This document shows, one piece after another, positions 1-55,510 of a stretch of 55,510 bases of DNA; the first letter of the stretch is position 1; each line of letters starts with the position of its first letter. The position numbers were made by a program, and so were the translations under genes. The notes below the pieces were generated by a model. The model had not been told where the DNA came from, made no database searches, and saw nothing but the letters and a program-made list of their open reading frames with translations. Origin of the DNA: a virus; the IMG/VR virus record IMGVR_UViG_3300049005_000023, positions 1 to 55,510 of that record; one strand, given 5' to 3'.

Positions 1-127
1 GGCGCCCGCCAAGGAACGCCCGAGAGTTGACGGGGTCGCGCACCCAACCGTGAAGCCGCTCGAGCTGATGCGCTGGCTCGTACGTCTTGTTACACCACCC
101 GGCGGTGTGGTGCTGGAGCCTTTCGCC
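1..127. repeat. Terminal direct repeat, left copy (assembly overlap)
   Basis: Bases 1-127 are identical to 55384-55510. The repeat lies inside one gene, the DPPY methyltransferase, and the reading frame continues exactly through the junction. A 127-base overlap equals a common maximum assembler k-mer, so the simplest reading is a circular contig whose ends were not trimmed, rather than a biological terminal repeat. The replicon or permuted genome would be about 55,383 bp. Confidence 0.95.
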
Positions 128-265
128 GGCTCCGGTACGACGGTCGAGGCGGCACTGCTGGAAGGCTTCCACTGCGTCACCATCGAGCGGGAGGCGGACT
201 ACCTCCCGCTCATCTTTCAGCGAATCCAAAGAGTTACACCCGGCCTGGGTGAATCAACTGCTTGA
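1..265 (+). CDS. DNA methyltransferase, C-terminal part (continued from the right end)
   Basis: This is the 3' part of the gene that begins at 54374; codons start at base 2 and the stop is TGA at 263-265. It carries the S-adenosylmethionine-binding motif I, FAGSGTT (residues 378-384 of the joined 424-aa protein), followed by a typical C-terminal segment with an Ile-Glu-Arg after strand 2. The target-binding DPPY motif lies in the other part. See the entry at 54374 for the whole protein. An internal GTG at 50 opens the same frame, but nothing suggests a separate gene. Confidence 0.9.
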   Translation, partial: APAKERPRVDGVAHPTVKPLELMRWLVRLVTPPGGVVLEPFAGSGTTVEAALLEGFHCVTIEREADYLPLIFQRIQRVTPGLGESTA

Positions 266-269
266 GGGC

Positions 270-297
270 TTTACAATGTCTATAGAATCTCTATAGA
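270..297 (+). promoter_or_regulatory. Promoter with CTATAG-N5-CTATAG dyad (site A)
   Basis: Half-sites CTATAG at 280-285 and 291-296 are separated by AATCT. A TTTACA (270-275) and TATAGA (292-297) with a 16-bp spacer form a sigma-70-like promoter reading right, so the second half-site coincides with the -10 element. It heads the unit starting at 344, whose ribosome site is the GAGGAGGGGG run at 330-340. The motif recurs about 15 times in the genome. Confidence 0.7.
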
Positions 298-343
298 CTG
301 GCGGTGCGGACACGGCGCCCGCACTGACCGAGGAGGGGGTCTC

Positions 344-583
344 ATGGCGGTTATCTGGACGGTGTACAGCGGGACGTTGAGCGGTCCGGCATCACGGACA
401 ACCCAGGACCCGGCCCAGGCCTTGCAGTGGGCGCGCGGGCTCGGACCGGAAGCCTTCGTGACGAATGACCGCGGCGGCGAACGGCGATTCGTCTGGTCGC
501 CAGAGTCCGACCGGCGCTGCGTCGGCGAGCTGCACAACGCGGTCATCGACCGGGCGCTCTCGCTGTCGGCGGTCTCCGGGTGA
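344..583 (+). CDS. Small hypothetical protein (79 aa)
   Basis: First gene of the rightward unit behind promoter site A, with a strong purine-rich Shine-Dalgarno sequence just upstream of the ATG. The 79-residue product has a short N-terminal beta-like segment and an acidic/basic middle part ending in an amphipathic helix; no catalytic motif, Cys pair or membrane segment is visible. Its stop overlaps the GTG start of the WhiB-like gene (GTGA), so the two are probably translationally coupled. I do not recognise a family; it may simply accompany the regulator. Confidence 0.7.
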   Translation: MAVIWTVYSGTLSGPASRTTQDPAQALQWARGLGPEAFVTNDRGGERRFVWSPESDRRCVGELHNAVIDRALSLSAVSG

Positions 584-921
584 GTGCCCACCGGGAGCAC
601 CGCCGCCGCGTTCTGGCGCGGTGGGCCGACTCGCTGAACGGCGCCTGGCGCCGCCGGGCGGCCTGCAACCCGGCGACCGGCGTTGCCCCGGACCCGTCCC
701 GTATCCCGGCGTTCTTCTCGCTCGAGGATGCCGACACGGTGTTCGATCTGCAGAAGCAACGTGAGGCGGCGCTGTTCTGCAACACGGCGTGTCCCGTGCA
801 GGCCGAGTGCCTGCAGTTCGCGCTGAACGTAGACGAGGAGTACGGCGTCTGGGGTGGTACTACGGAGACTGAACGGCGCTTGCTGGCGCGGAAGGTCCGC
901 AAAGGTCGGCAGCCAGTCTAG
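580..921 (+). CDS. WhiB-family transcriptional regulator
   Basis: A 113-aa WhiB-like (Wbl) protein. Wbl proteins bind a 4Fe-4S cluster through four cysteines and act with the host principal sigma factor; phage copies can override host wbl genes. Visible here: C29, C67, C71 and C77, the signature GVWGG turn at residues 89-93, and a basic C-terminal tail (RKVRKGRQ) for DNA contact. The central pair is CX3C (C67-C71) rather than the usual CX2C, while CX5C to C77 is standard. The GTG start overlaps the stop of the preceding gene. Wbl proteins are essentially confined to actinobacteria and their phages, which is the clearest host clue in the window. It is one candidate regulator of the CTATAG promoter family. 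Confidence 0.92.
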   Translation: MSAHREHRRRVLARWADSLNGAWRRRAACNPATGVAPDPSRIPAFFSLEDADTVFDLQKQREAALFCNTACPVQAECLQFALNVDEEYGVWGGTTETERRLLARKVRKGRQPV

Positions 922-955
922 CGCCGGGCACGCGATAGGCTGTACTATAACCAGA

Positions 956-972
956 CGATGAATTTTCTATAC
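956..972 (+). promoter_or_regulatory. Degenerate CTATAG-type dyad (site O)
   Basis: CGATGA (956-961), ATTTT, CTATAC (967-972): the same 6-5-6 geometry as the other sites but with changed bases, ending 3 bases before the AAGGAGGG ribosome site of the gene at 988. A further TATAAC lies at 946-951. No convincing -35 is present, so it could act as an operator or be a chance match. Confidence 0.4.
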
Positions 973-987
973 CAAGGAGGGTGCCGC

Positions 988-1269
988 ATGGCCACCGCCA
1001 ATGACCGCCGCGACACTTCCATCCGGCCTCCGGGAAGCAAGTACCCGTGGGCGCAATGGCAGGACGGGCAGTGGTGGACCATCGAGGCGGGCAAGGATTT
1101 CGACGCCACGATCAAGGCCATGCGAGACCAGCTTCACGTTCGTGCGAAAGCGACCAGCGTCAAGGTCCGCACGCGCACGGACAAGGTCTCCAAGATCACC
1201 TTCATCTTCCAAAGGGCCGGCGAGTCCGACGCCGCTTTCGAGAAGCGTTACATCAAAACTTCCAGCTGA
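988..1269 (+). CDS. Conserved phage protein of unknown function (93 aa)
   Basis: The ATG at 988 was chosen because a strong AAGGAGGG lies at 975-982; an in-frame ATG at 958 would place that sequence inside the gene. The 93-residue protein is basic, with several aromatic residues near the N-terminus (PWAQWQDGQWW) and an alternating Lys/Arg-Val segment (VKVRTRTDKVSKITFIFQ) that reads as beta strands with a positive face. The shape suggests a small nucleic-acid-binding protein, but that is inference. It sits between the WhiB and RNase H genes in the early unit. Confidence 0.75.
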   Translation: MATANDRRDTSIRPPGSKYPWAQWQDGQWWTIEAGKDFDATIKAMRDQLHVRAKATSVKVRTRTDKVSKITFIFQRAGESDAAFEKRYIKTSS

Positions 1270-1282
1270 GCACCACCAGACC

Positions 1283-1339
1283 GGCCACCCCGTTCCCGGG
1301 AAAGCCTGCCACGGCGGGCGAGTACGGCTCGGGGTGGCC
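1283..1339 (+). other. Inverted repeat in the leader of the RNase H gene
   Basis: GGCCACCCCG (1283-1292) and CGGGGTGGCC (1330-1339) are perfect 10-base complements separated by 37 bases that include smaller GC-rich repeats. The structure ends 27 bases before the RNase H ATG. There is no T-run, so it is more likely an mRNA fold in the intergenic leader than a terminator. Confidence 0.45.
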
Positions 1340-1366
1340 GTTCCACGTACGACACCGGGAGAAGAA

Positions 1367-1804
1367 ATGCTCGAGCTCTACACCGACGGATCCGCCGGCC
1401 CGACCAACCCCGGCCCGGGCGGATGGGCGGTCACCACGCAAACCGAGATGGTCCTGACCGGCTGGTCGGCCAGTACGACGAACATCCGGATGGAAGGCAT
1501 CGCGCTGCTGGAGGCCTTCGGCTGGCTGGCCGGACGACCGGGCACCATCCACACCGACAGCCGCCTGTGGGTGGACACCATCTACCAGTGGGCGCCGCTG
1601 TGGTCCGGGCGCGGGTGGCGGAAGGCCAACGGCGAGACACCGGCCAATCTGGAGCTGGTGCAGAACCTCTTTGAGGCGTCGGTTCGCGGTGTCGCACAGG
1701 CCGTATGGGTCCGAGGCCACAACGGCAACCCAGGCAACCGCCTGGCCGACGAGTGGGCGAACAAGGCCCGTAAGCAAAGGCTCGGACGTGCCCGGGTCTA
1801 CTGA
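1367..1804 (+). CDS. rnhA: Ribonuclease H (type I)
   Basis: A 145-aa RNase HI that would cleave RNA in RNA:DNA hybrids, for example removing primers beside the adjacent polymerase. The catalytic residues are in place: D7 in YTDGSAG, E43 in RMEG, D64 in HTDS, H118 in RGHNGN and D128 in LADEW. Length matches free-standing bacterial RNase HI. The ATG at 1367 follows a CACCGGGAGAAG ribosome site; the reading frame extends upstream to 1001 but that part overlaps the preceding gene and has no ribosome site. Its 3' end overlaps the polymerase start by 17 bases. Confidence 0.93.
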   Translation: MLELYTDGSAGPTNPGPGGWAVTTQTEMVLTGWSASTTNIRMEGIALLEAFGWLAGRPGTIHTDSRLWVDTIYQWAPLWSGRGWRKANGETPANLELVQNLFEASVRGVAQAVWVRGHNGNPGNRLADEWANKARKQRLGRARVY

Positions 1805-3590
1805 TATCCGCCTGCACTGGGTGCAGACGCTGGACGACGCGTTTGCGCTCAAGAGGTGGTTAGGCGAGCGCCGCCCAGGCGGCTGGCTTGGCGTGGATAC
1901 TGAATCCGGCGGCCTCGACTGGTGGCGGGACAAGCTTCGGCTCGTTCAGTTCGGCGACCGGCATCAGGGCTGGGCGATCGAGTCGTCGGAGTGGATGGGC
2001 CTGATCAAGGAGTGTATGACGGCGTACGAAGGCCCGCAGCTGCTCTGGAACGTGAAACATGACCTGCACTTCATGGAGGTCAACGGCATCCCGACGAAAC
2101 GTTGGTGGATGCACGACGGCCGCGCGATGACACATTTGCAGGAACCGTGGCGACGCACCGGGCTGAAGCCAACCGCCACCCGCAAGCTTGGTCAGTGGGC
2201 CGGGTACGGCGAGGCGCAGCTGAAGCAGGCGATGATGGCCGGCGGCTACGGCTACCACGACATCCCCATCGAGCTGTTCTGGCAGTACTCCGCCTTCGAC
2301 ACCGTCATCACTGCGCAGACCGGTGAGGAGGTCTGGCCGGGCATTGAGCAGTCATACCGCTCGATCTACGATCTGGAGCTCGCGTCGACGTTCGTGCTGA
2401 CCGACATGGAACGCCGAGGCATCATGACGGACCGGGACTGGATGGTCCGGCATCTGGATGAGTGGACCCAAGCTCAGGACGTGATCGCGCTCCGGCTGCG
2501 AAACGACTACTGGATCGGTAACCCGGCATCGGACCGCCAAGTAGAGAAGTCGTTGCGGGATCTGGCCGGCTGGGTGCCGATCGTCTTCACGGACAAAGGC
2601 AACATCAGCCTGGAACGCGAAGTACTGCAGGGGATCGGGCATCCGATAGCCGACCTGGTGGTCGAGTGGCGCCAGCTGAAACGGCTGAGGGAGTACGCCT
2701 CCAGCCATCTGGAGCTCGCCGGTCCTGATGGGCGCCTGCACTGCAAGATCAACCCGCTGGGCACCCGCACTGGGCGCGAGTCGGCGAGCTCTCCCAATTT
2801 GCAGAACCTACCTCGCGACGACAACCGGATCCGGAACGGGTTTATTGCTTCGCCCGGTACAAAGCTTTTATTTGCCGATTATGATCAAATAGAAGGCCGA
2901 TTGTTTGCCTCTTTCAGCGGTGATGTAAATATGCTGGCAAGCATTAGATACGGAGATGAGATGACGGGCCGTGGTTACAGCGGCTACGACATGCACTCGA
3001 TGGCAGCCCGGATGATTTTCGGGATCGGGGTGGATCAGCCGGTCCCGAAAACACACCGGAACAAGGCAAAGACTGGGCAGTTCTCCAAGATCTATGGGGT
3101 CGGACTGGATAAGTTTGCCGCGCGCAACGGTATGACGCTGGATGAGGCGCGGGCCTTCTTTGCGGTGTACGAGGGGCAGTTTCCGGAGACCCGGAAATCC
3201 GGGTTCCAGTCCCGTATCACCAAGGAGCTGATCGACCGGGAGTGGGCCGAGGGTGAGGCCTACGTACTGACGGCGTACGGCCGAAAGGAGCCGTGCTACC
3301 CGAGCCAGGCGTACAAAGCCTTGAACTACAAGATTCAGGGCACCGCGGCCGACGTGCTGAAAGACCGGAAGGTTGCCCTGAGCAAGACCTGGCTGGGCGA
3401 GTGCATGCTGCTGAGCATTCACGACGAGGTGATTTTTGAAATCCCGGAAGACTCCGTAGCCGAAGCCGTACGAACAGTCCGAGAGACGATGCCGGAGCGA
3501 GACAAATTCCAGGTCCCCCTAACTGTTGGGATCGCAATCGGGGATCGGTGGGGCGAGAAGACCGACGTACCGGCATCCTATGCGGCATGA
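1788..3590 (+). CDS. polA: Family A DNA polymerase with 3'-5' exonuclease domain
   Basis: The 600-aa replicative polymerase of the phage. The N-terminal proofreading domain begins with the exo I motif VDTES (D37, E39). The polymerase domain shows motif A DYDQIEGR (364-371), the O-helix motif B with R, K and Y spaced as RNKAKTGQFSKIYG (about 424-437) and motif C HDE (545-547). No 5'-3' exonuclease domain is present, as is usual in phages. The GTG at 1788 is preferred because it lies just inside the RNase H gene; earlier in-frame starts lie deep inside that gene. About 110 bases around motif A (2841-2960) are markedly AT-richer in codon choice than the rest. It works with the SNF2 helicase downstream and the primase-helicase at 47876. 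Confidence 0.93.
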   Translation: MPGSTDIRLHWVQTLDDAFALKRWLGERRPGGWLGVDTESGGLDWWRDKLRLVQFGDRHQGWAIESSEWMGLIKECMTAYEGPQLLWNVKHDLHFMEVNGIPTKRWWMHDGRAMTHLQEPWRRTGLKPTATRKLGQWAGYGEAQLKQAMMAGGYGYHDIPIELFWQYSAFDTVITAQTGEEVWPGIEQSYRSIYDLELASTFVLTDMERRGIMTDRDWMVRHLDEWTQAQDVIALRLRNDYWIGNPASDRQVEKSLRDLAGWVPIVFTDKGNISLEREVLQGIGHPIADLVVEWRQLKRLREYASSHLELAGPDGRLHCKINPLGTRTGRESASSPNLQNLPRDDNRIRNGFIASPGTKLLFADYDQIEGRLFASFSGDVNMLASIRYGDEMTGRGYSGYDMHSMAARMIFGIGVDQPVPKTHRNKAKTGQFSKIYGVGLDKFAARNGMTLDEARAFFAVYEGQFPETRKSGFQSRITKELIDREWAEGEAYVLTAYGRKEPCYPSQAYKALNYKIQGTAADVLKDRKVALSKTWLGECMLLSIHDEVIFEIPEDSVAEAVRTVRETMPERDKFQVPLTVGIAIGDRWGEKTDVPASYAA

Positions 3591-3601
3591 CATATACGTG
3601 C

Positions 3602-3630
3602 TTGACACGGTATCTATAGCATGGTTATAT
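3602..3630 (+). promoter_or_regulatory. Strong promoter with CTATAG element (site B)
   Basis: TTGACA (3602-3607), 17-bp spacer, TTATAT (3625-3630). Inside it CTATAG (3614-3619), CATGG and TTATAT reproduce the 6-5-6 dyad with a degenerate right half that is the -10 hexamer. It lies 11 bases after the polymerase stop and would transcribe the 3862-7443 block with a leader of about 225 nt. Confidence 0.75.
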
Positions 3631-3861
3631 CGTCGTATCGACATGGCCGAGCTAGTCGGGCCGAGGTCAGGCATGGTACGGCGCGCCGCGTCGGGGCCAG
3701 GCGAGGAGAACACAGGACGATCGGCAAGCACCAGAGTTCGAGCCTCTGGCGTCCACGCTGGTCAGGGCACGGCAAGTCGGTGTTTGGCGTTGCAAGGCCC
3801 GGCAAGTCTCCGCATAGCAGGGCTCCGCAAGGCAAGGGCACCACAACAACCGGGAGAAGTA
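3631..3861 (+). other. Long structured leader without a gene
   Basis: Between promoter site B and the ATG at 3862 no coding sequence with a ribosome site is seen. The stretch contains a hairpin at 3731-3749 (CCAGAG, loop TTCGAGC, CTCTGG) that looks like a tRNA T-arm, and the hexamer GGCAAG four times (3723, 3771, 3801, 3831) with spacings of 48, 30 and 30. No matching acceptor or anticodon stem was found, so no tRNA is called. A cis-acting RNA leader or small RNA is possible. Confidence 0.4.
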
Positions 3862-4440
3862 ATGATCAAGTTCCGTATCGACATTCAAGGCACAGCGCCG
3901 CTACTGATGCACAGCAGCCGCTTGTCCAACCCGCTTGACCCCGCCACTAAGGCGCTGAAGAAGGTCACAGGGAAGCGCAGCAAAACCGACGAGGACCACG
4001 CCGAAGCGTCCCGCTTGGAGCATGCCGGCGGGCTCTACATCGATGCCGACCTCGGCCCATTCGTACCGGCTGAGAACATCAGCCGGAGCTTGGTGGACGG
4101 CGCGAAGCTGTCCAAGCGCGGAGTCAAGGTGACCCGTGGGCTGTTCATCGAAACAGACGTGAACGCGCTAGTTTACCGAGGACCCCGCGACGTGGAAGGG
4201 CTGTGGAAGGACGAGAATTTCCGGCACATGGCTTCGGTCAAGGTCGGCACGTCCAGAGTGATGCGCTGCCGCCCGCACTTCAAGGATTGGCAGGTCTCGG
4301 CAGACGGCCTGCTCGACGCCAACATCCTGGATCTGGACGAGCTGTCGGACATCGCGACCACTGCCGGTCAGGTCATCGGGCTCGGTGACTGGCGTCCGCG
4401 CTTCGGCCGCTATACCGCAACGATCACCGAGCTGAAGTAA
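3862..4440 (+). CDS. Conserved phage protein, unknown function (192 aa)
   Basis: Starts at ATG 3862 behind CCGGGAGAAGT; the frame is open further upstream but without a ribosome site. The protein opens with a beta strand (IKFRIDIQGTAPLLMHS), has a Lys-rich segment around residues 30-50 (ALKKVTGKRSKTDEDHAE), and ends with more strand-like segments (GDWRPRFGRYTATI). No Walker or nuclease motif is visible. Position in the replication block suggests nucleic-acid binding. The N-terminal pattern faintly recalls RAMP-type RNA-binding folds, but this is only an impression; a profile search would decide. Stop and next start overlap (TAATG). Confidence 0.65.
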   Translation: MIKFRIDIQGTAPLLMHSSRLSNPLDPATKALKKVTGKRSKTDEDHAEASRLEHAGGLYIDADLGPFVPAENISRSLVDGAKLSKRGVKVTRGLFIETDVNALVYRGPRDVEGLWKDENFRHMASVKVGTSRVMRCRPHFKDWQVSADGLLDANILDLDELSDIATTAGQVIGLGDWRPRFGRYTATITELK

Positions 4441-4988
4441 TGGCACCGTTCGAACCGATCGGTCCTACGGCACGCTGGAAAACCGTTTACGAAGAGGTTC
4501 TGATCAAGAAGCGCCGGGATCAGATCGCCACGTATGAAGAGATCGGCGAGGTTCTAGGGCTGCACCCGGAAGATGCGCGGCATACCATTCAGATGGTCGT
4601 ACGCCGGGCAGCCAAAGAGCTACTGCTGCGCAACGATACTGCGTTGGAGGCAATCAACAACGTCGGGTATCGGCTGGTCATGCCGGACGAGCACACCGGC
4701 CTTGCACGTCGGCAGCAGAGACGTTCCAGCCGGGCACTGCAGCAGGGACACCAGCAAGTCACGCACGTCGACTTCACCAAGATGGATCCTGAAGCCCGCA
4801 AGGCAATAGAGACAATGGCGAACGCCTTTGCGATGCAGATGGAGTTTAACCGTCGTCTGGACGTTCGGCAGCAAAACCTGAAGAAGGCGTTGAACTCGGT
4901 GGTCAAACGGCAGGATCGCACGGAGGAAGAAACCCGACAGCGCCTCGAAGATCTAGAGCGGAAGATCCGCGAGTTGGGCGACAACTAA
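4440..4988 (+). CDS. Winged-helix/HTH protein with C-terminal coiled coil
   Basis: A 182-aa protein with two parts. Residues 15-75 contain an HTH-like stretch (TYEEIGEVLGLHPEDARHTI) followed by a helix and a short wing ending NNVGYRLVMP. Residues 110-180 are a long charged helix with heptad-like spacing (LKKALNSVVKRQDRTEEE...LEDLERKIRELG), likely a dimerising coiled coil. This architecture fits a dimeric DNA-binding protein, and it is one candidate for the factor reading the symmetrical CTATAG elements; an origin- or replication-associated role is equally possible. ATG overlaps the previous stop and its own stop overlaps the next ATG, so it is within an operon. Confidence 0.65.
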   Translation: MAPFEPIGPTARWKTVYEEVLIKKRRDQIATYEEIGEVLGLHPEDARHTIQMVVRRAAKELLLRNDTALEAINNVGYRLVMPDEHTGLARRQQRRSSRALQQGHQQVTHVDFTKMDPEARKAIETMANAFAMQMEFNRRLDVRQQNLKKALNSVVKRQDRTEEETRQRLEDLERKIRELGDN

Positions 4989-5458
4989 TGCGCCTTTTTG
5001 TCCTGGACCCCGGCAAAGCCTCCGGCTGGTTCTGCGTTGACTTCACCGTCGGCGGCTGGACCGGCGGGGAGCTCCCGCATGAGCAGATGCTGGACTGGCT
5101 GGACCCTCGGCACGGCAACGACTCGCCGCTGACCCTGTGGCGTCTGGACCGTGTGGTCACGGAGGCTTTCCGCATCGGCCCGCAGACCTACCAGAACGTC
5201 TCGTCCGACGCCGAGGCCTGGTCCATCAAGCAGATCGGCGCCGTCGAGATGTGGTGCCGCCGTTTGCAGTTGCCTATGGACCGCCAGATGCCGTCAGCGA
5301 TGAAGTACGACGAGGACGGCAGCAAGCTGAAGAAACTGGATTGGTGGCCCGCGATGCCCGGCGTGAAAGGCGAGAAGGGTCACCGCCGCGCCGCGGCGAA
5401 GCACGCGCTGAAGTGGGGCGTCGACCACCGCTTCATCGACCCGGGGGTGTTCCTGTGA
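4988..5458 (+). CDS. RuvC-like Holliday junction resolvase (RNase H fold)
   Basis: A 156-aa protein with the start of a RuvC/RNase H fold: LDPGKASGW (D7) and, after the second strand region, VVTEAF (E59). The C-terminal helix GHRRAAAKHAL resembles the RuvC motif with His and AxxHAL, but the usual acidic residue just before A-x-x-H is replaced by Ala. Thus only two of the normal carboxylates are obvious; nearby D or E residues may compensate. In phages this family resolves branched replication intermediates before packaging. It overlaps the helicase gene by four bases (GTGA). Confidence 0.75.
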   Translation: MRLFVLDPGKASGWFCVDFTVGGWTGGELPHEQMLDWLDPRHGNDSPLTLWRLDRVVTEAFRIGPQTYQNVSSDAEAWSIKQIGAVEMWCRRLQLPMDRQMPSAMKYDEDGSKLKKLDWWPAMPGVKGEKGHRRAAAKHALKWGVDHRFIDPGVFL

Positions 5459-7443
5459 TCGCCGACTACGATCCTGCCAGCAACCACTTCATCCTGCACA
5501 CCAGCCTCACCGAGAAAGACCTGGCACGCCAGGTCCCCGGCGCATCCTGGCAGGAGCGGATGCCGAACACCTACACCGGTCAGCCCGGTACCTGGGTGGT
5601 CACCGCGAGCTGGCCGGCGTACTGCGCGATCAACGGGATCTTCAAGCACACCCTCACCCCCTCGGAAAGCTACCGCGAATGGGCAGAGACGTCCTGGAAA
5701 ACCCTCTACGAGCCGCTGACGCTGACACGGTTCAGCACCGACGCGAACATCGGCCCGGGTCCGATTGCCGCGCGGCTGTGGCCGTTGCAGCGCGTCGCCG
5801 TGCAGACGATGGTGTGGGCGGAGAAGTACCTGGTCCTGGACGACATGGGCGGGGGGAAGACGGCCACCACCCTCGCGGCGCTGAAGCTGGCCGCCGCGGT
5901 GCACGGTGAGGCCGCGGTGTTCCCGGCGATCATCGTCTGCCCGAACAAGGTCCGCCGGTCGTGGAAGAAGATCGCCCATGAGGATCTCGGCGACGGCAAG
6001 GGCCCGCTGTGGCCCGAGCTCCGGCTGGAGGCCATGCCGAAGGGCAAGGCCGCACAGCGCAAGGTGCTGGAGCGGTTCCTGCGGAAAGAGCACGATCCCG
6101 AAGGCGGCAACTGTGCTCCCGAGATCTGCGGCGGGACACGCTACGACCCGTGCGGGCGAGCGTGGCCTGAAGGCGACCCGGACACCTGGCCCCAAGTGCT
6201 CGTTATCAACTGGGAGGCGCTGCGCCTGCTGTCCCGGGTGGAGAAGTTCGGGCAGATCGAGCTCGCCGAGAAGGACCGCACCCCCGGCCCGCTGAACGAG
6301 ATCCCGTGGCGGACCTTCGCCGCCGACGAGGTGCACCGGGCGAAGAACCGTACCGCGCTGCAGACCCGCGCGCTGAAGGCGATCGCGAACGGTACGCCGT
6401 CCGTCGGCACCGGACCCTGCCGGTTCCGATGGGGGCTCACCGGCACTCTCGTATCCGAAGATGCTGCCGAGGCCTGGAGCATCTGGAACCTGATCGACCC
6501 TGGCGCGCACCCGGCGTACACCCGGTTTGTGGACCGGTACGCCACACAGCTCTACAACGGCTGGGGTGGGATGGAGATCGGCGGCCTGAAGCCGGAGACC
6601 GCGGAGGAGTACCACGCCGCGCACCTGCCCTTCAGCATCCGCAGGCTGCGTGAGCAGTTCGACCCGTTCAAACCGAGGCGGGTGCACCAGACGCTGACTG
6701 TCCCGATGGAGACCAAGCAGGCCAAGGCGTACCACGAGCTCCGTAAGAACATGGCTGCTGCGCTGGACGGCGGCACGCTGACCGCGACCGAGAACATGCA
6801 CAAGTCCAACCGGCTCTTCCAGCTTGCGCAGGCATGGGGCGAGATGGTCGACAAGGGCCGGCGCGACCCGATCAGCGGCGAGCCGATCCTGGACCTGTTG
6901 CTGAAGGCACCTTCCAACAAGGTCAGCGCGATGCTGGAGATCATCGAGGACTTCGGCATCTCTTCGCGGCCGGGTCCGGGCAACGGCCGGGCGATCGTCT
7001 TCGGCGCGCAGTCCCGCCAGCTGATCGGCCTGTGCGAAGACGCGCTGAACAAGGCAAAAATCCCATACAGCCTGATTGCCGGCGGGATGTCAGACAGCGC
7101 ACAAGACCTGCAGGAACGCCGTTTCGAGACGGGGCAGACCCGGGTATGCCTGTGCGTGGTCTCGGCTGCGAAGGAAGGCCTGAACAGCCTGGTGCGCGCG
7201 GACACGCTGGTCTTCCTGCAGAAGTCCGACAGCAACAACGACAATGAGCAGTTCCGAGGCCGTATCGACCGGCCGGGGCAGACTGCGAAATCGGTGACCT
7301 TCATTGACGTGGTCTCGGAGGGGACGCTGGAGGAGTTCGTGCAGAAGGAACGGCTGGAAGAGAAAGCCGCAACCCTGCAGCAGTTCCTGCAGGACGCCCG
7401 GGTGCTGCAAGAGATGCTCCGGTTCCCAGGGACGTCGGGGTGA
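5455..7443 (+). CDS. SNF2-type superfamily 2 DNA helicase/translocase
   Basis: A 662-aa helicase starting at GTG 5455 within the resolvase stop. The N-terminal ~100 residues are a possible DNA-binding domain; then motif I DDMGGGKTATT (about 129-139), motif II DEVH (about 292-295), LTGT motif III, and the C-terminal RecA lobe with motif VI QFRGRIDRPGQ followed by TFIDVVSEGTLEEFV. That is the SNF2/Rad54-like set (DEXH, Q-x-x-GR-x-DR-x-GQ). A short Cys-containing insertion (NCAPEICGG...DPCGRAW) between motifs Ia and II might bind zinc. Probable role: remodelling at the fork or recombination together with the adjacent nuclease and Sak4-like protein. Confidence 0.9.
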   Translation: MIADYDPASNHFILHTSLTEKDLARQVPGASWQERMPNTYTGQPGTWVVTASWPAYCAINGIFKHTLTPSESYREWAETSWKTLYEPLTLTRFSTDANIGPGPIAARLWPLQRVAVQTMVWAEKYLVLDDMGGGKTATTLAALKLAAAVHGEAAVFPAIIVCPNKVRRSWKKIAHEDLGDGKGPLWPELRLEAMPKGKAAQRKVLERFLRKEHDPEGGNCAPEICGGTRYDPCGRAWPEGDPDTWPQVLVINWEALRLLSRVEKFGQIELAEKDRTPGPLNEIPWRTFAADEVHRAKNRTALQTRALKAIANGTPSVGTGPCRFRWGLTGTLVSEDAAEAWSIWNLIDPGAHPAYTRFVDRYATQLYNGWGGMEIGGLKPETAEEYHAAHLPFSIRRLREQFDPFKPRRVHQTLTVPMETKQAKAYHELRKNMAAALDGGTLTATENMHKSNRLFQLAQAWGEMVDKGRRDPISGEPILDLLLKAPSNKVSAMLEIIEDFGISSRPGPGNGRAIVFGAQSRQLIGLCEDALNKAKIPYSLIAGGMSDSAQDLQERRFETGQTRVCLCVVSAAKEGLNSLVRADTLVFLQKSDSNNDNEQFRGRIDRPGQTAKSVTFIDVVSEGTLEEFVQKERLEEKAATLQQFLQDARVLQEMLRFPGTSG

Positions 7444-7552
7444 CAGAACGTGCTCCGTACTGCGTCTGCCCGTCCCGGGCATCGAAGTACAAGCAGCTGC
7501 CCGGCTCGGTTTTCTGGGGTCTGGCCTGCTGCGGGAGACCCCTCCGGAAAGA

Positions 7553-7569
7553 CTATGAAAAATCTATAG
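7553..7569 (+). promoter_or_regulatory. CTATAG-type dyad inside the nuclease leader (site C)
   Basis: CTATGA (7553-7558), AAAAT, CTATAG (7564-7569), with the same spacing as the other sites. TATAGC at 7565-7570 could be a -10, but no good -35 is found 16-18 bases upstream. It lies in a reading frame that is open from 7440, so binding here would sit either in a leader or inside an extended gene. Followed by a GC-rich hairpin (CGGGGC...GCCCCG). Confidence 0.55.
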
Positions 7570-7625
7570 CCAGTGCTACCGTTGCCCCTCCGGGGCCGGG
7601 ACGCCCCGAAACACCGGGAGAACTC

Positions 7626-8588
7626 TTGACTGACACACGCGTGATGAAGTTCGCCAACTCCGAGCTGCAGACTTTCAAAAGGTGCAAACGGAAGTGGTGG
7701 CTGACGTTCTACCACCGCCTGCGCCCCCGTCGCGAGGGCATCGGTCCGCTGAGCATCGGCAACATGGTGCATGCACCGCTGGAGGCGTACTACGCCACAC
7801 CCGACCGCGACCCCGCCACCTTCCAGTGGAAGCGAGTCCTGGACGCGCACTACCAGGACCGGCTCAACCACCCGGAGTTCCCGCACGACAAGGCCGCAGA
7901 GATGCAGTCCGAGTACGAGCTGGCTCAGCTGATGCTCGCTGGCTACTTCGAGTGGCTGGTGGACGAGGGCGCCGACTCAGACATCGAGATCATCGCGGCC
8001 GAGCGTGAAGTCGAGGTGTACCTGGACACAATTCTGGAAACCAGGGTCCACCTCATCGGGAAGCTCGACACAGAGATCCGGCTGAAGGCCAACGGGCAAC
8101 GAGCCTTCGAGGACCACAAGACGGTCGCAGCGCTCGGCATTCTGCCCAAGCAGATCGAGATCAACGAGCAGTTCCGGTTCTACGGCCTTCTGCAGCGGAT
8201 GGAGGCCCTGCAGCGCGGCACTGGTGAAACGCAGTTCGCGCACGGCGGGGTCTTGAACATGCTGCGGAAGGTGAAGCGGACTGCCGGCAGCAAACCGCCG
8301 TATTACGGCCGGGCCGGGGTGGAGCACAACGACACGGTCTACACGACATTCTTCACCCGGGTCTGGGGTGAGGTGTACGACCTGCTGACCCTGCGAGCCA
8401 GGCTGGACGCGGGCGGAGACCCCCAGCAGGTCGCCTATCCAACGCCGGGGATGGATTGCGATTGGAGTTGTCCCTTCCGGGTGATCTGCCCGCGCTTCGA
8501 TGACGGCTCCGACGTCGGGGCGATCATCGAGGGCGAGTTCGAGAAACACGATCCTTACAAACGGTATGTAGAAGTGGAGAAGGGCTGA
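7626..8588 (+). CDS. Cas4/RecB-like PD-(D/E)XK nuclease with Fe-S cysteines
   Basis: A 320-aa nuclease. The PD-(D/E)XK core is seen as GKLD followed by FEDHKT (Glu-x-Lys). One N-terminal Cys (FKRCKRKWW) and three C-terminal ones (CDWSCPFRVIC) match the split 4Fe-4S cluster of Cas4 and AddB nucleases. Likely a 5'-3' or end-resecting exonuclease that feeds ssDNA to the Sak4/DUF669 pair. TTG 7626 is preferred because GGGAGA lies 5 bases upstream; ATG 7644 is a second option. The frame is open back to a GTG at 7440 that overlaps the helicase stop and would add 62 residues with CxCP and CC motifs; see findings. Confidence 0.85.
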   Translation: MTDTRVMKFANSELQTFKRCKRKWWLTFYHRLRPRREGIGPLSIGNMVHAPLEAYYATPDRDPATFQWKRVLDAHYQDRLNHPEFPHDKAAEMQSEYELAQLMLAGYFEWLVDEGADSDIEIIAAEREVEVYLDTILETRVHLIGKLDTEIRLKANGQRAFEDHKTVAALGILPKQIEINEQFRFYGLLQRMEALQRGTGETQFAHGGVLNMLRKVKRTAGSKPPYYGRAGVEHNDTVYTTFFTRVWGEVYDLLTLRARLDAGGDPQQVAYPTPGMDCDWSCPFRVICPRFDDGSDVGAIIEGEFEKHDPYKRYVEVEKG

Positions 8589-8884
8589 TGGCCCGGTACG
8601 AGAGAACCAAAATCGTGTTCGAGCTCCGCGCTGAAGCAGCCATGCTGATTACCGCCGTGAAGACGTCCCGGGTGATGACCAAGGACGCCGACATGCTGGA
8701 GCGGGACAAACAGGCTGTCACCGCGTTCGAGGAGATCCGCGCTGCGCGTGAGGAGCAGCTTCGCCACCTGCTGAGCTGGCTACAGGATCTGGCCACGAAC
8801 CCATTGCACTCCATGACCGAGACGTCCAGCTTGGCCGAAGAAACGGCTAGTCGCCTGAAGAAGATTCTGGACGGAGAGGCATGA
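8588..8884 (+). CDS. Small helical hypothetical protein (98 aa)
   Basis: Begins at an ATG sharing a base with the nuclease stop and ends in a four-base ATGA overlap with the Sak4-like gene. The sequence is almost wholly helical and charged, with no Cys, membrane or nucleotide-binding motif. Its place between a Cas4-like nuclease and an annealing ATPase suggests an accessory to recombination, but nothing in the sequence proves it. Confidence 0.7.
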   Translation: MARYERTKIVFELRAEAAMLITAVKTSRVMTKDADMLERDKQAVTAFEEIRAAREEQLRHLLSWLQDLATNPLHSMTETSSLAEETASRLKKILDGEA

Positions 8885-9681
8885 CCCAGCAGAGCACCCT
8901 CACCGCGCTGATCCACGGCGAGTCCGGCGTCGGCAAGTCCGATCTGGCCGACACGATCCCCGGCCCCCGTCTTGTCCTGGACGCTGAGGCCGGATCGGAG
9001 TACACCCCCTCGTGGCCGAAGCAGATCTGGAATCCGGCCTTCCCACCGCCCGGTACGCCCGGCTGCGACCCCGCGCTACAGGAGTGCGCGGAGACGGTTC
9101 GGGTAGTCGTGCAGGACTGGAAAACTTGGGAGCAGGTGCACTACTGGATTGCCTCTGGGCAGCACCCGTTCCAGTCCATCATCCTGGACAGCCTGACTGA
9201 GATCCAGAAACGCTGCCGCGACGCCATCCGCGGCACTGAGCAGATGCAAACCCAGCACTGGGGTGAGCTCCTCATTCAGATGGAGACCGCCGTACGCCAG
9301 CTCAGGGACCTGGCCAAGTCACCGTACAACCGGCTGATGAACGTCGTCATTCTGGCGCTGACCAACCAGAAAGAACGCGGGAGACCCTTGGCACAAGGCT
9401 CTCTCGCAGACTCCCTGCCCGGCTTCGTGGACGTCGTAGGCTACATGTCCTCGCAGTCGTCGGCCGACGGGCAGCTGCAGCGCTGGCTGGAAGTCCAGCC
9501 GCACAGCATCTTCGTGGCCAAAGACCGCACCAAGGTGATCACGCATTACCTGTCGTTTCCCGGCGCTCCGGGCTACGTATTGGTCCGCGACCACCTCAAT
9601 CCGCAGCCGAACAGCTGGACGCTCACAGAAGCCGTCCAGGCCCTTGAAACCCGCTACAACTCAGGAGGAAACCCGACGTGA
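8881..9681 (+). CDS. Sak4-like single-strand annealing ATPase (RecA fold)
   Basis: A 266-aa ATPase with the Walker A GESGVGKS (residues 13-20) very near the N-terminus and a Walker B-like SIILDSLTEI. It has the length and order of the phage AAA family used for Sak4 recombinases, which anneal ssDNA with help from a phage SSB. The gene next door encodes a DUF669-like protein, the usual Sak4 partner, and upstream lies a Cas4-like exonuclease: together a complete exonuclease-annealase-SSB set. ATGA overlap at the start, GTGA overlap at the end. Confidence 0.85.
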   Translation: MTQQSTLTALIHGESGVGKSDLADTIPGPRLVLDAEAGSEYTPSWPKQIWNPAFPPPGTPGCDPALQECAETVRVVVQDWKTWEQVHYWIASGQHPFQSIILDSLTEIQKRCRDAIRGTEQMQTQHWGELLIQMETAVRQLRDLAKSPYNRLMNVVILALTNQKERGRPLAQGSLADSLPGFVDVVGYMSSQSSADGQLQRWLEVQPHSIFVAKDRTKVITHYLSFPGAPGYVLVRDHLNPQPNSWTLTEAVQALETRYNSGGNPT

Positions 9682-10661
9682 GCACCGTACTGTGGAACGA
9701 CGCCCTGCAAGGAGTCACCCCGACCACTGGCGGGCAGCCGCTGCCGCCGGCCACATACCGGTTCCGGCCAATCGCGGGCGAAGGCAAAGACAACAGCGGC
9801 GGTGCGCCGATGCTGTCGCTGCAGCTTGAGGTCATCTCCGGGCCGATGGCCGGCCGGAAGCACTACCACTACGAGAACCTGCCGAAGGGCAACAGCGACG
9901 CCGACAAGCAGCGGATGGGGTACTTCCTCGGCCTCTGCCAGGCTTTCGGGATCACCGGAGAAATGCTCGGCCAATGGTTCCAGGGACAGCCGGTAAGCAA
10001 GGAAACTCTGGAATACCTGGCCAAGTACATCGTGCAGTCCGGCCGGGTCGTGAAGGCGACACTGCGCCCGCGCCGCAACGATGAGGCCCGCGTCGACGCG
10101 AGCGGCTGGGTGCCGGACGACGGCATCGAGCCGGAACCACCAAAGCAGGCCGCCGTTGCGGCGCCAATGCCGGGCGCGCCGGAGAGCTTCGGCCCGCCGC
10201 AGACTCCAAACAGCTTCGCCGGTGGGCCGCAGGCTCCCAGTGGGCTGCCGCTCGGCGGCTTCCCGGGTTCTGTGCAACAGGGCGGTGCGCCGTCTGCCGC
10301 GCCGGACTGGGCAACTCAGCAGCAGGTGCAGGGGCAGGCTCCGCAGCAGATCACCGGACCGGGTCAGGCCGCTCCCGCTGCACAACCGCAGGCCGCCGGG
10401 ATGAGCCAATTCCAGCAGCTGGCCGCGGCGCAGTTCCCTCAGTCTGGCCAAGCGTCCGCTCCGCAGCAGGACGCCTTCCCAGGGCAGCAGTTCCCGGGGC
10501 AGGTCAACCCGGCGAACTTCCCAGCGACGGCGCAGCCAAACCCGGGGCAGCAGATGCCCGGAATGCCACAGGCCGCCCCACAGCAGAACTCCGCGCCGAC
10601 CGGCCAGCCGCAGGGCGGGTTCCCGCTGATCGGCGGTCAGCCTCCGCAGGCGAACATCTGA
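9678..10661 (+). CDS. DUF669-like ssDNA-binding protein with long disordered tail
   Basis: 327 aa from GTG 9678, with CAGGAGG upstream. Residues 1-150 look like the DUF669 core (YRFRPIAGEGKD... LEVISGPMAGRKHYHYENL... LGLCQAFGITGE), often the SSB partner of Sak4-type annealases. Residues 155-327 are low-complexity Gln/Pro/Gly/Ala, very like the intrinsically disordered linkers of SSB proteins, though the tip ends in NI rather than an acidic DDDIPF-type tail. It is the last gene of the rightward arm; the convergent terminator follows. Confidence 0.8.
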   Translation: MSTVLWNDALQGVTPTTGGQPLPPATYRFRPIAGEGKDNSGGAPMLSLQLEVISGPMAGRKHYHYENLPKGNSDADKQRMGYFLGLCQAFGITGEMLGQWFQGQPVSKETLEYLAKYIVQSGRVVKATLRPRRNDEARVDASGWVPDDGIEPEPPKQAAVAAPMPGAPESFGPPQTPNSFAGGPQAPSGLPLGGFPGSVQQGGAPSAAPDWATQQQVQGQAPQQITGPGQAAPAAQPQAAGMSQFQQLAAAQFPQSGQASAPQQDAFPGQQFPGQVNPANFPATAQPNPGQQMPGMPQAAPQQNSAPTGQPQGGFPLIGGQPPQANI

Positions 10662-10703
10662 CGTACGCTGACCGAGCAAACTCAGTAGAGGGCGAAGACG
10701 TGG

Positions 10704-10738
10704 CCCCGGCATCCTTCCGGACGGTTGGAGAGCCGGGG
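10704..10738. terminator. Convergent transcription terminator
   Basis: CCCCGGC (10704-10710) and GCCGGGG (10732-10738) enclose a 21-base loop that can pair further (TCC...GGA, CCG...CGG). It lies in the 86-base gap between the last rightward gene (stop 10661) and the last leftward gene (stop 10748), where a bidirectional terminator is expected. There is no long T-run on either side. Confidence 0.65.
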
Positions 10739-10747
10739 TCGCGCACG

Positions 10748-11077
10748 TTAGGGCATTACGGTGTACGTCCCGCAGTCGACGGCGTCCGTCTCTGGGCTGT
10801 CTACTACCTTCACAAACACCCTGTACTTCGTCTTTGTGTTGTTCACCAGTGCCGCGGTAACGAGCTTCTTGACCTGGTATACAGAATCGGTGACCGCTCC
10901 GCTCTCCGCGTGCGGAGCCTCCCACGGGTACGTGGCCTGGTCGTCGTTCTTCTGGCTGTCCAGCACGTGAGCGACCCAGTATACGCACTCGGAGATATCC
11001 GCACCGGTCAGCTCGATGATGGTCGCAGTGACGAACTCAACATCCCCACGCTTCAGCGTTCGCGGCGTGACTACCAC
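10748..11077 (-). CDS. Small virion-associated or hypothetical protein (109 aa)
   Basis: Last gene of the leftward late operon, starting at a GTG that overlaps the stop of the repeat protein by seven bases. The 109-residue chain is rich in alternating beta-type segments (VEFVTATIIELTGADIS, KYRVFVKVVDSPET) and ends DCGTYTV, which resembles an immunoglobulin or similar beta-sandwich. Such small proteins at the end of tail-fibre operons may be fibre accessory or decoration proteins; this is inference from position. Confidence 0.65.
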   Translation of the reverse strand: MVVTPRTLKRGDVEFVTATIIELTGADISECVYWVAHVLDSQKNDDQATYPWEAPHAESGAVTDSVYQVKKLVTAALVNNTKTKYRVFVKVVDSPETDAVDCGTYTVMP

Positions 11078-12624
11078 TTCACAGCTCCCTTCCAGCGGCC
11101 GGGCTGCAGGGAGCCGGCGAAACGTCCTGTAGCAATCGTCCCACTGAATCGTCTCGCTTCGATCTCGCCGACCAGCGTCAGATCCCGGTCGGCTAACACG
11201 GGGCCGAGGTGGAGCACGATGAAGTCTGTCAGCCCTGCATCATCGCTGAGCACGTGGTTCGCGGCCAGTACAACTTGCGCACCGTCGGACAGCCCCACGT
11301 CATCGCTGTAACTTGCTCCGATCGCGAGGTTGTCCTGGTCACCGAGACCCGTGGTGTCAAGGAAGTTCAGCGCGATGATCTTGGTCAGCGTGACGGTGTC
11401 GGTCAGACTCTCGTTGTCGGCCGCAGTGACGGAGAGTTGGCGGAACAGGTCGATCTGAACGGCGTCCGTCAGGCCGAGACTGTCGCCCAGGCTTTTGCCT
11501 GTGTCAAGCGCGGTGACATCGACTAACTGCTCGGTGTCGGTCGGCGCCAGTACGCCAGAGACAACCAGCTGCACTTGCGCCGAGTCCGTCAGCCCAATCG
11601 GGTCGGTTGCACCCTTTCCGACGTCCGTCGCGGTCGAATCCGACAGCGCCACAACGTCGGACGGCAGCACCTGCCGATCGAATATGATTGTCGCGGTGTC
11701 GGACAGCCCTTCTGCGTCTGCCGGGACCTGCGCCCGGGCTACCGTCACCGTCGCGCTATCGGTGAGTCCTTCGGAGTCAGAGAGCACCGGTGAAACCGAC
11801 AGCGCTACCGCGTCCGTCAGCCCCTCGGCGTCAGCCATGCTCTTGCCAACGTCCAGCACAGCGCTGTCGGCCAACCCTTCCGGATCGACCGGGTTCTTTC
11901 CGGTACTGAGCGCAGCGCTGTCCGTTAGGCCTTCAGCGTCGGATGGCGCCTGCGTTAGGTTGCTGCCCCCAGCACCTGCGGCTTTCAGCCCGTACAGCCC
12001 GGCGACCTTGACGGTACTAACTGCCCCGGATGTAGCTCCCGTCGCTGACTGCGCTCCTGTACTGCTGGCGATTTCGTGTGCCGCGTGCAGAACTGTGGTT
12101 CCGCCGTCGTCTTTGGTGTAGCCAGTCGGCTGCACTGTCGCGGTCGCGTCGTTGAACGTCTGGCACGCCCAGCCCAACCCCGCCAAGGTGGCCGTGGTGA
12201 CCGCTGTATCCGCAATCGAGGTGGTGTTTGCGCCATTCGTGGACGTGCTGACGGTCCCATCCAGCGGGTCCGCGCCGGTCATGTCGACCCCGACCCATCC
12301 CTGCGCCAGCAGCATGGCCCAGTACGACGAGGCGGTGGTGACGGTGTAGCTACCAGACGTAATGGCCGCCCCCCAGGCCATCTTCAACCACAACGTGCCG
12401 CCCGACGGGACGGCTACCGAGACAGACAGAAACTCATGGCCGACAAAGCCTGTCGGCCACGTTAGAGACGGCGTAGCCTGTCCCGCGGATGCCCAGCAGC
12501 CCCAGATCAGGACGACGCAGTCAGTGGAAAGCGAGCTCGGCACGAAGGCGGTTGATTTGCTGGCTTGCTGCGTCCCACCCTCGTCGACCCCCGAGCGCGT
12601 GAACCCCCTGAAGGTGACGCCCAT
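11071..12624 (-). CDS. Tail-tip/fibre protein with 13 tandem ~19-aa repeats
   Basis: A 517-aa protein in three parts. Residues 1-220 look like a lectin- or jelly-roll-type beta domain, ending in a Gly/Ala-rich linker. Residues 229-478 are 13 consecutive repeats of 18-22 residues with the core D-x-x-G-L-[TS]-D-x-A-x-[LV]. The last ~39 residues contain R-F/W-x-G units (ARRFSGTI, GRFAGSL, GRWKGAV). Repeats with regular Leu and Asp positions could form a beta-solenoid or an elongated stalk. Its place at the end of the late operon, after other minor tail genes, suggests a receptor-binding or fibre protein. Copy number is a likely source of variation. ATG 12624 lies two bases beyond the previous stop. 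Confidence 0.75.
   Translation of the reverse strand: MGVTFRGFTRSGVDEGGTQQASKSTAFVPSSLSTDCVVLIWGCWASAGQATPSLTWPTGFVGHEFLSVSVAVPSGGTLWLKMAWGAAITSGSYTVTTASSYWAMLLAQGWVGVDMTGADPLDGTVSTSTNGANTTSIADTAVTTATLAGLGWACQTFNDATATVQPTGYTKDDGGTTVLHAAHEIASSTGAQSATGATSGAVSTVKVAGLYGLKAAGAGGSNLTQAPSDAEGLTDSAALSTGKNPVDPEGLADSAVLDVGKSMADAEGLTDAVALSVSPVLSDSEGLTDSATVTVARAQVPADAEGLSDTATIIFDRQVLPSDVVALSDSTATDVGKGATDPIGLTDSAQVQLVVSGVLAPTDTEQLVDVTALDTGKSLGDSLGLTDAVQIDLFRQLSVTAADNESLTDTVTLTKIIALNFLDTTGLGDQDNLAIGASYSDDVGLSDGAQVVLAANHVLSDDAGLTDFIVLHLGPVLADRDLTLVGEIEARRFSGTIATGRFAGSLQPGRWKGAVKW
11191..11940 (-). repeat. Coding tandem repeat, 13 diverged units of 54-66 bp
   Basis: DNA encoding the 13 repeats of the tail protein at 11071. 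Units are in frame (multiples of 3) and diverged at the nucleotide level, so this is an old protein repeat rather than a recent slippage array. The most conserved codons encode GLTD and GL-S-D. Confidence 0.8.
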
Positions 12625-12625
12625 G

Positions 12626-12910
12626 TCACATCTTCAGCAGAAGGAACGTCCACCGGTAGCTGTGATCCGCAGAATCGCTGTTGGCCACGTTACCTACGAA
12701 GCTGTTCGCCACCCCGTCAGTAACGTTGATCATCGCAGCACTGATGGAAAGATGCACAGAGTCTCCGGAGTAGTAGCCCCAGCTCAAAATCTGGTAGCCA
12801 TCGGGGGCTGTGTACTCGTAGATGGTGCTGTCGTCATGCGCGCTTGCGGGTACGTTGATCCACCCCGTGTTGGCGTACTCCACCTCAAACATAACGGGGA
12901 TGTGCGGCAC
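12626..12910 (-). CDS. Small tail-associated hypothetical protein (94 aa)
   Basis: Frame is open well upstream, but the region beyond 12912 is inside the preceding gene; GTG 12910, one base after that gene's stop, is taken as start (ATG 12892 is the alternative and lacks a ribosome site). The product reads as beta strands (MFEVEYANTGWINVPAS, TAPDGYQILSWGYYSG, YRWTFLLLKM) with no membrane segment. By position it belongs to the tail fibre or tip cluster, perhaps as a chaperone or fibre head domain. Confidence 0.6.
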   Translation of the reverse strand: MPHIPVMFEVEYANTGWINVPASAHDDSTIYEYTAPDGYQILSWGYYSGDSVHLSISAAMINVTDGVANSFVGNVANSDSADHSYRWTFLLLKM

Positions 12911-12911
12911 C

Positions 12912-13496
12912 TCAGGCCCCCAGGAACTTGTGCGACCAGGTGATAGCCAGGGAGTCCAGAGCGCCCTTGTTCTGTGCGCTGAACACGACCCGGGCAGCAG
13001 TGTTGGCCGCCGTGCTCGTAGCGTTCGTGGCCTGATCATTGACGAGCGCGGCCTCGGTGATCGCGGAGTTCGTCGCCGTACCCGCGGGCCATGTGGTCTT
13101 GTAGATCGCGTTCCAACCGGTGTCCGTGCCAGCTACCGCGGAAGCCTGCGGATACGTCGAATCGAAGGCGACGTTCGACCCGGACAGGTAGGTGACCAGC
13201 GCGCCGCCAGCGCCAGACTTGGCCGCGGCCGTCGTACCGGTGCCGAGCTTCATGCCGTTCATCGCCGTCGGAGCAGAAGCGTTGGTCGGCGAAATGCCGA
13301 CAATGGCCTTCTGCGCATAGTACTGATCACCAGCGGTAGTGATCAGGTTGGCGAACGGCTCACAGCTCTTCAGCTTCCCGTCCGGGCCGCGGAGCTCGAC
13401 CACGCCGTACCCGACGAGTCCGGCGCCATCCTTGAGCCCCTGCGCGCGCTTCCATGCCATCTCGAAAGCGTCGGCGAGTCTGCTGTCGTCGTGCAT
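12912..13496 (-). CDS. Putative minor tail/fibre protein (194 aa)
   Basis: ATG 13496 is preceded by GGAGGAAACC. The protein has a helical N-terminus, then a Gly/Thr/Ala-rich beta part (ITTAGDQYYAQKAIVG, KLGTGTTAAAKSGAGGALVTYLSGSN, AAVNDQATNATST) of the kind found in phage tail-fibre knobs that display small hydrophobic loops. Together with 12626 and 11071 it makes a three-gene fibre cluster separated from the other tail genes by the lysis genes and the moron-like island. Confidence 0.65.
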   Translation of the reverse strand: MHDDSRLADAFEMAWKRAQGLKDGAGLVGYGVVELRGPDGKLKSCEPFANLITTAGDQYYAQKAIVGISPTNASAPTAMNGMKLGTGTTAAAKSGAGGALVTYLSGSNVAFDSTYPQASAVAGTDTGWNAIYKTTWPAGTATNSAITEAALVNDQATNATSTAANTAARVVFSAQNKGALDSLAITWSHKFLGA

Positions 13497-13567
13497 GGTT
13501 TCCTCCGCCGCTCGGGAAGTAGAAGTCTGGGCTCATCGTATCTGCCGGACGGCTTCGGTTGGTGGGG

Positions 13568-13596
13568 TTGCGCTGTAACTATAGAAAAGCTATAGT
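13568..13596 (+). promoter_or_regulatory. Promoter with near-ideal CTATAG dyad (site D)
   Basis: CTATAG (13579-13584), AAAAG, CTATAG (13590-13595), extended to a perfect ACTATAG...CTATAGT inverted repeat. TTGCGC (13568-13573) and TATAGT (13591-13596) with a 17-bp spacer give a plus-strand promoter for the gene at 13627, opposite to all surrounding late genes. Confidence 0.75.
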
Positions 13597-13626
13597 CATT
13601 GCATCACCACATATCAGGAGGACGAG

Positions 13627-13896
13627 ATGTCGAAGACGCTGGAAACCTACGTTGACGTGGCCCGTCGGCTCTTGCCTGGGGACATCGTACTGATCAAGCG
13701 CGAGAACGGTGACAACTACAACGGCAAGGTCGATTCGGTGCGAGACAGCGGTGGGGGTCGCGTGGTCGTGGTCATGGCTCCGGGTACATCGTGCTGGCTC
13801 TCGGAAGAGCCCGGGCCGTTCGACCTGCATCCCGACACTTTCGTCGAACTGCCCATCTACCCGACCACTCGGGTGTTCCCCGCGAACGAAGAATGA
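13627..13896 (+). CDS. Moron-like accessory protein (89 aa)
   Basis: Plus-strand gene inside the leftward late region, with its own promoter (site D) and a TCAGGAGG ribosome site. The 89-aa product reads like a small SH3/KOW-type beta barrel: PGDIVLIKRENGDNYNGKVDSVRDSGGGRVVVVMAPGTSCWLS. No enzyme motif is seen. Independent promoter, opposite orientation and a downstream terminator are typical of morons, genes often expressed outside the lytic programme. Its stop overlaps the next ATG (ATGA). Confidence 0.7.
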   Translation: MSKTLETYVDVARRLLPGDIVLIKRENGDNYNGKVDSVRDSGGGRVVVVMAPGTSCWLSEEPGPFDLHPDTFVELPIYPTTRVFPANEE

Positions 13897-14002
13897 CCTT
13901 CCACTACGCGCTGCACCTTGGAGTGTGGTTCTTCATCGGCGCGTTGTTGGGCGGATCCCACATTTGGAACGCAGCAGTCGTCTTGCTGGCTCGACGCCCT
14001 AA
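13893..14002 (+). CDS. Small membrane protein, 3' end unresolved
   Basis: ATG 13893 overlaps the preceding stop (ATGA), a strong coupling signal. The first ~37 codons encode a plausible one-helix membrane protein (HLGVWFFIGALLGGSHIW then a basic LLARR). However, this frame has no stop before the terminator and stays open to 14879, antisense to holin and lysin. A TAA at 14000-14002 lies out of frame by one or two bases, exactly where such a protein would be expected to end. Either a small indel (assembly error or mutation) removed the stop, or the protein is longer. The end coordinate given is that out-of-frame TAA. Confidence 0.4.
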
Positions 14003-14008
14003 CGCACA

Positions 14009-14037
14009 GCAGCCCCGGACCTGTCGGCCGGGGCTGC
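14009..14037. terminator. Hairpin between moron-like island and holin gene
   Basis: GCAGCCCCGG (14009-14018) pairs perfectly with CCGGGGCTGC (14028-14037) around a 9-base loop. It lies between convergent genes (membrane protein on plus, holin ending at 14055 on minus), so it can end transcription in both directions. Confidence 0.75.
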
Positions 14038-14054
14038 GTGTTGCTCAGGAGTCC

Positions 14055-14462
14055 TCAGGCTACCAGACTCAGGTTGCCTTTCGTCAATACCGGACTGTCC
14101 TCCGTGCTCTTGAAGGACGGCACAACCAATGGACTGGTGCGGTCCCGGACGAACACACCGCCGAGGATGGCCACCAGGCCAAGCAAAGCAGCGGTCTGGT
14201 CGACGGTCAGCTCGAGCCGATATGCCGCAAAAAGCGCGATGAGAGCCTTCGCCGCTGCGGTGAGCGCAGCCAGCAAAGTATCCCGGACCGACCAGGACTC
14301 CCACACCCCGAGTACGGCGAACAGCACCGCCATGATTGCGCCTACTCGCTCGTCGGTCAGGTGCAGCTGTGCGGTGACCTGGTGCAGCGTCAGCACGAAG
14401 GCGAACACGGCCTGGATCACGCCGAGCCAGAAGGCCGGCTGCCTACCGAAAATGGTTTTCAC
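14055..14462 (-). CDS. Holin
   Basis: A 135-aa membrane protein directly after the endolysin gene, GTG start overlapping its stop. Three hydrophobic helices are visible at about residues 11-29 (FWLGVIQAVFAFVLTLHQV), 41-55 (VGAIMAVLFAVLGVW) and 85-105 (LTVDQTAALLGLVAILGGVFV), with an amphipathic helix between. Size, number of helices and position are those of actinophage holins that release the endolysin. Two other membrane genes (16296, 16652) are nearby and could be co-holins or antiholins. Confidence 0.85.
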   Translation of the reverse strand: MKTIFGRQPAFWLGVIQAVFAFVLTLHQVTAQLHLTDERVGAIMAVLFAVLGVWESWSVRDTLLAALTAAAKALIALFAAYRLELTVDQTAALLGLVAILGGVFVRDRTSPLVVPSFKSTEDSPVLTKGNLSLVA

Positions 14463-15502
14463 GAACCGTCTCCTTCATGCGGAGCCGGCGACATGGTGCC
14501 GTCGGCATTCAGGAACGTCTGGAGCTGCGCGGCCGACGGCCTGGCCGCCAGGTCGCTCACGCTGGAGTCCAACGCAGTGGCGAGCTCCCGGGATTGCGCG
14601 GTCATGCCCTGCGCGTCCAGAGCTTGCGGGGTCAGGTCGTTGCTGTCGAGTGCGGCAACCGCATTCTCAACTCGATCCAGCTGGAGCTTGATGGCCTGGA
14701 TCATCTTCAGCAGCGCCGTACCGGTGCCGTGCGGGTCAACCCAGAACCGGACGGCGTACTCTTCCTCTTCGGCCTGCATCATCGCGCGCAGCTGTGCTTC
14801 GGTCCAGGGCATGTCGTCTACCTCTTGTGTCGGGGGTTTGCTGGTGGTGGGGGCCGCGAGTTTTCCCGTGGCAACGTAGGTGCCGGTCGCCTTTGCGCCG
14901 GCCGCCAGAACAGCGCGTACGTCCTTGCGGAACTGGTACATCCGCACGCCGTAGGGGTCGTCCTTGCGCCGGGTGTGCTCGCGGTGAGCGAGATTGGACA
15001 ACGCTGACCACCCGAGCAGGTCACACATCGCCGCTGCCCAGAGCACTGCGCCGCGGTACTGCGCAGCAGTCGGCGGGACCGTGCCGGAGTAGATCCACTC
15101 GTTGCCGAGGTAGATCGCATTGCCGTTGATCCCGTCCGGGCCGGGCTTGAGTTCGACGGCGTAGCCGTTGTAGTTCTCGTTCTCAATCGCCGTGGCAGTG
15201 GCGCTCGAGCCTGAGCCCGCATGGTTGGCCCGGCCGGTTGCACCGATGTGAATGGTTCCGCCGGAGTCGGTGGCGACGTTGCACAGCGGTCCGGGAATAC
15301 CTTCGGCAGGGCGGCCGGTGACGAACAGAAAGTACAGGTACGACGCGGAGGCAGACCCGCCACCGGTGTGGTGGTGCGTCAGGCCGTGAGGCTCGACACC
15401 GCCTGGACGGCCGCGAGTAGCAGCTCCGTTGTAGACGATGAAGCGCACGTGCCATTCCGCCAGTTTGGCGGTAATCTGCGCGAGGGTAGGCGCCTTGGCC
15501 AT
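14459..15502 (-). CDS. Endolysin: N-acetylmuramoyl-L-alanine amidase
   Basis: A 347-aa lysin. The N-terminal domain is a zinc amidase of the PGRP/Amidase_2 type: THHHTGG (His 43-45), a conserved ENENYN/AVELKPG core and a C-terminal HREHTRRKDDPYG containing the second His ligand. It would cut the bond between muramic acid and the stem peptide. Residues 215-347 form a separate helical domain with a proline/threonine linker (APTTSKPPTQEVDD), perhaps for cell-wall binding. The ATG at 15502 follows GAAGGGAAG. A degenerate CTATAG element lies just upstream. Confidence 0.9.
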   Translation of the reverse strand: MAKAPTLAQITAKLAEWHVRFIVYNGAATRGRPGGVEPHGLTHHHTGGGSASASYLYFLFVTGRPAEGIPGPLCNVATDSGGTIHIGATGRANHAGSGSSATATAIENENYNGYAVELKPGPDGINGNAIYLGNEWIYSGTVPPTAAQYRGAVLWAAAMCDLLGWSALSNLAHREHTRRKDDPYGVRMYQFRKDVRAVLAAGAKATGTYVATGKLAAPTTSKPPTQEVDDMPWTEAQLRAMMQAEEEEYAVRFWVDPHGTGTALLKMIQAIKLQLDRVENAVAALDSNDLTPQALDAQGMTAQSRELATALDSSVSDLAARPSAAQLQTFLNADGTMSPAPHEGDGS

Positions 15503-15524
15503 TGTCCAGACTTCCCTTCTACGG

Positions 15525-15541
15525 CTACAGAGAAATCATAG
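15525..15541 (-). promoter_or_regulatory. Degenerate CTATAG-type dyad upstream of endolysin (site E)
   Basis: On the plus strand CTACAG (15525-15530), AGAAA, TCATAG (15536-15541); read on the minus strand CTATGA, TTTCT, CTGTAG. It fills the 39-bp gap between the collagen-like gene and the lysin ATG. No clear -35 is present, so an operator role is more likely than a strong promoter. Confidence 0.5.
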
Positions 15542-16303
15542 CTAGGGAAGCTTGACCTTGCAGGGACCCTTCGCGTAGCCCTTTGAGCCGTCTGTGTAGG
15601 TGATCTCCCAGCGGCTGCCGTCCGGCGGGTCGAAGTCCACGCACTCAGTGCTGCTGATGCCTATCCCGGTCGGCCCCTGCACACCCATCTCGCCCTGAGC
15701 ACCCTGCTGCCCTGGAGGGCCAGTCTCGCCAGCTGGTCCAGCTTTGCCTTCGGGGCCCTGCGGTCCGGCCGGTCCGTCTTTCCCGTCCTTGCCCGCAGGC
15801 CCCGCCGGTCCTTGGGGCCCCGTCGCGCCGGTCGCTCCGACGCACGCCGTACTGAGCAACGAGCAACCTGGCGGTGGACCTTGCTTGCCGACGGCTCCCG
15901 GCGGTCCAGCAGGCCCGACAGGTCCCTGCGGTCCGGGAGCACCGGTCGGGCCGGGCGGACCCGAAGGGCCTTGTGACCCTGCCGCGCCTACCGCCCCCGC
16001 CAGTCCGATCGGGCCGCGGCTGCCTTGCTTGACGATGACGGACGGCTCGGCCGCCACCGGGGTGATGCATCCCCGCGACGTCGCCGGCTTGCCTTTGCAG
16101 GCAGTGAACTGGTCCTTCTGCTGTGTCAGGCTTCCCGACAGCGCGTTGATAGCCCGCGTCTGCGCGCTGATGACCAGCAATGCGACGAGTAGCGCAGCGG
16201 TCAGTACGGCGTACCCCAGCGCCGCCGTCACCCACTGCACTCCTGCGCGCCGGGTCTGGGTATCCGCCCGAGTCGGCGGCGGAACCGGAAGCTGTTCAGT
16301 CAT
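15542..16303 (-). CDS. Membrane-anchored collagen-like protein
   Basis: A 253-aa protein: short Pro-rich cytoplasmic N-terminus, one membrane helix at about 26-46 ([21 protein letters not shown]), a short helical neck with two Cys (69, 79), then about 120 residues of Gly-X-Y collagen repeats (about 95-215, many GPP, GPQ, GPA triplets) broken near 145-156 by [12 protein letters not shown], and a small C-terminal Cys-containing domain (EC...GPC). The topology predicts an extracytoplasmic trimeric stalk with a head. It lies in the lysis cluster, directly upstream of the endolysin, so a spanin-like or envelope role at lysis is possible; a fibre role is the alternative, though the membrane helix argues against it. 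Confidence 0.8.
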
Positions 16304-16655
16304 CGCTGGTCACCTGCTTGAGAGCCTTCCCCCGTGGTGGTAGTGGAGTGTAAACGGGGGCCGGCGGGATGGGCGGTAGATTCTCCGCGCCCCAGGTCAG
16401 CCTTACATGATGAGCAAGGTCAGCGTAGTTGCTGCGGTAGTACTCCGCCAGTACCACCTGATAGTCCAGCTGATGGCTGATGCGTGTCGCCCGGTCGTCG
16501 GCCTCGTCGCGGTACTGCTCAAGCTTCTGGATGGCACGTGCTTCGGTGCGGACGACACCGGTGCGAATCAAGCCGAGCCCGCGGAACAAGGCCCACAGGA
16601 AGGCCGCCCCGCCCCCAGTCAGTACAACGGCCAGAATCCCGTTGATCGTAGTCAC
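16296..16655 (-). CDS. Membrane protein with one helix and coiled coil (lysis region)
   Basis: A 119-aa protein with an N-terminal membrane helix (residues 5-25, [19 protein letters not shown]), then a long charged helix ([30 protein letters not shown]) and a Pro-rich tail. N-terminal anchor plus coiled coil is the layout of an i-spanin-like protein or of holin accessory factors. The GTG start overlaps the stop of the upstream membrane gene (GTGA) and its end overlaps the collagen-like gene, so the four lysis-region genes are translationally linked. Confidence 0.7.
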
Positions 16656-17068
16656 GAGCGGCCCTTTGCCGCTCGGCGCATACTCCTGACCAGCCCCAGC
16701 AGATCAAGCCCGCGCGACGCCAGCACGATAAAGATAAAGGTGAGGAAAGCGGCAAAGGCCAAGGTCCCAGAATTGAACGCAGCGACCAGCACTACGACGA
16801 AAGCCAGGACACCGGCCAGCGTCAACGGCATCCCCATGAACTCGGCGATATAGCGATCGCGTATCGAGCCGTACACAGCCAGTAGGCATCCGACCAGCAT
16901 CATCCCGTTCCAGAAGAAGCGGAGCTGCCCGGGAACATCCCGGAATGACCGGGTGGGGTCGGCCAGGATGATGGTGTTTCCGACGGCCAGGGCGGTGTAC
17001 GCGGCTGCCCGCAGGGGCCTGCGCCGACGGTGGGAGTCGAGCACTTCCCGCACCTCCCCAGTAGTCAC
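16652..17068 (-). CDS. Polytopic membrane protein, possible second holin
   Basis: A 138-aa protein with about four hydrophobic segments (RAAAYTALAVGNTIILA, GMMLVGCLLAVYGSI, LTLAGVLAFVVVLVAAF, TLAFAAFLTFIFIVLASRGL) and a basic C-terminus ([11 protein letters not shown]). It is first in the lysis block after the minor tail genes. Actinophages often carry several such membrane proteins near the lysin; which one forms the lethal hole cannot be told from sequence. The 63-bp gap upstream contains ACGGGTTACTG, which echoes one half of the site F element. Confidence 0.7.
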   Translation of the reverse strand: MTTGEVREVLDSHRRRRPLRAAAYTALAVGNTIILADPTRSFRDVPGQLRFFWNGMMLVGCLLAVYGSIRDRYIAEFMGMPLTLAGVLAFVVVLVAAFNSGTLAFAAFLTFIFIVLASRGLDLLGLVRSMRRAAKGRS

Positions 17069-17131
17069 GCTTGCCCCTAACGGGTTACTGTCTGACGGTT
17101 TCAGTGTTTCACGCTGAGGCGGGTCTACTGG

Positions 17132-17989
17132 TCACAGCGTGTACTCCGACGTCATATCCACTTTTAGGTATGACCCTTCTTCGACTCTGGTAGACACAGC
17201 TTGCGGACTGTTCTGCGCCCATCCAACCGAGCACAGCCCGCTAGTGGCTCCCATCTTCACGGTGCCCTTCAGCATGACCGCGTCCGGCCTATCGAACAGA
17301 CCTAAGGTGCTGGATCCTTCGATACCGTACGCGATCGGGTTGGTCTCGTTCGAGTATGCTCGCCAGTTCGCGCTTGCACCGGTCGAGTCCGATCCGGTAC
17401 CCGTGGCTATCGACAGCGACGTACGCGGGCCGCCGCCGGACCAGGTCGCTCCCGAAGGAAGAATCCAGTCGAGCACGAAGTCAATCGTGTTGGTAGGGGA
17501 ACTCTGCGCCACTATCAGGCACAAATCAAAGATATAGGTGCGACCAGCTTGCCCGTAAAACTTCAAATAGGCATCTGCACCTACCGTCGGGCCGCTGTTC
17601 GCGATCGTCTGATCAGCCTGCGTCCGTAGCCGCCACGTTTGTCCGTACGTTGGCGTGCCCGAGTCTTTCGGCAGCATCCCGATCAGGGTGTACTCCGTCG
17701 TACCGTCGCCGCCTGTCTGAAGGAACATGCCCGGCGCCTCGACGGCCGGAAGCACCTCGCCGAGCGCCGCAATGCCAGGGATGGGGGTCAGCAGGTCGCC
17801 GATCAGCGCAGTGACGGTCCACGTCGACGGGTCGAACGCGGTGACGTACCCCAACCGGGTCTTGCTGTACGGCGTACCTCCCGGCGAGGCCTGACGGCTG
17901 AGGGTGTCGGCCAGGCGGTTGGTTGCGCGTGACGCCTCGAGGCTGCGCAGCACATCCTGCGGGTGAACAACCCGGATCTCGCCAGTCAT
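17132..17989 (-). CDS. Minor tail protein (285 aa)
   Basis: ATG 17989 overlaps the preceding stop (ATGA). The first ~50 residues are helical (HPQDVLRSLEASRATNRLADTLSRQ), followed by a small beta domain that could be an OB-like fold (TRLGYVTAFDPSTWTVTALIGD) and then a long beta-sandwich region (YLKFYGQAGRTYIFDLCLIV..., DFVLDWILPSGATW) typical of carbohydrate-binding or tail-tip modules. By position it follows the DUF5047-like protein in the tail-tip assembly series. Confidence 0.75.
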   Translation of the reverse strand: MTGEIRVVHPQDVLRSLEASRATNRLADTLSRQASPGGTPYSKTRLGYVTAFDPSTWTVTALIGDLLTPIPGIAALGEVLPAVEAPGMFLQTGGDGTTEYTLIGMLPKDSGTPTYGQTWRLRTQADQTIANSGPTVGADAYLKFYGQAGRTYIFDLCLIVAQSSPTNTIDFVLDWILPSGATWSGGGPRTSLSIATGTGSDSTGASANWRAYSNETNPIAYGIEGSSTLGLFDRPDAVMLKGTVKMGATSGLCSVGWAQNSPQAVSTRVEEGSYLKVDMTSEYTL

Positions 17990-19221
17990 AGCAGCGTCCC
18001 GCTCACCTGGAGGCTGGACCGGCGTTCTTTGCACCGGATTGTCATCGGCGAAGCAGCCGACAAGGGGACCACCATCGAGTCCAGTACGACAGTGGAGTTC
18101 TCCTTGGACAGCGGCCGGACTAGGCGCACCACATCGCCTGGCTCGTGTGCCGGATTCGGGATGACGGCGAAGTCCGAACTCTCGGTGCCGCCCATCACCT
18201 TCAGCAACTCGCTGGCAGCCATTGCGCCTCCTCCGGTGTAGTCGGTCACCAGCGGGCTTGACTTGAAGTACGGCACCTTCCCGTACGGGCCAAGTGCGTA
18301 CGTCGGACTGTCGGGGTCGTCGTCCCACAGCTCGATGCGTATCTGCGCCGGCAGCGTGTTGCTCTCCGACGTCAGCACGATGCCGTTGTAGCCGGGGTCA
18401 TCGCTCATCCCGCGGTTCACGTTCAGCAGTACGGCGTTCGGATTGGTAGTTCCGTCGTCGTACACCCACACCACCGGATCGGACTGCGGGTCCGGCTCAT
18501 CCCGAACAGTCAGCAGACCGTACCGGTCGATGAACACCTCGCAGCCAATAGCGGAGGCCCAGTCAGTGACGGTCTGCCAGGGATCGGACTCAGCATCCAC
18601 GACTATCTGCGGGGTCGTCTGCGTGACGGTGTGCGGGTTGGCCTGCAGTCCAGGAAGGCGGTCCTGGCAGAACGCGATAATGGCGGCGCCGTAGTTAGTG
18701 CCTGCGGCAACAATCCACGGGACGGTCGTCTTGTTCTTGCTGATGTACTTCGAGTCGTCGTAGCCGGTGATGCTCAGCGTCGGCGTGCCGTCGTCAGAAA
18801 CGTCCACCGTGGACAGGCGAAACACCCCGAGCTCGAACGGATAAAGGTTGTCCCCGTACAGCGGATGCACGTAGCCCGGAACCTCGATGCGGTACCACAG
18901 CCGTATCTTGTTGCCGTACGGAGCGAACGCATCGGTGTCGTCGTCTGGAATCAAGGTCTCAGCCAGCTGCTCGAGCAGCTGCGGGTCCGTGACGGTCCCG
19001 GCCGCCCCGAATGCCGTCAGCTTCAGACTGCACGACCGCCGTACCGCCGCGGTCCGGTCCAAGGTCACGTCCCCGTCCTCGATCCCGAACTGCTGCGACA
19101 GCACGTTTCCGCTGCTGTCCTCGAGCTGGTTGGCGATGTGCATCCGGTGATCCCGGCCAAGGATGGCGTCGAACGTGATCGGGTTTCCGTTCAGATCCAC
19201 TCCGGTAGGAAGCGACTGCAT
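17986..19221 (-). CDS. Minor tail protein, DUF5047-like (411 aa)
   Basis: ATG 19221 shares its first base with the upstream stop; a longer frame exists but lies inside the neighbour. The sequence (GNPITFDAILGRDHRMHIANQLED..., FELGVFRLSTVDVSDDGTPTLSITGYDDSKYI, DDPGYNGIVLTSES) resembles the actinophage tail-hub proteins annotated as DUF5047 or minor tail protein, which sit between the Dit-like protein and the fibres. It would form part of the ring at the tail tip. Family recall is from memory; a profile search would confirm it. Confidence 0.75.
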   Translation of the reverse strand: MQSLPTGVDLNGNPITFDAILGRDHRMHIANQLEDSSGNVLSQQFGIEDGDVTLDRTAAVRRSCSLKLTAFGAAGTVTDPQLLEQLAETLIPDDDTDAFAPYGNKIRLWYRIEVPGYVHPLYGDNLYPFELGVFRLSTVDVSDDGTPTLSITGYDDSKYISKNKTTVPWIVAAGTNYGAAIIAFCQDRLPGLQANPHTVTQTTPQIVVDAESDPWQTVTDWASAIGCEVFIDRYGLLTVRDEPDPQSDPVVWVYDDGTTNPNAVLLNVNRGMSDDPGYNGIVLTSESNTLPAQIRIELWDDDPDSPTYALGPYGKVPYFKSSPLVTDYTGGGAMAASELLKVMGGTESSDFAVIPNPAHEPGDVVRLVRPLSKENSTVVLDSMVVPLSAASPMTIRCKERRSSLQVSGTLL

Positions 19222-20906
19222 CAGAACGCCCCGAGGTTCTGCCCGGCCGGCGCGGCGACCGCCACCAGGTCGAACGTCCAGATCTGCGTACGCTTCGTAT
19301 CTGTCTTGCGGTCGGACTGCCGCAGCAGCCGCTTCTGGATGGACGGCCCGATGCGCACCCAATACAGCAAACCGGCCATGTCCGTTTGCAGCATCAGTGG
19401 GGACTGGTTGACCCGAAGCAGGTCCAGCGCCGTCTCGGTGGCCTTGTCCTTGACCACCACCTCAACGCTCCACCTCTTGGCCAGGATGGCGTCGGACACC
19501 ACTACGGTGAACGGCTGCCCGATCGGCCGGAACTGCCCCTGCACCTCGTCTTGTGTGGCGGTGAAGTCGCCGTTGATCTTGGCCACCAACTCGGTGCCGT
19601 TCTGGAACGGATCCCTCAGCACGAAGGCGTCGTACGCCGCCGTGATGGTAGAGCTCGTCACCCATGCGCTTCCCGAGGTGTAGCCGGTAGCAGTGGCGTA
19701 CAGCAGCGTCTTCGCACGATAGACCCGGCCCTGACCTTGGTAGGCCAACGTGTCATAGAAGGTCGCACTGCCCGATGAGGCGGCAATCTCCGCAGTGCCG
19801 TTGGGCAGCGTGGTCCAGTCGGCCTCGTTGGTAGATGTCGAGTCCCGCGCCTGGACGATCAGACGTCGCCCGTCCCACGCCCCCAACGTCTGCGTCGGGT
19901 AGGCCACTACCACCTGTCCACGGTAGTTCGGGGAGTTCTGCCAGGTAGGCGTCACGGACGTAGGCACAGTCGGGGTGGTGAGGCTCTCGGTGAAGTCCAA
20001 GATACCGATGTTGGTTGGGTGGAACAGGCGCTCACCGGCGTGCAGGGCGGACACCTCTACGTAGTACGTGTACGCCACGCCGTTGACCACGTCCGCGGTC
20101 GTGGTGACGTTGTTGTCCCCGCTGGCCGTCCAGCCGTCGGGCTTCGCGGTGGTCGCGGTACTCCACACTGGTGTCTTGGTAGCCGCGTCGGTCCCCACGA
20201 AAGATGCCTTGAATGGGTTGGCCGCTGCCGCCTCAAACGCCGTCCGGCCGCCGGAGAACAACGCGACGTCAGCCTGCCGCCACAGTGCAACCCGGTACTC
20301 GTACTGCACAAAGCTGTCGGTGCTGTTGAAGTTCCACTGCACGCCGGGCTTGGTAGTCAGCGTGTTCGCTGAGGCAGGAAACAGTGCCAGGCCAACCGCA
20401 GTCGGAGAGTCGACGTACTGCACCTGGACCGATACCCGGTACAACCGATGGTCCTCCGCTAGTGCGCTGCCCGGGTACTGCAGCACGGTCACGAAGAAGT
20501 TGTTCACCACAGCCTGGGACTTCGACTGTGGCACCGCTCCTGCGGTGGTCAGTACGACGTCCTGGATGGCCGAGGTGGGAATGAAGGTCCGGCCCGGCGA
20601 TTGGTATGTGACCCCGCTGGTGCTGCCCGGCTGCTGTCCTACCGATCCGGTCAGCTTGGCGCTACCGGAAGCCTGCGAGCAGCGGATCTTCGGGTAGGAG
20701 TACTTGATTGCGGCGCCGGCTGGCAGCGACGTGTTGGCGAAAGTCCACGATGCCCGGGTGTTCGCCGAGCCGGGCGAGGAGTCGGTGATGTAGGTCGCGT
20801 CGCTGTTGTCGTTGACCGCCGTGGTCAGCGTGCCACCGGTGGCCACCCAACCAAACGTCAGGGAGGCTACGTTGGCGTCCGGCAGCACCTCCTGTACTCC
20901 GCCCAT
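19221..20906 (-). CDS. Minor tail protein following the tape measure (561 aa)
   Basis: The first gene after the tape measure, with a TGATG overlap. The N-terminal ~400 residues are beta-rich with fibronectin-type features (TPTVPTSVTPTWQNSPNYRGQVVVAY), and the C-terminal ~150 (FVLRDPFQNGTELVAKINGDF... FTVVVSDAILAKRWSVEVVVKDKATETALDLL) resemble the distal-tail (Dit-like) region seen at this position in siphophages. It probably starts the baseplate or tip, contacting the tail tube. No enzyme motif is seen. Confidence 0.75.
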   Translation of the reverse strand: MGGVQEVLPDANVASLTFGWVATGGTLTTAVNDNSDATYITDSSPGSANTRASWTFANTSLPAGAAIKYSYPKIRCSQASGSAKLTGSVGQQPGSTSGVTYQSPGRTFIPTSAIQDVVLTTAGAVPQSKSQAVVNNFFVTVLQYPGSALAEDHRLYRVSVQVQYVDSPTAVGLALFPASANTLTTKPGVQWNFNSTDSFVQYEYRVALWRQADVALFSGGRTAFEAAAANPFKASFVGTDAATKTPVWSTATTAKPDGWTASGDNNVTTTADVVNGVAYTYYVEVSALHAGERLFHPTNIGILDFTESLTTPTVPTSVTPTWQNSPNYRGQVVVAYPTQTLGAWDGRRLIVQARDSTSTNEADWTTLPNGTAEIAASSGSATFYDTLAYQGQGRVYRAKTLLYATATGYTSGSAWVTSSTITAAYDAFVLRDPFQNGTELVAKINGDFTATQDEVQGQFRPIGQPFTVVVSDAILAKRWSVEVVVKDKATETALDLLRVNQSPLMLQTDMAGLLYWVRIGPSIQKRLLRQSDRKTDTKRTQIWTFDLVAVAAPAGQNLGAF

Positions 20907-23900
20907 CAGCCTCTCCTTCCCTGGTTGAGTACGCGTACAAGCTGCGTCATGCCGTCCCCGACCGCGCGCCGCGCTGCGGCCTCGATCTGCTCAGCCGAAG
21001 CGCCCGGCCGAGTGACCGGGATGGAAACCGTCACGGCTCCCGGCGCGATGGTGACCGAGCCGTTGCCCGGCGCGTCAGCCCCGATGATCCGGCCGGTTTC
21101 CCGCCACAGCTGCAGCGCCCGGCGACGATGGTTGAGACCGTGCGAGATCAGCGACTCGCCTCCGGACTCCGGCTCTCCCCAGTAGTAGCCGGTGTCCGAG
21201 CCCGGAATGATTGTCCCGCTCGCGTGCCCGCTCGGCTGCTTACCTGCCTTCAGCAAAGACTGGTCCGAGCGAATAGTTCGCATAGCCGCCACCGGGATCT
21301 TGCTGAACACCGCGCCGTTGAACGACTGCAGCAGCCCGAGCACGTCCCCGACCGCCATCCCGGACGCCTGCGACAGCCCGATGACTCCGAGTTTGCCGCC
21401 GGACTTCTGGATGAGCGCGGCCAGCTTCATGGCGTCGGCCATCTGCGGGTTGTTGAAAGACTCCTGCTGACTGAGCAGGTTGTTCAGCTCGGTGAGCGTG
21501 CTCCCCGGAGACTTAACCGCCTGCGCAGCCAGACCAGCAGCCTGGTCGTAGCCCATGTCCTGGAACTTCTGCGCCAGATCCGCCCGGCCCATCTTGATCA
21601 AGGCCTGCAGGTTGGTCTGGAACTGAGCCCGGCCCTTCACGTCCGCCGCCGTGTCGTTGAAGAACTGCTTGAAGTTCATCTGCCGGATCTGGTCGGCCAT
21701 TCGCTGCATGTCCTTGACCGAGCCGTTGGCCAGCTTCTTGATCGCATCCTCGCCTTGCTCGCCCATTCCCTGGAGCGCAGTCACCACATCGGCTCCGACC
21801 TGGTTGGACAGGTTGCGCAGCGTGCGATTCCACTTCTCTTGGTACGACGCCGTTTGCTTCAGCGCCTCCATGTACTCCTTCAGCGAGATGGTCGGCTTCC
21901 GGTAGTAGTCATCCGCGGTATCGCTCGGAGACCGCGACTTGCGCGCGTAGAGTTCGGCGGTAGCCTGCGCCTGCGCCTCCTTTGAGGAGGCGAGGCTGCC
22001 GAAGGTGTCGCTGGCAGATCTGCCTGGCAGATAGATACCCGCGCCGTACCGCCCGGCCGACGTTGCGGCTAGGCGCTGCCGGTCCAGGAACTCCTCGTAC
22101 GCCTGGTACCGGCTGTTCTCGTAGTCCTGATACTTGGCAGCCTTGTCCGCGAGGTACTGACGGCTCTGCGCCGTCCGGGCGCCGCCCTTCGGGTCGTAGC
22201 GGAACGGCGGGTACTTGAACGGCGGATAGCGAAATCCGCCATCGGCCATCTTGACCAGCATCATCCCGAAGTCCTTGGCAACCTGCCCGAGAATCTGCAC
22301 TGACCGTCCGCGCTTCTCCGGCGCCATCGGGATGTACGCCTCGCCCTTCGTGGACGGCTCAGCCCACTGCACCAGGCCGTACGGACTCTTCGGCGACTGG
22401 ATCATCGCCTGCTGCGGCATCTTCCCGTCGTCGTAGGAGTTCCAGATACCTCCGTTGGCGTTGACCTTTACGCCGACACCGCTCGAGATGTGCGTCTCGA
22501 CAAGGTTTTTGTACGTGTTCTGCGTGGTGTTCACCGTGACCGATGCAGTAGCCGTCCGCCCGTCGATTTGGTCGAGCCGGTTCTCCACGCTGTTCAGCCG
22601 TGCCTGCGCGACCGACGTCTCCGCATCCATCTTGACAACAGGCTTCTTTTTGGCCGCCGCGGCAGCAGCAGCGGTAACACCCTTGATCTTGCTTGTCGTG
22701 CTCTCCGCGCCGCTCTCCTTGATCAGGGTCTGCACAAGCTCAGGCGTCAGGTTGTACTGCGACAGCAGCGCCTCCATCGCCTTCCGGGGGACACCAGCTG
22801 CGGCGCCTACGTCGATCAGGGACTTTCGGCTGCTGGCAAGCTTTGTCGTCAGCTCTTCCTGGCTGGCCCCTGCGTTGGCGTTAGCCACCAGCATGTCCTG
22901 CATGGACTTCACCTGGTCGATGATCGCCGACCTGTTGTCCCGGCCCTTCTGGGTGTTCTCCGAGAGCGTTGCCCCGTTGTCCTTCAGGGTGCCGCTGAGC
23001 TTGGCCAGCCCGTTCAGCCAGTCGATCTGCGCCTGATCAACGCCGATGGCCGCACCGGTCAGCCCGTCAAGCGCCGTCTTCAGCTTGTCCGCAGAAGTAG
23101 CCGCGTCACCCATCGCGGTGTCGGTGACCTTCATCGCCTCGGCAAGTTGCTGTGTCGGCTTGCCAGTCGCCGCAGCGGAGTCGCGGACGTGGTCCAGCGC
23201 GGAGTACACGTTAGTCAGCTGCTGGTCATCCCACGGTTTGCTCATGTCAACGCCGGCCGCTTGCAGCGCCGGACCAAGTTGGTCGAGCACCTGCTGCATC
23301 TGAGCCATCGCCGCGGTCTGAGCCTTGACGCCGTTGGCGCCCTGGACATCATTGATCCACTTCGCTGCGTCGGGCAACGGCTTGCCCATCGCCTTGAAAA
23401 GCTCGACCGTGTTGTATTGCAGCTGGCCGATCGAGAGCTGAGCGTCGTACGCCGCTTTCTGCACATCGCTGAGTGTGTCTTTCATGCCCAGCGTTTCGTA
23501 GTTCTTGCTGACCTGGACCAGCGTTGTGATGCCGATCTTGTGGTCCTTGCCGCCAAAACTGCTGATGCGGTTTTGGTAATCGGTGATGAAGTCTTCGGCC
23601 TTCTTCAACTGGTCCTGCAAGTCTTGGACGGATCCGCCCGCTTTCACCGCTTGGAGAGCCTTGGTCGTGCTTTGGGTGATATCTCGAGCTCGCTCCGTGG
23701 CTTTCGAGTAGGCAGACCACGCGGTTGCAGCGAGAGCTATGACCCCTCCGATAGCCAATGAGGGCGCCACCGCCATGAAGGCCCCCTTCATCGCTGCGCC
23801 GGTCGCCTTGGCCTTGTTTCCAAGCTTGGTAAGGCTGTCGGCGGTCCCCTCTATCCGCGGAGTAAACAGACCGGTGATGAAGTCGATCGTCGCGGCACCG

Positions 23901-25372
23901 CTGCCCTTCAGCTTGCCCATACCATCGGCAACCTTGCCGAGCCCGAGATACAGCGCAGCTACCCCGCCGGTCGCATGTACGGCGTACGCGATGCCCAGGG
24001 CGGCCACGATCTTCTCGTTGTCGGCAGCGAACCCGGTGATCTCGGACAGCACGTGGGCCAGATTGTTGAAGGTGTCGATCACCTCGGGCCCGACTGCATG
24101 CACCAGCCCCTTGCCCATAGTGAGGGCCTCTTCGCCGATCTGCTTCAGGAACTCGACTACGTTCTCTCCGGCATCCCGCAGATCGTTCAGGCCAGTGGCA
24201 CCCTTCTGCTGTAGGTCGATCGCCATTTTGCCAATGGCGGTACCAAGATCCTGGGCGCCCTTCATTCCCTTCAGCAGCTGCGGCAGCAGCGCAACGCCGA
24301 TCGTGGTAGCGGACGCGTCGATGCGGTTGCGGAACAGCTCCCACTGAGCAGAGACCGACTTCATCTGCTCGTCCAAGACCTTCTGCGTTGCCCCGACGCG
24401 CTTGTTCTTGTCCGTGATCTGGTCAGCGACCTTGGCGTAGTTGGCGCCGTCGTTGGCCATCAGCGCCAGGGCACCGCGGGCAGCCTCGATGTTCGGGAAC
24501 AGCTGCAGCATCGAGGTGATGTTTCCGCCAGTGGCCTTGCGGATGTCCTCCATGACACCCCGCAGGCCCTTCTGCTTCAGCGCAGATGCCCCGGACTCGT
24601 AGCCAAGCTGCTTGTACAGACTGATCATCGCGGTGCTCGGCTGCACCAGACCCTTCATCAGGTCGTTCAGCGATGTGGTCGCCTGGGCGCCTTTGACCCC
24701 GGACAGCGTCATGGTCGCGATGGCCGCGCCGACCTGGTCGATACCCACCGAGGCCGCAGCAGCCGAGCCGACGACGTCACCGAGGTTGTTGGCGAGCTCG
24801 TCGAAGGTGATGACACCGAGGTTGACGGTGGAGAATAGGACATCTGAGACGTCGGCCGCATCCTTGGCCTTCAGGCCATAGGCGTTCAGCACCCCGGTGA
24901 TTGCCCGGGCACTGACGGCTGTGGTCGTTACGCCGGCCGAGGCGGAACGGGCAGCCGCGTCCAGCACCTTCAGGCCGTCGGCGCCTTGGAAGCCGGACGA
25001 GGCGATGTCGTAGAGTCCTTCCGCCAATGTGGTGGCGCTCTGCGGGAGCTTCGTGGACATGGAGATGACCTGCTTCTCCATCGCCGCGAACTGCTTGGAG
25101 TTGGCGCCGGTCAGCGAGTTGACGTTTCGCATCGCCTTGTCGAAGGCAACCGCCTTGGTGATGGCGTAGGTGAGGCCGGCAGCCAGCGCGGTGACCCCGC
25201 CGACCACGCCGGTAACAGCCGCCTTCGACAGCGACATGTGCTTATTGCTGTCGTTCAGCGAGCTGTTGAACGCCTTGACCTTGGCGTCGGAGTCCAGCAG
25301 GACTCGGGACAACCCGCCGTTCTTGGCGCTCAGCTCCAGCGTCAGGGTCTTGGTGGCCCCGCCTACGCCCAT
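20906..25372 (-). CDS. Tape measure protein
   Basis: The longest gene (1488 aa). The N-terminal 350 residues match the PhageMin_Tail/TP901-type core (AVAFDKAMRNVNSLTGANSKQFAAMEKQVISMSTKLPQS, ALYDIASSGF, ATMTLSGVKG). Hydrophobic segments lie near 55-75 and 455-490, and long Ala-rich helices fill the middle. At ~1.5 angstrom per residue it predicts a tail of about 220 nm. It measures tail-tube length during assembly and is ejected with the DNA. The C-terminal ~450 residues are rich in basic and aromatic residues (RYPPFKYPPFRY). The start follows the tail-chaperone stop by one base. Confidence 0.95.
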   Translation of the reverse strand: MGVGGATKTLTLELSAKNGGLSRVLLDSDAKVKAFNSSLNDSNKHMSLSKAAVTGVVGGVTALAAGLTYAITKAVAFDKAMRNVNSLTGANSKQFAAMEKQVISMSTKLPQSATTLAEGLYDIASSGFQGADGLKVLDAAARSASAGVTTTAVSARAITGVLNAYGLKAKDAADVSDVLFSTVNLGVITFDELANNLGDVVGSAAAASVGIDQVGAAIATMTLSGVKGAQATTSLNDLMKGLVQPSTAMISLYKQLGYESGASALKQKGLRGVMEDIRKATGGNITSMLQLFPNIEAARGALALMANDGANYAKVADQITDKNKRVGATQKVLDEQMKSVSAQWELFRNRIDASATTIGVALLPQLLKGMKGAQDLGTAIGKMAIDLQQKGATGLNDLRDAGENVVEFLKQIGEEALTMGKGLVHAVGPEVIDTFNNLAHVLSEITGFAADNEKIVAALGIAYAVHATGGVAALYLGLGKVADGMGKLKGSGAATIDFITGLFTPRIEGTADSLTKLGNKAKATGAAMKGAFMAVAPSLAIGGVIALAATAWSAYSKATERARDITQSTTKALQAVKAGGSVQDLQDQLKKAEDFITDYQNRISSFGGKDHKIGITTLVQVSKNYETLGMKDTLSDVQKAAYDAQLSIGQLQYNTVELFKAMGKPLPDAAKWINDVQGANGVKAQTAAMAQMQQVLDQLGPALQAAGVDMSKPWDDQQLTNVYSALDHVRDSAAATGKPTQQLAEAMKVTDTAMGDAATSADKLKTALDGLTGAAIGVDQAQIDWLNGLAKLSGTLKDNGATLSENTQKGRDNRSAIIDQVKSMQDMLVANANAGASQEELTTKLASSRKSLIDVGAAAGVPRKAMEALLSQYNLTPELVQTLIKESGAESTTSKIKGVTAAAAAAAKKKPVVKMDAETSVAQARLNSVENRLDQIDGRTATASVTVNTTQNTYKNLVETHISSGVGVKVNANGGIWNSYDDGKMPQQAMIQSPKSPYGLVQWAEPSTKGEAYIPMAPEKRGRSVQILGQVAKDFGMMLVKMADGGFRYPPFKYPPFRYDPKGGARTAQSRQYLADKAAKYQDYENSRYQAYEEFLDRQRLAATSAGRYGAGIYLPGRSASDTFGSLASSKEAQAQATAELYARKSRSPSDTADDYYRKPTISLKEYMEALKQTASYQEKWNRTLRNLSNQVGADVVTALQGMGEQGEDAIKKLANGSVKDMQRMADQIRQMNFKQFFNDTAADVKGRAQFQTNLQALIKMGRADLAQKFQDMGYDQAAGLAAQAVKSPGSTLTELNNLLSQQESFNNPQMADAMKLAALIQKSGGKLGVIGLSQASGMAVGDVLGLLQSFNGAVFSKIPVAAMRTIRSDQSLLKAGKQPSGHASGTIIPGSDTGYYWGEPESGGESLISHGLNHRRRALQLWRETGRIIGADAPGNGSVTIAPGAVTVSIPVTRPGASAEQIEAAARRAVGDGMTQLVRVLNQGRRG

Positions 25373-25373
25373 C

Positions 25374-25730
25374 TCAGCCTCCTAGGCCCAGTTCTTCGCC
25401 GGTGGTAGCGAACTCCTTTGGCACCAGCCCGATGTGCAGGCCTCGCCGATTGCTGCCCTGCGCGTTCTCCCGCTCTTGCGCGATCCGCTCACAGCCGGGG
25501 CAATGCTCGATGTTCCCGATGTAGGCGTCTCGGTCCTTGTCCCATTCTTCCTTGCGGGTGTGGCAGCCTGGGCAGATCGTGAGCTGGTCTCGCTTCCAGC
25601 CGAGAGCCTTGTCGCGGTCGAGCTGAGTCCAGCGGTTCGGGCCGCCGTGGAAATGGCTGTGCGGAATGCCAAGCGGGACGACGTACGCGAGCTCTTCGCG
25701 CAAGCGCGCGTCGCCCCGAATCAGTTTCCC
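25374..25730 (-). CDS. Tail assembly chaperone T segment, made by -1 frameshift
   Basis: Open reading frame in the -1 frame relative to the gene at 25721, reached from the slippery site at 25724-25730; it has no ribosome site of its own. The fusion (G + T) would be 297 aa: 181 from G and 116 from T. The T part has the typical LREELAYVVPLGIPHSHF start and a Cys-rich part (CPGCHTRKEEWDKD...HCPGCER) that may bind zinc, unusual but seen in some actinophage chaperones. The G/GT pair coats the tape measure before tube polymerisation. A TTG at 25703 could in theory start a separate 109-aa product. Confidence 0.85.
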   Translation of the reverse strand, partial: GKLIRGDARLREELAYVVPLGIPHSHFHGGPNRWTQLDRDKALGWKRDQLTICPGCHTRKEEWDKDRDAYIGNIEHCPGCERIAQERENAQGSNRRGLHIGLVPKEFATTGEELGLGG

Positions 25731-26266
25731 AGTTCAACGATCCTGGATGTCTGGTAGAGCGCGACCACCCGATCGCGCAGCTCCTGAAGCTCGGCCGGTC
25801 CCCAGTTCTTCGACTCGAACACCTCGTGCCGCCAGTCTTCCGCGGTCAGATCGGAGTCCGGTACGGACGCGGCAACGAGCGTCGGCCAGAAAACCTTCGG
25901 GTCGTAGAGGGGCTCGTCCTGTCCCTTCTCCTCGGCTGTCTTCTTCTGCTCCTCGGTCGGAGGGCACTCCAGCCGGATCTCGTCCCACCGCTCCTGCCCG
26001 GCGCTGACCAGCGTGATGCAGAGCCCCGTCTTGCGGATTTCGGCGGCCGCCGAAGCAAGCACCTCCCGTGCGTTCTTGACGCGGAGCTCGGCAGCATCGG
26101 CGGACGTCTCCCCCGCAATTTGCGCCAGTGCCAGCCCTTGCTCGGCGTTGGTCAGGCTAGCTCGGGCCTCCTCGAGGAGACGGCGCTCGGCATCGGTGGC
26201 CGGGATGAGCAGTTCGTCGGTGACGGGCTGCTTCTTCCGCAGCGCGGTCTTGGTGAGCTTCGGCAT
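25721..26266 (-). CDS. Tail assembly chaperone G
   Basis: A 181-aa protein from ATG 26266, between major tail protein and tape measure, the standard position of lambda gpG-like chaperones. It begins with a basic segment (MPKLTKTALRKKQP), then a coiled-coil helix (EEARASLTNAEQGLALAQIAG) and ends in a W/E-rich helical part (EDWRHEVFESKNWGPAELQELRDRV). The final codons include the GGGAAAC slippery heptamer right before the TGA stop, so a fraction of ribosomes should make the G-T fusion. Confidence 0.88.
   Translation of the reverse strand: MPKLTKTALRKKQPVTDELLIPATDAERRLLEEARASLTNAEQGLALAQIAGETSADAAELRVKNAREVLASAAAEIRKTGLCITLVSAGQERWDEIRLECPPTEEQKKTAEEKGQDEPLYDPKVFWPTLVAASVPDSDLTAEDWRHEVFESKNWGPAELQELRDRVVALYQTSRIVELGN
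25724..25730 (-). other. -1 programmed frameshift slippery site GGGAAAC
   Basis: On the minus strand the G reading frame ends CTG GGA AAC TGA. G-GGA-AAC is a perfect X-XXY-YYZ heptamer in the right phase and the stop follows directly. Slipping back one base gives GGG AAA CTG ATT and enters the long T frame. The equivalent site in lambda is GGGAAAG. Confidence 0.9.
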
Positions 26267-26285
26267 GGTTTCCTCCCAGAAACGC

Positions 26286-26320
26286 CAGAACCGGACCGTC
26301 AGGTGGGCGGTCCGGTTCTG
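26286..26320 (-). terminator. Strong hairpin after the major tail protein gene
   Basis: CAGAACCGGACCG (26286-26298) and CGGTCCGGTTCTG (26308-26320) form a perfect 13-bp stem with a 9-base loop in the 95-bp gap between major tail protein and chaperone genes. It probably reduces read-through so that the tail-tube subunit is made in excess; little T-run follows, so partial termination or transcript-end protection is likely. Confidence 0.75.
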
Positions 26321-26361
26321 ACTGTAGAGGCCCGCGGAAGGCCCCTGGTCTATTCCTGGAG

Positions 26362-26817
26362 TTACGGCAGGACGCCGGCCTGGTTCGGCCGCTTGGTGAT
26401 GGCGAACTGGATGTTGAACTGCGCGGCGGTGGCGTCCATGCTCCACGCGTCGTTGACACCCAGGCTGGTCACGGACCAGACCTCGACTCGCTTGGTTGCG
26501 ACGTCGCCGTACGGCATCAGCAGGATGTAGCCTGCCGTGCCCTTGGCCAGCGTGGTGCGGACCGTGGTCGAGGTGTCGTCGTCGTAGAAGTCCAGCGACG
26601 AGTCACCCGCGGTGTCCGGGCCGGTGATCTGGCTGTCGAAGTTGTCCGACAGGTCTGGAGTAGCGATCGGGGCGTTGGTGAACTGGAACCCGTTGATCGC
26701 AGCAACCGACGGGGACAGGTCCACGCCTGCGGTGATCTCCGGCCGAGTGGGGCTGGAGCCTGCGACGGCGGGAGCCCACTTGATCTTCGAGACGCCGCGG
26801 CGGAAGTAGCGAGCCAT
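26362..26817 (-). CDS. Major tail (tube) protein
   Basis: A 151-aa protein directly upstream of the chaperones. The beta-rich sequence (ISKIKWAPAV..., PEITAGVDLSPSVAAINGFQF, TAGDSSLDFYDDDTSTTVRTTLAKGTAGYILLMPYGD, QFNIQFAITKRPNQAGVLP) matches the phage tail-tube fold. It is one of the shorter versions, without an Ig-like C-terminal decoration domain. A strong hairpin follows the gene. Confidence 0.88.
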   Translation of the reverse strand: MARYFRRGVSKIKWAPAVAGSSPTRPEITAGVDLSPSVAAINGFQFTNAPIATPDLSDNFDSQITGPDTAGDSSLDFYDDDTSTTVRTTLAKGTAGYILLMPYGDVATKRVEVWSVTSLGVNDAWSMDATAAQFNIQFAITKRPNQAGVLP

Positions 26818-26820
26818 CTG

Positions 26821-27366
26821 CTAGCCCTCCTGGTTCGTGTTGTCCGCCTCGGCGGAATCGGTGGCGGGCGGGGACCAGTTCAGGACCGTGGTCCGGGCCT
26901 GCCCCGCTTCCTCGAGCTCCAGCACGCGCTGTCGCTCGTCGTCATCGGCGTTTTCCAGGTAAGCGAGCACGCCCTGGTCGGAGCCATCCGAGCTTGGGTT
27001 GACGGGGTGGTCCTTGGGGTCGTACAGCGCGATCGGAACACCGACCGGGCTCTCCGTCACAGACGCCGCAACAGGTGGGCGTCCCTCGAAGGTCTCGTGG
27101 TACGACGCCAGCACCTCGGCGCCCGAGGCGTCAGAATCGGGGTATTCGCCGCCGCGAACGGCGATGAGGCCGCGAGCCTCGTCCTTGGTGAGCCCCCCTT
27201 TGCTCTCGCCGGCCGACGTGTCGCGAACGAAACGCCCGAGCTGTGTGTTGGCGAACTCCGTAGCCTCGTCCATCAGAACCCAGCCGCGCGGGGCGTAGAC
27301 CTGGTTGAACTGCTCGCGGTTGAGGACCTCGCCCGCAGCCTCGATTTCGGGATGTGTCATCTTCAC
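26821..27366 (-). CDS. Late-operon protein of unknown role (181 aa)
   Basis: GTG 27366 (residues MKMTHPE) is taken as start, with TAGGAGG eight bases upstream. The first ~70 residues are a compact mixed domain (LNREQFNQVYAPRGWVLMDEATEFANTQLGRFVRD, LTKDEARGLIAVRG); the rest is acidic, Pro/Ala/Ser-rich and probably disordered. A protein with this start pattern is common between head-tail and tail-tube genes in actinophages, but I do not know its function. It ends four bases before the major tail gene. Confidence 0.65.
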   Translation of the reverse strand: MKMTHPEIEAAGEVLNREQFNQVYAPRGWVLMDEATEFANTQLGRFVRDTSAGESKGGLTKDEARGLIAVRGGEYPDSDASGAEVLASYHETFEGRPPVAASVTESPVGVPIALYDPKDHPVNPSSDGSDQGVLAYLENADDDERQRVLELEEAGQARTTVLNWSPPATDSAEADNTNQEG

Positions 27367-27377
27367 GGGGCGGCCTC

Positions 27378-27704
27378 CTAGACCCTGGTGGTGTAGACGG
27401 TAGAGCCGGTGACGGCCGAGTAGTTGACCGTGGCCAGTCCAGTGATCGGGTCGGCGTAGTTGCTGTCGATCGGGCCGATAATCTCCTCGGCACCGATGGC
27501 GACAGAAGCCACTAGGTCATGAAGAACACCTCGACTGCATGCCTTTTTGCCCGTTACGGTAACGGTAACCACACCGCCTGTTCCGTTCTTGAAGACTAGG
27601 CTGGTAGTTGGGCTGCAGTTGGCGATCGTGTCTCCATTGGCCGGTAGCCGGGGAGCGTTCCCGGTGCCTCCGGCAGAGGCGAGCGCCTCGGGGATCAATG
27701 CCAT
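27378..27704 (-). CDS. Small structural protein of the head-tail region (108 aa)
   Basis: ATG 27704 follows AAAGGAGTACGAG. The short beta-rich product (ANCSPTTSLVFKNGTGGVVTVTVTGKKACSRGVLHDLVASVAIGAEEIIGPIDSNYAD... GLATVNYSAVTGSTVYTTRV) looks like a compact beta-sandwich; such proteins can be tail-tube or head decoration components. It sits between the tail terminator and the 181-aa gene. No enzyme motif. Confidence 0.65.
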   Translation of the reverse strand: MALIPEALASAGGTGNAPRLPANGDTIANCSPTTSLVFKNGTGGVVTVTVTGKKACSRGVLHDLVASVAIGAEEIIGPIDSNYADPITGLATVNYSAVTGSTVYTTRV

Positions 27705-27720
27705 CTCGTACTCCTTTCGG

Positions 27721-28179
27721 CTACTCCACCGTGACGTACACCGCGAAGGTGTGCGACACAGTGAAGACCTGGTTCGGTGGCTGACCCTCTTGCAGTGGCG
27801 CTCCGGGGGTGCCGTCCACGATTCTGTCAGAAATCCGTAGTTCGTCGGGGTCAGGGGCTTGTACCACGAAGACGCCGTCCGCTGTCCGTCCGACGATCCA
27901 CTCCAGCACCTCGGCACCGGCCGCCTCCGCTATGGCGTAGTCCCGGGCCACAGAATCGACCTGGTAGCTGTAGGTCGCGTCTCCGCTGGACTGCCCGAGC
28001 GCAGGGCCGGACACGCTTCCGCCCGGGATCGAGTAGAGCACCCGGTACGGAAACTGCAACGGCTGTCCTGCTGGTGCCTGCGGCTTGCCGAGCCCACAGA
28101 CCTGACCGACCGGAACCTTGCCGTCCAGCAGGGCCTTCAGCCAGGCGGTCACGGCAGCGCGGTTCGGCGTTTCGCTCAC
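27721..28179 (-). CDS. Tail terminator protein
   Basis: A 152-aa protein placed where lambda gpU-like tail terminators lie, after the gp10-like protein and before the tail tube. GTG 28179 is preferred, forming a GTGA overlap with the upstream stop; a GTG nine bases earlier is possible. Features fit the family: a helical start (NRAAVTAWLKALLDG), a central strand pair with YSYQVDSVARDYAIAEAAGAEVLEWIVG, and a C-terminal strand (HTFAVYVTVE). It caps the tail tube and makes the joint to the head. Confidence 0.78.
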   Translation of the reverse strand: MSETPNRAAVTAWLKALLDGKVPVGQVCGLGKPQAPAGQPLQFPYRVLYSIPGGSVSGPALGQSSGDATYSYQVDSVARDYAIAEAAGAEVLEWIVGRTADGVFVVQAPDPDELRISDRIVDGTPGAPLQEGQPPNQVFTVSHTFAVYVTVE

Positions 28180-28586
28180 ACGAACCACTTCCCGACCAAG
28201 TCGTTGACCGCAGCCTCGAACTCTGGCGCGGTGGCGTCGAAGGCCGGGCGCGCGTGCGGAAACGGCGGCTGGTTGTAGTGCCGGCCGAGAGAGTCGACGC
28301 CGTGAAAGCCAAACTCCAGACGGCGTCCCTGCGGCGCGCTGGTGCCGACGATAGAGGTGGGGCTCGTCGCGCCGCCTTTGAACTCCTGCACCCAGCTGCG
28401 CCGGTAGTCGCCGGTCACTGCGCGCGGCCCGGGACGGCCAGAGGCATTCGCCATGACCCGCGTCCGCAGCAGTTGCCCGAAGTGCCGGACTTTGTTCGGT
28501 AGTTCAGCAGAGACCTCCGCGGCGGCTGCACGCAGGCTGCCGCTGACAGCGTCGGCGCCGATGAGTACGTAGCTCACCTCAGTCAC
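28176..28586 (-). CDS. HK97 gp10-like head-tail joining/tail-completion protein
   Basis: A 136-aa protein: a helical N-terminus (SLRAAAAEVSAELPNKVRHFGQLLRTRV) followed by GDYRRSWVQEF, SAPQGRRLEFGFHGVDSLGRHYNQPPFPHARPAF and a closing helix. The P-H-x-RPAF signature near the C-terminus is a hallmark of the HK97 gp10-like family. Both ends overlap neighbouring genes by four bases. Confidence 0.8.
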   Translation of the reverse strand: MTEVSYVLIGADAVSGSLRAAAAEVSAELPNKVRHFGQLLRTRVMANASGRPGPRAVTGDYRRSWVQEFKGGATSPTSIVGTSAPQGRRLEFGFHGVDSLGRHYNQPPFPHARPAFDATAPEFEAAVNDLVGKWFV

Positions 28587-29020
28587 AGGTCCACCGCCTT
28601 CCGCCGCTCGGCCATCACGGTGTACTGCACCGCGAACGTCTTCAAGGCTGATTCCCGGATCAGGTACTGCGCTCCCACCATCTGCGTCATCCGCAGCGAA
28701 TCAGTACAGACGATCAGGCAGCCCTCTGGAAACCCGGCATCCGGAACATCGCCGATAGGGAAGTCGATCTTGGTCCCGACGACCAACAGCGCCAGCCCAC
28801 CCTCGGCCGGTCCTAGCCCGCCCCCCCGCGCTGACCGGCTGACGATGTCCCGGAACTTCGCGGCACCGTCGTACAGCAGATTCGTCGACGGCAGAAGCTC
28901 CAGACCGCCCGAGGCTGTGTCGTACGGCAACAGATCCACCGAAGCCGGGGTGTACACCCGCGCGGACTCGGTCATGAAGGACTCGACCTTGCGGCGAGCA
29001 TTCTCAAGGTTAAGCACCAT
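28583..29020 (-). CDS. Head closure/head-tail connector protein
   Basis: A 145-aa protein in the connector series. It opens with a helix (ENARRKVESFMTESARVYTPA), then a beta-rich core (LYDGAAKFRDIVSRSARGGG, TKIDFPIGDVPDAGF, DSLRMTQMVGAQYLIRESALKTFAVQYTVMAERRK), the general look of the DUF6093/head-closure proteins of actinophages. Overlaps the gene before by 11 bases and the next by four. Confidence 0.7.
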   Translation of the reverse strand: MVLNLENARRKVESFMTESARVYTPASVDLLPYDTASGGLELLPSTNLLYDGAAKFRDIVSRSARGGGLGPAEGGLALLVVGTKIDFPIGDVPDAGFPEGCLIVCTDSLRMTQMVGAQYLIRESALKTFAVQYTVMAERRKAVDL

Positions 29021-29387
29021 TGGCCCACCCCTTCAGCACTGTCAGCGCGGCCTCGGAGAAACTGTCAACTTCGCCGAACTCGAGCAAGCTCAGCACAGCC
29101 TTGTTCAGCTCGTCGGCGTCGATGTTGCCGAGGAACTCCTGCACGGCGAGCAGCGGGTCGGCAGGAATCTCTTTGGTAACGAAGACGACCCCTTCGAACT
29201 GCAGATCCTCAACCGGACGGTCCTCGAACTCCAAGAACACCCGCGGCGCGCTGCCGGCCGAACAATCCACCGAGACCCGGGAGGCGTCGGTAATCAGCTG
29301 CTCGTGCTCGCCATCGCCGAGCAGGACGGACGGTGCTTTGTAAGGGCTTCCCCAGGCGATGCGGACCGGCAGCGGCTCGTTGCTCAT
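29010..29387 (-). CDS. Hypothetical protein in the connector series (125 aa)
   Basis: ATG 29387 is used (MSNEPLPVRI); the frame runs a little further upstream without a ribosome site. The acidic protein has beta segments (RVSVDCSAGSAPRVFLEFEDRPVEDLQFEGVVFV) and a helical C-terminus (DADELNKAVLSLLEFGEVDSFSEAALTVLKGW). It lies between the MuF-like and head-closure genes. No family recognised. Confidence 0.6.
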   Translation of the reverse strand: MSNEPLPVRIAWGSPYKAPSVLLGDGEHEQLITDASRVSVDCSAGSAPRVFLEFEDRPVEDLQFEGVVFVTKEIPADPLLAVQEFLGNIDADELNKAVLSLLEFGEVDSFSEAALTVLKGWANGA

Positions 29388-29394
29388 GGGTACA

Positions 29395-30411
29395 TCATCC
29401 CCGACGCCTGCGCCGCACCGGAACGCGCACATCTCCGCGGCGCGCGGCGCTCAGCGACTCGCCGGCCGGTGCGCGGTTCGCACGGCGGGAAACCGCTTGC
29501 GGAGCCGTGAAGCTGCGCCGACGGTAGCGCCGGGCCTCCTGTGCGCGGGCGCGTTCCTGGTCGGCTGCCGCGTTGTCGGCTACCTGCTCGTCGGTGACGC
29601 TCGAGCTTGCCTGCTCGGCGTGCGCCTTGGTCTTGACGTCCGGCCGGGCACCCCAGCTCCTGCGGCAGTTCGGGTGGCTCAGCGGGTATTGCAAGGCGGT
29701 GTCCTTGTCGAAGATCCGCCCCAGCGCCTTGTTCGGGTCGTTGTGACTGCTCAGCCCGCAGCCGGACCCGTCGAAGCATTCCCAGAACGTCACGCCGAGC
29801 GCTTCCTGCGCTTCGAGGCTGCCGAGGTTGTACGCCGTACCGGTGCGGGTCCGGACCAGCATTTCGGCGTATTCCTTCAGCCCGTGCCTCGAGCCATCGG
29901 CGTACGTCAGAGCGTGAATGCCGCGCTGCTCCAGGATCTTCGCCATCCGGCGGCCGGCGTCGACCGCAGTCCGGCCCTGCGTCAGCTTGGCCAGAATTTC
30001 ATCCCGCCCAATCGCGCGGATGAGTGCTTTCGTCGTACGCCGGACGTGCCGCGTCGCCTTCAGTAGGTCGTCGAGAGTATCGGTAGCCATCTGCGAGATC
30101 GCGTCGTGCGGCAGCAGGTTCCACACCGCGGCGGCAGGCTGCGACAGCTCCACCGCGCCGGCCGCGGCCCCCATTGCGTATGGCCGGACGAGTTGCGTCT
30201 GCACCCATTCTCGCGTCGACGCATCTATCTCTGCCATTTTGCCTTCAATCGCGCGTTGCAGCTCTAGCAGTCGCTTCTTCTGCCGCCACTTCAACGGGTC
30301 GGCTGCAATCTGGCGCTGCGCTTCGAGGATCTGCTCCCAGGCGTCGGCATACACCTTCAGCAACGGGTCTTCGATCGCTGCAATGGCGGACTTCGGTTGC
30401 TGGGTGGGCAT
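29395..30411 (-). CDS. MuF/minor capsid protein 2-like head protein
   Basis: A 338-aa protein starting at ATG 30411. After a helical first half, it has the signature block of phage minor capsid proteins: GLKEYAEMLVRTRTGTAYNLGSLEAQEALG, then WECFDGSGCGLSSHNDPNKALG and PLSHPNCRRSW, with the Cys/His residues (C-x-x-H and H-x-N-C) usual for MuF-type domains. The last 60 residues are very basic (RYRRRSF, RRANRAP, VRVPVRRRRRG), as if to contact DNA. MuF genes usually follow the portal gene directly; here it is downstream of the capsid and a connector, an uncommon order. Confidence 0.8.
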   Translation of the reverse strand: MPTQQPKSAIAAIEDPLLKVYADAWEQILEAQRQIAADPLKWRQKKRLLELQRAIEGKMAEIDASTREWVQTQLVRPYAMGAAAGAVELSQPAAAVWNLLPHDAISQMATDTLDDLLKATRHVRRTTKALIRAIGRDEILAKLTQGRTAVDAGRRMAKILEQRGIHALTYADGSRHGLKEYAEMLVRTRTGTAYNLGSLEAQEALGVTFWECFDGSGCGLSSHNDPNKALGRIFDKDTALQYPLSHPNCRRSWGARPDVKTKAHAEQASSSVTDEQVADNAAADQERARAQEARRYRRRSFTAPQAVSRRANRAPAGESLSAARRGDVRVPVRRRRRG

Positions 30412-30851
30412 CAGCGCCCGTACCCATCCCCGTAGTACGGGTAGAAGGGGTAGCGCTCGACATCGGAGGCGAAGACGCGCTGCCGGTCTCCGCGCGGGTA
30501 GACGCGGTTGCGGCGCCACCGGTCGTCGGCAGGCTCGACACCGACCACCGTCGACAGGCCGGCCACCCCGGCTTCCTGCTCGGCACGAGCCAGCATCTTC
30601 TCGAGAAACGCAACGTTGGCCGAAGCGTCCTGGGAGTACTCACCGACAACGGTGAAGTTCAGCGGGTTCTCAGCGGCGTCAGCGATATCGGCCAGACGCT
30701 GCCGGAGTACCTCGACCACAACCAGTTTGACGTCGTGGAGACGGTCGAACCGGGTCTCCAGGTCGTCCACAACCGCCGGGTTGGTGTCCTCGTTGACGGT
30801 GGAACCGAGCTTGGTCCGCAAATACGCGAGCTCGTCATCGCTGAACGCCAT
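30411..30851 (-). CDS. Head-tail adaptor protein
   Basis: A 146-aa mostly helical protein (DDELAYLRTKLGSTVNEDTNPAVVDDLETRFDRLHDVKLVVVEVLRQRLADI) with an Arg- and Tyr-rich C-terminus (RWRRNRVYPRGDRQRVFASDVERYPFYPYYGDGYGR). Helical adaptor (gp15/gp6-like) proteins with this size follow the capsid gene and bind beneath the portal. TGATG overlap with the MuF-like gene; a hairpin lies upstream. Confidence 0.72.
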   Translation of the reverse strand: MAFSDDELAYLRTKLGSTVNEDTNPAVVDDLETRFDRLHDVKLVVVEVLRQRLADIADAAENPLNFTVVGEYSQDASANVAFLEKMLARAEQEAGVAGLSTVVGVEPADDRWRRNRVYPRGDRQRVFASDVERYPFYPYYGDGYGR

Positions 30852-30880
30852 GCCGACCGCCTCCAGTCAGTTGCAGGGGA

Positions 30881-30911
30881 GCCCGGGCCTGGGAGGAAAG
30901 TAGGCCCGGGC
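30881..30911 (-). terminator. Hairpin between 30938 gene and head-tail adaptor
   Basis: GCCCGGGCCT (30881-30890) and AGGCCCGGGC (30902-30911) form a perfect 10-bp stem, 11-base loop, in the 86-bp gap. Likely a partial terminator or stabilising mRNA end that sets the ratio of capsid-group to connector proteins. Confidence 0.7.
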
Positions 30912-30937
30912 ACCCGTCTGCGGGTGATCCTCGGCAC

Positions 30938-31156
30938 TCAGTCCTTGGCCGGCGTCGAGTTGATCGTGGTTTCGCCCTCGCCACCCGGCACAAACGGACC
31001 CGGGGTCATCGGGAGCTTGTGCGTCTCGAGCACAGTCGGGTACTGCGCATTCGGCACCCAGCCGTCACTGCCCGACGGACGCGAGCCTTGCGCCTTGGCG
31101 CCCTTCAGCTTCGGAACGTTGGTCGCGCCCTTGCCGCCGCGGCCCGGGCCAGCCAT
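30938..31156 (-). CDS. Small Gly/Pro-rich protein (72 aa)
   Basis: ATG 31156 shares its first base with the preceding stop. The 72-aa product is Gly-, Lys- and Pro-rich without predicted strands or helices, probably disordered. Many actinophages have such a short protein after the capsid gene; role unknown. Confidence 0.6.
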   Translation of the reverse strand: MAGPGRGGKGATNVPKLKGAKAQGSRPSGSDGWVPNAQYPTVLETHKLPMTPGPFVPGGEGETTINSTPAKD

Positions 31157-31524
31157 CAGCCCTGTCCCTGCTGCTCAGCTGCCGCCTGCGCCTCGGCCTG
31201 CCGCTGCGCCTCCGCGTCGGCCGCAGCCTTGACCGCCGCGTCGGAGTCGGCCTGCGCCTTGGCCGCCGCACGCTGCGCGGCCTTCCGGTCGCGGTCCGCC
31301 TTCTTGCGGGCCTCGGCCTTCTCCTCTTCGGTCATACCGGCACCGGCCGTCTGACCAGGACCGGCGACCGGCAGCGCTTCGGCGTCGGACAACTGCTCCT
31401 CGAAGTGCTCCGGGCGCGCCAGCTCGGCGGCCCAGTCCGGCAGATCGTCGCCCGGACCGAAGGTCTGGGACTCGCCGGCCTCGCGGTTGTGGAAGGTAAC
31501 GTATCCGGCCAACTTGTCGGCCAT
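31156..31524 (-). CDS. Capsid-adjacent protein with Ala-rich coiled coil (122 aa)
   Basis: ATG 31524 (MADKLAGYVTFHNREAGESQTFGPGDDLPDWAAEL) is preceded by CCGAGGAG. The first ~50 residues form a small domain often found immediately downstream of actinophage capsid genes; the last 60 are a Lys/Ala/Glu helix (EEEKAEARKKADRDRKAAQRAAAKAQADSDAAVKAAADAEAQ). Possibly a head-tail connector helper; not proven. Confidence 0.65.
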   Translation of the reverse strand: MADKLAGYVTFHNREAGESQTFGPGDDLPDWAAELARPEHFEEQLSDAEALPVAGPGQTAGAGMTEEEKAEARKKADRDRKAAQRAAAKAQADSDAAVKAAADAEAQRQAEAQAAAEQQGQG

Positions 31525-31558
31525 GTCAGTCTCCTCGGAATCGTGTCGTCGTACCAAA

Positions 31559-31588
31559 ACCGGTACCCGCATCCCTGCGAGTACCGGT
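31559..31588 (-). terminator. Hairpin after the major capsid gene
   Basis: ACCGGTAC (31559-31566) and GTACCGGT (31581-31588) with an inner CGC...GCG pairing lie just downstream of the capsid stop (31595). As with the tail-tube gene, it probably limits read-through after an abundantly made protein. Confidence 0.7.
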
Positions 31589-31594
31589 CTCAGA

Positions 31595-32647
31595 TCACTG
31601 AACCGTCGCGGTGAGGGTCAGGTCCGGGTTGGCCAGAACCGGGAAGCCGACGGCGGTCGCGAGCGTCCACGTGGCGACCGGGTCCATCTCCTTCATCGGA
31701 ACCGCGACCATGCCGGGAGCCTGGTCCTGCTGGATCAGCCCAGCCTCGGCCAGTTCCAGCGCCTCGGCCGTGGTACCGAACAGCGTCGCACCGAGGGGCT
31801 CGGTGGTCGGCGGCATCAGGATTACCTTGTTCGCCGCGATTGGCCGAGTCTGGGTGCCATCCACCCGGACCACGGTGTCGTACGCCACGAACGGCGGCAG
31901 GCCGTACGCCTGGAAGACGGCGTTGACCATATCGACGGTGACGATGCCCGGCGTACCTGCCGGCCCCGCCGCGAGCGCCCGGATCTCCGCGTTCCGCATC
32001 AAGTTGCTGATGACGGCGGTGGAGGTGAGGGCGTACGCCGGCTGGATACCGTTGGTGTCGATGTAGGTCTGCATCCACGTCCGCATGTCCGAGACCGGAG
32101 TCGCGGAGGCAATCGTGGACCACACGGTGCCTGCGGTAACGGTGTGCCCAGCCTTGCGGCCGAAGTCGATCGTCGCAGGCGCCACGCCGTTTTCGTTGAT
32201 CGTGACGGTTGCCTTCTCCAGCACCTCTCCGCGGAAGAGCTCGAACCGGGCCGCCACCGACCGCGCCATGTTGGCCGCGTCGTTGAAGATGGCATCGATC
32301 AGCTCGGTGTTGGTCTGCGGTGACAGGCCTCGCATCAGGCCGCGGTTGCGCAGCCGCTCTTCCTCCCCCAGCCGGACCTTCTGGCTGACGGGCAGCAACT
32401 CGCCCATGATCCGCTCAACGCCCTGACGTCCGGTAATCGGCGCCTCGGCGTCCCACGAGCGGACCTTGGCCGCGTTCTGGTCGCGGAAGGATCCACGCAC
32501 GATCCGGAACGTGATCTCGCCGTCCGGCGTGGTGTCGTTCGGGAGGTAGTTGGATAGCACGAACTGGTTTCGATCGGCTTCCATCTGAGCAGAACGGGTG
32601 TACCCCAGCAGCTCCTGCGGGTTCACCAGATCGGTGAGCATCACCAT
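31595..32647 (-). CDS. Major capsid protein (gpE-like)
   Basis: A 350-aa protein with the Phage_cap_E pattern: NPQELLGYTRSAQMEADRNQFVLSNYLPN at the start, GEITFRIVRGSFRDQNAAKVRSWDAEAPITGRQG in the middle N-arm region, and a C-terminal EALELAEAGLIQQDQAPGMVAVPMKEMDPVATWTLATAVGFPVL typical of the family. HK97-fold shell subunit. ATG 32647 has only a weak ribosome site. The gene is preceded by decoration protein and scaffold, the usual order. Confidence 0.92.
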   Translation of the reverse strand: MVMLTDLVNPQELLGYTRSAQMEADRNQFVLSNYLPNDTTPDGEITFRIVRGSFRDQNAAKVRSWDAEAPITGRQGVERIMGELLPVSQKVRLGEEERLRNRGLMRGLSPQTNTELIDAIFNDAANMARSVAARFELFRGEVLEKATVTINENGVAPATIDFGRKAGHTVTAGTVWSTIASATPVSDMRTWMQTYIDTNGIQPAYALTSTAVISNLMRNAEIRALAAGPAGTPGIVTVDMVNAVFQAYGLPPFVAYDTVVRVDGTQTRPIAANKVILMPPTTEPLGATLFGTTAEALELAEAGLIQQDQAPGMVAVPMKEMDPVATWTLATAVGFPVLANPDLTLTATVQ

Positions 32648-32666
32648 GAGAACTCAAACCCCTCTG

Positions 32667-33068
32667 TTACACGTACCGGAAGAGTCCGAGGGTGGTACCC
32701 GCGGCCGGAAGGGTGGAGGTGCGGCCGGTGTAGGTCGGCACCTTGGACACGATGATCTCGCCGTTCCACATGGCAGCGACCGCGGTGTTCGCAGCCGCCT
32801 GTGTCGCGCCTGCGGTGAGATCGACGGTGTGGAGCAGGTAGCCGTCGATCACGTCGGTCGAGATCGCCGGCTTGAAGCGTCCGGTACCGGACACGCGGTT
32901 CAGCGGTACACCGCTCGGCACGGTGCCCGCGGCGAACTCGGTGACGGCGATGCACGCCGCGGCATCCAACGTCACCGAATCGGCGTTGTCGGTACCTTCC
33001 TTCGACGCGAGCCACGACTGGTCTTCTGCACCGAACGTGAGCTTGCGGATTCCGAGGTTCATGCCCAT
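32667..33068 (-). CDS. Head decoration protein
   Basis: A 133-aa protein between scaffold and capsid genes, the gpD-like position in gpE-type heads. ATG 33068 is chosen since GGAGG is nine bases upstream; the GTG at 33077 would be too close. The strand-rich sequence includes FKPAISTDVIDGYLLHTVDLTAGATQAAANTAVAAMWNGEIIVSKVPT, typical of trimeric decoration proteins that cement the shell. Confidence 0.82.
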   Translation of the reverse strand: MGMNLGIRKLTFGAEDQSWLASKEGTDNADSVTLDAAACIAVTEFAAGTVPSGVPLNRVSGTGRFKPAISTDVIDGYLLHTVDLTAGATQAAANTAVAAMWNGEIIVSKVPTYTGRTSTLPAAGTTLGLFRYV

Positions 33069-33096
33069 TCCGGACACCCTCCTTCAGTGGGACTGA

Positions 33097-33837
33097 TCAG
33101 GCCTTCTCTTTCAGCAGAGGGTTGCGCGCCGTCCGCTTTGCCAGCTGCTCCTCGAAGCGTTTGGCTCCGGCGGCGTACAGATCCTCTCCACTCTTTGGCT
33201 TCGGCGGGCGTCCGGCCGGGTCGCTGCTGGGCAGCTTGCCGGTCTTCTTGCCGTCGTCGCTTTCTGGGGTCTTGCCGGCGAAGATTTCCGGGAACTCCTT
33301 CTTGGCGTCCTGGACATCGGCCAGGACATCCTCGTAGGTAGCACCCGTCTCCACCGTGATCATCTTCCGCACCCGGGCCAGCTTCTTGTCGTCACCGGCA
33401 AACCCTTCGGCCGCCAGCGCGCGTTCGATGCGTGCCTCCAGCACCTCGACTGCCGCCTCACGCTTGGCTGCTTCCGCTGCCGCGCGCTCCTTAGCTGCCG
33501 TCTGGCGCTCTTTTTCGGCTTCGGACTTGGTCGCGTCCTCAGCTTCGCGTTGCTTCTTGACGATCTCCGCGGCTTCCGCAGGCGTGCAACCGAGTAGGTC
33601 GGCGATCGCCTTTTCGGCTGCCGCCTTGCCCTCGGCCTTCTGCTTGGCCGCAATCTTGTTCAGCTCCGCCTGCGTGAAAGTCTTTCCCGCAGGTTTGCCG
33701 CTGTCGTCGTCCGGTACCGGATCGGGCTCCGGCGTCGGCTCGGGAGCCGGTGCGGAGAACTTCCCGGACAGCGCCGCACGCCCCAGCACGTAGGTGCCGG
33801 GCCGCCTGCTCCGTCGTACGGATTCGGGCAGCGTCAT
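33097..33837 (-). CDS. Capsid scaffolding protein
   Basis: A 246-aa protein: Pro/Glu/Asp-rich N-terminal part, a long charged helix (about 60-150) of Lys/Ala/Glu coiled coil (EKERQTAAKERAAAEAAKREAAVEVLEARIERAL) and a Lys-rich C-terminal tail that would bind the inner capsid face. Composition and position just before decoration and capsid genes mark it as the scaffold (DUF4355-like). ATG 33837; the 212-bp region upstream contains site F and a hairpin. Confidence 0.85.
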   Translation of the reverse strand: MTLPESVRRSRRPGTYVLGRAALSGKFSAPAPEPTPEPDPVPDDDSGKPAGKTFTQAELNKIAAKQKAEGKAAAEKAIADLLGCTPAEAAEIVKKQREAEDATKSEAEKERQTAAKERAAAEAAKREAAVEVLEARIERALAAEGFAGDDKKLARVRKMITVETGATYEDVLADVQDAKKEFPEIFAGKTPESDDGKKTGKLPSSDPAGRPPKPKSGEDLYAAGAKRFEEQLAKRTARNPLLKEKA

Positions 33838-33961
33838 GTTTCCTCCCAGATACCTCGTCCTGCGTCGAACGGTGCAGGTCCCGCATCAGTCCCGGATGCC
33901 CCGGGTGGTTTGACAGACAGTTTGCCACGTCCGCGCCAGATGTTGGGCGCGGACGCAGAGA

Positions 33962-33992
33962 AGCCCCGGACCGTGGGGGACAGTCCGGGGCT
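33962..33992 (-). terminator. Hairpin in the scaffold gene leader
   Basis: AGCCCCGGAC (33962-33971) and GTCCGGGGCT (33983-33992) form a perfect 10-bp stem. It is downstream of portal and of promoter/operator site F but 125 bases upstream of the scaffold ATG, so it either ends the terminase-portal transcript or acts as an attenuator. Confidence 0.7.
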
Positions 33993-34031
33993 CAGGGGGA
34001 ACTCTGCAATCGCGCCTTGTTGGCGTTGAAA

Positions 34032-34060
34032 CTGTAACCCGTCTATAGACTAAGACGCAA
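34032..34060 (-). promoter_or_regulatory. CTATAG-type promoter/operator at the portal stop (site F)
   Basis: Plus strand CTGTAA (34032-34037), CCCGT, CTATAG (34043-34048). On the minus strand TTGCGT (34060-34055) is 17 bp from TTACAG (34037-34032), the same geometry as the stronger sites. It would start a transcript toward the scaffold gene; a hairpin follows within about 40 bases. Confidence 0.55.
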
Positions 34061-35999
34061 CAGGCTGCGGTGGTTGAGTTCCATTCGGGGCGGGAGGCTG
34101 CGGCTGATTCGGGTCTGCTGGTGGGATCGGCAGGTTCCCCGGGTGCACGATGATCGGCGCCGGCGGAGGCTCGGGTGCGGGCGGAGGCTCTGGCATCCCG
34201 AGGAAGTCCGCGACCGCGTCCTTGTCTCCCGTGGCATCAAGCAGCTGGTTCGCCGCCTCAAAATCGCGCTGCTGGATCCGCTCGATTTCCTCTAGCACCG
34301 ATTCGATCGGCATCCCGGCGTTCATCAGCATCCGGATCGCCGTTTCGATGCTGACCGCCTTGGCGGCGTACAGCGCAGTGACCTGCGTGACAGCCGCCTG
34401 CTGGTCCTGCGGCAGGAAACTGCCCATGCCCACCTCGGTGTGGATCCACTCCTTCGGCACCTCACCGACGTCTTCGCCAGCGGACTGTGCGGCGAGGAAC
34501 ATGCGATGCGCGAACTTGAGCATCAGCGGGTACTTCTCGGCGCGAACCAGCCGCATCCCGCGAATCAGGGCATCCGTCGGGCCGAATCCGAGCTGAAGCG
34601 CAACGCCGGACGGAACTTCGCTCGGCTTGATCCGGCCCAGCAACGCCTCGGACACCCGGCTGTTGGTGGACAGTCGCTTCAGCAAGAACTCGATGTACCC
34701 CATCAGCGCGTCCAGCGCCTTAGAGGTATCCAGCACGTCCATCTTGCCTTCGCCGGTCTCCAGAATCTCGCCCGGTCGGTAGGTGAGCATGGACCGGCCC
34801 TTCTGGTCCCGGGCGACGGATGCGCCTTGCAGAGCCAGAATGGGATGCCCGGTGGTTGCGCTAGCGGCCGACAGGTCGGTGTCGGCCGAGCTCAAGTCGT
34901 CCAGGATCTGCAGCACGGTGGCGACCAGGCTGCGGCCGTAGTGGTTCAGCAGCGACACGGTGTTCGGAACGTGAACGACAGGGATGAAGTCGATGTGCAG
35001 ATCCTGGCGCTTGACCGGCTGGCCCTCCTCGTCCAGCTCGTAGATCGCCGTACCCTCGGTCAGGTCGTCGATCGAGCGGTTGCTCTTGTCGACCAGCCAC
35101 GTTGCATCGGTGTAGTAGCAGGTTTTCGTGGACGGGTTGTCGTTCCAGGGGTACAGCCGCTGGATCCGTCCGACCGCGTCCCTACTGTCGCCGGAGAACA
35201 GCTGATCGCCAGCGCCAAGCAACCGCCGCGGCGTCCCGGCACGCTCGGCCGGCTCGATGTCGCCGAGCTCCCAGGTGATCCGGCGAATCCGGCACCGGGT
35301 GCCCAGCGGTTCGTTCGGGTCTTCAGGAACCTCCCAGGCGATGTGCACCCGCTCGGGGTAGTCGTCCTCGTTGGTGTCGGTCAGTACCGGAAAGTAGAAC
35401 GCCGGATCCCAGACACGTAGCCGTGGACGCTTCTTGTCCGCCGACCAGCCGAGCGAGTAGACCCCGTCGCCGAGCCCGACAGACAGCCGTTCGGTCTCGA
35501 TCATTTTCAGCCCGAGGCGCTCATCGGTGGCCCACTGCCGCAGGAAGTCCTGCAGATCCATCGCGGCCTGAGCCTCGCGCCGTCGGGCTTCTTCGTCGGG
35601 GTCCGGCTGTGGTGCCGGTTCTGGGTTTCCGCTGAGATCTGTCTCTGGCGATTCCGGCGGCTCCTCGAGCGCGAGCTCCTCCGCGCCTTCAGTGACGATC
35701 TGCTGGTTCTCGCCGAGCAGCGCGTTGACAACGGTTTCCACCAGCAACGCGGCGTCGCCGTACTCGCGCCGGTCGTTGATCTCCAGCCGGTTACCTGCGA
35801 AGAACTCCCGCCCTGCGTTGTCCTGGTAGGCGCGCAAGATCGCGTACGCCTGCAACCTGCGGAAGTGCTCAGGCCCGGCCCAGTCGGGCGGGCGGAAACC
35901 CACGCCTTCGCCGATCTGCATCCGATTGCCGAAATGGCGCTTGAAGGAGATCGGAGTCCAGGCATCAAAGACGATTTCGCGCGGGTCAGCAGTGTTCAC
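34050..35999 (-). CDS. Portal protein
   Basis: A 649-aa portal directly after terL. GTG 35999 (MNTADPREIVFDAW) is used because GGGAGG lies just upstream. Features: an N-terminal helical part, a core with YPERVHIAWEVPEDP and DFIPVVHVPNTVSLLNHYGRSLVATVLQILDDLSSADTDLSAASATTGHPILALQGA typical of actinophage portals, and a Pro-rich, probably disordered C-terminus (EPPPAPEPPPAPIIV...). It forms the dodecameric DNA gate. Confidence 0.9.
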   Translation of the reverse strand: MNTADPREIVFDAWTPISFKRHFGNRMQIGEGVGFRPPDWAGPEHFRRLQAYAILRAYQDNAGREFFAGNRLEINDRREYGDAALLVETVVNALLGENQQIVTEGAEELALEEPPESPETDLSGNPEPAPQPDPDEEARRREAQAAMDLQDFLRQWATDERLGLKMIETERLSVGLGDGVYSLGWSADKKRPRLRVWDPAFYFPVLTDTNEDDYPERVHIAWEVPEDPNEPLGTRCRIRRITWELGDIEPAERAGTPRRLLGAGDQLFSGDSRDAVGRIQRLYPWNDNPSTKTCYYTDATWLVDKSNRSIDDLTEGTAIYELDEEGQPVKRQDLHIDFIPVVHVPNTVSLLNHYGRSLVATVLQILDDLSSADTDLSAASATTGHPILALQGASVARDQKGRSMLTYRPGEILETGEGKMDVLDTSKALDALMGYIEFLLKRLSTNSRVSEALLGRIKPSEVPSGVALQLGFGPTDALIRGMRLVRAEKYPLMLKFAHRMFLAAQSAGEDVGEVPKEWIHTEVGMGSFLPQDQQAAVTQVTALYAAKAVSIETAIRMLMNAGMPIESVLEEIERIQQRDFEAANQLLDATGDKDAVADFLGMPEPPPAPEPPPAPIIVHPGNLPIPPADPNQPQPPAPNGTQPPQPVAS

Positions 36000-36050
36000 G
36001 TGTGCGCCTCCCAACGCTCGGATGTTGCCCTGATGGTATCGGCGAATCGA

Positions 36051-37544
36051 TCACCGTCGGCCCGCCAACCTCTCGTCGTTGTAGCCGCCACCTTCGCCGG
36101 TCCGCGGCTGGAGCAGCAGATAGGTGCCGGCCCACACGACCGCATCCAGCAAGTTCGGCGAAACCTCGCCCGGCGCACCGGTGAACGTGGTGGCCTCCTC
36201 CTCGAACTGCTCGTGCGTCGTGCCAACCAACCGGATCCGGTACGGCAGCCCGGCCTCGGCCAGGTCCTCGTCGTACGCGAACAGGCCGGCCACCGGGCGC
36301 GCCCGGGTGATCTTGCCCTCCGACGCCCAGACGGTCTTGACAATCGCGTACCTGTCCTTGTTCTGAATCAGCGTCTTGACCCACTTGCCGCCGTGGTTCT
36401 TTTCGACCACGATCGCATCGCAGCTCTTCTCCGCAGCCAGCTGGACGGTCTTCTTCGCCATCATGTTCGGGTCGGCGCGCCAGCCGTCTGTGAACTCCAC
36501 GTATCCGACGCCGTCCATGCCGAGGCTTACCACCGCTACGCCGTACGCGTCACCTTTGCCGTCCTCGTTGCCGTCCGACGGGTCGACCGCGAGTACCCGG
36601 GCCTGGACCACGACGTTGAGCTTGAACCATTCCGGTGTGACCCGGCCGCCATCCAGGTCGGACTGCTGCCACAGCGCCCCCTCCACGGAGTCGATAGCGT
36701 CCCAATCGCCGTGCTCCATCGCCAGCGCCAGTGCTTTGTTGGTGTTGCGCAGCGCCCGGATCCGGTTGCGGTACGACGGGTCCCGCGCCTCCAGGATCGG
36801 GTTGTCCGCCAGCGTGGCCGGCACGAACACCCGGCTGTTCGGCTCGGGGTGCTCGTTGGACGGCTTCGGCGTCCACACCTCGAACGGGATCGGCGGTTGG
36901 CTGCCGGTGTAGTCGTCTGGTTTCGGCTTGACCCACCGGCGCTTCACCCATTTGTGCCCCCGCCCACCGGGGTTGCAGGTCGCGATCAAGTGGGAGCGGA
37001 TCCCTGGCCCGGGCGGGCGGAGCCGGACGATCATCCGGTCCACCTGTTCTTCCTCAAACTCGGTGATCTCCTCGAAGGCGATAACTCCGTACTCGGTGCC
37101 CTGGTAGTCCTCAACGCTCTTCAGGTCCGGCAGCGAGGCCATGTCCAGCACCGACCCGTTCGGAAATGCCCAGGTGTGCTTGACCTCGTTGTACCGTCCG
37201 CCGTGCCGCATGTACATCTGCTTGGACCGCGGGATCAGGGTCCGTTCGAGCGACGGGTGCACTCGCCGGAAGATAACGCCGCGGTTCATCGGGAAACCGA
37301 GCATCTGGTCGAGCACATAGTGCAGAAGCCACTCGGACTTGCCGCCGCCGGCCGCGCCGCCGTACAGCGTCTCAACTGCCCGAGTTGCCAGCTCGGTGGC
37401 CAACTGCTGCTTAGGCTGCGGCAGCCACTCCTCGTCCTCATGCTGCCGCACCCGGGCTAGCAGCTCGGTAACCTCCCGGCGCTCGTCCTGCGTCATCAGC
37501 TCAATCTCAGCGTCCGACGGGATCCAGAGCGGTTCGGTAGTCAT
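36051..37544 (-). CDS. terL: Terminase large subunit
   Basis: A 497-aa packaging motor. The ATPase shows Walker A YGGAAGGGKS (61-70) and Walker B GVIAFEE (153-159); the nuclease domain has VDPSDG near 310 and LLDAVVWA near the C-terminus. ATG 37544 is preferred: the only longer start, GTG 37589, would place a perfect terminator hairpin inside the gene. No ribosome site precedes ATG 37544, and dyad site G overlaps the start codon itself, so leaderless or poorly initiated translation, or direct repression at the start, is possible. The putative small subunit lies ~9 kb upstream. Confidence 0.93.
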   Translation of the reverse strand: MTTEPLWIPSDAEIELMTQDERREVTELLARVRQHEDEEWLPQPKQQLATELATRAVETLYGGAAGGGKSEWLLHYVLDQMLGFPMNRGVIFRRVHPSLERTLIPRSKQMYMRHGGRYNEVKHTWAFPNGSVLDMASLPDLKSVEDYQGTEYGVIAFEEITEFEEEQVDRMIVRLRPPGPGIRSHLIATCNPGGRGHKWVKRRWVKPKPDDYTGSQPPIPFEVWTPKPSNEHPEPNSRVFVPATLADNPILEARDPSYRNRIRALRNTNKALALAMEHGDWDAIDSVEGALWQQSDLDGGRVTPEWFKLNVVVQARVLAVDPSDGNEDGKGDAYGVAVVSLGMDGVGYVEFTDGWRADPNMMAKKTVQLAAEKSCDAIVVEKNHGGKWVKTLIQNKDRYAIVKTVWASEGKITRARPVAGLFAYDEDLAEAGLPYRIRLVGTTHEQFEEEATTFTGAPGEVSPNLLDAVVWAGTYLLLQPRTGEGGGYNDERLAGRR

Positions 37545-37557
37545 AGAGAAATGATAG
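37541..37557 (-). promoter_or_regulatory. Dyad element over the terL start codon (site G)
   Basis: TCATAG (37541-37546), AGAAA, TGATAG (37552-37557); on the minus strand CTATCA, TTTCT, CTATGA, in which the second half contains the terL ATG. It is flanked upstream by the terminator at 37559-37583. No -35 is visible. Confidence 0.55.
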
Positions 37558-37558
37558 A

Positions 37559-37583
37559 GCCCGCCAGCACGAGACTGGCGGGC
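37559..37583 (-). terminator. Terminator between accessory region and terL
   Basis: GCCCGCCAG (37559-37567) and CTGGCGGGC (37575-37583) form a perfect 9-bp stem with a 7-base loop. It separates the accessory operon from the packaging/structural operon, right in front of site G. Confidence 0.8.
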
Positions 37584-37608
37584 TTCCACCCTTGCACCCG
37601 AGAGGAGT

Positions 37609-38073
37609 CTACCCGCACCATTGCTTCAGCGCGGTGTCCATGTCTGCGGCAAGCTGGCCGTAGATATAGGCCAGGTCTTCTTCGCGGCTCATGTCGTCGT
37701 ACGCCGTTCCGAGGTTCAGTTCGACGTCCACGTTCATTCGGTATGTCGAGCAGGCCGCATGCAGGAGTTCGTGGTAAATCACTTCCGGGTAGAGGTTCTC
37801 CGCCGAGAGCCGAATCACTCCGGCCAGCCCGGTAGACGGCCAGAGCATTGGCCCTGCCGGGGCAGACGGGTCGTCACTTACCTCGAGCACGGCGCGGACC
37901 GGTTGGCAGCAGGCCATGGTTGATTTACCCCAAAAACTCCAGCCCATCCGCGGGTTGTGCCGATGCGCCGCCCGCCGCAGATCCTCGGCCGACTCGTGCA
38001 CCCGGACCCACCACCAGCGCGGCGTGATTCGGGTGGACGAGATCCGCCAGGACTGGAGGATCAACTGATCCAC
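37609..38073 (-). CDS. Putative HExxH zinc metallopeptidase-like protein
   Basis: A 154-aa protein with HELLH at residues 101-105, flanked by a hydrophobic strand (GVIRLSAENLYPEVIY) and followed by a helix with Asp/Glu residues (MSREEDLAYIYGQLAADMD) that may supply the third zinc ligand. This is the layout of small minigluzincin- or ImmA-like domains. It is the last gene before terL. Whether it is a protease or a degenerate domain used for binding is unknown. GTG 38073 overlaps the upstream stop by 13 bases; TTG 38064 is an alternative start. Confidence 0.65.
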   Translation of the reverse strand: MDQLILQSWRISSTRITPRWWWVRVHESAEDLRRAAHRHNPRMGWSFWGKSTMACCQPVRAVLEVSDDPSAPAGPMLWPSTGLAGVIRLSAENLYPEVIYHELLHAACSTYRMNVDVELNLGTAYDDMSREEDLAYIYGQLAADMDTALKQWCG

Positions 38074-38249
38074 CCGGGCAGATGCCTGTTCCAGTTAGGC
38101 ACTACCCGCGGCGTGCTGCCCTCCCACTCGACCACGAGATCTGGAATCGAGTGATTCGGCCAGTGCCGGGCGGCCTGAAAGCCTGCAATCCAGGCGTCCT
38201 TCGCCGCCTCGGCAACGCGGTGACGCTGCGCCGTATCGGCGGGGGTCAC
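38061..38249 (-). CDS. Small hypothetical protein (62 aa)
   Basis: GTG start in a GTGA overlap with the gene before it. The 62-aa product has a helical first half (AEAAKDAWIAGFQAARHW) and a Trp-containing second half (VVEWEGSTPRVVPNWNRHLPGW). Part of the compact accessory operon; no known family. Confidence 0.6.
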   Translation of the reverse strand: MTPADTAQRHRVAEAAKDAWIAGFQAARHWPNHSIPDLVVEWEGSTPRVVPNWNRHLPGWIS

Positions 38250-38497
38250 GCTCTGTCCTTGTGCTTGAAGGTCATCTGCAGTGTTCCGTTACGGTAGTTG
38301 GTCCAGCTGCTGCGTACCATGTCGGCCCCAGTGAACCAGATCACGTCATCGGCCGCTAGGACGTCAGCAACGCCCTCCGGTTCTTTGTCCAGATCAACGG
38401 CGAGCACCCAGACACGGCCATCCCCCTCCGTCACCCCCATCGCGTTCCGGATGTCCTCTACCTGCTCGGCAGTCAGGATCCGCCTCTCCGCGGTCAC
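38246..38497 (-). CDS. Small hypothetical protein (83 aa)
   Basis: GTG 38497 is chosen for the GTGA overlap with the DUF3310 gene stop. The product has a helix (TAEQVEDIRNAMG), a beta part (RVWVLAVDLDKEPEGVADVLAADDVIWFTGADMV) and a last strand (NGTLQMTFKHKD). No motif identifies a function. Confidence 0.6.
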   Translation of the reverse strand: MTAERRILTAEQVEDIRNAMGVTEGDGRVWVLAVDLDKEPEGVADVLAADDVIWFTGADMVRSSWTNYRNGTLQMTFKHKDRA

Positions 38498-38811
38498 CGC
38501 TCGCACGCCTCGATCTCGCGTTGCAGGTAGAACGCCGCCTTGCGCAGGTCGGCGGCGTACGCCGCGCCCGGCTTCCGGCCGGCCCGAGCAAGGTACTTGA
38601 CCGTGCTGCCGATGTTGAAACCGAGGTTCCAGGCCTCGATGACCTTGATCGCCTCGTACGTGTTGTCCTGCCCGCCGTAGTGCGCCGGGTGGTCGATCTC
38701 CTCGTACTCCGGCTGCGACAGCGCAGGCAGCCGGTGCGCCGTCAGGTTAGTCAGCGCCTCCGCGGCACTGCTGCCGTCATCGACCTTGACTGCGTTGCTT
38801 GCCTCAGACAT
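38494..38811 (-). CDS. DUF3310-family protein
   Basis: A 105-aa protein with the DUF3310 core IDHPAHYGG...YEAIKVIEAWNLGFNIGSTVKYLARAGRK followed by a helix (DLRKAAFYLQREIEAC). The family is very common in phages of many hosts, often called nucleotide-kinase-like or SaV protein, but its true activity is unsettled. It overlaps the HTH protein gene by eight bases. Confidence 0.88.
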   Translation of the reverse strand: MSEASNAVKVDDGSSAAEALTNLTAHRLPALSQPEYEEIDHPAHYGGQDNTYEAIKVIEAWNLGFNIGSTVKYLARAGRKPGAAYAADLRKAAFYLQREIEACER

Positions 38812-39310
38812 CTGTTTCGTCTCCCGGTTGGTGGTTGTTCTGCTTGGCTTGCTGCATAACGTACCTGCGTACTGTGGACGGGCTGCGCATCTGCACTCCG
38901 GCTCGCTGCAACGTTCTGCGGATGGTCGTGTGCGACACTCCGAACAGCTTGCCGATCTGCCGTGCCGATGCGAACGTCTCCGCGTACATCCGCACTACCT
39001 CGGCAGCCTGTTCCTCTGTCAGACGGCGCATCCGCATCGGTTCCAGATCCGCTAGTGCAATGCCTCGCCTGCGCATGTACTCGCGGGTGCGCCTGCTCTG
39101 TTTCCTGCATTGCACACAGCGCCCGTCCGACGTCAGCAACCCCGGCTTCCCGGTGTGATGGAGCTTTCGCTGGCACAGTTCCTGCAATGTTCGGGTGAAG
39201 TAGTACTCCTCCCGCGCTCTGCGGTTGTCCTCGTTCCACGCGTCGAACCACATCCGCATGACCGCGGTGTTGCGCAGTACGGGTGCTCTGACTTCTATTG
39301 CCTTTAGCAA
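38804..39310 (-). CDS. HTH DNA-binding protein with Cys motif
   Basis: A 168-aa protein from TTG 39310, which has GGGAGGCAAG upstream. The C-terminal half contains a resolvase/Hin-type HTH: LTEEQAAEVVRMYAETFASARQIGKLFGVSHTTIRRTLQRAG. The N-terminal half has C-x-R...C-x-x-C (ELCQRKLHHTG...GRCVQCRKQSRRTREY), a likely zinc site. It may be a transcription factor, and is a reasonable candidate for binding the CTATAG dyads, because it lies in a unit driven by one of them (site H). Confidence 0.75.
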   Translation of the reverse strand: MLKAIEVRAPVLRNTAVMRMWFDAWNEDNRRAREEYYFTRTLQELCQRKLHHTGKPGLLTSDGRCVQCRKQSRRTREYMRRRGIALADLEPMRMRRLTEEQAAEVVRMYAETFASARQIGKLFGVSHTTIRRTLQRAGVQMRSPSTVRRYVMQQAKQNNHQPGDETDV

Positions 39311-39326
39311 CTTGCCTCCCTGCGCG

Positions 39327-39779
39327 CTACCAGCCCGGGTAAAAGAAGACGATGAAGGCGAACAGAAACATGATGAAAGCAACGATTCCGAGCGCCAAGC
39401 CGAGCTCTCCGTTGGTCGGAAACGGCGGTCGCGGGGCCCTGTGAAGCGCGATGTGCCCCTCAGCATCGTCGGCCCAGTCTTGATACAGGTCGTCCTCGAG
39501 CTTGTGGAAGGTGTGCTCGCCGGTGGTCTCCTCGATGCGCATCCCCGGCGCCGCGGCCGGCGTCAGCGCCAGCCAGTCGAACGCCCGGTCCATCGCCACG
39601 TCTGGGAAGCGGTCCGACCCGCCGACCCGCACGACGTACGGCTTCATGCTGTCCTGGATGGCGATCACCTGTCCCAGCCGGTGGTCAAGCTCCGGTAGCT
39701 CGGTCACACGTACCCAGTCCCCGATCAGGAACGCCCTGCGGCGGCCGTGGTAGGTCGCCTCGACCTTCTGATTGCTCAT
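39327..39779 (-). CDS. SH3/KOW-like protein with C-terminal membrane anchor (150 aa)
   Basis: The N-terminal ~60 residues read as a beta barrel (RRRAFLIGDWVRVTELPELDHRLGQVIAIQDSMKPYVVRVGG), the middle is acidic, and the C-terminus is a single strong membrane helix (ELGLALGIVAFIMFLFAFIVFFYPGW). A tail-anchored cytoplasmic protein is predicted. Its ATG overlaps the stop of the 51-aa membrane micro-gene (ATGA). Confidence 0.65.
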   Translation of the reverse strand: MSNQKVEATYHGRRRAFLIGDWVRVTELPELDHRLGQVIAIQDSMKPYVVRVGGSDRFPDVAMDRAFDWLALTPAAAPGMRIEETTGEHTFHKLEDDLYQDWADDAEGHIALHRAPRPPFPTNGELGLALGIVAFIMFLFAFIVFFYPGW

Positions 39780-39931
39780 CGCAAACTACCCCACACTCGA
39801 AACACGGACAGGATCGCGGACGTCCAGGCCACCGCAGTGCCCAGAAGCGCCATGTTCGCCAGGTGTCGCCGGTATCTGTCAGGCTCCATGCGCCTGATTC
39901 TGCTCTTCATCGGCAGCGTCTTGGTGTGCAT
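39776..39931 (-). CDS. 51-aa membrane micro-protein, leaderless start
   Basis: A short gene below usual length cut-offs: ATG 39931, stop 39776-39778 in ATGA overlap with the next gene. Basic N-terminus (MHTKTLPMKSRIRRMEPDRYRRHLA) then one hydrophobic helix (NMALLGTAVAWTSAILSVF). The -10 of promoter site H ends only six bases before the ATG, so the mRNA should start at or beside the start codon. Not recognised; predicted inner-membrane protein with its basic tail inside. Confidence 0.65.
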   Translation of the reverse strand: MHTKTLPMKSRIRRMEPDRYRRHLANMALLGTAVAWTSAILSVFRVWGSLR

Positions 39932-39937
39932 GAGAGG

Positions 39938-39966
39938 ACTATAGTATTTCTATAGTCAGTCGTCAA
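39938..39966 (-). promoter_or_regulatory. Promoter with perfect CTATAG dyad (site H)
   Basis: CTATAG (39939-39944), TATTT, CTATAG (39950-39955), extended to ACTATAG...CTATAGT. On the minus strand TTGACG (39966-39961), 17-bp spacer, TATAGT (39943-39938), then six bases to ATG 39931. Drives the leftward operon 39931-37609, which ends at the terminator 37559-37583. Confidence 0.8.
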
Positions 39967-40147
39967 GCAACACGCCGAGACAGCTCGGCTCGGAGCATGT
40001 AGCGCTCAACGCTGCGAGCTCCCGGCAGTTCGGGCAGAGGTTGGGTGCGTGATCCGGCGTCGACAGGCTTATGTCCTCGCCGGCTACATCAGCACCGCAG
40101 AGCGCGGTGTCGGGGTCACAGCAAACGATGTGGTCAAACACGGCCAT
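39956..40147 (-). CDS. Small Cys-rich protein (63 aa)
   Basis: ATG 40147 overlaps the stop of the upstream gene. Seven cysteines in 63 residues (CC at 9-10, C17, CPNC, C, C) suggest a zinc-binding domain. It is the last gene of the unit started by site I and ends one base before site H. Confidence 0.6.
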   Translation of the reverse strand: MAVFDHIVCCDPDTALCGADVAGEDISLSTPDHAPNLCPNCRELAALSATCSEPSCLGVLLDD

Positions 40148-40470
40148 CAGTCGCCCCGTCTCTCATCGGCATCCAGCACCACCTCATTCAGCCGCAGCCC
40201 TGCCAGCACGCTCCGGCGGCGCTGCTCGGCCTCGTCCAGAATCTGCGCGGCCCGCATCAGAACGAGCTGATCGGCCTCAGTGTCCCAGCGCCGGATCTCC
40301 GTGTCGGCGTAGGGCAGTTCCTTTTCCACGCGCTCCTTTCCAGCGCGCATCCGCAGACCGGACAGCAGACGCTTCCGTCCCATCGCGTACTTCATCCGCG
40401 CCTCGAAGTCCTCGCGATCCTTGATCGGCTCCAGTTCTGGCTTCGCGCCGTCCGGCCGCAAACAGCTCAT
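40147..40470 (-). CDS. Helical hypothetical protein (107 aa)
   Basis: ATG 40470 (MSCLRPDG) gives an ATGA overlap with the preceding gene; the frame extends upstream inside that gene. The protein is charged and almost wholly helical (EDFEARMKYAMGRKRLLSGLRMRAGKERVEKELP, DTEADQLVLMRAAQILDEAEQRRRSVLAGLRL). No function assigned. Confidence 0.6.
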   Translation of the reverse strand: MSCLRPDGAKPELEPIKDREDFEARMKYAMGRKRLLSGLRMRAGKERVEKELPYADTEIRRWDTEADQLVLMRAAQILDEAEQRRRSVLAGLRLNEVVLDADERRGD

Positions 40471-40676
40471 CGGAGATCCTCCCGCACCTCGTACCGCTCC
40501 TGGCATTTGTAGGTGTTGATGCACATCCCGTCATCCCCGATGCCGACGGTCGGCCCAGACGCCCCGCAGAAGCTGCACTTCTCGGGTCCTTCCTGGTCCG
40601 GCAGCACCGCAAAGGTCAGGTACTCGCTCGGCTGGTCCTTTTCGTGCTGCTCGGCAGCAGCTTCTCCCCAAAGCAT
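40467..40676 (-). CDS. Small zinc-finger-like protein (69 aa)
   Basis: ATG 40676. A CSFC pair and a second C-x7-C pair (MCINTYKCQERY) around a Gly-rich turn (GASGPTVGIGDDG) indicate a small treble-clef or ribbon zinc domain. Similar mini-proteins are frequent in phage accessory regions and bind nucleic acids or host proteins; no closer assignment. Confidence 0.6.
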   Translation of the reverse strand: MLWGEAAAEQHEKDQPSEYLTFAVLPDQEGPEKCSFCGASGPTVGIGDDGMCINTYKCQERYEVREDLR

Positions 40677-40897
40677 CAGTGCTCCCCTTTCTCGTGCGTT
40701 TGCGCGGCCCGGCGTGCGCCGTCACGCGTCTTGAACCCGTCCTTGCCGCAGACCGTCTCGGTGCCCGGGGTGCACGTCCTCGACGGACACCACCAACCCC
40801 AGTTGCCGTAGCCGTCCTCGTACAGCAGGGTGACGCGCAGTCCGGTGTCCCGCTTCCCGCCGGACCGCGCCTTACGCATCTGCGCGACAGCGTTCAC
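40676..40897 (-). CDS. Small Cys-containing basic protein (73 aa)
   Basis: GTG 40897 overlaps the stop of the 33-aa micro-gene (GTGA). Basic N-terminus, then a beta part (LRVTLLYEDGYGNWGWWCPSRTCTPGTETVCG) with three Cys, and a helix (TRDGARRAAQTHEKG). Possibly zinc-binding; unknown role. Confidence 0.55.
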   Translation of the reverse strand: MNAVAQMRKARSGGKRDTGLRVTLLYEDGYGNWGWWCPSRTCTPGTETVCGKDGFKTRDGARRAAQTHEKGEH

Positions 40898-40995
40898 CGC
40901 AGCAGCCCCGCGTTGCCGAGTCCGAGCAGGACCAGCCCGGCAAGAACGGCAGCCCCGGCCAGCAACTTGACGGCGATCTTCCAGTAGCTCTCCAT
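40894..40995 (-). CDS. 33-aa transmembrane micro-protein, leaderless start
   Basis: Complete gene of 33 codons plus stop, found by reading below the length limit: ATG 40995, stop TGA at 40896-40894 in GTGA overlap with the next gene. Sequence: short polar start (MESYWKIAVK) and one hydrophobic helix (LLAGAAVLAGLVLLGLG) with Arg near the end. The -10 of promoter site I ends eight bases before the ATG, implying a leaderless mRNA. Single-pass membrane peptide of unknown role. Confidence 0.65.
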   Translation of the reverse strand: MESYWKIAVKLLAGAAVLAGLVLLGLGNAGLLR

Positions 40996-41003
40996 GTCCA
41001 AAG

Positions 41004-41030
41004 ACTATAGTAATTCTATAGCTAGGTCAA
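41004..41030 (-). promoter_or_regulatory. Promoter with perfect CTATAG dyad (site I)
   Basis: CTATAG (41005-41010), TAATT, CTATAG (41016-41021). Minus strand: TTGACC (41030-41025), 15-bp spacer, TATAGT (41009-41004), eight bases to ATG 40995. The unit runs from 40995 to 39956. Confidence 0.78.
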
Positions 41031-41034
41031 CAGG

Positions 41035-41232
41035 TTAAGGCCGCGTCCAGCCCGGATCTCCTGGCGCCTTCGGCTCAGGCTCACCCGGCGGGTAGTAGAT
41101 CGATATCGGATGCTGCGGACGCTGATGCGGGATAACCAGCGGCGACACGTCCACGCGCGGCGCCGGCCAGAAAGCTACGGCAGCGGCAACAACCAGCCCG
41201 GTAAGCCCGGCCGCCCAACGCCAGCACGTCAT
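41035..41232 (-). CDS. Small membrane or secreted protein (65 aa)
   Basis: ATG 41232 overlaps the upstream stop (ATGA). N-terminal hydrophobic segment (WRWAAGLTGLVVAAAVAFWPA), then a Pro-rich tail (PQHPISIYYPPGEPEPKAPGDPGW). Either a one-helix membrane protein with an outside Pro-rich tail or an exported peptide. It is the last gene of the unit that begins at the lipoprotein gene 43674. Confidence 0.6.
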   Translation of the reverse strand: MTCWRWAAGLTGLVVAAAVAFWPAPRVDVSPLVIPHQRPQHPISIYYPPGEPEPKAPGDPGWTRP

Positions 41233-41624
41233 TCCGCACCGCCGATGATCAGGCGGGCCAGCGCCAGCGCGTGGCTATTCGGGTCCGTCCCGGCGTTCAT
41301 CGCTCGCACACGCTCATCGAGCAGCCATTCGGCCAGCGCCTTGCCGACGAGCGGATTCGTCGCGGCGATGTAGGCGGCGTCCTCGAAGCCACCAGCTCGG
41401 GCGACACGTCGGGATGTCGAGTGAGCTGCGTGCGGTTGATCCGATGGTGGCGGGCCAACGGCGATGAACAAGCTGACGCGATGCGCGCGCGGCATCCGAC
41501 CACCCAGCCAGAACTGGCCGTACCCGCTCGGCGAGAGGCTCCCGGTCCAGAGCATGCACCCGCCACCATCCGGCAGTGACACCTTCTCCCAGAACCGGCG
41601 CACGTCACTCTCAGCCGGCGTCAC
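41229..41624 (-). CDS. Truncated HNH-type domain fused to another phage protein tail
   Basis: GTG 41624, GTGA overlap upstream. Residues 1-55 (DVRRFWEKVSLPDGGGCMLWTGSLSPSGYGQFWLGGRMPRAHRVSLFIAVGPPPSD) are clearly the N-terminal part of a phage HNH endonuclease, but the His-Asn-His block that should follow VGP is missing. From about residue 75 (FEDAAYIAATNPLVGKALAEWLLDERVRAMNAG...SHALALARLIIGG) the sequence resembles the C-terminus of a different small actinophage protein. This looks like a recombination product of an HNH gene and a resident gene; nuclease activity is unlikely. Confidence 0.65.
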   Translation of the reverse strand: MTPAESDVRRFWEKVSLPDGGGCMLWTGSLSPSGYGQFWLGGRMPRAHRVSLFIAVGPPPSDQPHAAHSTSRRVARAGGFEDAAYIAATNPLVGKALAEWLLDERVRAMNAGTDPNSHALALARLIIGGAE

Positions 41625-42181
41625 GATTCGGCTCCGTTCAGCAGCAGGACCATTGAGCCAGCGAGAACCTCGACCCACTGGTCGATCACCTGAGAGCGCA
41701 TCGGCTCGTGCAGGTTGTCGCTGAAGTTCGACCGCACGAGTTGTTCCCGCATTGCACGTTCGATCTGCTCCCGTGTCGGCATGGGCCGGGCCGCGCTGGA
41801 ACTGCTGATGGCTACGTTCAGGAGCTCGCACGTGCCCACTTGCAGGCAGCAAGGCCCGGCATCCGCTTCCGCGTCCACCAGCGGCCGGGCGTCGCGCACC
41901 TCTACAACCGTGTTGCACACCGTGTTGTACGGGTTCGGCGTCGGGTCATCCCAGTAGTCGTTGCCGTAGCCGCCGTCCTGGTGGTGTTCCCAACCGATGC
42001 GGTGCCCCGCGCTCCATGCTGAGGCCGCCGACGGGGCATCTTCGGCAGGGTGGGCGGCGAGCATCGCGTCCAGTCGGTCGATCACGGTGGACGGGACGTC
42101 GTACTGCGCACGGTCCGGGTATGAGCGGTCGAGGTCGGCCCGCAGCTCGTTCAGCGCGCCCTGCAGGCTCTGGTCGCTCAT
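41621..42181 (-). CDS. Hypothetical protein (186 aa)
   Basis: ATG 42181 (MSDQSLQGALNELRADLDRSYPDRAQYD) gives an ATGA overlap. Helical N-terminal part, a middle with aromatic/Asp-rich turns (WEHHQDGGYGNDYWDDPTPNPYNTVCNTVVEV) and CC, and a helical C-terminus (TREQIERAMREQLVRSNFSDNLHEPMRSQVIDQWVEVLAGSMVLLL). No family recognised. Confidence 0.6.
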   Translation of the reverse strand: MSDQSLQGALNELRADLDRSYPDRAQYDVPSTVIDRLDAMLAAHPAEDAPSAASAWSAGHRIGWEHHQDGGYGNDYWDDPTPNPYNTVCNTVVEVRDARPLVDAEADAGPCCLQVGTCELLNVAISSSSAARPMPTREQIERAMREQLVRSNFSDNLHEPMRSQVIDQWVEVLAGSMVLLLNGAES

Positions 42182-42330
42182 GCCGCCACCGCCAAGGCAG
42201 CGAGCACGCCAGTCAGCAGGATGAACAACAGCCCCGGGATGACGCTGCCGAAGATGAGCACCGACAACGCGACAACAGCCGCTGACGCCAGCAAGCACAG
42301 CACCACGAATTTCCACACCGTCAACCTCAT
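42178..42330 (-). CDS. 50-aa two-helix membrane protein
   Basis: Short gene from ATG 42330 with ATGA overlaps at both ends; a longer frame upstream is inside the hydrolase gene. Two hydrophobic segments (FVVLCLLASAAVVALSVLIFG and GLLFILLTGVLAALAVAA) nearly fill the 50 residues. It follows the secreted SGNH hydrolase and may be part of the same envelope-acting set. Confidence 0.65.
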   Translation of the reverse strand: MRLTVWKFVVLCLLASAAVVALSVLIFGSVIPGLLFILLTGVLAALAVAA

Positions 42331-43142
42331 GACAGCGCCGCCAGTGCCGGGCCGACCTGTCCCATCAGCACCGCGTTGCGAAAGTCCGTCCCCAGCGGGA
42401 TCTTCGGGTGGACGCCATCGGTCTCCAGGTAGTAGCCGATGCGCCACGGCGCACTCCAAAACATGCTCGCCCACGAGATGACGTCGTCCTTCGGGATCGC
42501 CTGGTAGATCTGCTGGTTGACCGCCATCGCATTGCGCTGGTCGGCCACTTCATAGCCCGGCCGGCTGATCTGCACGTCGACCCACATCAGCCGCGTGGTG
42601 CTGGGCAACCCTGCCTTCAGCCGGGCGATCTGCGCCGCCATCACGCTCGGGTCGAAAATGTCGTTGGTCCCAGTCGCCATCACGATGAGCTTGGGCTTCG
42701 TGGTCAGGCTCAGCACCCGGTCAACGGCTGGCGCGGTCGGGCGGCCCGACCAGTAGTCCACCGCCGCGGTGTGCCCGGCCGCTTCGACCGCCGAGATGAA
42801 CCCGGCGTAGCTCCGGGTCGTGATGGAGTCCCCGATGAGCAGCACGTCGGCCTGCGGGTCGCCGTCGTACGGCGTATCGAGCAGGTCTCCGACGGTGCCG
42901 TGGGTGAGCGTCTGCCAAGGTGCCAGTGTCCCGCTGCCGTAGTCGGTCATACGCTTCACGGTAGCCGCGCTCAGCTCCAAGTGTTGGGCGGCGTTTGCTG
43001 CGCCGGGGCCAGGTGAGGCATACAGCGCGCCAATCGCCGCGGCAAAGACGGCGGTAAGCGCAGTCAATCGCCGGACGTGATCGCCTACCGTCGTACGGCG
43101 GTGCCGAGCGGCCGGCCGGTGGGTCCTGCAGTGGTGGGTCAC
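42327..43142 (-). CDS. Secreted SGNH/GDSL-family hydrolase
   Basis: A 271-aa protein from GTG 43142. A basic start and hydrophobic segment (LTALTAVFAAAIGALYA, about 26-42) followed by Ala-x-Ala (AANAAQ) predict a signal peptide or anchor. The hydrolase domain has all SGNH blocks: LLIGDSIT (S106), a Gly in block II (SGRP), GTND (N160) and DGVHP (D242, H245). Such enzymes remove acyl groups from sugars, lipids or peptidoglycan; the substrate cannot be told. It lies between a putative lipoprotein and membrane proteins under promoter site J and not with tail or lysis genes, which suggests cell-surface modification of the infected host. Confidence 0.82.
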   Translation of the reverse strand: MTHHCRTHRPAARHRRTTVGDHVRRLTALTAVFAAAIGALYASPGPGAANAAQHLELSAATVKRMTDYGSGTLAPWQTLTHGTVGDLLDTPYDGDPQADVLLIGDSITTRSYAGFISAVEAAGHTAAVDYWSGRPTAPAVDRVLSLTTKPKLIVMATGTNDIFDPSVMAAQIARLKAGLPSTTRLMWVDVQISRPGYEVADQRNAMAVNQQIYQAIPKDDVISWASMFWSAPWRIGYYLETDGVHPKIPLGTDFRNAVLMGQVGPALAALS

Positions 43143-43303
43143 TTCGTCTCCTGGTGGTGTTTGCTGCGCAGCTGTGCTGCGCGGCGCTTGTTGGCCTCGA
43201 TGTCGGCACGCTGCTGGGCGGCCGTTGGGGTTCCGAGCGCCCGCAGCACAACAGCGCGCTCGTGGCGCAGGGTCTCCCGGGTACGGCGCCGTACGGCGCG
43301 CAT
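43139..43303 (-). CDS. 54-aa basic helical protein
   Basis: ATG 43303 shares a base with the lipoprotein gene stop, and the gene ends in GTGA overlap with the hydrolase start. The product (MRAVRRRTRETLRHERAVVLRAL...ADIEANKRRAAQLRSKHHQE) is a strongly basic amphipathic helix, possibly nucleic-acid- or membrane-associated. Function unknown. Confidence 0.6.
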   Translation of the reverse strand: MRAVRRRTRETLRHERAVVLRALGTPTAAQQRADIEANKRRAAQLRSKHHQETK

Positions 43304-43674
43304 CAGGTCCACGTCCCGCAGGCGTCGTTTGCCCAGAACGTCATGCCGAGGTTGCCGGTGCCGAGCAGCACCCACTGCTCGCGGTTGCTCAGCGACCACT
43401 TCCCGGAGCTGATCTCGTCGCCGTCCTTCGCGGTAAGCGTCCAGTGGCAGCCGCGGGTCGCGCCCACGGCTTTCCATGTGCCGCGGATGGCCTTGGTCAC
43501 CGTGTGCTTGCCTGGCGACAGCGAGGTGACGGTGTGCACGTGCTGGTCGGCGTCGCCCTCAGCGGGACAGCCGCCTGCGGTCAGCACCAAGCCGGCTAGC
43601 ACGAGAGCCAAGAGCCCTCGAATGCTCCGCTTGCTGGTCACCGCACCCGCGCCCCGCATGCCTAGGTCCTTCAT
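43303..43674 (-). CDS. Putative phage-encoded lipoprotein (123 aa)
   Basis: ATG 43674 follows CGGGAGGAAG. Basic N-region (TSKRSIRG), hydrophobic core (LLALVLAGLVLTAG) and a Cys at position 36 in TAGGC, a passable lipobox. The exposed part (VHTVTSLSPGKHTVTKAIRGTWKAVGATRGCHWTLTAKDGDEISSGKWSLSNREQWVLLGTGNLGMTFWANDACGTW) is a beta domain with two further Cys. Small phage lipoproteins often block superinfection. First gene of the unit under promoter site J. Confidence 0.7.
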   Translation of the reverse strand: MKDLGMRGAGAVTSKRSIRGLLALVLAGLVLTAGGCPAEGDADQHVHTVTSLSPGKHTVTKAIRGTWKAVGATRGCHWTLTAKDGDEISSGKWSLSNREQWVLLGTGNLGMTFWANDACGTWT

Positions 43675-43703
43675 GCTTCCTCCCGGTAAATGCTTGAGCC
43701 CCG

Positions 43704-43733
43704 ACTATAAGCTTTCTATAGACGGGGCGTCAA
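43704..43733 (-). promoter_or_regulatory. Promoter with CTATAG dyad nested in a larger palindrome (site J)
   Basis: CTATAA (43705-43710), GCTTT, CTATAG (43716-43721). Flanking GCCCCG (43698-43703) and CGGGGC (43723-43728) extend the symmetry to 31 bases. Minus strand: TTGACG (43733-43728), 18-bp spacer, TATAGT (43709-43704). Drives the lipoprotein/SGNH hydrolase operon with a normal leader of about 30 nt. Confidence 0.75.
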
Positions 43734-43745
43734 CAGCCGGGGAGC

Positions 43746-43901
43746 TCAGCGTTTGTTCGGGTCGATCGCGTTCTTCCAGCCGCGCAGGTCTCCGCCGCAA
43801 CACTCCGGGCTGCACTCGGAGACCGGATGCACGTCCATAGTGGAGTAACGGTGCTCAGTCCGGGTAGAAGCGGGCGTCGAGCCCTGCTCATCCGTGCTCA
43901 C
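43746..43901 (-). CDS. 51-aa Cys-containing protein
   Basis: Short gene: GTG 43901 in GTGA overlap with the preceding stop, TGA at 43748-43746. The product has a Ser/Thr-rich first part and CSPECCGGDLRGWKN at residues 30-44, a possible zinc or metal loop. It is the last gene of the unit started near site K, just upstream of site J. Confidence 0.55.
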   Translation of the reverse strand: MSTDEQGSTPASTRTEHRYSTMDVHPVSECSPECCGGDLRGWKNAIDPNKR

Positions 43902-44377
43902 AGGTCCACTCCCGAGCTATCCGCTTCGGACAGGATCTCGTTCAGCTTGGTGGCTGCGTCGTAGTAGGCGTTGGCACGGGCCCGGTTCTCCGCCGCTGTC
44001 AGGTCCGCGCCGTCGGTCTCAGCAACGCGCATCATTTGCAGGAGTTCAAGGCGTGTTGTTATGAAGTAGCCCACCAGCTCGTGCAGCCGATCGACCGCAG
44101 GCTTGGTCGGCTCGGGCGGGCGCCAGCCGCAGATTCCTGGCCTCGGTACGGCGGTTGCGACCTGCTCCATCGCCACAAGCTCGCGCTCCCGGAGCACCCG
44201 GTCTTCCTCGCGTATCGAGACGCCGGCGTTCCACTGCGCGCGCAGGTCGACTACACGCTTGATCTGTGCCAGATGCACTAGCCCTTCGAGACGTGCCGGG
44301 ATATCCCCGACCTGCTGGACTGTCAGCATCAGTGCGGCCAGCTCGTCGGCCTTGGCCTCGATTTCGCTCAGATCCAC
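43898..44377 (-). CDS. Helical hypothetical protein (159 aa)
   Basis: GTG 44377 (MDLSEIEAKADELAALM) overlaps the upstream stop by ten bases. Mostly helical with Leu-rich segments (IPARLEGLVHLAQIKRVVDLRAQW, VDRLHELVGYFITTRLELLQMMRV) and a Pro/Trp turn in the middle (RPGICGWRPPEPTKPA). Unknown function. Confidence 0.6.
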   Translation of the reverse strand: MDLSEIEAKADELAALMLTVQQVGDIPARLEGLVHLAQIKRVVDLRAQWNAGVSIREEDRVLRERELVAMEQVATAVPRPGICGWRPPEPTKPAVDRLHELVGYFITTRLELLQMMRVAETDGADLTAAENRARANAYYDAATKLNEILSEADSSGVDL

Positions 44378-44508
44378 GGCGATACCCCGTCTCGAAGCTG
44401 CAGCTGGTTGCCAACCTGGATGAAGTACTTCGGCTTCCCATTTAGGAAGAATGCCCGGCAATTGGCCGGGTTCGCCGGCCGCAACCGTCCCTTGTAGCCC
44501 GCACTCAC
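44368..44508 (-). CDS. 46-aa small protein
   Basis: GTG 44508 in GTGA overlap with the preceding gene. The 46 residues (starting MSAGYKGRLRPANPANCRAF) continue with FLNGKPKYFIQVGNQLQLRDG, two strands and a turn. The frame is open upstream but inside the neighbour. No known family. Confidence 0.5.
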   Translation of the reverse strand: MSAGYKGRLRPANPANCRAFFLNGKPKYFIQVGNQLQLRDGVSPWI

Positions 44509-45221
44509 TGCGACCACCGGTGGCCAGCCTCGTCGCGATGCAGGCCGTCGTGTATCTTCGGCCGGATGCAGGCTCCGCCGTCTGGATCTGCGGACGTCCA
44601 CGGCTTCCCGCACGGCCCGTCAGTGGGCAGATGGTGCGGCTTGCTGCTCGAGTCCCGCTCCTCGTCGTGGTTCTGCGGCGGGTTGACGGACTGCTCGTCG
44701 GTCCAGGTGTGCACGCCGTACCGGTGGTCGCTATCGTGCGGAAGCTGGAGTTGGCAGCGTAGCTGCCGCACACCGGTCGCGGGGACCACCTGCCTCGGTA
44801 CGTCGAACAGACTCGGGCACCGGAACCGATCCAGCTTCGGGAACGGCCGTCCGTTGAGTACCTCCTTCAACGCTTGCTCCGCGTCTTCCAGCGCTTCACC
44901 GTAGGTGTGCTCGCCGGTCCAGTTCATCCGGCTCAGTGCAACCAGGGCATTGGCCGCAACGATACGCATCTCGGCGCGGAGCTTCCACAGATCGGTGTGT
45001 GTCGGCGCCCGGAGCTTGTCCAGGCCGGCCAGGAACGTCTCAGCTTCCTCCGCGTCGCACTCCAGCGGCTCCTCGTTACCGTCCAGTCCACGGAAGCCCG
45101 CTAGATAGCCGAGCAGCGCCGCCGGCCGCAATGCCTCCTCGACCTTCCGCAGGTACGCGCTGTCCGGCTCCTCGGCCAGCGCTTCCTTGGTGTCTCGCCA
45201 CGCCTCGTACGCATCACTCAT
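44505..45221 (-). CDS. Hypothetical protein with two Cys-His motifs (238 aa)
   Basis: ATG 45221, ATGA overlap upstream. The first 130 residues are helical (EEALRPAALLGYLAGFRGLDG, AEMRIVAANALVALSRMNWTGEHTYGEALEDAEQAL). The C-terminal ~100 contain two copies of a short motif: a Cys, then C-x5-H-D-x-x-H-x4-H-x-W (CQLQLPHDSDHRYGVHTW and CIRPKIHDGLHRDEAGHRW). The spacing suggests small zinc modules. A related C/GH/H pattern occurs twice in the protein at 51495. No function known. Confidence 0.65.
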   Translation of the reverse strand: MSDAYEAWRDTKEALAEEPDSAYLRKVEEALRPAALLGYLAGFRGLDGNEEPLECDAEEAETFLAGLDKLRAPTHTDLWKLRAEMRIVAANALVALSRMNWTGEHTYGEALEDAEQALKEVLNGRPFPKLDRFRCPSLFDVPRQVVPATGVRQLRCQLQLPHDSDHRYGVHTWTDEQSVNPPQNHDEERDSSSKPHHLPTDGPCGKPWTSADPDGGACIRPKIHDGLHRDEAGHRWSQ

Positions 45222-45601
45222 CGCGCGGCCTCCGCGGCGATGTAGACCGGCAGGTTCCCTGTCTCGTCCTTCGGGTCGCTGGTCAGGGTGTACGTGCGCC
45301 CGCCGTCAGTGCTGAGGGCGGCACCGTTGCGCCGGTTCTGCCACACGTGGTTTTCACCGTCCCACATGTCCGGCGTGTGCCCGATCCACTCCTCCGGGTC
45401 GTTGGTCAACGCGGACAGGTTCCTGAACCGCAACAAGTCGGCCAGCAGCTCAGCGCCGATCTCAGCCGAGCTGCCGCTGTGCCCGTCGTAGCTGGCGAAG
45501 GCCGCCACCGCCGCAACTAGCGACTGGGCGAAGCGCGGATCCTCCTCGAACTGCCCGCAGCGTTCGAGCTCGGTCCGTGCGTGCTCGATGAGGTTGCTCA
45601 T
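45218..45601 (-). CDS. Conserved phage protein (127 aa)
   Basis: ATG 45601 behind GGGAGAACAA. It has a helical start, then LLADLLRFRNLSALTNDPEEWIGHTPDMWDGENHVWQNRRNGAALSTDGGRTYTL, a block I recognise as common in actinophage accessory regions but of unknown function. First gene of the unit near site K. Confidence 0.68.
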   Translation of the reverse strand: MSNLIEHARTELERCGQFEEDPRFAQSLVAAVAAFASYDGHSGSSAEIGAELLADLLRFRNLSALTNDPEEWIGHTPDMWDGENHVWQNRRNGAALSTDGGRTYTLTSDPKDETGNLPVYIAAEAAR

Positions 45602-45615
45602 TTGTTCTCCCGGTG

Positions 45616-45632
45616 TCTAGAAAAGTTACAGC
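45616..45632 (-). promoter_or_regulatory. Degenerate CTATAG-type element (site K)
   Basis: GTCTAG (45616-45621), AAAAG, TTACAG (45627-45632): spacing is conserved but each half differs from CTATAG at two positions. It lies 15 bases upstream of ATG 45601. TTGCAG with TAGTCT upstream gives a weak alternative promoter. A 14-base palindrome CAGCCCCGGGGCTG lies at 45649-45662. Confidence 0.35.
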
Positions 45633-45725
45633 CCAAAGACTAGCGCCTCAGCCCCGGGGCTGCAACAGGGTGGCGTATGACGACGGCACCCGAACAGGGT
45701 TTTAACACACTAGTGCGGCTTGCTG

Positions 45726-45749
45726 AGGCCCGCCCCGGAGGGCGGGCCT
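45726..45749 (-). terminator. Strong terminator after the 62-aa gene
   Basis: AGGCCCGCCC (45726-45735), loop CGGA, GGGCGGGCCT (45740-45749): a perfect 10-bp stem with a tetraloop starting five bases after the stop of the gene at 45754. Closes a one-gene transcription unit. Confidence 0.8.
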
Positions 45750-45753
45750 GCGG

Positions 45754-45942
45754 TCAGAAGTACTTCGCGACTCCGGCTGCTTCCTTCAGGCTGCCGAACA
45801 CCCCGGCGTTGTAAGTCCGGCCCGGCACCATCACCGCGTACCCGGGGTCCTGCGGGCCTTTCCAGATCTCCGCGATGTACAGCTTGCTGGTGTAGACCTC
45901 GGTGCCGTTCGGGTCGGTGGTCTTGCTCCATGTCGTCGTCAT
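45754..45942 (-). CDS. 62-aa protein, single-gene leaderless unit
   Basis: ATG 45942 lies eight bases from the -10 of promoter site L and has no ribosome site, predicting a leaderless mRNA; a strong terminator follows. The product (TSKLYIAEIWKGPQDPGYAVMVPGRTYNAGVFGSLKEAAGVAKYF) reads as a small alpha-beta domain of about five strands and one helix. Its isolation between its own promoter and terminator is moron-like, suggesting a host-directed or superinfection-related function. Not recognised. Confidence 0.68.
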   Translation of the reverse strand: MTTTWSKTTDPNGTEVYTSKLYIAEIWKGPQDPGYAVMVPGRTYNAGVFGSLKEAAGVAKYF

Positions 45943-45950
45943 GTGAAAAG

Positions 45951-45977
45951 ACTATAGCTTTTCTATAGTCTTGTCAA
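45951..45977 (-). promoter_or_regulatory. Promoter with perfect CTATAG dyad (site L)
   Basis: CTATAG (45952-45957), CTTTT, CTATAG (45963-45968), extended to GACTATAG...CTATAGTC. Minus strand: TTGACA (45977-45972), 15-bp spacer, TATAGT (45956-45951), eight bases to ATG 45942. The TGA stop of the upstream gene is inside the -35. Confidence 0.82.
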
Positions 45978-46180
45978 CCCTTGCGGTACATCCTCGCCCG
46001 GATTCTTCCGAAGAGCTGGCCGCGCGCCACCTGCCGGCGATGCTTGCCGCGTGGCGGTAAGGGCTTTCCCTCCGCCTGTTCATCGAGCGGCCGGAAGCGC
46101 ACGGAAGCGGCTGCCTGAGCGGCATCGGAGAGCTCTCCGCTATCGGAGCCGAATGCGGGATCAGGGCGACGTGCAGGCAT
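45974..46180 (-). CDS. Small basic protein (68 aa)
   Basis: ATG 46180 (MPARRPDPAFGSDSGE) is likely, although no ribosome site is clear. The last half is basic (GKPLPPRGKHRRQVARGQLFGRIRARMYRKG), resembling small nucleic-acid-binding proteins. Its stop lies in the -35 of site L. Confidence 0.5.
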   Translation of the reverse strand: MPARRPDPAFGSDSGELSDAAQAAASVRFRPLDEQAEGKPLPPRGKHRRQVARGQLFGRIRARMYRKG

Positions 46181-46220
46181 GGGCAAATCCTACGGGTGGG
46201 TAGGGCCAGGAAACGCAAAG

Positions 46221-46247
46221 GCCGGGCAATCCCTGAGGATGCCCGGC
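46221..46247 (-). terminator. Hairpin upstream of the 68-aa gene
   Basis: GCCGGGC (46221-46227) and GCCCGGC (46241-46247) form a 7-bp stem extended by TCC/GGA pairing. It lies downstream of site M and upstream of the 46180 start, so it may attenuate or end the transcript begun at site M. Confidence 0.6.
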
Positions 46248-46416
46248 AACTATGCGGAACGAGAGCGACGGCTGTACCAGCAGTGCGCACTACCGACGGC
46301 GTGACGTTGCCGGGAGCTACCCGACCAAGCACATCCGCATCTAAGCCTCAACCGGGTCACCGGGATTCCGCAAGCGAACCTGCCCGGATTGGAGTTGCGC
46401 CCTCGACCCGCTCTGA

Positions 46417-46445
46417 CTGTAACCCGTCTATACCTTGCGGGTCAA
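46417..46445 (-). promoter_or_regulatory. CTATAG-type promoter (site M)
   Basis: Plus strand CTGTAA (46417-46422), CCCGT, CTATAC (46428-46433), sharing 10 bases (CTGTAACCCGTCTATA) with site F. Minus strand: TTGACC (46445-46440), 17-bp spacer, TTACAG (46422-46417). A second variant of the same promoter class. Confidence 0.6.
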
Positions 46446-46456
46446 GCGGTTTCGGC

Positions 46457-46651
46457 TCATGGCACGCCGTGCAGCTTCTTGGCTACCGCGAACACCGTTC
46501 CGTCGCCCGCGTTCGGGCTGACAGCGGTAACCACCGAGGCCCACTCCACTGCAGGAATCGTGACCGCGTCGTGGTCCGCAGTCTCGATGGTGACCGCGCC
46601 GTCTTCGCCTCGCGTGAAGTCCCAGCCGTTGGACATGTGGAACGTACTCAT
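46457..46651 (-). CDS. Conserved small phage protein (64 aa)
   Basis: ATG 46651 in ATGA overlap with the putative small terminase gene. Short beta-type product (NGWDFTRGEDGAVTIETADHDAVTIPAVEWASVVTAVSPNAGDG); the EWASVVTAVS block is a common ending among small actinophage proteins. Function unknown. It ends 12 bases upstream of promoter site M. Confidence 0.68.
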   Translation of the reverse strand: MSTFHMSNGWDFTRGEDGAVTIETADHDAVTIPAVEWASVVTAVSPNAGDGTVFAVAKKLHGVP

Positions 46652-47298
46652 CCCGTCTTCCTCCCCACCTCGCGCTTGGCCTGCGCAACCTCGGCATCCG
46701 CCCGGCGTTGCGCCAGCTCGTCGCGGTAGTGCTTGAGCCGGTCCTTGACCTGCTCACCCGTCAGGCTGGACGTCTCGACCCGCTGCGTCGCGTCGCCGCT
46801 CAGCAGGCTGGCCTTGTCCACCAGGATGGCCAGCGCCGTAGCCAGGTGCTTCTTGTCGGCCGGCGACGGCTCGGCCAGCACAACCTCGACCATCCGCAGG
46901 TCCTGCACACCCCTGCCCATACCGACGGTCTTGACTTCCTTCACGACGTGCTGCGCGAAGATCTGCTCAAGGATCCGCTCCGCCCCAGCGCCAAGCTTGG
47001 CCGCCAGCGCGGCCTTGTGCTCCTGCCAGCGCCGCAGCTGGACCTCGGACACCTTCTCGGTGTTTGAGCGCATCTCCTCTGGCGAGGCGTTGGCGGACTC
47101 GAAGATTTGGGGCTCGCCGGCCGCGACGACTTCCGGGTCCAGCAGCCCCTTCTGCCAGCTGTCGTCACGCGCAGTCTTGCTGATCCACGAGGCGGAGACC
47201 CGGTTGTCCAGGAGCTCGGCAATTGTCCGCACGGGATGGCCCTGCGCGAAGAACTGCTGCGCCTTGACCCGGTCCTCCGCGGACACGCGCTTGGTCAT
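46648..47298 (-). CDS. Putative terminase small subunit
   Basis: A 216-aa protein, ATG 47298 behind CGGGAGG. The N-terminus holds an HTH (AEDRVKAQQFFAQGHPVRTIAELLDNRVSASWISKTARDDSWQKG), followed by helices and a coiled-coil C-terminal part ending in a basic tail (KHYRDELAQRRADAEVAQAKREVGRKTG). This is the architecture of small terminases (DNA-binding HTH plus oligomerisation helices). It is ~9 kb from terL, whereas the two normally adjoin; a general HTH regulator is the alternative. Confidence 0.6.
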   Translation of the reverse strand: MTKRVSAEDRVKAQQFFAQGHPVRTIAELLDNRVSASWISKTARDDSWQKGLLDPEVVAAGEPQIFESANASPEEMRSNTEKVSEVQLRRWQEHKAALAAKLGAGAERILEQIFAQHVVKEVKTVGMGRGVQDLRMVEVVLAEPSPADKKHLATALAILVDKASLLSGDATQRVETSSLTGEQVKDRLKHYRDELAQRRADAEVAQAKREVGRKTG

Positions 47299-47492
47299 GT
47301 CCGCCTCCCGATACGGCTACGTGCACAAGGTTTGGCCACTTGACCACAAGAATTGCACATTTCCTGAACACTTTGTGCGCTTCGGCGGGCCGGGGATCAG
47401 GCGGCCGGTCGCCACCGGGGGGGAAACAACCTCCAGCCTGATCCTCAAACCCGCAACGCTGGGCAGCGCCCGGGCCGGCCACACAGCCAAGG
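47299..47492 (-). promoter_or_regulatory. Intergenic leader with long hairpin
   Basis: The 194 bp between the 65-aa gene and the putative small terminase contain GGATCAGGC (47394-47402) and GCCTGATCC (47436-47444), a perfect 9-bp stem with a 33-base loop, and symmetrical CTTGTG/CACAAG near 47328-47350. The hairpin could end transcription of the upstream unit; a promoter for 47298 is expected here but no canonical pair of hexamers stands out. Confidence 0.4.
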
Positions 47493-47690
47493 CTAGCTCA
47501 TGTCGGGCCGGTACTCCATCCGTACGTCGCTTCCAGCGCCCACGACTTCCATCCGAACTCTGCTCTGGAACCACCACTGCACCGCGGAGCTCTCCGGGGC
47601 CCAAGCCAGCACGGGCCAATACTCCAGTGCTCCTCCAGGAGTCTCAGCCACCACGTACCAGCCCGGCATTGGCAACCATACGTTGCTCAC
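47493..47690 (-). CDS. Small Trp-rich protein (65 aa)
   Basis: GTG 47690 with GGAGAGG upstream. The product (VWLPMPGWYVVAETPGGALEYWPVLAWAPESSAVQWWFQSRVRMEVVGAGSDVRMEYRP) has seven Trp in a beta-rich chain and is probably a compact soluble domain. No family recognised. Preceded by site N and an AT-rich intergenic island. Confidence 0.6.
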   Translation of the reverse strand: MSNVWLPMPGWYVVAETPGGALEYWPVLAWAPESSAVQWWFQSRVRMEVVGAGSDVRMEYRPDMS

Positions 47691-47757
47691 AGCGTGTAAT
47701 CCTCTCCGAAACCGAAAGGGGCGATAGGGACACTAGGGGCAAAACTCGGGGGACTTT

Positions 47758-47774
47758 CTGCATTTTCTCTATAG
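47758..47774 (-). promoter_or_regulatory. Degenerate CTATAG-type element (site N)
   Basis: CTGCAT (47758-47763), TTTCT, CTATAG (47769-47774). One perfect half-site and the spacer seen also at sites E and G. It lies 68 bases upstream of the 65-aa gene start, inside the region downstream of the primase-helicase. Confidence 0.4.
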
Positions 47775-47875
47775 GGGTTTTTCTTCCGAGTTACTCCCCT
47801 TCTGTCCCTTCCTCCCCTTTCCAAGTTAAACAAGTAAATAAGTACTTAAAATAAGAAAATAGAACAGAGAGTAAC
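47775..47875. other. AT-rich island downstream of the primase-helicase gene
   Basis: About 100 bases with composition quite unlike the rest of the genome (runs such as TAAACAAGTAAATAAGTACTT at 47825 onward; palindrome AAGTACTT). Pyrimidine-rich tract CCCCTTCTGTCCCTTCCTCCCC lies beside it. No gene is present. The last ~60 codons of the primase-helicase are also AT-richer. Candidate replication origin or recently acquired segment. Confidence 0.45.
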
Positions 47876-50503
47876 CTAATTTGTACTATCTGTAACCGGT
47901 GCTATGTCCTTAAAGTCCTCCCAATTAGGCGGAGTCTTAGTTTTAAGCCCGCAGTAGTAGTCGTAGTTTCCAGATTTACGCTCCCACACCCCAACCTCCC
48001 CGCCTATCTCTCTCATCCGCTCGTTAAACGCCCTACGACTCCACTTACTGTGTGTAGCCGTTTTGAAGTGCTCGAACAGTTGAGCGCGCGTAACGCGGTC
48101 TTCATCGGACCCCGTGACGTCGTAGTAATCGGCCAGGAACGAGACCACCGGATCACCCTCCAGCTGCTCCTTCCAGTACTCCTCCGTCGCCGCCCGCACG
48201 CTGTCCGGAACGGCCAGACCCTGCTGTTGCCAGGCCAGGCAGCCGGCCACCGTCCAGGCCAGGACAGCAGCGCCGGACACCGAGGCGTCGATAAGCTCCT
48301 TCTTCACCGTGGGGTCACCCTTGCCCCCCCGTGCCACTGGGAAGGGCACCTCGAGCAGCCGTCGCGCCATTCCGCCCCCGGCGTCCCCGTCCGCAGCTGT
48401 CCGCAGGTTCGCCATGACCACCAGACTGAACGTCGGCTTGAAGTCGAAGTTGCGGCCGTACATCTCCCGGGTGGTCATTGTGTCACCGCCGGTCAAACGC
48501 TTGATCAGGCCTTCATCCCACTGGCGGCCTTTCGGCGGCTCCGGCGACATCACCAGGCGGCGGCCCACCAGCGCGGCCATCGCCGGGTTGGCCTCCTGTG
48601 CGGTCCGCGGGCGCTGTGAGCGCAAGAACATCTCTACGTCCGCGGAGGTGGCGTAGTCGCCGATCGCCGCGGCAAGGGCCTCGGTGAAGGTCGACTTGCC
48701 CGAGCCGCCGTCACCTTGCAGGACAAAGAACTTCTCGTCGGTGTTGACGCCCGGCAGGAAGGATCCGGCCATCCGCTGCAGGAAGGCGCGCTCCGCCGGA
48801 TCCGGGATGGTCGTGGACAGGAAGTACTCCCACCGCTCCGAGTGCGCCGCCGGATCCCATTCGACAGGGGCCAGCCGGGTGATCAGGTCGTCGGGGTTGT
48901 GGGGGCGGAGCTCACCGGTGTGCAAGTCCAGCGTCCCGTTCAGGCAGTTCAGCGACCACAGGTCCGCATCCAGATCGGCTTCGGGGACGACGAGGTAGGC
49001 CCGGCCGATCTCAAGCATCGCGTTGATCCGGGCCCGGTTGCCGGCGTCCTTGGCGCGTTTCAGCAGGCCTTCCAGCTCGCCCTCGGACGCCGAGCCCTCC
49101 CGGAACCGCTCCAGGCGCATCTCGAACAGCGAGCGTGCGGTCTCCACCGCGGCTCGGGTTGCTGCGTCTCCGGCGTCGGGGATCCAGCGCGCACCGGTGT
49201 ACACCAGCCACTGCTTGCGCGCGGGCGCCCAGCGCAGGCGATGACCGTGCTGCTGGACGAACAACCCGGCGTTGGCGATGTCGTCAGCGTGCTGGATACC
49301 ACCCGAACCCACCGCTGAACCGGTCGCCGTGACGGATGCCCCCGCGGCTTCCGCCGCAGCACTCGGATCCAGCGCGGGCTTGACCGCGACAGCGCCGAGT
49401 ACGACGGGCGTCAGGTCCGGGCACGACGCCAGGTCCAGGCCGTCCGGGACGGGAGCGACCAGGATGGATGCCGCCACGTCGCGCAGAGCCTCTACCCACT
49501 TCGCCGTCCAGGCCTTGCCGTCGGTGTCCCCGTCGAAGGCCAGTACGACGTTCTTGCCGCGCAACGGCGCCAGCAGCTGCTCGGTCGGAGCGCCTTTGAC
49601 GCCGGCCGGGACGGATACAACATCCATCTGCGCGGTGATCTCCGGTACGGCGGACGCACACCATGCATCGCCCTCGCCCTCGCAGACCAGGACGGTGTCC
49701 AGCCCGCGCATCCGCCAGATGCCGTAGAGCGCCCCCTTCAGGTCCGAGCCGGACGCAGCGATCAGGTGACCGTACCGTGCGTTGCGGGTCTTGAGTCCGC
49801 GGACCAGCCAGTTGCCTGACTGGGCATCCCAGGACCAGTGCGGGACAAGCACCCGTGAGCCCGTGACGACGCGTGCTTGTGAGGGATAAGCCGTGCTGTC
49901 CGGGTTGGACAGCCCGTGCTGTTCCACCCGGTCAGGCTCGGCGCCGACCTGCCACGAGCTGATCAGGAACTCCGGCGTCAGCCGCCGCCAGCCCGGGTCC
50001 GTTGCGGCCTTGCGCTCGATGAGCTCCTTGATCAGCCGGGGGTCGGCGACCGCCGTACGGATGCCGACCGCGGCGTCTGCGGTGAGGATTGCGGGATCCT
50101 GTTTCGGTGCAGGCTTGAGAACGATCGGCGGCCGGGCGGCCCACGCGTCGTCAGCACGAAACCGCTGCGCCATGACGTGCGCGATCTGGAGCACCTTGCC
50201 GAAGTCGGTCTCACCGGTGAGCCAGCCGAGCAACTCGAACAGGTCACCTTGCCACTTGTCCGGACAGGCCCAGCAGCCGGCGACGCGCTCACCGGTCTCG
50301 GTTTCTCGGACGGTGAACTTGCGCCCGGTGTGCTGGCCGAAGGGGCACACACCCTCGAGCCGGGTGCCGGAGGTGTCCGGCGTCATCTCACCGCCGTACT
50401 GCGCCATCACCCATTCCAGGGGAATCTCGCGCTTCAGGGCTTCTTTGTCGAAGCCGCCGATCGGGACGACGTTCCCCAAGTCGCCCCAACCGAGCGCGCT
50501 CAC
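47876..50503 (-). CDS. DNA primase-helicase (Toprim + SF3/D5)
   Basis: An 875-aa replication protein. A CHC2-like zinc finger near the N-terminus (C53, H58, C77, C80), a Toprim-type primase domain with LVCEGEGDAWC and the acidic LAFDGDTDG, a D5_N-type linker (ARWIPDAGDAATRAAVETARSL, WSLNCLNGTLDLHTGE), and an SF3 helicase with Walker A GDGGSGKST and Walker B-like LVMSPEPPKGRQW, then MANLR. It primes and unwinds at the fork for the family A polymerase encoded on the other strand. GTG 50503 overlaps the BldC-like gene stop. The C-terminal ~60 residues have atypical AT-rich codons. Confidence 0.92.
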   Translation of the reverse strand: MSALGWGDLGNVVPIGGFDKEALKREIPLEWVMAQYGGEMTPDTSGTRLEGVCPFGQHTGRKFTVRETETGERVAGCWACPDKWQGDLFELLGWLTGETDFGKVLQIAHVMAQRFRADDAWAARPPIVLKPAPKQDPAILTADAAVGIRTAVADPRLIKELIERKAATDPGWRRLTPEFLISSWQVGAEPDRVEQHGLSNPDSTAYPSQARVVTGSRVLVPHWSWDAQSGNWLVRGLKTRNARYGHLIAASGSDLKGALYGIWRMRGLDTVLVCEGEGDAWCASAVPEITAQMDVVSVPAGVKGAPTEQLLAPLRGKNVVLAFDGDTDGKAWTAKWVEALRDVAASILVAPVPDGLDLASCPDLTPVVLGAVAVKPALDPSAAAEAAGASVTATGSAVGSGGIQHADDIANAGLFVQQHGHRLRWAPARKQWLVYTGARWIPDAGDAATRAAVETARSLFEMRLERFREGSASEGELEGLLKRAKDAGNRARINAMLEIGRAYLVVPEADLDADLWSLNCLNGTLDLHTGELRPHNPDDLITRLAPVEWDPAAHSERWEYFLSTTIPDPAERAFLQRMAGSFLPGVNTDEKFFVLQGDGGSGKSTFTEALAAAIGDYATSADVEMFLRSQRPRTAQEANPAMAALVGRRLVMSPEPPKGRQWDEGLIKRLTGGDTMTTREMYGRNFDFKPTFSLVVMANLRTAADGDAGGGMARRLLEVPFPVARGGKGDPTVKKELIDASVSGAAVLAWTVAGCLAWQQQGLAVPDSVRAATEEYWKEQLEGDPVVSFLADYYDVTGSDEDRVTRAQLFEHFKTATHSKWSRRAFNERMREIGGEVGVWERKSGNYDYYCGLKTKTPPNWEDFKDIAPVTDSTN

Positions 50504-50694
50504 CCGGCCTCCGACACACCGGCTCGGAGCATCTCCAGCAGCGCGGTGCGGGAGAACCGCACGGCACCGTCGATCCGGAAGTGCGGGATGTGGCCGTCGG
50601 CAACGTAACGGCGCAGAGTACGTTCGCTGATGCGCAGGAGCCGGGCGGCCTCGGGATAGAGCAGGACTTCGTCCTGCGCGGGGGTCTCTGTCAT
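50500..50694 (-). CDS. BldC/excisionase-type HTH regulator
   Basis: A 64-aa MerR-like winged-helix protein from ATG 50694: LLYPEAARLLRISERTLRRYVADGHIPHFRIDGAVRFSRTALLEMLR, the HTH_17/excisionase pattern. BldC-like proteins bind direct repeats cooperatively; phage members can be recombination directionality factors, but no integrase was found, so a transcriptional or origin role is more likely. It shares a divergent promoter region with the rightward arm. Confidence 0.8.
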   Translation of the reverse strand: MTETPAQDEVLLYPEAARLLRISERTLRRYVADGHIPHFRIDGAVRFSRTALLEMLRAGVSEAG

Positions 50695-50703
50695 GGCGCC
50701 CAC

Positions 50704-50799
50704 CTTACGCTAATTGGCCTCTTATGGCCGCTGTTGACCCGGTACAAGGAACAGTGTACGGTTACGGCAGCGTACGGCACACCGGGAGGAAGAGGAAGC
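50704..50799. promoter_or_regulatory. Divergent promoter region
   Basis: The two long arms diverge from this 96-bp gap. Plus strand: TTGACC (50733-50738) with TACGGT (50757-50762), 18-bp spacer, leads to the gene at 50800. Minus strand: weak candidates such as TTGTAC (50746-50741) with ATAAGA near 50724-50719. Unlike other units it has no CTATAG dyad, so these genes may be expressed first. Confidence 0.5.
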
Positions 50800-51477
50800 A
50801 TGGGTACGGACATCCATCTAGCCGTTGAACGGCGAGAACCGGGCGGCTGGGTTCTGCACGCCAGCGAGGACGACGGCTGGTACGCCGACCGCAACTACAA
50901 CGTGTTCGCGATGCTGGCCGGCGTCCGCAACGGCCGAGGCTTTGCGGGGTCGGACATCGGGGATCCCGTCGTACCGGTCGCTGAGCCGCGCGGCATTCCG
51001 TCCGACGCCAGCTTGGACGTCCTGCTGTGGTGGCTGACCTGGCAGGAGCACACCCCCAGCTGGCTGACCGCGCGCGAGCTGGTGGACGTGGACTGGCACG
51101 GGAACAAGATCGTGCACCACGGCTACGTTGACCCGGACAACTTCTGGCGCTTCAACCAGTGGAAGAAGCCACAGGAGTGGTGCGCCGACGTGTCTGGTTT
51201 CGCCATCCAGAAAGTCAGCAACACCGAGATGCTGCGCCGCATCGAGGATCTGGAGATCTGCACTTCCTGGAACCGTCGCGAATATGCGGCGAAGCACAGG
51301 CAGGCGCCAGATATCCGGTCCTTCTGCGAAGGCACGTACACGCAAATCGAGTGGACCACTTCCTGGGCTGAATCCGCAGGCGATTTCCTGCATACGGTAC
51401 TGGCGATGGTCCGCGTGGCCAGCCTCCACAAACTCACCCTGGACGACGTCCGCGCCGTTTTCTTCTTCGACAGCTGA
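50800..51477 (+). CDS. Conserved phage protein (225 aa)
   Basis: First gene of the rightward arm, ATG 50800 behind ACCGGGAGGAAGAGG; upstream frame is open but inside the divergent gene. The start MGTDIHLAVERREPGGW belongs to a widespread phage/bacterial family of unknown function that begins MGTDIHL. Several Trp and His residues (LLWWLTWQEHTPSW, DWHGNKIVHHGYVD) and a helical C-terminus. Expressed early by position. Confidence 0.75.
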   Translation: MGTDIHLAVERREPGGWVLHASEDDGWYADRNYNVFAMLAGVRNGRGFAGSDIGDPVVPVAEPRGIPSDASLDVLLWWLTWQEHTPSWLTARELVDVDWHGNKIVHHGYVDPDNFWRFNQWKKPQEWCADVSGFAIQKVSNTEMLRRIEDLEICTSWNRREYAAKHRQAPDIRSFCEGTYTQIEWTTSWAESAGDFLHTVLAMVRVASLHKLTLDDVRAVFFFDS

Positions 51478-51494
51478 TCAGGAGACCATCCAGC

Positions 51495-52937
51495 ATGACC
51501 AATTACCAGAGCACTAGCTACAACGTCCGCGAAGACCGCCCCGACGGCGCATCGCCGTACGCAACGGCGGAATTCGTCACCACGCAGGACCCAACCGCAC
51601 CCGACCACGTCCTGCGGGTGTCTGCCGCTGGAATAGGGTTCACCCTTGAGGATGTCCGCGGGCTCCAAGCCTTCCTGAACGACCAGTTCGGGCGGAACCG
51701 GGAGCGTGTACTCAGCATCGACGTGGACGACGAAGGTCACGGCTCGATGGTGCTCGCGTCCCGCGACCCCGACGGCTCGGTCACGCTTGAAAAGGACTGG
51801 ACTCTCGCGCCTGGGGACGTTGAGGTTCTGACTACAGCAGGCACGACGTTCACGCGGACAGCTCCGGATACGGCCTGGAACCCGCTTGAGGCAGTTCCGC
51901 CGGTGCAGCCGCGCCAGTGCCCGGTCATCTACAACGGCGTGCAGTGCTCTGAACCCGAAGGCCACCAGGACAGTACGCCGGAGCGACCTGGAACGGTACA
52001 CATGTTCGGTCGTTCCGCCCAAACCGGAGACGGGGCGGTCACGCCCCCAGCCAATCCCCACGTCCAGCCCGTTGCACCGGGCGGGGAGCAGGCTGCCGAG
52101 AGTGCGACTGCTGGGCAAGCAGCAGGAGAAACCACCCCGTCTCCCACCCCCGACGAGCAGCCGTCCAAGAAGCCGACCCGGCGCAAGAAGGAGGAAATCG
52201 CCTACGACCGTGCTCTCGAGGCCTTCCGCGCGCAGCCGAACAGCCAGCTGGAGTACACCGACCTGGTGAAGGCCGCCGAGGCGCTGCGGAAGCGGTTCCC
52301 GGACAACTCGCGGCTGGAAGCTTACGACCGCCACGTCCAGGAGCAGGACATCAAGTGGCTGACTGATCAGCCCTCCGGGCCGAAGCCTGCCGCCCCACCG
52401 CTGCCGGAGGCTGTGGGCACCTCCGACGCCGGCTCTGAGCCGCACTTCGCCCCCGAGCCCGTGGCTGCACAACCCGCACCGTTCCAGCCTCCAGCGCTTT
52501 CGATCCCAGCACCCCAAGACGTCTCCCCCGAAGAGTCTGCCGCCGCGCAGGCCTTCCCCTGCCAGCACATCTCCGACGTCTCCGGCCGTCCCTGCATCCG
52601 CGCCGCCGGCCACGAGCTCACTAACCCGCCGAAGCCCCACATCTACGCGCCGCTCCCGGATGGGCAGTCGCTACCGGTTCCGGCGTTTGTCCCGCCGCTG
52701 CCCCCACAGCCAGAGACCCCGGCCTTGAGCCAGCAGGGCTTCGCTTCATGGCCGGTCGGACAGCCGGTTGTCGACGGCCAGGGTTTCACGCAAGCCCCGA
52801 TTCCGCCGTTCCAGATCCCGCAGCCCACTGCCGAGACGCAGGGCCAGCAACTGCTCAGCTTCCAGGTCCCGCCAACGCCGCAGGGCGCTGAGCTCCAGCC
52901 GCCGGCTCCGGCCGCGCCGCCGTGGGGGCAGCAGTAA
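51495..52937 (+). CDS. Large protein with two Cys-His motifs and disordered regions (480 aa)
   Basis: ATG 51495 behind AGGAGACC. Residues 1-130 form a beta-rich domain (HVLRVSAAGIGFTLEDVRGLQAFLNDQFG, GSMVLASRDPDGSVTLEKDWTLAPGDVEVLTTAGTTF). Two C-x9-C-x4-GH-x(8-9)-H-x-[FY] motifs follow (at about 137-160: QCPVIYNGVQCSEPEGHQ; at about 355-385: PCQHISDVSGRPCIRAAGH), separated by Pro/Ala/Gln-rich, probably disordered stretches and a basic helical patch (KKPTRRKKEEIAYDRALEAF). A DNA- or host-interacting scaffold protein is possible; unknown function. Confidence 0.65.
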   Translation: MTNYQSTSYNVREDRPDGASPYATAEFVTTQDPTAPDHVLRVSAAGIGFTLEDVRGLQAFLNDQFGRNRERVLSIDVDDEGHGSMVLASRDPDGSVTLEKDWTLAPGDVEVLTTAGTTFTRTAPDTAWNPLEAVPPVQPRQCPVIYNGVQCSEPEGHQDSTPERPGTVHMFGRSAQTGDGAVTPPANPHVQPVAPGGEQAAESATAGQAAGETTPSPTPDEQPSKKPTRRKKEEIAYDRALEAFRAQPNSQLEYTDLVKAAEALRKRFPDNSRLEAYDRHVQEQDIKWLTDQPSGPKPAAPPLPEAVGTSDAGSEPHFAPEPVAAQPAPFQPPALSIPAPQDVSPEESAAAQAFPCQHISDVSGRPCIRAAGHELTNPPKPHIYAPLPDGQSLPVPAFVPPLPPQPETPALSQQGFASWPVGQPVVDGQGFTQAPIPPFQIPQPTAETQGQQLLSFQVPPTPQGAELQPPAPAAPPWGQQ

Positions 52938-53116
52938 TGGCCATCGCCGCACAGTCCCGGGTCTATCACGTATCCGACCGCAACCGTGTCCCGCCCCGAA
53001 AGGGCACGGTGCAGCGGGTCTACAGCCGCAACGGGACGCAGGTCGCCGAGGTGCTGTACGACCACAACAGCAAGAAGATCACCAGCCCGATTGCGAACCT
53101 GGTGGAGACGACGTGA
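52937..53116 (+). CDS. 59-aa basic protein before the C5 methyltransferase
   Basis: ATG 52937 overlaps the upstream stop (TAATG) and the stop overlaps the methyltransferase GTG. The sequence (SRVYHVSDRNRVPPRKGTVQRVYSRNGTQVAEVLYDHNSKKITSPIANLV) is a short basic beta domain, SH3-like in pattern. It may assist the methyltransferase or bind nucleic acid; unknown. Confidence 0.62.
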   Translation: MAIAAQSRVYHVSDRNRVPPRKGTVQRVYSRNGTQVAEVLYDHNSKKITSPIANLVETT

Positions 53117-54123
53117 CCGTCATGCAGCAGGACGCCCTCGGGTTGTTCGATGGTGTCGGCGGCTGGAACGTCCACGACAAAGAGCTGGGGGTCACCACCC
53201 TGGGTTTGGAAAAGGACGAAGCTGCCGCGAGTACCGCGATCAAGGCCGGGCACAACACGGCATTGGTCGACGTCACGGAGTACGAGCTGTCCCAGCATCA
53301 CCCGTACTCCGGTCTGAAAGCGTCGCCGCCCTGCGGTCCGTGGACCGTAGCGGGCAAGGGTGAGGGTCGAAAGCTCCAGGAAGAGATCCTGTTCCGGCTG
53401 GACGCGCTGCGGGCGCACGACACCTTCATTGCCGGGCCGCCGGACGGCCGTGGCGGCCCAGGGTGGGCCGAAGCCGCGCTGATCCTGGAGCCGGCCCGGA
53501 TCATCCGTCAGGCCATGACCATCGGCAGCCCGTTTCGCTGGATCGTGATGGAGCAAACCCGCGAGTGCCTGCCGGTGTGGCGCAAGTACGCCGAATGGCT
53601 GAAGTGCCAAGGGTACAACGTTGCCGTAGGCATCTTGAACGCCGAGCAGTACGGCGTACCTCAGACGCGCCGGCGCGCGGTGCTGATCGCCAGCCTGGAC
53701 GGGCAGGTGTCTCTGCCGACGCCGACGCACACCCGCTACCACACGGGCTACGTGAAGGTAACGGGCATGCCCCCCACCGATCCTGGCTGTCTGCCTTGGG
53801 TGACCATGGCACAAGCTCTGGGCATCAAGGTCCCGGCCCCTGGCGCAGGCCTGCGGAGCAACTACGGCACCGGAGGAGACGCGGCGAAGCGTGGTTTCCG
53901 GAGGATGTACCACCCGGCGCCGACGATAACCCGCAAGTACAACCGGAACAAATGGGTGCTGGACGGGCAGGTGCACAGGGCGATGTCGGACGCCGATGCC
54001 GCGGTGCTCCAGACCTTCCCACCGGACTACCCGTGGCAGGGGAGCAAGACCGAAGTTCAACTCCAGATCGGCAACGCCATCCCGCCGCTGCTGGCCCGGA
54101 AGATCCTGGAGCAAGTTCTGTGA
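53113..54123 (+). CDS. C5-cytosine DNA methyltransferase
   Basis: A 336-aa enzyme from GTG 53113. Motif I LGLFDGVGGW, motif IV with the catalytic Cys SPPCGPW, motif VI-like MEQT, motif VIII QTRRRAVLI, a variable target-recognition region, and motifs IX/X ending QIGNAIPPLLA. It methylates cytosine C5 in a sequence that cannot be read from the gene. No restriction partner is present, so protection of phage DNA from host restriction is the likely use. Overlaps both neighbours by four bases. Confidence 0.92.
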   Translation: MTVMQQDALGLFDGVGGWNVHDKELGVTTLGLEKDEAAASTAIKAGHNTALVDVTEYELSQHHPYSGLKASPPCGPWTVAGKGEGRKLQEEILFRLDALRAHDTFIAGPPDGRGGPGWAEAALILEPARIIRQAMTIGSPFRWIVMEQTRECLPVWRKYAEWLKCQGYNVAVGILNAEQYGVPQTRRRAVLIASLDGQVSLPTPTHTRYHTGYVKVTGMPPTDPGCLPWVTMAQALGIKVPAPGAGLRSNYGTGGDAAKRGFRRMYHPAPTITRKYNRNKWVLDGQVHRAMSDADAAVLQTFPPDYPWQGSKTEVQLQIGNAIPPLLARKILEQVL

Positions 54124-54377
54124 CCGCCCTCAGTAACCTCCCCGTCCCCGAAGCCCGCCAGGCCTGCGTAGCGCTCGGCGGCGCCACCAACTGGCCGGCT
54201 GAGGAGTGGGCGATCGGCGTACGCGCGCTGCTCGACGCCGGTACGCCGCAGGAAGCACTCGGCTTGGAAGCGCTGATCCGTCTGACGCTGGCCACACTCC
54301 GGCCGCCGTCCGAGGTGGCCAATCGGATGGTGGACGAATTCCACAAGGCAAAAGCGGCGGCGGCGGTGACAACGTGA
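54120..54377 (+). CDS. Small helical protein between the methyltransferases (85 aa)
   Basis: GTG 54120 in GTGA overlap with the C5 methyltransferase stop; its own stop overlaps the GTG of the next gene. The helical sequence (PVPEARQACVALGGATNWPAEEWAIGVRALLDAGTPQEALGLEALIRLTLATLRPPSEVANRMVDEFHKAKAA) shows no catalytic motif. Possibly an accessory of the methyltransferases; unknown. Confidence 0.62.
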   Translation: MTALSNLPVPEARQACVALGGATNWPAEEWAIGVRALLDAGTPQEALGLEALIRLTLATLRPPSEVANRMVDEFHKAKAAAAVTT

Positions 54378-55510
54378 CGTTCCCCTACTATCCGGGTACT
54401 AGAGCCGTGGTCTATAACGGCGATTGCCTGGATATTCTGAAGACGTTGCCGGACGCAAGCGTCGATGCGGTTGTGACAGACCCGCCCTACGGGATCCGGT
54501 TCATGGGCAAGCCGTGGGACGGGCTCGACATCGAGGCCGGCGTCGAGCTCCGGCGATCGCAGGCCGCGATGCCCAACGACGGCAAGGCTGGAGTGAATGG
54601 CGGCTACCGGTCGGCAGCGACCGAGGCTGGTCGGTACGACCTGTCGATGACGGCGAACCAGACGTTCCAGGCATGGTGCACCGAGTGGACCACCGAGTGC
54701 CTGCGCACCCTCAAGCCGGGCGGCCACCTGCTCAGCTTCGGCGGTTCCCGCACCTGGCATCGGCTCGCGTCCGCGGTCGAGGATGCCGGCTTCGAGATCC
54801 GTGACTCGATCGCCTGGCTGTACGGGTCGGGATTCCCGAAGTCTCTCGACGTGTCCAAGGCGATCGACCGACGCCTCGGTGCAGCGGACGAAGACCCTTC
54901 CCCGAGCACACCTGAAGGGCGGCAGTGGGAGGGCTGGAGCACTGCGCTGAAGCCCGCGTTCGAGCCGATCGTCGTCGGTCGCAGACCCCTCATGAGCACG
55001 GTCGCGGCGAGCGTGCTGGAGCATGGCACCGGGGCACTCAACATCGACGCGTGCCGGACGCCTGCCGGACGGGACTATGCCGACAAATGCGCCTCGGTCG
55101 TAGGTCTGGGCTCCAACCGCAGCGGCGACACATACGGCGAGTGGACCGGGGTTCGCGAGGACAGCGCCTCTCCCGCTGGACGCTGGCCGACAAACGTCGT
55201 ACTAGACGAGACCCAGGCTGCCGAGCTGGACGAACAAGCCGGAATCAGACGCCCTGGAGAGCGGCCCGCCAACCGCGCTGGGCTCGGCTATAACGGCGGC
55301 GCCACCGGAACAACAGCCAGCCGTGTCGTACTGGACTCAGGCGGCGCATCCCGGTTCTTCCCCGTATTCCGCTACCAGGCCAAGGCGCCCGCCAAGGAAC
55401 GCCCGAGAGTTGACGGGGTCGCGCACCCAACCGTGAAGCCGCTCGAGCTGATGCGCTGGCTCGTACGTCTTGTTACACCACCCGGCGGTGTGGTGCTGGA
55501 GCCTTTCGCC
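54374..55510 (+). CDS. Beta-class DNA methyltransferase (N6-adenine/N4-cytosine), 5' part
   Basis: Starts at GTG 54374 and runs off the window end; joined through the 127-bp overlap it continues at base 128 to the stop at 263-265, giving 424 aa. Catalytic motif DPPY is at residues 36-39 (TDPPYGIRF), and motif I FAGSGTT at 378-384, so the order IV ... I is that of the beta class. Between them lies a long specificity region with GGHLLSFGGSRTWHRLASAVEDAGFEIRDSIAWLYGSGFPKS, typical of phage DPPY enzymes. It modifies adenine N6 or cytosine N4; the base cannot be decided here. Confidence 0.92.
   Translation, partial: MTFPYYPGTRAVVYNGDCLDILKTLPDASVDAVVTDPPYGIRFMGKPWDGLDIEAGVELRRSQAAMPNDGKAGVNGGYRSAATEAGRYDLSMTANQTFQAWCTEWTTECLRTLKPGGHLLSFGGSRTWHRLASAVEDAGFEIRDSIAWLYGSGFPKSLDVSKAIDRRLGAADEDPSPSTPEGRQWEGWSTALKPAFEPIVVGRRPLMSTVAASVLEHGTGALNIDACRTPAGRDYADKCASVVGLGSNRSGDTYGEWTGVREDSASPAGRWPTNVVLDETQAAELDEQAGIRRPGERPANRAGLGYNGGATGTTASRVVLDSGGASRFFPVFRYQAKAPAKERPRVDGVAHPTVKPLELMRWLVRLVTPPGGVVLEPFA
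55384..55510. repeat. Terminal direct repeat, right copy (assembly overlap)
   Basis: Identical to bases 1-127; see that entry. The methyltransferase reading frame crosses this repeat in the same phase at both ends, supporting circular closure. Confidence 0.95.

Follow-up and report, generated by a model that had tools for sequence, protein, structure and literature searches.

An actinophage operon for a predicted exported SGNH hydrolase, a putative lipoprotein and membrane peptides, and its possible action on the surface of the infected cell

Genome analysis of an actinophage record showed the presence of an operon of seven genes, which encode, among other products, a predicted exported esterase of the SGNH fold, a putative lipoprotein and small membrane peptides. 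That these products, carried as optional cargo, alter the surface of the infected cell itself is the reading we favour, with a confidence a little short of even; superinfection exclusion is the leading, as yet unproven, purpose. The operon is a variant of two known kinds of system, phage SGNH esterases and surface exclusion modules. Most of the surface proteins known for superinfection exclusion block DNA entry and are anchored in the membrane or to a lipid, known phage SGNH esterases are mostly virion-borne, and the phage receptors of soil actinobacteria are, to our knowledge, largely unknown.

Genomic setting and gene content of the operon

The window, i.e., the whole stretch of DNA analysed, comprises all 55,510 bases of the IMG/VR record IMGVR_UViG_3300049005_000023 (65% GC), which may not be a complete genome. 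The presence of a WhiB-like gene, as well as a major capsid protein whose nearest relatives belong to Gordonia and Streptomyces phages (39%), indicates that the virus is an actinophage. Virion genes, among them an amidase-like gene (14459-15502), take up 37.5 to 10.7 kb on the minus strand, and replication genes 0.3 to 10.6 kb on the plus strand; the operon is located in a 9-kb stretch of small minus-strand genes upstream of the terminase. No gene recognisable as that of an integrase or resolvase was found in the 55,510-base window, and since no integrase was found, a typical integrating temperate phage was rejected as a description of the virus.

All seven genes lie on the minus strand between copies of the element CTATAG-N5-CTATAG at 43705 and 41005, and all features named in the first-pass annotation were found there. 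The upstream copy (site J, 43705-43721, minus strand) has one mismatch and is the putative promoter/operator of the operon; the copy at 41005-41021 (minus strand) is exact, closes the operon and precedes the next one, and an element is found in the same place in the related contig L003, at 4940. The window contains 16 matches to the element at up to three mismatches, against 3.3 expected.

The first gene (43303-43674) encodes a putative lipoprotein of 123 aa with the lipobox pattern LVLTAGGC and two further cysteines. The next gene (43139-43312) encodes a basic peptide of 57 aa, with a homologue at the equivalent place in L003 (3437-3610), and overlaps by four bases the start of the gene of the secreted SGNH/GDSL hydrolase (271 aa; 42327-43142), recognised by its catalytic blocks, predicted signal and predicted fold. 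It is followed by genes for a hydrophobic peptide of 46-50 aa with two predicted membrane segments (42178-42330), for which no homologue was seen in L003; a 186-aa protein (41621-42181), for which family searches returned no match; a protein with an HNH-endonuclease-like N-terminal half (41229-41627; phrog_3593, E 1e-12, profile positions 53-110 of 210); and a single-pass or secreted peptide of 65 aa (41035-41232), assigned by hydropathy, with the conserved motifs AFWPxPRVDxSP and SIYxP and 47% identity to L003:4739-4945. A search for further copies of the last peptide returned only the L003 contig. In the HNH-like product, residues 4-69 match, the HNH core is missing and the C-terminus is unrelated to HNH endonucleases. 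This remnant and the 186-aa gene are two operon genes that the title of the first-pass annotation had not named.

Envelope-directed products, called by simple hydropathy and not by SignalP, are encoded by four of the seven operon genes, versus four to six among the other approximately 70 genes (hypergeometric p 0.0017, or 0.0042 when further small hydrophobic ORFs are counted; both values are descriptive, because the operon was chosen after being seen). According to hydropathy, an N-terminal hydrophobic segment is present in 7 of the 75 called proteins, and beyond the genes of the lysis region and the tape measure all of these are in the operon; the four envelope-directed operon genes are reached by counting the short 41035 peptide as well. 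The two small membrane proteins that had been proposed (42178-42330 and 41035-41232) are thus present. The proposed lipobox-bearing protein likewise stood up: the product of 43303-43674 is the only one of the 75 window proteins with a Gram-positive lipobox pattern, ending at C36, and its box is TAGGC rather than the strict, LAGC-like L-[AS]-[GA]-C. No Pfam family above cut-off was found for this protein, and no relatives were found among 50,697 isolated phages at the DNA level or by tblastn; it is weakly similar (25%) to L003:5792-6133. Its identification as the exclusion lipoprotein Ltp was rejected, since the PF07553 repeat gave no match at E<=1.

Sequence, fold and class of the SGNH hydrolase

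The gene of the hydrolase starts with GTG at 43142, preceded by AGGAG. A shorter start proposed by the gene finder (42950, MTDYGSG) was rejected, since the GTG codon has the AGGAG and overlaps the upstream stop; the shorter start is also disfavoured because nearly all relatives carry the signal. A Sec/Tat-like signal is predicted in residues 1-50, with an AxA site at about residue 50, in agreement with the export signal claimed earlier, and the protein has a single N-terminal hydrophobic segment. The N-terminal motif YGSG (68-71) is typical of the family. The full set of catalytic blocks reported in the first-pass annotation (S106, N160, D242/H245) was confirmed, namely, block I GDSIT (S106), block III GTNDIF (N160), block IV DQRN..VN and block V DGVH (D242/H245), and block II WSGRPT with G133, which that annotation had not listed, was also found. 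The blocks are conserved in alignment A3 and, with few exceptions, throughout an alignment of 29 sequences. The glycine of block II fits the ordinary three-part oxyanion hole (reviewed in PMC9487903).

A profile search for the hydrolase subfamily, as had been suggested, gave a match to Lipase_GDSL_2 (PF13472) below the gathering cut-off (26.3 vs 32.9 bits, E 1.3e-5); seven of eight family members match PF13472 at E<=0.01, with a best value of 2.1e-11. The OatA structures 5ufy and 5ug1 were among the best matches of the sequence-profile search, independently of the structure comparison. The structure was predicted with AlphaFold from eight sequences (pLDDT of the catalytic domain mostly 77-97), a single-sequence model with pLDDT 48 being set aside. 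At E<=0.001, a Foldseek search gave 42 matches in the PDB, almost exclusively to SGNH enzymes; among solved structures, the catalytic domains of OatA from Streptococcus pneumoniae and Staphylococcus aureus came closest (5ufy, 6wn9, 6vjp; E 5.5e-7 to 3.5e-6, TM-score of 0.65-0.77 by target length). No match to an AT3 domain was found in the protein. It is best described as a divergent subfamily, the superfamily placement of which rests on the blocks and the predicted fold. Fold and catalytic blocks together support an O-acyl esterase, and the substrate would probably be the acyl-ester groups of a polymer at the cell surface.

Sister phages and distribution of the family

The gene-neighbourhood comparison that had been proposed was carried out on related contigs. 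The terminase of L003 is 73% identical to that of the window, and its operon, bounded by equivalent elements at 3183 and 4940, has the order element, small gene, basic peptide, SGNH, another gene, 41035-type peptide, element. Homologues of the basic peptide, the SGNH hydrolase and the 41035 peptide thus recur in L003 in the same order (37-47% identity), which argues that they are real genes. The exact gene combination, regarded earlier as without a described precedent, is not fixed: the slot is kept in L003, while its lipoprotein gene belongs to the following operon and a counterpart of the 42178 peptide is missing. Contig L002 (terminase 71%) was left out of the operon comparison, since it ends before the operon.

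The hydrolases of the two slots differ in subtype. In the SGNH tree, which has long branches, the L003 protein groups with those of L010, L011 and L022 (support 100/100); a topology in which the window and L003 proteins are sisters was rejected (AU p 0.0003). Blocks II and IV read YWSGRPT and DQRNAMAVN in the window versus TQSGQNT and DIRNSGWVN in L003, the same split as that of the two clades, and the L003 protein lacks the Asp of block V (GGVH) and may therefore work with a catalytic dyad or have no activity. Judged from these sequences, the enzyme subtype looks to have been replaced within a conserved operon slot, and the differences in blocks II and IV are as expected for a swap of specificity.

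The record G001/L035 shares the virion and replication backbone with the window (terminase 65%, capsid 57%, tape measure 39-46%, replication protein 54%) and lacks the operon. Only about 1.7 kb separates its homologue of 46648-47298 from the terminase, the junction lying inside a contig which may be incomplete; searches of it found neither an SGNH match nor, with up to three mismatches allowed, a CTATAG element. Since the backbone is the same and both operon and elements are absent, the operon is optional cargo in this phage group.

No relatives of the SGNH hydrolase were found among the 50,697 isolated phages by DNA-level search and tblastn. Scans of viral and genome contigs found none with the single sequence and found relatives with two- and eight-sequence alignments. 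The family is represented in some ten kinds of viral contigs, as well as in chromosomes of Kribbella and Saccharothrix, where its members are secreted, often with Tat-like signals, and number three to four per Kribbella genome; among 296 sampled Actinomycetota genomes, a strong match was found only in the Kribbella genome used as centre.

Secreted relatives adjoin an integrase gene in three unrelated temperate phages (L010/L011, L017 and L021). The order in L017 is serine integrase, Ltp, SGNH; the last two genes overlap by four bases, and the Ltp protein matches PF07553 (E 3e-29), a family found in 1 of the 11 records examined. The lipoprotein Ltp of phage TP-J34, an experimentally known superinfection-exclusion protein encoded in the lysogeny module (PMC3952083), belongs to PF07553; a member has also been reported from a Gordonia phage that appears to be lytic (PMC4524720). 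A phage group of about 50% GC (L004-L009, L016, L018 and L020) carries a secreted copy, probably shortly upstream of putative terminase genes, and L012 carries one between tail genes. L014 and L019 carry signal-less relatives, 42-51% identical, in the midst of tail and lysis genes; that of L014 (51%) lies between a tail-fibre-like gene and membrane/amidase genes, and L015 has a signal-less copy in a fragment.

Possible functions of the operon

The operon would export an SGNH-fold esterase to the surface of the infected cell, where it would most likely act as an O-deacylase of host wall glycan or peptidoglycan. The lipoprotein, along with one or two of the small membrane peptides, would remain at the membrane, where they may retain or help the esterase; alternatively, they may act as separate exclusion factors. 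Deacylation of the wall polymer would change phage adsorption, and the benefit might be the exclusion of other phages, or the prevention of progeny re-adsorbing to spent cells. As to the claim made earlier, that the set alters the surface of the infected cell, envelope targeting of four genes of seven, separation from the tail and lysis clusters and dispensability in G001 are supported, whereas a particular substrate, receptor or exclusion phenotype goes beyond what the sequence shows; deacylation of a receptor would be one way in which the surface is altered. The suggested blocking of superinfection has circumstantial backing from the integrase neighbours and one Ltp neighbour, against which stand the occurrence of Ltp in a single record of 11 and a window lipoprotein that is not Ltp; the direct sequence link to exclusion is the L017 neighbour only. 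Optional cargo, exchange of enzyme subtype and an Ltp neighbour fit phage-phage or phage-host competition at the cell surface, and a benefit of the prophage type may not extend directly to the window phage, in which no integrase was recognised.

The main rival explanation is an auxiliary lysis enzyme, an esterase which frees peptidoglycan of O-acetyl groups or wall glycans of esters for the phage amidase. The OatA-like fold, which corresponds to an active site for peptidoglycan O-acetyl, and the L014 relative beside membrane/amidase genes speak for it, and signal-less relatives among late genes make a lysis or tail role of the family possible. As had been noted from the first, however, the window hydrolase lies outside the tail and lysis clusters, 27 kb from the amidase and in a separate operon; moreover, relatives beside integrases are distant from lysis genes, and G001 manages without the enzyme, so we consider this role unlikely. 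An adsorption enzyme associated with the virion or tail, as the SGNH tail fibres are elsewhere, is the least probable of the explanations and can be given very little credence: L014 and L019 have signal-less relatives in their tail regions, most of the named SGNH models in viral proteins are those of tail proteins and SGNH receptor-binding proteins are active esterases (PMC13123978), but the window protein has an export signal, lacks a structural domain and is encoded outside the virion block at 10.7-37.5 kb.

The secreted members in Kribbella and Saccharothrix chromosomes, three to four of them in a Kribbella genome, imply a cellular role of the family in such bacteria and, for the phage gene, raise the possibility of cargo that benefits the host, the enzyme acting on an external ester, such as polysaccharide side groups, for nutrition or protection, like bacterial secreted esterases. 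This is improbable, since a phage apparently without an integrase would gain little in the long term, and the lipoprotein, the membrane peptides and the Ltp gene as partners point to the cell's own surface. Those hydrophobic partners, as well as the nearest fold being that of the OatA transferase domain, would suit an exported acyltransferase which places acyl groups onto the wall via a host membrane donor protein; the AT3/MBOAT donor protein is absent from the operon, however, and both chromosomal and phage relatives stand alone, which makes a transferase quite improbable.

The favoured reading, alteration of the cell's own surface by an exported esterase and its partners, can be compared with several known systems. 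The C-terminal SGNH domain of OatA (SGNH-AT3) resembles the window protein in fold, catalytic blocks and extracellular location, but the latter is a stand-alone secreted protein without the AT3 membrane domain and with 18-23% identity. Mycobacteriophage LysB is also a phage esterase acting on the envelope, as is putatively the window protein; LysB is a cutinase-like alpha/beta-hydrolase of the lysis cassette and not of the SGNH fold, and a placement in such a cassette is seen for the L014 relative and not in the window. Ltp of TP-J34 is likewise a phage-encoded surface protein, with a true family member beside the hydrolase in L017, but it blocks DNA injection and the window lipoprotein has no PF07553 repeat; no enzyme partner is described in the Ltp literature found. 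SGNH tail fibres, such as G7C gp63.1 and the receptor-binding proteins of Klebsiella prophages, share the fold and the deacetylation of surface polymers (PMC13123978), an activity predicted for the window protein, but they are virion proteins with structural domains, whereas the window protein is predicted to be exported from the infected cell.

A broader proposal, that actinophages share a mobile cassette with an exported, interchangeable SGNH esterase of the 'receptor-destroying' type, stripping acyl groups from a wall-polymer receptor, with lytic phages keeping the slot and swapping the subtype and temperate phages carrying the gene beside an integrase and Ltp, is rather doubtful. If it were true, surface exclusion would be joined with SGNH esterases in an exported phage enzyme removing acyl groups of receptors, actinobacterial phages would gain a receptor-destroying enzyme, and wall-polymer acylation would become a testable determinant of adsorption in soil actinobacteria. 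In the literature searched, no description of an SGNH protein exported by an actinophage was found, nor any direct lead on acylated wall polymers of Kribbella.

The SGNH tree leaves the direction between signal-less and exported forms unsettled; if the form of L014 is ancestral, a late-gene enzyme may have acquired a signal and in this way given rise to the exported form. An unrelated exported SGNH protein is encoded between the tail genes and the integrase of the isolated Gordonia phage Bowser: its gp31 lipase, of putative function, is similarly stand-alone, located outside the tail genes and adjacent to an integrase, but belongs to a different subfamily without the YGSG/SGRPT signature. In L022, two more secreted proteins adjoin the SGNH copy, one of which resembles, by eye, the secreted protein encoded at 7465-8160 in L003.

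Repeated CTATAG-N5-CTATAG element

The element CTATAG-N5-CTATAG is present in the window at positions 280, 13579, 39939, 41005, 43705 and 45952; with up to three mismatches allowed, 16 matches were found in the window, against 3.3 expected. Operons are preceded by this element, and in some cases just some 10 bases separate it from the start codon. The sister phage contig L003 retains it at operon boundaries that correspond to those of the window (positions 644, 3183, 4940 and 6371), and it was not found in the relative G001. The element is probably a phage-specific promoter/operator.

Secreted SGNH-family proteins, their neighbors and a possible host

A second secreted protein (AVKPDCKxLxYPLCxRSVAAxQVV...) is shared by L003 (7465-8160) and the viral contig L022 (4445-5107), phages that carry SGNH genes and are otherwise different; it is possibly another surface cargo protein. 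In the viral contig L019, the signal-less SGNH gene is adjoined by a gene for a tail-region protein (6657-8018); this protein contains a further GDSL_2 domain, of canonical type (E 1.3e-27).

Two Kribbella genomes (G018 and G020) each encode 3-4 secreted SGNH-family paralogues, and the family was detected at E<=1e-25 in none of the 295 other Actinomycetota genomes sampled. The host of the window phage may be Kribbella-like bacteria.

HNH remnant and accessory genes

The operon contains an HNH endonuclease remnant without the catalytic core (window 41229-41627), which suggests an earlier homing-endonuclease insertion. The large terminase subunit of L003 (9758-12382) carries a long insert, intein-like (HINT) in sequence (CLAPGTQVATEHG...VHN), after the part matching window residue 456. 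The same accessory region of the relative L002 encodes a ThyX-like thymidylate synthase (2637-3422), predicted by sequence resemblance.
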